13,491 bases of DNA from Methylocystaceae bacterium (GTDB taxonomy: Bacteria > Pseudomonadota > Alphaproteobacteria > Rhizobiales > Beijerinckiaceae), in assembly GCA_003152255.1 (NCBI GenBank), contig PLZT01000287.1:1-13491 (forward strand), written 5' to 3'. Every line of letters starts with the position of its first letter. The stretch's first letter is position 1. The notes beneath the pieces were generated by a model. The model did not search any database. It saw only the letters and a list, made by a program, of their open reading frames with translations, and was not told the origin of the DNA. Made by a program: the position numbers and the translations under genes. This document shows, piece after piece, positions 1 through 13,491 of this stretch.

Positions 1-213
1 GTTCTCGACGTTAAGCATGCGACGGCGTGGAATCGCGAGGTGCTGCATACGTTGGTCGCCGAAGATCCACGTCGCGCGCATCCCATCGCGGAGGGCGCGT
101 TGATCCGTCTTTGGCACGGACAGCGTTGCTTCATTCGATATCGAAGCGAGTTCAAATTTGATCGCGATAACCGCGCCGGCGCGGGGAGGCGGTTGTGCGC
201 TTCCTTGGCGTAG
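1..213 (+). CDS. C-terminal end of an unrecognised protein (5' truncated)
   Basis: Frame 1 is open from the first base to a TAG at 211-213, giving the last 70 residues of a protein that starts upstream of the window. The piece contains IRLWHGQRCFIRYRSEF and ends in an Arg/Ala-rich tail. I recognise no family. Its end overlaps the GTG start of the next gene by 19 bases, and the Shine-Dalgarno of that gene lies inside it, so the two are probably translationally coupled. It could be a chance open frame, but the tight overlap with a well-supported downstream start argues that it is the preceding gene of one operon. Confidence 0.5.
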   Translation, partial: VLDVKHATAWNREVLHTLVAEDPRRAHPIAEGALIRLWHGQRCFIRYRSEFKFDRDNRAGAGRRLCASLA

Positions 214-1589
214 GCGACAATTGCGATCTGGCCGCGCTTTATCTCGACCTCGCGGCGCATGGTCACGACGTCAAGGTCGTAATCCGCAATCCGGTATGCA
301 GAGACATATTGGACGGGCTTGTCGAGAAAACGTTTGATTGGCGCAAAGCTTTGGCATGGATCGCGGAAGCAGGCGACGCCGGCGTCGTGATTTTCGAAGA
401 CGTGCGGCATGGCCACCTTCAGGACAGGCTTCGCGCGAAAGGGTTCAATGTCGTTGGCGGCAGCGCATTCGGCGACCGGCTGGAGAACGATCGCTCTTTT
501 GCTCAGCAAACGCTGCGCGGTCTGGGGCTTGAGGTGGCGAAAAGCTGGTCGTTTGTCGAGCGCGCGGCGGCGGTCGATTTCATTCAGCGGAGGCCGGACC
601 GCTATGTCCTAAAATTCGACGGCGCTCAGGCCGGCGCCAACAATTACGTTGGTCAGATGCCGGATGGTCGGGACGTCGCGGCATTTTTACAGAGGCTGCG
701 TAGACCGGAGAGGGCGGAGTCTTTTTTACTTATGGAACGTATCGACGGCGTCGAGATGGGCGTCGGCGCCTATTTCGACGGGGAGAAGTTTCTCCGACCG
801 GCCTGTCTCGACTGGGAGCACAAACGATTCTTTCCGGGCGACCTTGGCGAACTCACCGGAGAGATGGGCACTGTCGTCACCTATGAAAGATCCCAGTATT
901 TGTTCGAACGAACGCTTGGGCTGTTAGAGCCGCTCTTGCGACGCAATCGCCATCACGGCTATGTCAATCTCAACACCTTCATCAACGATCGCGGCGTCTG
1001 GCCGCTCGAACTCACCTGCGGATTCGGTTATCCGGGATTTTCGGTGTTGTCTCCGCTGCAGGAGATTCCTTGGTCCGAACTTCTAACGGCGATGCGCCTT
1101 CGCTCCAGCGTCGAATTTTCATATCGACGAGGCTTTTGTGTGGGCATCGTGCTGACCGTTCCGCCTTTTCCTTACGAGAAGTCTCAGGTTGGCGCGGCAA
1201 CTGCACTACCTGTTTTGATTTCCGACGATGTTGACATGCGCGGGCGATCTCACCTCCACTACTATGAACTCGCGGAGTCCGACGGACAATTGGTGACCGC
1301 CGGGGCCTATGGCTGGGCGATGGTTGTAACCGGGACGGGGGCGGATATTGCAATAGCCCGCCACAACGCCAACGCTCTCGCGAGCCGCGTGCTGATTCCG
1401 AATCTCCGATATCGGCGCGATATTGGCGAACGTCTGCTCAATGGCGAACTCGCACGGATTGAAGCTTGGGGCATGCTGGGTCCGACTCGCGGTGTTCGCC
1501 GGCCTCGGCCGCGAACCAATGCAATGGTCGAGTTTTCGCGCCGCCGTGCTTTCGTTCCGCACTCCAGAGAAAAGCAATGGACATTGTAA
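195..1589 (+). CDS. PurD-like ATP-grasp protein, divergent
   Basis: This 464-residue protein starts at GTG 195 behind a strong GGGGAGG (183-189). Its layout follows phosphoribosylamine-glycine ligase (PurD): an N-terminal Rossmann-like part, a segment like PurD's LEGSK..AK region (about 90-115), the ATP-grasp lysine in YVLKFDG (137-143), a DGVEMGVGAYFDG strand (184-196), DWEHKRFFPGD (206-216, matching PurD's DHKR loop), TGEMGT (221-226, PurD TGGMGA) and LELTCGFGYPG (271-281). The last matches PurD's LEFNxRFGDPE, so the Mg-ligand Asn and the terminal Asp/Glu are replaced. This suggests a relative that ligates another amine or amino acid rather than housekeeping purine synthesis; that is inference. 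It overlaps the preceding gene by 19 bases and the following SemiSWEET gene by 13. The roughly 120 residues after the ATP-grasp core have no motif I recognise. No purine gene is nearby. Confidence 0.85.
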   Translation: MRFLGVGDNCDLAALYLDLAAHGHDVKVVIRNPVCRDILDGLVEKTFDWRKALAWIAEAGDAGVVIFEDVRHGHLQDRLRAKGFNVVGGSAFGDRLENDRSFAQQTLRGLGLEVAKSWSFVERAAAVDFIQRRPDRYVLKFDGAQAGANNYVGQMPDGRDVAAFLQRLRRPERAESFLLMERIDGVEMGVGAYFDGEKFLRPACLDWEHKRFFPGDLGELTGEMGTVVTYERSQYLFERTLGLLEPLLRRNRHHGYVNLNTFINDRGVWPLELTCGFGYPGFSVLSPLQEIPWSELLTAMRLRSSVEFSYRRGFCVGIVLTVPPFPYEKSQVGAATALPVLISDDVDMRGRSHLHYYELAESDGQLVTAGAYGWAMVVTGTGADIAIARHNANALASRVLIPNLRYRRDIGERLLNGELARIEAWGMLGPTRGVRRPRPRTNAMVEFSRRRAFVPHSREKQWTL

Positions 1590-1879
1590 CAATAACTGGT
1601 TGGGCGGCTGCCGCTTTATCGACGGCAAGCTTTGCGCCGCAAGCATGGCGCATAATTCATACTCGTGACACTAAGGCGATTTCCCTCGGCGCGTATCTGC
1701 TGACCGTCGGCGGTTTCGCCCTTTGGACGTTGTTCGGGTGGCTAAGGCAGGAGTGGCCGCTGATCGCTCCCAATGCAATTTGTTTGACGTTGTCCTCGTT
1801 CATTCTCTTAATGAAGTGTCTCTCTCAGGGATCTAAGGACATCGTTGCAGACGCTATTGATCCTATCAACGACCCATGA
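1577..1879 (+). CDS. SemiSWEET-family small sugar/metabolite transporter
   Basis: The product has 100 residues, the usual length of a bacterial SemiSWEET (MtN3/PQ-loop family), a half-transporter that dimerises in the inner membrane. Three hydrophobic helices are visible at about 4-22, 36-56 and 61-80. The PQ motif ends helix 1 (Pro21-Gln22), and Trp50 and Asn66 fall where the substrate-pocket Trp and Asn lie in known SemiSWEETs. ATG 1577 lies inside the end of the ATP-grasp gene (13-base overlap), preceded by AGAGAAA as a modest ribosome site, so coupling is likely. The frame is open upstream to 1466, but that would add a non-membrane tail and a long overlap. The substrate is unknown. Its pairing with a ligase hints at transport of the ligase's substrate or product. 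Confidence 0.85.
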   Translation: MDIVTITGWAAAALSTASFAPQAWRIIHTRDTKAISLGAYLLTVGGFALWTLFGWLRQEWPLIAPNAICLTLSSFILLMKCLSQGSKDIVADAIDPINDP

Positions 1880-2095
1880 GAGTCCCTCGCGACTTTCGCT
1901 TCTCATAGAGATAAGGAAACAAGCGTGGGTTTAGCCGATTAGAAAGAAATGCACCTACGCGATGGAAGCGCGTCCGGAGATCTACTAGCGGTTGATACGC
2001 CCGACGGCGCGGACGTCGCGACAGGCGATCGGCGGCGTTGGTTGGGTTTGCGGCGCGGATCGCCTGTCGCGGCGAGATTGGCCGCATGTTGCGCC
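1880..2095. other. Intergenic stretch with a 14-bp inverted repeat
   Basis: No convincing gene lies between the SemiSWEET stop and the zinc operon. The stretch holds a perfect inverted repeat, CGCGACAGGCGATC at 2017-2030 and its complement at 2058-2071, separated by 27 bases rich in G and T. No T-run follows, so it is not a classical terminator. It could be an RNA hairpin, a processing site or the relic of a palindromic repeat. Confidence 0.5.
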
Positions 2096-2118
2096 GGCGT
2101 CACGTAACGCCACTTTTT
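2096..2118 (+). terminator. Possible rho-independent terminator
   Basis: GGCGT (2096-2100) pairs with ACGCC (2107-2111) across a six-base loop, followed after two bases by TTTTT (2114-2118). The five-pair stem is short, so strength is uncertain. The position fits insulation of the zinc operon from the preceding cassette. Confidence 0.45.
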
Positions 2119-2152
2119 CAGGGGCGGTTCAGTCCCTTGCGCCGGACACGAA

Positions 2153-2167
2153 TGTTATACTATAACA
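2153..2167. promoter_or_regulatory. Zur operator (zinc-repressor box)
   Basis: TGTTATACTATAACA is a perfect 15-bp palindrome centred on C2160. Its core GTTATAnTATAAC is the known proteobacterial Zur consensus. It sits immediately before a znuCBA operon, which is the expected Zur target. The right half (TATAAC, 2161-2166) can also act as a -10 element, with TTGCGC at 2137-2142 as a -35 and an 18-base spacer. Zur-Zn bound here would then cover the -10 and block transcription. The predicted transcription start falls at about 2173, on the ATG of the first gene. Confidence 0.9.
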
Positions 2168-2172
2168 CCATC

Positions 2173-2358
2173 ATGTCGGACACCGCGCCCGCCCCTGCTC
2201 CCTCATGCGCCGCGATGCGCGAAAATGCGCGCGAGCGCGTCGCCGATGCGCGTCTTCGCTCGCCGCCGGCGCTGCATATGTCGGCCTGGGGCCGGCTGGC
2301 TGTGGTCGCTCCCGTCGCGATCCTGCTGTGGATCGGCGTGTTCTGGGCGCTCAATTGA
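2173..2358 (+). CDS. Small single-span membrane protein leading the zinc operon
   Basis: The 61-residue product has a Pro/Ala-rich and then Arg-rich N-terminal half and one hydrophobic span near the C terminus (about 39-60, WGRLAVVAPVAILLWIGVFW). The charge pattern predicts the N terminus in the cytoplasm. ATG 2173 lies only six bases after the Zur palindrome and has no Shine-Dalgarno, so if the -10 is TATAAC the mRNA would be leaderless. Later in-frame ATGs (2215, 2278) have no better ribosome site. Its TGA overlaps the TTG start of znuC (TTGA), which implies coupled translation. I do not recognise the family. It could be an accessory subunit or regulator of the zinc importer, or a leader peptide whose main role is to pass ribosomes to znuC. 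Confidence 0.7.
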   Translation: MSDTAPAPAPSCAAMRENARERVADARLRSPPALHMSAWGRLAVVAPVAILLWIGVFWALN

Positions 2359-3128
2359 CCCCGCGCGACGCGCCAAAAATCATACTCGAAAACGTGACGC
2401 TTGGCTATGACCGGCGGCCCGCCGTGCATCATGTTTCCGGCGAGATCGCGCCCGGCGACCTGCTCGCCGTCTGCGGCCCCAATGGCGGCGGAAAATCCAC
2501 TTTGCTCAAAGGCTTGGCCGGTCTCATCGCGCCGATGGGGGGCAGGATTTCACGTGGCGGCGCGAAGGCCGGGGACTTCGCCCATCTGCCGCAGGCGGCC
2601 GAGATCGACCGGACATTTCCCATTTGCGTTCAAGACTTTATCGCGCTCGGCGGGCTGCGCCGAAAAGGGCTTTTTTCGGCGCTGGGCGCGGACGAGGACG
2701 CGCGCGTCGCTAAAGCCATTGACGCCGTTGGGCTTTCTGGGTTCGAGGCGCGCGGCCTGGAAACGCTTTCCGGTGGGCAGATGCAGCGGGCGCTGTTCGC
2801 GCGGCTCGTCGTCGAGGACTGCGCCGTCATCTTGCTGGATGAGCCGTTCGGGGCCATCGACGCCGCTACGACATTGGATTTATTGGCTTTAATCGCCATG
2901 TGGCGCGCGGAAGGCCGTACGGTGATCGCCGCGTTGCACGAGTTCGACATCGTGCGCCAGGCCTTTCCGAAAACGCTGCTGCTGGCGCGCGAAGCCATAT
3001 TTTGGGGCGACACGGCGCAAGCGCTCTCGCCCGAAAACCTCAAGAAAGCCAAGGACATGGCCGCGGCTTACGACGCCAGGGCGCGGCTCTGCGAGCGAGA
3101 CGAAGCGGAGCATGCCGATGCTGTATGA
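2355..3128 (+). CDS. znuC: Zinc ABC transporter ATP-binding protein ZnuC
   Basis: ZnuC hydrolyses ATP on the cytoplasmic face to drive zinc import through ZnuB. From TTG 2355 the protein has 257 residues, normal for the family. It shows Walker A GPNGGGKST (41-49), a Q-loop in LPQAAEIDRTFP (78-89), the signature LSGGQ (138-142), Walker B VILLDEP (158-164) and the switch His in ALHEFD (His195). LPQ..xIDRxFP is typical of metal-transporting ABC ATPases. The frame is open to 2205, but the upstream part is the shadow of the small membrane gene. TTG 2355 overlaps that gene's stop and puts the family's usual start a few residues before the first beta strand. GTG 2328 is an alternative. The gene end overlaps the start of znuB. 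Confidence 0.92.
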   Translation: MTPRDAPKIILENVTLGYDRRPAVHHVSGEIAPGDLLAVCGPNGGGKSTLLKGLAGLIAPMGGRISRGGAKAGDFAHLPQAAEIDRTFPICVQDFIALGGLRRKGLFSALGADEDARVAKAIDAVGLSGFEARGLETLSGGQMQRALFARLVVEDCAVILLDEPFGAIDAATTLDLLALIAMWRAEGRTVIAALHEFDIVRQAFPKTLLLAREAIFWGDTAQALSPENLKKAKDMAAAYDARARLCERDEAEHADAV

Positions 3129-3987
3129 CCTCCTGGCGGCGCCCTTCGTCGATTACCAATTCATGCGCCGCGCGCTGGTCGGCGCGCTGGCGCTGGCGCT
3201 GGCGGGCAGTCCGCTCGGGGTGTTTCTGGTGCTGCGGCGCATGTCGTTGGCCGGCGACGCCCTGTCGCATGCGATCCTGCCGGGCGCCGCGATGGGCTAT
3301 CTCGTCGCGGGCCTGTCGCTGCCGGCCATGACGCTGGGCGGACTGGCGGCGGGGCTGGTGGTGGCGCTCGCCTCGGGCGCCGCAGCGCGCTTTTCGGCGC
3401 TGCGCGAGGACGCCTCGCTCGCCGCCTTTTATCTTGTATCGCTGGCGCTTGGCGTCACCATCGTCTCGCTGAAAGGTTCGAATGTCGATCTGCTGCATGT
3501 GCTGTTCGGCTCGGCCCTGGCGCTCGACGACGCGACGCTGCTGCTGCTCGCCGGCGTCTCGACGCTGACGTTGTTTTGCCTCGCTATTTTCCATCGCGCG
3601 CTGGTCGCCGACACGCTCGACCCCGTGTTTTTGCGCCGCGCCAGTCGGTTCGGCGAGTTCGTCCCGTTTTTGTTTTTGGGGCTGGTGGTGCTCAATCTCG
3701 TCGCCGGCTTTCACGCGCTGGGCACGCTGATGGCGGTGGGGCTGATCATGCTGCCCGCCGCCGCCGCGAAGCTGTGGACGCGCGATCTTTCCGCCGCGCT
3801 GCCGCTCGCCGGCTGCCTCGGCGCGCTGGCGAGCTATGTCGGTTTGGCGCTGTCGTTTTATTCCGGCGCGCCAGCGGGGCCGGCGATCATTCTGGCCGCG
3901 GGCGTCGTGTATTTCGTGTCGCTGTGCTTTGGTCGCGCCGGCGGGCTGATCCGCAACTTGCGCCCGCGCCGGCATTTCGAGGGGTAG
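3118..3987 (+). CDS. znuB: Zinc ABC transporter permease ZnuB
   Basis: This is the membrane subunit of the zinc importer (ABC-3 permease family), 289 residues with about eight or nine hydrophobic segments. The family hallmark is LRRMSLAGDALSHAILPG near residues 40-57, the loop region that contacts the ATPase. ATG 3112 is two codons upstream in frame, but GGAG at 3107-3110 is only one base from it and seven from ATG 3118, and homologues typically begin MLYD, so I prefer 3118. The start overlaps the end of znuC. The stop TAG 3985-3987 lies two bases before znuA's ATG, and GAGGGG inside the last znuB codons serves as znuA's ribosome site. Confidence 0.92.
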   Translation: MLYDLLAAPFVDYQFMRRALVGALALALAGSPLGVFLVLRRMSLAGDALSHAILPGAAMGYLVAGLSLPAMTLGGLAAGLVVALASGAAARFSALREDASLAAFYLVSLALGVTIVSLKGSNVDLLHVLFGSALALDDATLLLLAGVSTLTLFCLAIFHRALVADTLDPVFLRRASRFGEFVPFLFLGLVVLNLVAGFHALGTLMAVGLIMLPAAAAKLWTRDLSAALPLAGCLGALASYVGLALSFYSGAPAGPAIILAAGVVYFVSLCFGRAGGLIRNLRPRRHFEG

Positions 3988-3989
3988 CG

Positions 3990-5045
3990 ATGATTTGTAA
4001 AGCCGAATCTGGGGGCGCATCCCTTCTCCCACTTGTGGGAGAAGGCGCCATGCGGAGCATGACAGATGAGGGACGTTACGACCGGGTTGGAACTTCCCGC
4101 GGACCCTCATCCGACCCTTGCTACGCAAGGGCTGCGTTCTCCCACAAGTGGGAGAAGGGAGCGCCCTTATTGTTTTTATTGTTGAATTTGGCGGCGCTCG
4201 TGCTTTCCCTCTCCCCCGCGCTCGCCCAATCCCCTCCCCTGCCAGTCGTCGCGAGTTTCTCAATTCTCGGCGATTTCGTGCGCGAGGTCGGCGGGAACGC
4301 CGTCGATGTTTCCACCATCGTCGGTCCCAATGGCGACGCCCATGTCTATGAGCCGACGCCCGCCGACGGGCGCAAGCTCGCGCGCGCGCGGCTGGTTTTT
4401 GTCAACGGGCTGGGGTTCGAGGGCTGGATCGACCGGCTTATCGCCGCCTCTAAAACCAAAGCGAAAATCGTCACGGTCAGCGCCGGCGTCGCGCCGCGCC
4501 AGGGCGAGCAAGGGCTCGACCCGCATGCCTGGCAGGATGTCGCCAACGCCCGCCGTTACGTCGAGAACATCCGCGACGCGCTTGTCACCGCCGACCCCGA
4601 ACGCGCCGCGCTGTACCAAGCCAATGCGACCGCCTATCTCGCCAAGCTCGACGCGCTCGACCGCGAAATCACGACAGCGCTGGAGACCATCCCACCCGCG
4701 CGTCGAAGAATCATTTCGACCCACGACGCCTTCGCCTATTTTAGCGCCCGCTATGGGTTGGACTTTATCGCGCCGCAGGGCGTTTCCACCGAGGCGGAGG
4801 CGAGCGCCCGCGACATCGCCCGCATCATCGACGCGGTGAAGCGCGAAAAGGTCGCGGCGGTGTTTTTGGAGAACATCGCCGATCCGCGCCTCGCCCAAAG
4901 CATCGCCGCGCAAACCGGCGCGAAGATCGGCGGCACGCTCTATTCCGACGCGCTGTCCGATGCGAAAGGACCGGCGCCTAACTATATCGAGATGGTCCGG
5001 CATAATGTAAAAGAGCTGACAGAAGCGTTGGGCGTTAGACAGTAA
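3990..5045 (+). CDS. znuA: Periplasmic zinc-binding protein ZnuA with a repeat-derived N-terminal insert
   Basis: ZnuA captures zinc in the periplasm for ZnuBC (cluster A-I, TroA-type fold). From ATG 3990, with GAGGGG five bases upstream, the product has 351 residues. Predicted metal ligands are His118 (HVYEPTP), His179 (DPHAW), His245 (STHDAF) and Asp320 (LYSDALS). Three His favour zinc over manganese. The His-rich loop seen in E. coli ZnuA is absent; the segment between the first two ligands is short. The oddity is at the start: residues about 11-58 are encoded by a 140-bp palindromic repeat that stays in frame, and only then comes the signal peptide (60-79, cleavage near ALAQ). An alternative start, TTG 4170, has GAAGGGAG at 4155-4161 supplied by the repeat. 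It would yield a 291-residue protein beginning directly with the signal sequence, though without the usual positive charge. Confidence 0.88.
   Translation: MICKAESGGASLLPLVGEGAMRSMTDEGRYDRVGTSRGPSSDPCYARAAFSHKWEKGAPLLFLLLNLAALVLSLSPALAQSPPLPVVASFSILGDFVREVGGNAVDVSTIVGPNGDAHVYEPTPADGRKLARARLVFVNGLGFEGWIDRLIAASKTKAKIVTVSAGVAPRQGEQGLDPHAWQDVANARRYVENIRDALVTADPERAALYQANATAYLAKLDALDREITTALETIPPARRRIISTHDAFAYFSARYGLDFIAPQGVSTEAEASARDIARIIDAVKREKVAAVFLENIADPRLAQSIAAQTGAKIGGTLYSDALSDAKGPAPNYIEMVRHNVKELTEALGVRQ
4021..4160. repeat. 140-bp fold-back repeat, copy 1 (inside znuA)
   Basis: The unit opens with a hairpin (CCTTCTCCCACTTGTGGGAGAAGG type) and closes with a near-mirror hairpin built on TTCTCCCACAAGTGGGAGAA. 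Inside are ATGCGGAGCAT, a GATGAGGG/CCCTCATC long-range pair, and the hairpin CCCTTGctacgCAAGGG. Copy 2 at 5057-5197 shares all these landmarks. This architecture is that of the extragenic palindromic repeats common in Rhizobiales genomes. Here it has no stop codon in znuA's frame and so is potentially translated. Confidence 0.9.
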
Positions 5046-5056
5046 CGCGGCGGCCT

Positions 5057-5197
5057 CCCTTCTCCCACTTGTGGGATAAGGTGTCATGCGGAGCATGACG
5101 GATGAGGGTCGCCGGGAAGTTTCAACCAAGTCACGGCGCCCCTCATCCGACCCTTGCTACGCAAGGGCCACCTTCTCCCGTAAACGGGAGTAAGGAA
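5057..5197. repeat. 140-bp fold-back repeat, copy 2 (between znuA and the GTPase gene)
   Basis: Same orientation and landmarks as copy 1: the opening CCCTTCTCCCACTTGTGGGA, then ATGCGGAGCATGACgGATGAGGG, CCTCATCCGACCCTTGCTAC and a closing hairpin CTCCCGTAAACGGGAG. The middle third (5109-5139) and the closing hairpin have diverged, so this is not a recent duplicate. It fills almost the whole intergenic gap and could stabilise or attenuate the polycistronic mRNA upstream of the GTPase gene. Confidence 0.88.
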
Positions 5198-5219
5198 GGA
5201 ACGCGCGAGGAGAGAATCT

Positions 5220-6329
5220 TTGACCGACAAAATTCCCGTCACCGTCATCACCGGCTATCTCGGCGCCGGCAAGACGACGCTGTTGAACCGCATCCTCACC
5301 GAACAGCACGGCCGCCGCTACGCGGTGATCGTCAACGAGTTCGGCGAAATCGGCATCGACAATGATCTCGTCGTCGGCGCCGACGAGGAAATCTTCGAGA
5401 TGAACAACGGCTGCATCTGCTGCACCGTGCGCGGCGATCTGATCCGCATCATCGAGGGGCTGATGCGCCGACGCGGCAGATTCGACGCGATCATCGTCGA
5501 GACCACCGGCCTCGCCGATCCAGCGCCCGTCGCGCAGACCTTTTTCGTCGACGCCGACGTGAAGGACGCCGCAAGGCTCGACGCGGTGGTGACGGTGGCC
5601 GACGCAAAATGGCTGCTGGACCGCTTGAAGGACGCGCCGGAAGCCAAGAATCAAATCGCCTTCGCCGATGTGATCGTGCTCAACAAGACCGATCTCGTGT
5701 CGCCCGCCGAACTCGCCGAGGTCGAGGCGCGCATCAGGGGGATTAACCCCTATGCGAGGCTGCATCGCGCGATAAAGGCGGAGGTGCCGCTAAAGGCCGT
5801 GCTGGAGCAGAACGCCTTCGATCTCGAGCGTATTCTGGAGATCGAGCCGAATTTTCTTCACGCCGAAGAGCATGATCACGCGCACGACGACCACGATCAC
5901 CATCACACCCATCACGACCACCATCACGGCCACGAGCACAATCAGGGCGTCAATCACGCCCCCGGACATGGCCACGATCATCACGATCATCACGGCCACG
6001 AGGAACACGCGCCGCTCAAGGCCTATCACGACGAAGACATGCAGTCGGTGGCGATCCGGCACGAGGGCGAGGTCGATCCGGCGCGCTTCGTGCCCTGGCT
6101 CAACGAGCTGACCCAGCGCGACGGGCCGGACATTCTGCGCTGCAAGGGCATCATCGCTTTCAAGGGCGAGCCGCGCCGCTTCGTGTTCCAGGGCGTGCAC
6201 ATGATTCTCGACGGTGATCTGCAACGCGACTGGCGCGAGGATGAACAGCGCGGTTCAAGGCTGGTGTTTATCGGCCGCAAGCTCAAGGAAGCCGAAATCC
6301 GCGAAGGCTTCGCCAAGACGGTGGCTTGA
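5220..6329 (+). CDS. COG0523 (CobW/P47K) GTPase, His-rich zinc metallochaperone
   Basis: This G3E-family GTPase has 369 residues and starts at TTG 5220, with AGGAG at 5208-5212 seven bases upstream. Visible motifs are Walker A GYLGAGKT (12-19), the metal-binding CxCC motif CICC (65-68), ETTGLADP (94-101), the guanine-specificity NKTD (155-158), and a CobW C-terminal domain from about 275 to the end. Between the two domains, about 214-263, lies a stretch with 24 His in 50 residues, interspersed with Asp and Gly. Zur-linked members of this family (ZigA, ZagA, YeiR type) deliver zinc to enzymes under zinc starvation. Its place directly after znuCBA and downstream of the single Zur box supports that role. 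Cobalt or nickel delivery is less likely, since no cobalamin or hydrogenase gene is near. Confidence 0.92.
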   Translation: MTDKIPVTVITGYLGAGKTTLLNRILTEQHGRRYAVIVNEFGEIGIDNDLVVGADEEIFEMNNGCICCTVRGDLIRIIEGLMRRRGRFDAIIVETTGLADPAPVAQTFFVDADVKDAARLDAVVTVADAKWLLDRLKDAPEAKNQIAFADVIVLNKTDLVSPAELAEVEARIRGINPYARLHRAIKAEVPLKAVLEQNAFDLERILEIEPNFLHAEEHDHAHDDHDHHHTHHDHHHGHEHNQGVNHAPGHGHDHHDHHGHEEHAPLKAYHDEDMQSVAIRHEGEVDPARFVPWLNELTQRDGPDILRCKGIIAFKGEPRRFVFQGVHMILDGDLQRDWREDEQRGSRLVFIGRKLKEAEIREGFAKTVA

Positions 6330-6339
6330 GAGGGGCCGA

Positions 6340-6356
6340 GGGGCGCTCCGCGCCCC
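6340..6356. terminator. GC-rich hairpin after the zinc operon
   Basis: GGGGCGC (6340-6346) pairs perfectly with GCGCCCC (6350-6356) over a three-base loop, 11 bases after the GTPase stop and between two convergent genes. There is no T-run, so termination is plausible but unproven. Confidence 0.4.
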
Positions 6357-6370
6357 CCCGGACCCCGCTA

Positions 6371-6577
6371 TCACCAGAATTTAAACAACGACAGCACGCC
6401 TTTTTTCAACAGCTTGGCGTCCAACGCGCGCAGTTCCTCATAGGCGGCGCGGGCGTTGGCGCGCAGCTCCAGCAATTTTTCGTCCGGCACGTCGAAATCG
6501 ATGACAGCGGCCTTGATTTCGCGGCGCGCGGCGTCGAGCCTGTCTTGCGCGAAAGTGACTATGGGGTTCCGACTCAT
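6371..6577 (-). CDS. Small conserved-looking hypothetical protein
   Basis: The product has 68 residues, rich in Ala, Arg and Leu, and is predicted helical, with alternating charges through the middle (DRLDAARREIKAAVIDFDV, then KLLELRANARAAYEELRALDAKLL). It ends in the aromatic tail LSLFKFW. There is no signal peptide. On the minus strand AGGAGAG precedes the ATG at 6577, a good ribosome site. It converges on the GTPase gene, 41 bases apart, so it is not part of the zinc operon. The family is not recognised. Confidence 0.7.
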   Translation of the reverse strand: MSRNPIVTFAQDRLDAARREIKAAVIDFDVPDEKLLELRANARAAYEELRALDAKLLKKGVLSLFKFW

Positions 6578-6872
6578 GGTCTCTCCTCTTCAAATGCGAC
6601 CTTGGGCCGACTTTAAGCGCCGGCGCCTTTTGGCGTGCGGCCTCGCGCTTCGCCCCCGCGCGGCGCGGCCGCCGGGGGGGCGCGCCGCGCCAAGCGACAG
6701 GAGCATTACACCAAACCCGCGAGAAACGGGAGGGAGGGCGGTTTTGTAAACCGAGATAAGGTTACATCCTTGGCGGCGCGGCCCGCGCCGATCCCCGCAG
6801 GGGGCGCGGAGAGCGGACATCGCTCCTCGCCCCAGTGCACCCTAGCCTTCCGGTCCATCGCTCGATACCGGC
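6578..6872. other. Intergenic stretch, hairpins only
   Basis: No supportable gene. A strong GC hairpin has arms at 6658-6667 and 6681-6690 (GCGCGGCGCG with its complement). The rest is G-rich, includes AAACGGGAGGGAGGGCGG, and shows no coding bias that I trust. Confidence 0.4.
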
Positions 6873-7106
6873 TCAATAATGGCGCCGGTGGCGCCGGTGG
6901 TGGCGGCCTCCGCGAACGCCCCAGCTTGAAGCGATCGCCGGTCCAGCCGTCGCGCCGACCACGCCGCCCGCGACGAGGCCCACGGGACCGGCGACGACCA
7001 GGCCAGATGTGGCGCCGAGGGCGCCGTCAAGAGTTCTCTCCGGGGTGCAAGCCGTCAGGGCGGCGCCAATGGCGACGAGGGCCACGACGAGGGGAATGCT
7101 TTTCAT
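6873..7106 (-). CDS. Small glycine-zipper lipoprotein
   Basis: The 77-residue product begins MKSIPLVVALVAIGAALTAC, a lipoprotein signal with lipobox LTAC (Cys20 lipidated). A Gly/Ala/Val-rich hydrophobic segment follows (about 29-60, G-x-V-x-G spacing) that could span or line a membrane as a glycine zipper. The end is basic and His-rich (RGGRHHRRHRRHY). GGAG lies eight bases before the ATG on the minus strand. Many alphaproteobacteria encode such small osmotic-stress-like or YMGG-type lipoproteins; the exact role is unknown. Confidence 0.7.
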   Translation of the reverse strand: MKSIPLVVALVAIGAALTACTPERTLDGALGATSGLVVAGPVGLVAGGVVGATAGPAIASSWGVRGGRHHRRHRRHY

Positions 7107-7116
7107 AATTACTCCA

Positions 7117-7329
7117 GTGTTGATTCTCGCGACGGAGCGAGGCGGAAGCGAGGCGTTAAGCGGCGAGCGAGTCGAATTTGTGGCCCGAAGGATCGGGAAG
7201 GCCGCCGCGCGGCAAGGGGTCGAACTGGACGCGCTGGCGAAGATCGGCTGTCAACTCGACGGTGAGCGCGAGGCGACATATATCACGGTCACGAGCGCGT
7301 CCACGCAGGGCCCGAATGGGTGGGCGTGA
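7117..7329 (+). CDS. Possible small protein, unrecognised
   Basis: This frame encodes a plausible soluble protein with strongly GC-biased third positions from about 7165 on (GERVEFVARRIGKAAARQGV and then ELDALAKIGCQLDGEREAT). It is open back to 7009, but that part is antisense to the lipoprotein gene. GTG 7117 or TTG 7120 are the first starts that avoid overlap (ATG 7096 overlaps). None has a clear ribosome site, so it may be a gene that has lost its 5' end. It ends 58 bases before the 29-residue gene. Confidence 0.35.
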   Translation: MLILATERGGSEALSGERVEFVARRIGKAAARQGVELDALAKIGCQLDGEREATYITVTSASTQGPNGWA

Positions 7330-7387
7330 ATGCTCCGCCCGCGGCGGAGCGGCAGTCGTCCGGCGATCGCCGTGGAGGACTCAAAAA

Positions 7388-7477
7388 ATGCCAAAAGGTC
7401 TTCTGAAAATAATGCTGATGGGTTCGATCGGACTGTTTCTTGGCGCCGCGATCGCTGGCTACGTCTTTAGCATGTGA
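7388..7477 (+). CDS. 29-residue membrane microprotein
   Basis: MPKGLLKIMLMGSIGLFLGA begins a peptide that is almost entirely one hydrophobic helix with a basic N terminus and ends GYVFSM. The ribosome site GGAGGA (7374-7379) is eight bases before the ATG, among the best in the window, which is the main reason to believe in so short a gene. The frame runs back to 7178, but the strong site and the character of the peptide favour ATG 7388. Function unknown. Confidence 0.55.
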   Translation: MPKGLLKIMLMGSIGLFLGAAIAGYVFSM

Positions 7478-7518
7478 CGCGGCCCGCTCTTGCGTCCATG
7501 AATCGCCAGGCGCCGCGG

Positions 7519-7701
7519 TTCCTTGAGCAAGCGAACGGTCGCGCAATAATCAGAGGCGATCGCCCCGCGCGCATTGTTTTGCGCGCTGCCCGAAAATGTC
7601 CCACGACCCGCCGCCTCAGGCGCAACAAAGCGAGAACTTTTTAGCCCATGGGTGGGCCCCCGGCGCGAAGCGGCCCGTCCCCATATAAACGGGCGGGCCA
7701 C
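7519..7701 (-). pseudogene. Relic of a coding sequence, copy 1
   Basis: On the minus strand a frame opens at GTG 7701 (ARPFIWGRAASRRG) and includes CATVRLLKEPRR further on, continuing to 7459. Two blocks recur on the + strand at 11283-11326 and 11327-11354 with mainly synonymous differences in the coding frame. The second locus lacks about 110 bases between the blocks. There is no Shine-Dalgarno, and a stop sits just upstream. I read it as the remains of a dispersed gene or mobile element rather than a working gene. Confidence 0.4.
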
Positions 7702-7728
7702 TGGCGGGTTTAAACGGGAGCGTCTCTT

Positions 7729-8016
7729 TCAAAGGCAGTTGTCCCGCAGGATTTCAGCTATTTTAACGCCATAATTTGTAGTCCCCTGGAGTTGAATCCT
7801 AAAAACCTCGTCTGGCTCCACTGTAAACGGACCGTTTGGACCGAGAAGCGTCACTTTCCTGATAGGCGTCCACGATCCATCGGAATTCAGCCGAAAGTCG
7901 CGGCATGAAATACCCACTTGCCTGGGACTTGGATTATCCCTGAGCCGCGGTTGGGCCACCGCGGCGGTCGCCGCTAGCAATAGACCTACGATCAGAAGCG
8001 CGTTTCCGATTTTCAT
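7729..8016 (-). CDS. Exported hypothetical protein
   Basis: The product has 95 residues. Residues 1-22 form a Sec signal peptide (MKIGNALLIVGLLLAATAAVAQ, cleavage after AVA). The mature part is small, probably periplasmic, with two Cys (CRDF and the C-terminal DNCL) that could form a disulfide, and with beta-type segments such as VTLLGPNGPFTVEP. The longer frame starts at 8070, but AAGGAG lies eight bases before ATG 8016, which fixes the start. Family not recognised. Confidence 0.75.
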   Translation of the reverse strand: MKIGNALLIVGLLLAATAAVAQPRLRDNPSPRQVGISCRDFRLNSDGSWTPIRKVTLLGPNGPFTVEPDEVFRIQLQGTTNYGVKIAEILRDNCL

Positions 8017-8259
8017 TTTGGCGGCTCCTTCAGTGGTTGCTCGAAAGCCCCCGCGAGCGACTGCCGACATCCGATGAATGACGCCTTGGGCCGGCCTCGC
8101 CGCCCCCCTAGTGATCGAAAATCATGCGCCAAATCGGCGCCGACCGGTCTACGAGGGGCGCGGCCAACTCTCGGCGCGTCCCCGCGAGACGCGGCGCCGA
8201 AAAAATATTTGTCGCGGCGGCCGTCGTTATCAAGAGACGCGACGACGGCGCATCCGCCG
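8017..8259. other. Non-coding stretch left of the first att-like repeat
   Basis: Frames here are open on both strands only because of high GC; none has a credible start or product. It includes the 5' leader of the 95-residue exported gene. Confidence 0.4.
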
Positions 8260-8326
8260 CCTCCCGCCATCGCTCGCGGATTGTGAAAGCCTTGGAGGGA
8301 ATCGAAGCCCGGTACAAGGATTCGCG
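8260..8326. repeat. Degenerate tRNA-Cys 3'-end repeat, copy A
   Basis: Read on the minus strand, 8289-8326 resembles the T-arm and acceptor part of a tRNA (AATCCTTGTACCGGGC, TTCGATT loop, CCCTCCAAGGC), but the GCA anticodon and the CCA end are lost. The same pattern occurs at 8850-8941. The shared region extends about 21 bases further (TCCCGCCATcGCtCGCGgATT at 8262-8282), so the two are a diverged direct repeat. Confidence 0.6.
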
Positions 8327-8346
8327 GTTATTGCCGATCAACGCTC

Positions 8347-8733
8347 TTAGAATGAGGCTCTGACAAAAAACTCCTCGCCTCCGTCGCAGGTGACTTTGCC
8401 GACGAGCCCGTGGGTTATCGCCCCTCCGGCGGTCGGGATATGACCAGTCCAAACACAATCTTTTTTGTTATCGGTTCTTTTTGACATAGTTATCGTATAT
8501 ATGCCTTCATTTAAGGAGCCATCAACGTCATATGACAGCATATTCCCATTATCGAACTGCATGCTTGCGGTACCGGATATTTTGTTATTGTCTATCGTTA
8601 GTGTCCACGTGCCTTGGCTTCCTGTAATACCGGACGTTCCTACCTCCGTTACATACCAAAGTTTGCCTGCCGCTAGGGCTGGCGCGCTCATGGCGACAAG
8701 GATTGTGGCGGCGTTCAGAGCGCGTTTTATCAT
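8347..8733 (-). CDS. Exported beta-rich hypothetical protein between att-like repeats
   Basis: The 128-residue product has a clear Sec signal (MIKRALNAATILVAMSAPAL, cleavage near ALAA). The mature part looks like a beta-barrel or sandwich with repeated short strands (GTWTLTIDNNKISGTASM, GIYTITMSKR) and two Cys (DCVW and VTCDGG) that may pair. Start ATG 8733 follows GGGGGA by four bases; a GTG at 8745 is an alternative. Base composition is clearly more AT-rich than the neighbours at 8460-8640, consistent with transfer. It is flanked by the two degenerate tRNA-Cys-like repeats. Family not recognised. Confidence 0.75.
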   Translation of the reverse strand: MIKRALNAATILVAMSAPALAAGKLWYVTEVGTSGITGSQGTWTLTIDNNKISGTASMQFDNGNMLSYDVDGSLNEGIYTITMSKRTDNKKDCVWTGHIPTAGGAITHGLVGKVTCDGGEEFFVRASF

Positions 8734-8849
8734 CTTGTCCCCCACTTCGATGAATCGAGTGATCCTCGATGCATATGGAGTAGGGAGCGCGCTTGGCTAG
8801 CGAGGCGACGGCCCAAGAGCCTAGCCGGCGAAGCTCTGACGAATCGCCG

Positions 8850-8941
8850 ACGGCGCTTCCCGCCATTGCCCGCGAATTTTTGATTTTCTGGAGGCCTCGG
8901 AGGGAATCGAACCACCGTACAAGGATTTGCAGTCCTCGTTT
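8850..8941 (-). repeat. tRNA-Cys 3' fragment, copy B: probable att site
   Basis: Read on the minus strand, 8892-8941 gives GAGGA-CTGCAAA-TCCTT (anticodon arm, GCA, Cys), GTAC, a T-arm with loop TTCGATT, the acceptor strand CGAGGCC, then TCCA. There is no D-arm or 5' half: the bases beyond 8941 are AT-rich and cannot complete it. A tRNA 3' fragment 60 bases from an integrase gene is the classic footprint of a tyrosine-recombinase element that integrates into a tRNA gene. The intact, restored tRNA-Cys should lie at the other end of the element, to the right of the window. Confidence 0.75.
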
Positions 8942-9002
8942 TTTATGCGCAACTATTTGTTTTTATTTCATTTAATATTTTCATGTCGCATCTGTGTCGC
9001 GT

Positions 9003-10190
9003 TTAGCCTAGAAGCTCCTTCTCGGCCGCAGCCAACTCCGAATGTTCGTCAGGGTTCGGAAACCAATGCCCGTAAACGTCCATCGTCATAGAGACACTAG
9101 CATGACCGAGTCTGACTTGCGCCGCCTTGGCCGATAAGCCCAAGCCGCCGTCCTTGCGTGAATTGATGAGCCACGAGGCGAAGAAGTGCCGGGCGGCGTG
9201 AAGCCCAGGATAGCGGGCCTTGTTGCCAGACGAGTCAGTCACCCCCGCCTCTATCTGGGCGCGCTGCCAACCGTAAACCGCCAAATCAGTGTGTCCTATT
9301 GGCCGCCCGTTGGCTGTCGGAAAGGCAAGGTCGAGGTCGCCCTTCTGACAGACAAGCTTCCACTCTCGAAGCGCATTCGCGACGATCGGGGGCATAGGCA
9401 CGGCCCTCTCCCCAGCCGCCGACTTAGGGGGGCCGAATTGCATGTATTGGTCGACGCGCTGGCGCACGTGAATGACGCCCTTCTTTAGGTCGATGTCTCG
9501 CCAGCGAAGGCCGCGAAGCTCGGACGAGCGCAGGCCACTGAAGATGAGCGTCAAAAGGATTGGTCTCCAGCGGTCATGCAGCCCGTCCACGATTGCCTTA
9601 ACCTCGGCGCGCGTCGGCACGTCCACGCCGACCTTGAGCTTTCCCTTCTGGCGCTTATGGGCTTGCGCCTCGGTTCCCCTTTTTCGACCCGCGCGCATCT
9701 GCCGAGCAGCGTTGACGGCGACAAGTCCTCGCTCGCGCGCATCCTCGATCAGAGAAGCAAGGCTGGTGAGGATCTTTCGAATCATCGGAGCGGACCGAGG
9801 TGGGGCTCCATCGTCGCCCCGGCGCAGCCTGTCTTCTAGGTCGCGAACGAGGGGTGCCGAAACTTGCGAGAGCTTCACGGCGCCGATGAAAGGGACAATG
9901 TGGAAGCGCACATGGCGCGCATAGGCGTCAACCGTGCTGCGCTCCAATCCCCTGCCCCGGCACGACTCAAGCCAGAGGGCGGCCGCCTCGCTGACGGTTA
10001 GGCTTACCGAGTCTGGAGTGTGGACGCCCGCCCTGACCTCGACCTTAGCTTGAGCCTGAAACGCGTCGGCTTCCTTTTTCCGATCGAACGTCTTGATATG
10101 CCTGGCACCGGCTTGGTCGACATAATCGACGATCCAGGCCTGTTTCTCGAGTCCCTTGGCGGTTTTCCAAGTGCGCTTGCGGATCGACAT
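9003..10190 (-). CDS. Tyrosine recombinase / phage-type integrase
   Basis: This 395-residue integrase catalyses site-specific integration and excision of a mobile element. It has an N-terminal arm-binding part (about 5-60), a SAM-like core-binding domain (about 64-155) and a catalytic domain (about 190-380). The catalytic residues are Arg221 (SGLRSSELRGL), Lys256 (PPKSAAGER), His331 and Arg334 (LHAARH), His363 (LGHASVSMT) and Tyr373 (DVYGHW), so it appears intact. AGAGGAAAG precedes ATG 10190. Its 3' end lies 61 bases from the tRNA-Cys fragment, which is its likely attachment site. Confidence 0.95.
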   Translation of the reverse strand: MSIRKRTWKTAKGLEKQAWIVDYVDQAGARHIKTFDRKKEADAFQAQAKVEVRAGVHTPDSVSLTVSEAAALWLESCRGRGLERSTVDAYARHVRFHIVPFIGAVKLSQVSAPLVRDLEDRLRRGDDGAPPRSAPMIRKILTSLASLIEDARERGLVAVNAARQMRAGRKRGTEAQAHKRQKGKLKVGVDVPTRAEVKAIVDGLHDRWRPILLTLIFSGLRSSELRGLRWRDIDLKKGVIHVRQRVDQYMQFGPPKSAAGERAVPMPPIVANALREWKLVCQKGDLDLAFPTANGRPIGHTDLAVYGWQRAQIEAGVTDSSGNKARYPGLHAARHFFASWLINSRKDGGLGLSAKAAQVRLGHASVSMTMDVYGHWFPNPDEHSELAAAEKELLG

Positions 10191-10461
10191 GGCTTTCCTC
10201 TAAGACGAAGGAACCCTGTCGCGCGGGAGTCCGCAGGTCAAGCGCCGGTCTGCAATCCAACGGCGTCGCCGGCGCCTGGGTGACGTGCGGCAATCAAAAT
10301 TGCGCGGCTTCATTCCAAACCGCATCAGTAGGTAGATTCCGGCGCTTGCCGGCGTGCGCTTCGGGAGTATCTCTTCGAATGACGAAAGTGCGCGGCGGGT
10401 TTTCGGAAATAGTCCGTCACACCGTTAATTGCGTCTAGTTGGAACCTTCGAGGAAAATCGA
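10191..10461. other. Divergent intergenic stretch
   Basis: Holds the leaders of the integrase (minus) and of the Asp/Arg-rich exported protein (+). I see no convincing promoter, operator or excisionase gene. Confidence 0.4.
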
Positions 10462-10704
10462 ATGAAAAAACTGACATTAGCAACCGCCGTCTTGTCAGCT
10501 TGTCTCTGGGCTCCTTCGGTTGGGATCGCATCTCAAACTTCCCGAGCAATCATTCTCGCGCAAATGCCCAACATTGAGATTGGGCCTGACGGAGTTAGAG
10601 TCGGTCGAGATCGGGATGACGATCGTATGCGCGATGAAGACCGTGATCGCGATCATGATCGTATGCGGCGTCGAGATCGAGAACGGGACGAAGACCGTCA
10701 ATAG
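10462..10704 (+). CDS. Exported Asp/Arg-rich low-complexity protein
   Basis: The 80-residue product has a signal peptide (about 1-23, MKKLTLATAVLSACLWAPSV). A short linker MPNIEIGPDGVRVG is followed by about 35 residues made almost only of Asp, Arg, Glu, His and Met in RDRD and DRMR units. Part of the DNA repeats (GATCGTATGCG at two places). Such charged tails are expected to be disordered and may bind ions, nucleic acid or cell-envelope polymers; that is inference. ATG 10462 has AGGA seven bases upstream. Small proteins with an IxIGPDGVRVG-like linker and a charged tail are frequent among hypothetical exported proteins of Rhizobiales. Confidence 0.7.
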   Translation: MKKLTLATAVLSACLWAPSVGIASQTSRAIILAQMPNIEIGPDGVRVGRDRDDDRMRDEDRDRDHDRMRRRDRERDEDRQ

Positions 10705-10961
10705 GGTCGGTTCGCCGAAAGTTGTCGATTAAGGATCGTCGGAAGCGTCGCTATTGCCGCAACATAAACATCCGAGAACGGCCCGTCGCTACATCCGCGC
10801 TCGAGCCGCCTCGTCTGCTCGGCGTCCGGCTCCAACGCGTCGACGTGTCGCCGGACTGGCGCGGGCATAGGGCGGCAGAATGGGACGGCGGCGCGGGTGC
10901 TTAGAATGTCACACGCTGGTTGCATCTCCGTAATATGCTTGACGCAAAGCAGGAGGTCTCG
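10705..10961. other. Intergenic stretch, no gene seen
   Basis: Short frames exist on both strands, but none has a ribosome site or a protein-like composition. It contains the leader of the 75-residue gene that follows. Confidence 0.4.
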
Positions 10962-11189
10962 ATGGTTTACGTATTCGAGTTTTTCGCAGTCGAACCAGAT
11001 GGCAATCGTCTCCTACTCGAAATCACAAAACATCGTGCCAAGACTAAGGATTTGGCGGATGCCCATGGGCAATCGATGATGCACAACATCCTCTTTGGAG
11101 ATCAAAAGGCCACAGTGTGCATAATCAAAGATCAGACTGGAAACACTCTCGGCGAGGTCCGCGCGGGCGAGGTGCTTGTGGCGGCCTAA
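10962..11189 (+). CDS. Small hypothetical protein
   Basis: The 75-residue product starts at ATG 10962 behind AGGAGG (10951-10956). The frame is open back to 10920, but the strong ribosome site fixes this start. It begins MVYVFEFFAVEPDGNRLLLE, a strand-turn-strand pattern. It then has a helical part with two Met-His groups (GQSMMHNILFGD) and a closing strand pair (ATVCIIKDQTGNTLGEVRAGEV). It looks like a compact cytoplasmic alpha/beta domain. Family not recognised. Confidence 0.7.
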   Translation: MVYVFEFFAVEPDGNRLLLEITKHRAKTKDLADAHGQSMMHNILFGDQKATVCIIKDQTGNTLGEVRAGEVLVAA

Positions 11190-11472
11190 GTCCGCGCCGC
11201 CGACGTGGTCGACAACGCCGAAAAGTCATGCGGGCCGCCACGGCTGCTCGCGTCGTCCCTTTGGGATTTTAGTCGCAAAAACGGCCCGCCTGTTCATCCG
11301 AGGTCGGGCCGCTTCGTGGCGTCGGGTTGTGCAACCGTTCGCTTGCTCAAAGAATAGGCGAGGCAAATCAGGGGCGCAAGACTTCTGCTCATTTTTGAGC
11401 GAAAGCGGCGGGCAAGAGGTTCATCCTCGCGCGCGCGGACATCTTCACCCAAAACCCGGCAAATTTGCCGAC
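11190..11472. other. Stretch without a working gene
   Basis: Apart from the relic at 11283-11354 I see nothing functional. The long + strand frame through this region is antisense to the gene at 11473-12132 and lacks a ribosome site. Confidence 0.4.
11283..11354 (+). pseudogene. Relic of a coding sequence, copy 2
   Basis: Two blocks match copy 1 (7519-7699) in inverted orientation. Bases 11283-11326 encode ARLFIRGRAASWRR in one frame, and 11327-11354 encode CATVRLLKE in another, because about 110 intervening bases are lost. A TAG follows. It is clearly not functional here. Confidence 0.45.
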
Positions 11473-12132
11473 TTATCTTCGGGGTTCATCCGCGCGCACC
11501 TCTCCAAACGCCCGCGCGAGCAGCCTATTCATGTAATGCAACTGTTCGCCGAAAAGTCCGAGCCGATTATCGCGGACGCCAGCGCGGGCGCGGGAGACCA
11601 ATGCGCGATCATCATCCGTGAGTTCCAGCGCCTCGATTCGCTCAAGCCAAGCGAGATGATTGCGATTAAGATCGTCCCACTGCGGCGGTTCTTGCCCGGC
11701 CTTAACTCGCTTGATGCGTGCTCTTTCAGCTTGTTTTGCTTGCTTTTGATCCTCTTTTTCTACCCGAAGCCGCTCCATCAAGGCGTCGTGCTCACGTGCC
11801 ATTGCCTCGCGCTCGGCCTGCCGCTTTTCCGATTGCTCGGTAGACCGGCGAAGCATCTCCTCCATGTCCCGAAGCTCTTCCTCGCGCTGAGCCGGAGTCA
11901 TAGCGGTCCACTGCCGCACCCATTCATCCGCGTCTGAATCAAAAGTAGTGTGTGGCTTGGCGACAAGGGTGCCAGCTTCGATTGCGGCCCGTGAAAATTC
12001 CATGCCGAGTTCAGCCGCGATCTTTTGGCCGAAGCGAAGGCAGTTGGCGCGCTCGCCCTCCGTCGCGGCGGCGTCGTCAAATAAGGCGATTAGTTTTGCT
12101 AGTTTTGAGAGACGAGGATCTGCCCCGGTCAT
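11473..12132 (-). CDS. Coiled-coil protein with a DUF2786-like N terminus, element cargo
   Basis: The 219-residue product has an N-terminal part (about 6-45, LSKLAKLIALFDDAAATEGE and the following helices) with the spacing of the DUF2786-type helical domain found in phage and plasmid proteins; this match is tentative. A long charged coiled coil follows (about 82-145), then a helical C-terminal part. There is no signal or membrane segment. The frame is open to 12339, but ATG 12132 overlaps the stop of the preceding 47-residue gene (ATGA), and the upstream frame would be the shadow of that gene. It is the last gene of the minus-strand cargo operon. Function unknown. Confidence 0.65.
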   Translation of the reverse strand: MTGADPRLSKLAKLIALFDDAAATEGERANCLRFGQKIAAELGMEFSRAAIEAGTLVAKPHTTFDSDADEWVRQWTAMTPAQREEELRDMEEMLRRSTEQSEKRQAEREAMAREHDALMERLRVEKEDQKQAKQAERARIKRVKAGQEPPQWDDLNRNHLAWLERIEALELTDDDRALVSRARAGVRDNRLGLFGEQLHYMNRLLARAFGEVRADEPRR

Positions 12133-12272
12133 CGTCGCAAATCCGGCGGCAACAGGCGCTCGGCGACCGTCATCAAACCGCCCGCCAGCTTCATGACGAT
12201 GCGCGCGAGCCTGATGCGCCAGGTGCGAACAATGAGCGCGCCCAAGCCGAGTTGAGAGATGTCCGTGGCCAT
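12129..12272 (-). CDS. 47-residue basic amphipathic protein, element cargo
   Basis: It begins MATDISQLGLGALIVRTWRI, continues with a mixed hydrophobic/Arg helix (RLARIVMKLAGGLMTVAERL) and ends PPDLRR. It could be a membrane-associated amphipathic helix. ATG 12272 follows GGAGG by seven bases, a near-ideal site, and lies two bases after the preceding gene's stop. Its TGA overlaps the next ATG. Both junctions strongly support it despite its length. Confidence 0.65.
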   Translation of the reverse strand: MATDISQLGLGALIVRTWRIRLARIVMKLAGGLMTVAERLLPPDLRR

Positions 12273-12274
12273 GG

Positions 12275-12541
12275 TCACACCTCCTCCTTCTCGCTGTCCG
12301 CGTTTTCTTTGTAAAAGACATATCTCGCCGCGCTCGCATGATCCGCAGCCATGCTCGCCAGCTCTGTCAGCGCCTCCGCGTCCCGCCTGTCCCCGGTGGG
12401 AAAGTCAGGGGAGATCGCCAACGCCCAGACCGCGCGGGATAGCCGAGCGGCGGTATTCAGATGCTCTTCCAGGCTTTCGAGATGATCGGCGCGGCAGGGA
12501 TGGTGGAGCATTCTGGCGTCGTCAACATCATAAGTGTCCAT
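12275..12541 (-). CDS. Small acidic hypothetical protein, element cargo
   Basis: The 88-residue product is rich in Ala, Asp and Glu and predicted helical, with a His/Cys cluster near the start (MLHHPCRADH) and a charged end (KENADSEKEEV). Two in-frame ATGs exist. At 12547 the GGAGG is one base away; at 12541 it is seven bases away, and the junction then matches its neighbours exactly (stop, two bases, ATG), so I choose 12541. Family not recognised. Confidence 0.7.
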   Translation of the reverse strand: MDTYDVDDARMLHHPCRADHLESLEEHLNTAARLSRAVWALAISPDFPTGDRRDAEALTELASMAADHASAARYVFYKENADSEKEEV

Positions 12542-12543
12542 GG

Positions 12544-12924
12544 TCATGCCTCCGCCTCTGTCTTTTTGCAGCTATCCCAATACGCCGAGATGCGGCGCGC
12601 TTCCTTTGCGCCAGCGCCAGCGGCAAACGAGACCATCTGAAGGAACCCGACCTCGACGCCAGTGAACGCGCGCGGCATGTCCTTAACGATCAATTGCAAA
12701 TGGCCCCCGCCCTCGACAGCGGCCTCTTCAAAGGCGAGATATTCGAGCGCGAGGCGGACGCCGGTATCGCAATCTTGGGTATAGTCGCCGGTCGCCGTGA
12801 CATTCCAAAAGCAACGGCCGGATTGATCGCCTATTGGTTTTGGCAGCGTCTTACCGTCGCGGCTGGCGACAAATGACAGGCCAGCGACGCTCGGGAGTTT
12901 GGCCGATGCTGATTTCTTCGCCAT
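12544..12924 (-). CDS. Hypothetical protein, element cargo
   Basis: The 126-residue product begins with a basic, Lys/Ser-rich tail, then a probable compact domain (GRCFWNVTATGDYTQDCDTG, GHLQLIVKDMP, then two helices with AKEARRISAYWDSCKK). It has Cys in the FW and QDC motifs and near the end. There is no signal or membrane span. AGGAGG lies eight bases before ATG 12924, inside the end of the previous gene. Family not recognised. Co-transcription with its neighbours is very likely from the two-base spacing. Confidence 0.75.
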   Translation of the reverse strand: MAKKSASAKLPSVAGLSFVASRDGKTLPKPIGDQSGRCFWNVTATGDYTQDCDTGVRLALEYLAFEEAAVEGGGHLQLIVKDMPRAFTGVEVGFLQMVSFAAGAGAKEARRISAYWDSCKKTEAEA

Positions 12925-12926
12925 AG

Positions 12927-13259
12927 TCAGGCCCTCCTGTTCGCGGCGGCCGAGTAGCGGTGAAGCCGCGCGGCCTTATCAGGGTTGAGATGGAAGTCCG
13001 CCGCAGCGGCGATGCTCTTGAAGGCTTCCGACGTTTGACCAGGCCGGACGCATTCGATCTCGATTTCCTCGGCGAGCAAGTAGCGAAGCTTTTCGAGAAA
13101 CTCCGCATCGTCGGCGCATAGCGATTCCGCCACGCCATCCAACGCGTCGAGGTCGTCATAATTGTCGTCGGCGTTGCGGTCAGGCGCGGCCTTGGCGGCC
13201 ATGTGATTGGTGACGGCTTCGCGAAAGGACAGCCGGGGGATTTCCTTTTTTCTCGCCAT
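12927..13259 (-). CDS. Hypothetical acidic protein, element cargo
   Basis: The 110-residue product has a basic start (MARKKEIPRLSFREAV), then a very acidic middle (DRNADDNYDDLDALDGVAES), then helices (EFLEKLRYLLAEEIEIE) and a basic end (HRYSAAANRRA). Charge segregation of this type is common in small adaptor, inhibitor or DNA-mimic proteins of mobile elements, but that is only a suggestion. GGGAGG precedes ATG 13259. Two bases separate it from the genes on either side. Confidence 0.75.
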   Translation of the reverse strand: MARKKEIPRLSFREAVTNHMAAKAAPDRNADDNYDDLDALDGVAESLCADDAEFLEKLRYLLAEEIEIECVRPGQTSEAFKSIAAAADFHLNPDKAARLHRYSAAANRRA

Positions 13260-13261
13260 GG

Positions 13262-13491
13262 TTACGCCTCCCCACGATCGTCGGCGCCGGCGGGAATGAA
13301 GGATCGAAGCAGGGCCTCGAGATATTCGCCCTCGCCCTCGTCGCGAATAAGCGGGGTTTGCAGGATGTATTCCGCTCGAATTCTCGCTTCCTCAATGGTT
13401 TTGCATTGATAAGAGCACAAGGCTGTAGCGGCCTCGGTCTCGGCGTCGTTTGTTGCTTCCCAGCGCCGCTGGACTTCCGCAAGGCCAAAGG
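13262..13491 (-). CDS. Hypothetical protein, element cargo (5' end outside the window)
   Basis: The minus-strand frame is open from the window edge to TAA at 13262-13264, giving 75 C-terminal residues. They are helical and acidic (EVQRRWEATNDAETEAATAL, TIEEARIRAEYILQTPLIRD, GEGEYLEALLRSF). No good start is visible within the window, so the gene probably begins further right. A competing frame over the same bases (13180-13488) is a shadow: it would overlap the next gene and shares none of the junction architecture. Confidence 0.65.
   Translation of the reverse strand, partial: FGLAEVQRRWEATNDAETEAATALCSYQCKTIEEARIRAEYILQTPLIRDEGEGEYLEALLRSFIPAGADDRGEA

Follow-up and report, generated by a model that had tools for sequence, protein, structure and literature searches.

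In a 13,491-nucleotide stretch of DNA (hereafter the window) from a methanotrophic bog bacterium, the znuA gene carries a palindromic repeat in frame, lying after ATG 3990 and ahead of the signal-peptide core. Such repeats are generally regarded as non-coding spacers, but this one has seemingly come to form the front of a conserved transporter protein, probably under zinc regulation, within the part that would be cut off. Judging from the sequence, it is fairly probable that translation starts at ATG 3990 and reads through the element, and that the resulting 59-residue pre-extension, mostly repeat-coded, is removed with the leader. A mobile palindromic element would have inserted downstream of the znuA start codon, ahead of the signal-peptide core, and the native MLTRR n-region would have been lost. 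Ribosomes would still initiate beside the znuB stop and translate the element in the single frame open there, and its right side (ARAAFSHKWEKG) would supply the lysines and arginines ahead of the core. A cut between ALA and Q would leave mature ZnuA unchanged, which would explain why this insertion was tolerated and offers a simple reason why such insertions can survive in a cleaved leader.

The znuA locus and its open frame

The window contains a zinc-type ABC transporter operon comprising an ATPase gene (ABC_tran), znuB, znuA and a CobW-family GTPase gene (Table 1). The znuA product matches PF01297 with 306.5 bits against a gathering cut-off of 29, identifying it as a ZnuA substrate-binding protein. 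Its best NCBIfam match is AztC (NF040870), whose score of 311.3 bits lies below the cut-off of 350 and does not place the protein in AztC. A preliminary description of this DNA had noted an in-frame repeat, free of stops, that follows ATG 3990 and precedes the signal peptide. This is confirmed by a 141-bp element within an uninterrupted frame preceded by GAGGGG, and the extension of roughly 59 residues proposed there agrees with the element occupying codons 8-59.

Table 1. Features of the znuA region, numbered along the window.
Feature	Position	Strand	Basis or remark
znuB, ABC-3 permease	3112..3987	+	Stop TAG 3985-3987, 2 nt before ATG 3990
Ribosome-binding site GAGGGG	3979..3984	+	Within znuB 3' end; 5 nt upstream of ATG 3990; same letters before the bog_906 start
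znuA open frame including extension	3990..5045	+	351 codons, no stop; PF01297 at residues 86-346
Palindromic element with outer GGGCGC/GCGCCC ends	4011..4166	+	Codons 8-59 of the znuA frame
Left palindromic arm	4020..4046	+	Reads LLPLVGEG
In-frame internal ATG within element	4050..4052	+	Missing in some extended relatives
Right palindromic arm	4134..4160	+	Reads FSHKWEKG; likely chief source of the charged n-region
Signal-peptide hydrophobic core and ALA cleavage motif, LLFLLLNLAALVLSLSPALA	4167..4226	+	Kept, with variation, in the extended relatives
TTG just downstream of element	4170..4172	+	Sequence; alternative start named by the preliminary description
Second element copy	5056..5196	+	In the znuA-cobW gap; none of the six frames is free of stops
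CobW-family GTPase gene	from TTG 5220		Downstream of znuA

A perfect palindrome, TGTTATACTATAACA, lies upstream of the ATPase gene at 2153-2167 (one match; none of 200 shuffles had a match). It resembles an alphaproteobacterial Zur box, suggesting that the operon is zinc-regulated. Elsewhere in the window, the reverse strand encodes a tyrosine recombinase/integrase-like protein at 9003-10190, with weak NCBIfam matches to XerC that fall below cut-off, and ARAGORN predicts no tRNA in the window.

The palindromic element and its dispersal

The core of the element spans 141 bp (profile match 4020-4160), or about 156 bp counting the outer GGGCGC/GCGCCC ends. Its two arms are 96% complementary, each is nearly its own reverse complement, and the stem is lengthened by the pairing of GGGCGC (4013-4018) with GCGCCC (4161-4166). 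For the RNA of 3960-4240, the predicted folding energy is -141.3 kcal/mol (z -6.2), a value reached by none of 200 shuffles. The same GGGCGC...GCGCCC ends recur in two copies (L150 and L154), and imperfectly in a third (L151), in bog_906, the nearest genome compared.

A profile built from the window and bog_906 copies spans 142 positions. By DNA comparison, the family is matched in 18 of 41 genomes, among them 16 of the 25 belonging to the genus. It occurs both complete and in pieces, as full units, half units and solo arms; single arms or half units make up many of the matches, and among 17 bog_906 stretches taken, six copies proved full-length. Like a MITE, the element has terminal inverted repeats and many dispersed copies. 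By eye, no target-site duplication lies directly at the element ends, and a 12/14 match between 4005-4018 and 4184-4197, which does not abut the element at both ends, could be chance. The gap between znuA and cobW, which holds a full element in the window, contains about one arm in bog_906 (L166, about 1126-1205), a difference that may reflect either a gain or a collapse between near-identical arms.

Rfam returned no family at gathering score for the window. The element is undescribed among the top matches listed from the open-licence literature searched, a scope that leaves out most subscription papers, and matches to its letters look like chance among those listed. The passages seen of PMC5082802, PMC12306157 and PMC3794950 (the Methylocystis SC2 genome) hold no description of it, and PMC5896051 gave no match to the terms searched.

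The repeat-free state in bog_906 and the genus

The ZnuA of bog_906 is 96% identical to that of the window, and the element is absent between its znuB and znuA, the latter beginning MLTRRALLAFGLCFASPVLAQ just past znuB. At the DNA level, identity between the two genomes is 94% across znuB plus the end of the ATPase gene, and 95% in mature znuA. Their alignment holds as far as CGAT after the znuB stop and resumes at CTCCCCCG in the signal peptide; the interval between these blocks measures 44 bases in bog_906 (beginning MLTRRALLAFGLCFA) versus 219 in the window. Counted from the znuB stop, the bog_906 ATG comes 2 nt later than ATG 3990, so that the codons differ though their places are equivalent. 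The preliminary description had suggested comparing znuA starts with those of repeat-free relatives and held that a missing start at the corresponding position would speak against it; bog_906 has a start there.

The pattern extends across the genus. Thirty loci were read on the coding strand, one of which ends at a contig edge, leaving 29 with a readable start. Twenty-four of these starts directly follow a znuB-like end, and 27 have RR within a few residues (25 by a scripted rule, plus L003 and L022, which have an extra ATG ahead of MLTRR); L005 starts with MRRLKR and L030 with MTSLR. Since none of the 29 has the extension and 27 have RR near the start, the repeat-free start is most simply regarded as ancestral. 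Going beyond the preliminary description, the comparison reveals that the native RR n-region, which is MLTRR in bog_906, is gone from the window. The core is kept and resembles the relatives' LLAFxLxFASPxLAQ.

Choice of start codon

The preliminary description had left two readings side by side, a pre-extension translated from ATG 3990 and a new start created by the repeat. In the second, TTG 4170 (or 4179, 4182 or 4188) would use GAAGGGAG of the right arm (4154-4161), which ends 8 nt ahead of TTG 4170, to produce the short leader MFLLLNLAALVLSLSPALAQ, the openness of the frame upstream being chance. Three relatives (P0009, P0015 and P0086) are called from starts near the same edge, and one third of the frames in other copies are open by chance. 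Even so, this appears rather unlikely. Among 121 rows scored for n-region charge (100 repeat-free homologues, 16 element-lineage rows kept apart and five skipped because the mature motif was unmatched), 98 of the 100 repeat-free homologues have at least one K/R in the n-region, whereas the TTG 4170 leader has none. Its ribosome site is also paired inside the hairpin, with an opening cost of 18.3-33.0 kcal/mol over three flank lengths, and an upstream Met-led frame recurs in nine other clusters.

Opening ATG 3990 costs 11.2-16.8 kcal/mol, and the bog_906 ATG 19.2-24.9 kcal/mol. Translation from 3990 thus ranks first on the strength of its n-region K/R and its cheaper opening than TTG 4170; the nine extended clusters and the start of repeat-free relatives beside znuB likewise favour the pre-extension over the new TTG start. 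All 11 extended or partly extended relatives have three to four K/R within the 15 residues ahead of the core. Several observations count against translation from ATG 3990. The charged stretch of window-type rows has three K/R and two D/E, for a net charge of +1, whereas 92 of the 100 repeat-free homologues reach at least +2. TTG 4182 opens as cheaply as ATG 3990 (10.2-16.1 kcal/mol), with no ribosome site seen before it, and the excess of open frames described below is modest. Furthermore, P0009, P0011, P0015, P0016 and P0086, in which the element is inferred, are called from starts at or beyond the element edge, indicating that the extension is not universal.

Initiation within the element, at ATG 4050 or 4059 with GGGAGAAGG of the left arm, is very unlikely. 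ATG 4050 is in frame and has GGGAGAAGG upstream, and P0003 and P0008 are called from internal Mets, but the Met at 4050 is missing in P0006, P0012, P0014 and P0019, and its opening would cost 23.2-42.1 kcal/mol.

Relatives with a predicted extension

A protein search with ZnuA scored 7999 candidates and gave 7980 matches, of which the best 120 were listed; a second search with P0012 as query added no new cluster among the matches listed. The close rows number 21, consisting of the window and 20 clusters, in which the relatives are gene predictions and the element is inferred from the peptide. Ten carry the full extension from an upstream Met (the window, P0001, P0002, P0004, P0005, P0006, P0007, P0012, P0014 and P0019), and two are open from an internal Met (P0003 and P0008). 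Three are called near the element edge (P0009, P0015 and P0086), and two further in (P0011 and P0016), where the call does not reveal the state of the element. The remaining four are repeat-free, starting with MLTRR or MLNRR (P0010, P0013, P0017 and P0018). The same kind of extension is accordingly predicted in relatives, and nine other clusters look as though they read through the same element. Both ENA and JGI contributed extended clusters, some of them with many members (21 sequences in P0002, 52 in P0008), which makes it unlikely that an assembly fault of the window alone lies behind the extension. In P0013, the first part is nearly identical to P0010 and the second part is divergent, consistent with a recombinant or an assembly chimera.

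The element is read in at least five frame or orientation arrangements, the window included. The window-type right flank is shared by P0001-P0008, and the left flank by P0001, P0002 and P0004-P0007. In the first arrangement (window, P0001 and P0002), the extension reads LLPLVGEG..SMTDEGR..PSSDPCYARA.xSHKWEKGAP. In the second (P0004, P0005 and P0007), flanks of MFFxAxSGGA on the left and ATFSHKWEKGAPLL on the right enclose the centre PLRxKGRMRVxGxFQPSRGAPHPTSLRE, which would be the frame expected from an oppositely oriented element or from another copy. P0006 represents a third arrangement; P0012 and P0019 form a fourth, with arms in other frames (FSHLWE left, LPRVGEGRRGP right), and P0014 a fifth, with a frame shift within the centre. 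The seven window-type full rows have 85-86 residues before VVAS, and P0012, P0014 and P0019 have 78-81. The switches between arrangements are probably recent, since mature-part identity is 96% both between P0002 and P0004 and between P0001 and P0007. One route from class A to class A' would be a simple inversion, as A' resembles copy 1 read as its reverse complement. The right half of A', however, holds a different stem-loop, and its centre matches copy 2 on the forward strand as well, so replacement by another copy is equally possible.

A further possibility is that the insertion damaged znuA, leaving little or no working ZnuA while another transporter serves and the gene decays or lies under a hairpin attenuator. 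The hairpin in the 5' region of znuA is very stable, and P0086 looks frame-shifted in part of its mature protein. Against this, the mature ZnuA of the window is 95% identical to that of its repeat-free sister P0010 and has no stops, and the hydrophobic core and cleavage-like motif are retained, with variation, across the extended relatives. Damage to the gene is very unlikely.

Openness of the frame

One of the three forward frames is open in the window copy. Across 12 further full copies, each at least 125 bp long and selected on DNA criteria, the open share is 24 of 72 frames (0.333), so the openness of the window frame alone is unsurprising. Against this rate, 10 open rows of 17 give P 0.027, 10 of 15 (without the two unknowns) P 0.0085, and nine of 16 without the window P 0.05, the related rows not being independent. 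Counted by arrangement, five open of eight gives P 0.088 and five of ten P 0.21, where the numbers of closed arrangements (three or five) are guesses. Requiring a start in frame as well, by dividing the rate by an assumed factor of 3, yields 3e-6 for 10/17, 7e-4 for 5/8 and 0.003 for 5/10. The excess of open frames is modest, suggestive of translation, not decisive. A first null of 14/60 open frames, from 10 copies of which some were partial, was superseded by 24/72. A larger null of 100/234 (10/17, P 0.14) was dropped, as it included short copies, near-duplicates and loci fetched for their open frames.

History of the insertion

In a tree of the mature part, the window pairs with the repeat-free P0010 (98/93). 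Monophyly is rejected both for the 14 element-bearing rows (p-AU 0.004) and for the 10 window-type rows (p-AU 0.002), in a test that was not blind, an earlier tree having already been seen; P0013 and P0086 were left out beforehand, and P0011 and P0016 were not counted. Since the element-bearing rows do not form one group even though the window-type borders are so similar, the data are better explained by lineages exchanging the znuB/znuA junction, or by repeated gain and loss, than by a single inheritance. The recurrence of the arrangement in other lineages had no place in the preliminary description. More speculatively, and with considerable doubt, the ZnuA n-region could be a protected landing and shuffling site, in which the palindrome keeps being replaced, inverted or swapped between species, with selection mainly retaining open, positive-ending versions. 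The repeat would then have been domesticated as a leader, and its hairpin may tune the znuB/znuA expression ratio.

Relation to known systems

In-frame palindromes and MITE-derived leaders are already known, and the in-frame element in znuA is real and probably translated. The closest likeness is to the Rickettsia palindromic elements (RPE), which lie in frame in conserved protein genes and for one of which the product, Gmk, is reported to be translated and active (Ogata et al. 2000, 2002; PMC2229807). As described in the part of PMC2229807 seen, RPEs are stem-loops of 105-146 bp with inverted ends and an open frame, within conserved genes. The znuA element likewise forms a long inverted-repeat stem-loop in the 100-150 bp class (141-156 bp, arms 96%, fold z -6.2), and lies in frame in a conserved gene while being absent from orthologues (bog_906; 29 of 29 genus loci lack the extension). 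Likened by description, it differs in occurring in another organism, at the start of a gene, in a disposable leader and in several arrangements at one site. It may work like an RPE; its host is Methylocystis-like, and no membership of a Rickettsia RPE family is claimed.

At the Yersinia locus YPO1552, the frame of a MITE, YPAL/RU-2, forms part of a predicted signal peptide (Delihas 2007; PMC2229807). In the account seen, that repeat helps to make a new putative exported protein, whereas the znuA element would put a new front on a conserved binding protein already in place, contributing its n-region rather than the hydrophobic core. REP-type palindromes (PMC12306157, PMC5082802) and the mosaic RIME repeats of Rhizobium, the latter likened by description only, are likewise dispersed palindromes near gene ends. 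In the passages seen, REPs are defined as mostly extragenic, unlike the znuA element, and the consensus letters of Br-REP1 and Br-REP2 (PMC5082802) are unlike it by eye. No comparable Methylocystis case is described among the top matches listed from the open-licence literature searched, to which most subscription papers do not belong.

The repeat-free, forward, opposite and frame-changed forms of this leader provide a natural series of variants for testing leader length and oddity in bacteria. They also caution that start-site annotation near such repeats should not be trusted unchecked.

Other genes next to the element

The eight stretches examined among the matches listed do not support a general role of the element in providing genes with starts. 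L177 and L178 have an open frame running through an element immediately upstream, followed by an ordinary Met-led start (MREGSLEAP and MYDIKWIREN, the latter presumably seryl-tRNA synthetase). The znuA gene is unlike these, as no ATG lies between its element and the core. L175, L180 and L182 face a longer frame on the opposite strand. In the bog_906 hrcA gene (TIGR00331; L164, 851-2020, reverse strand), the frame is open upstream through a solo arm, MDQGASFSHKWEKG..., and ordinary Met starts follow, possibly a milder case of the same thing.
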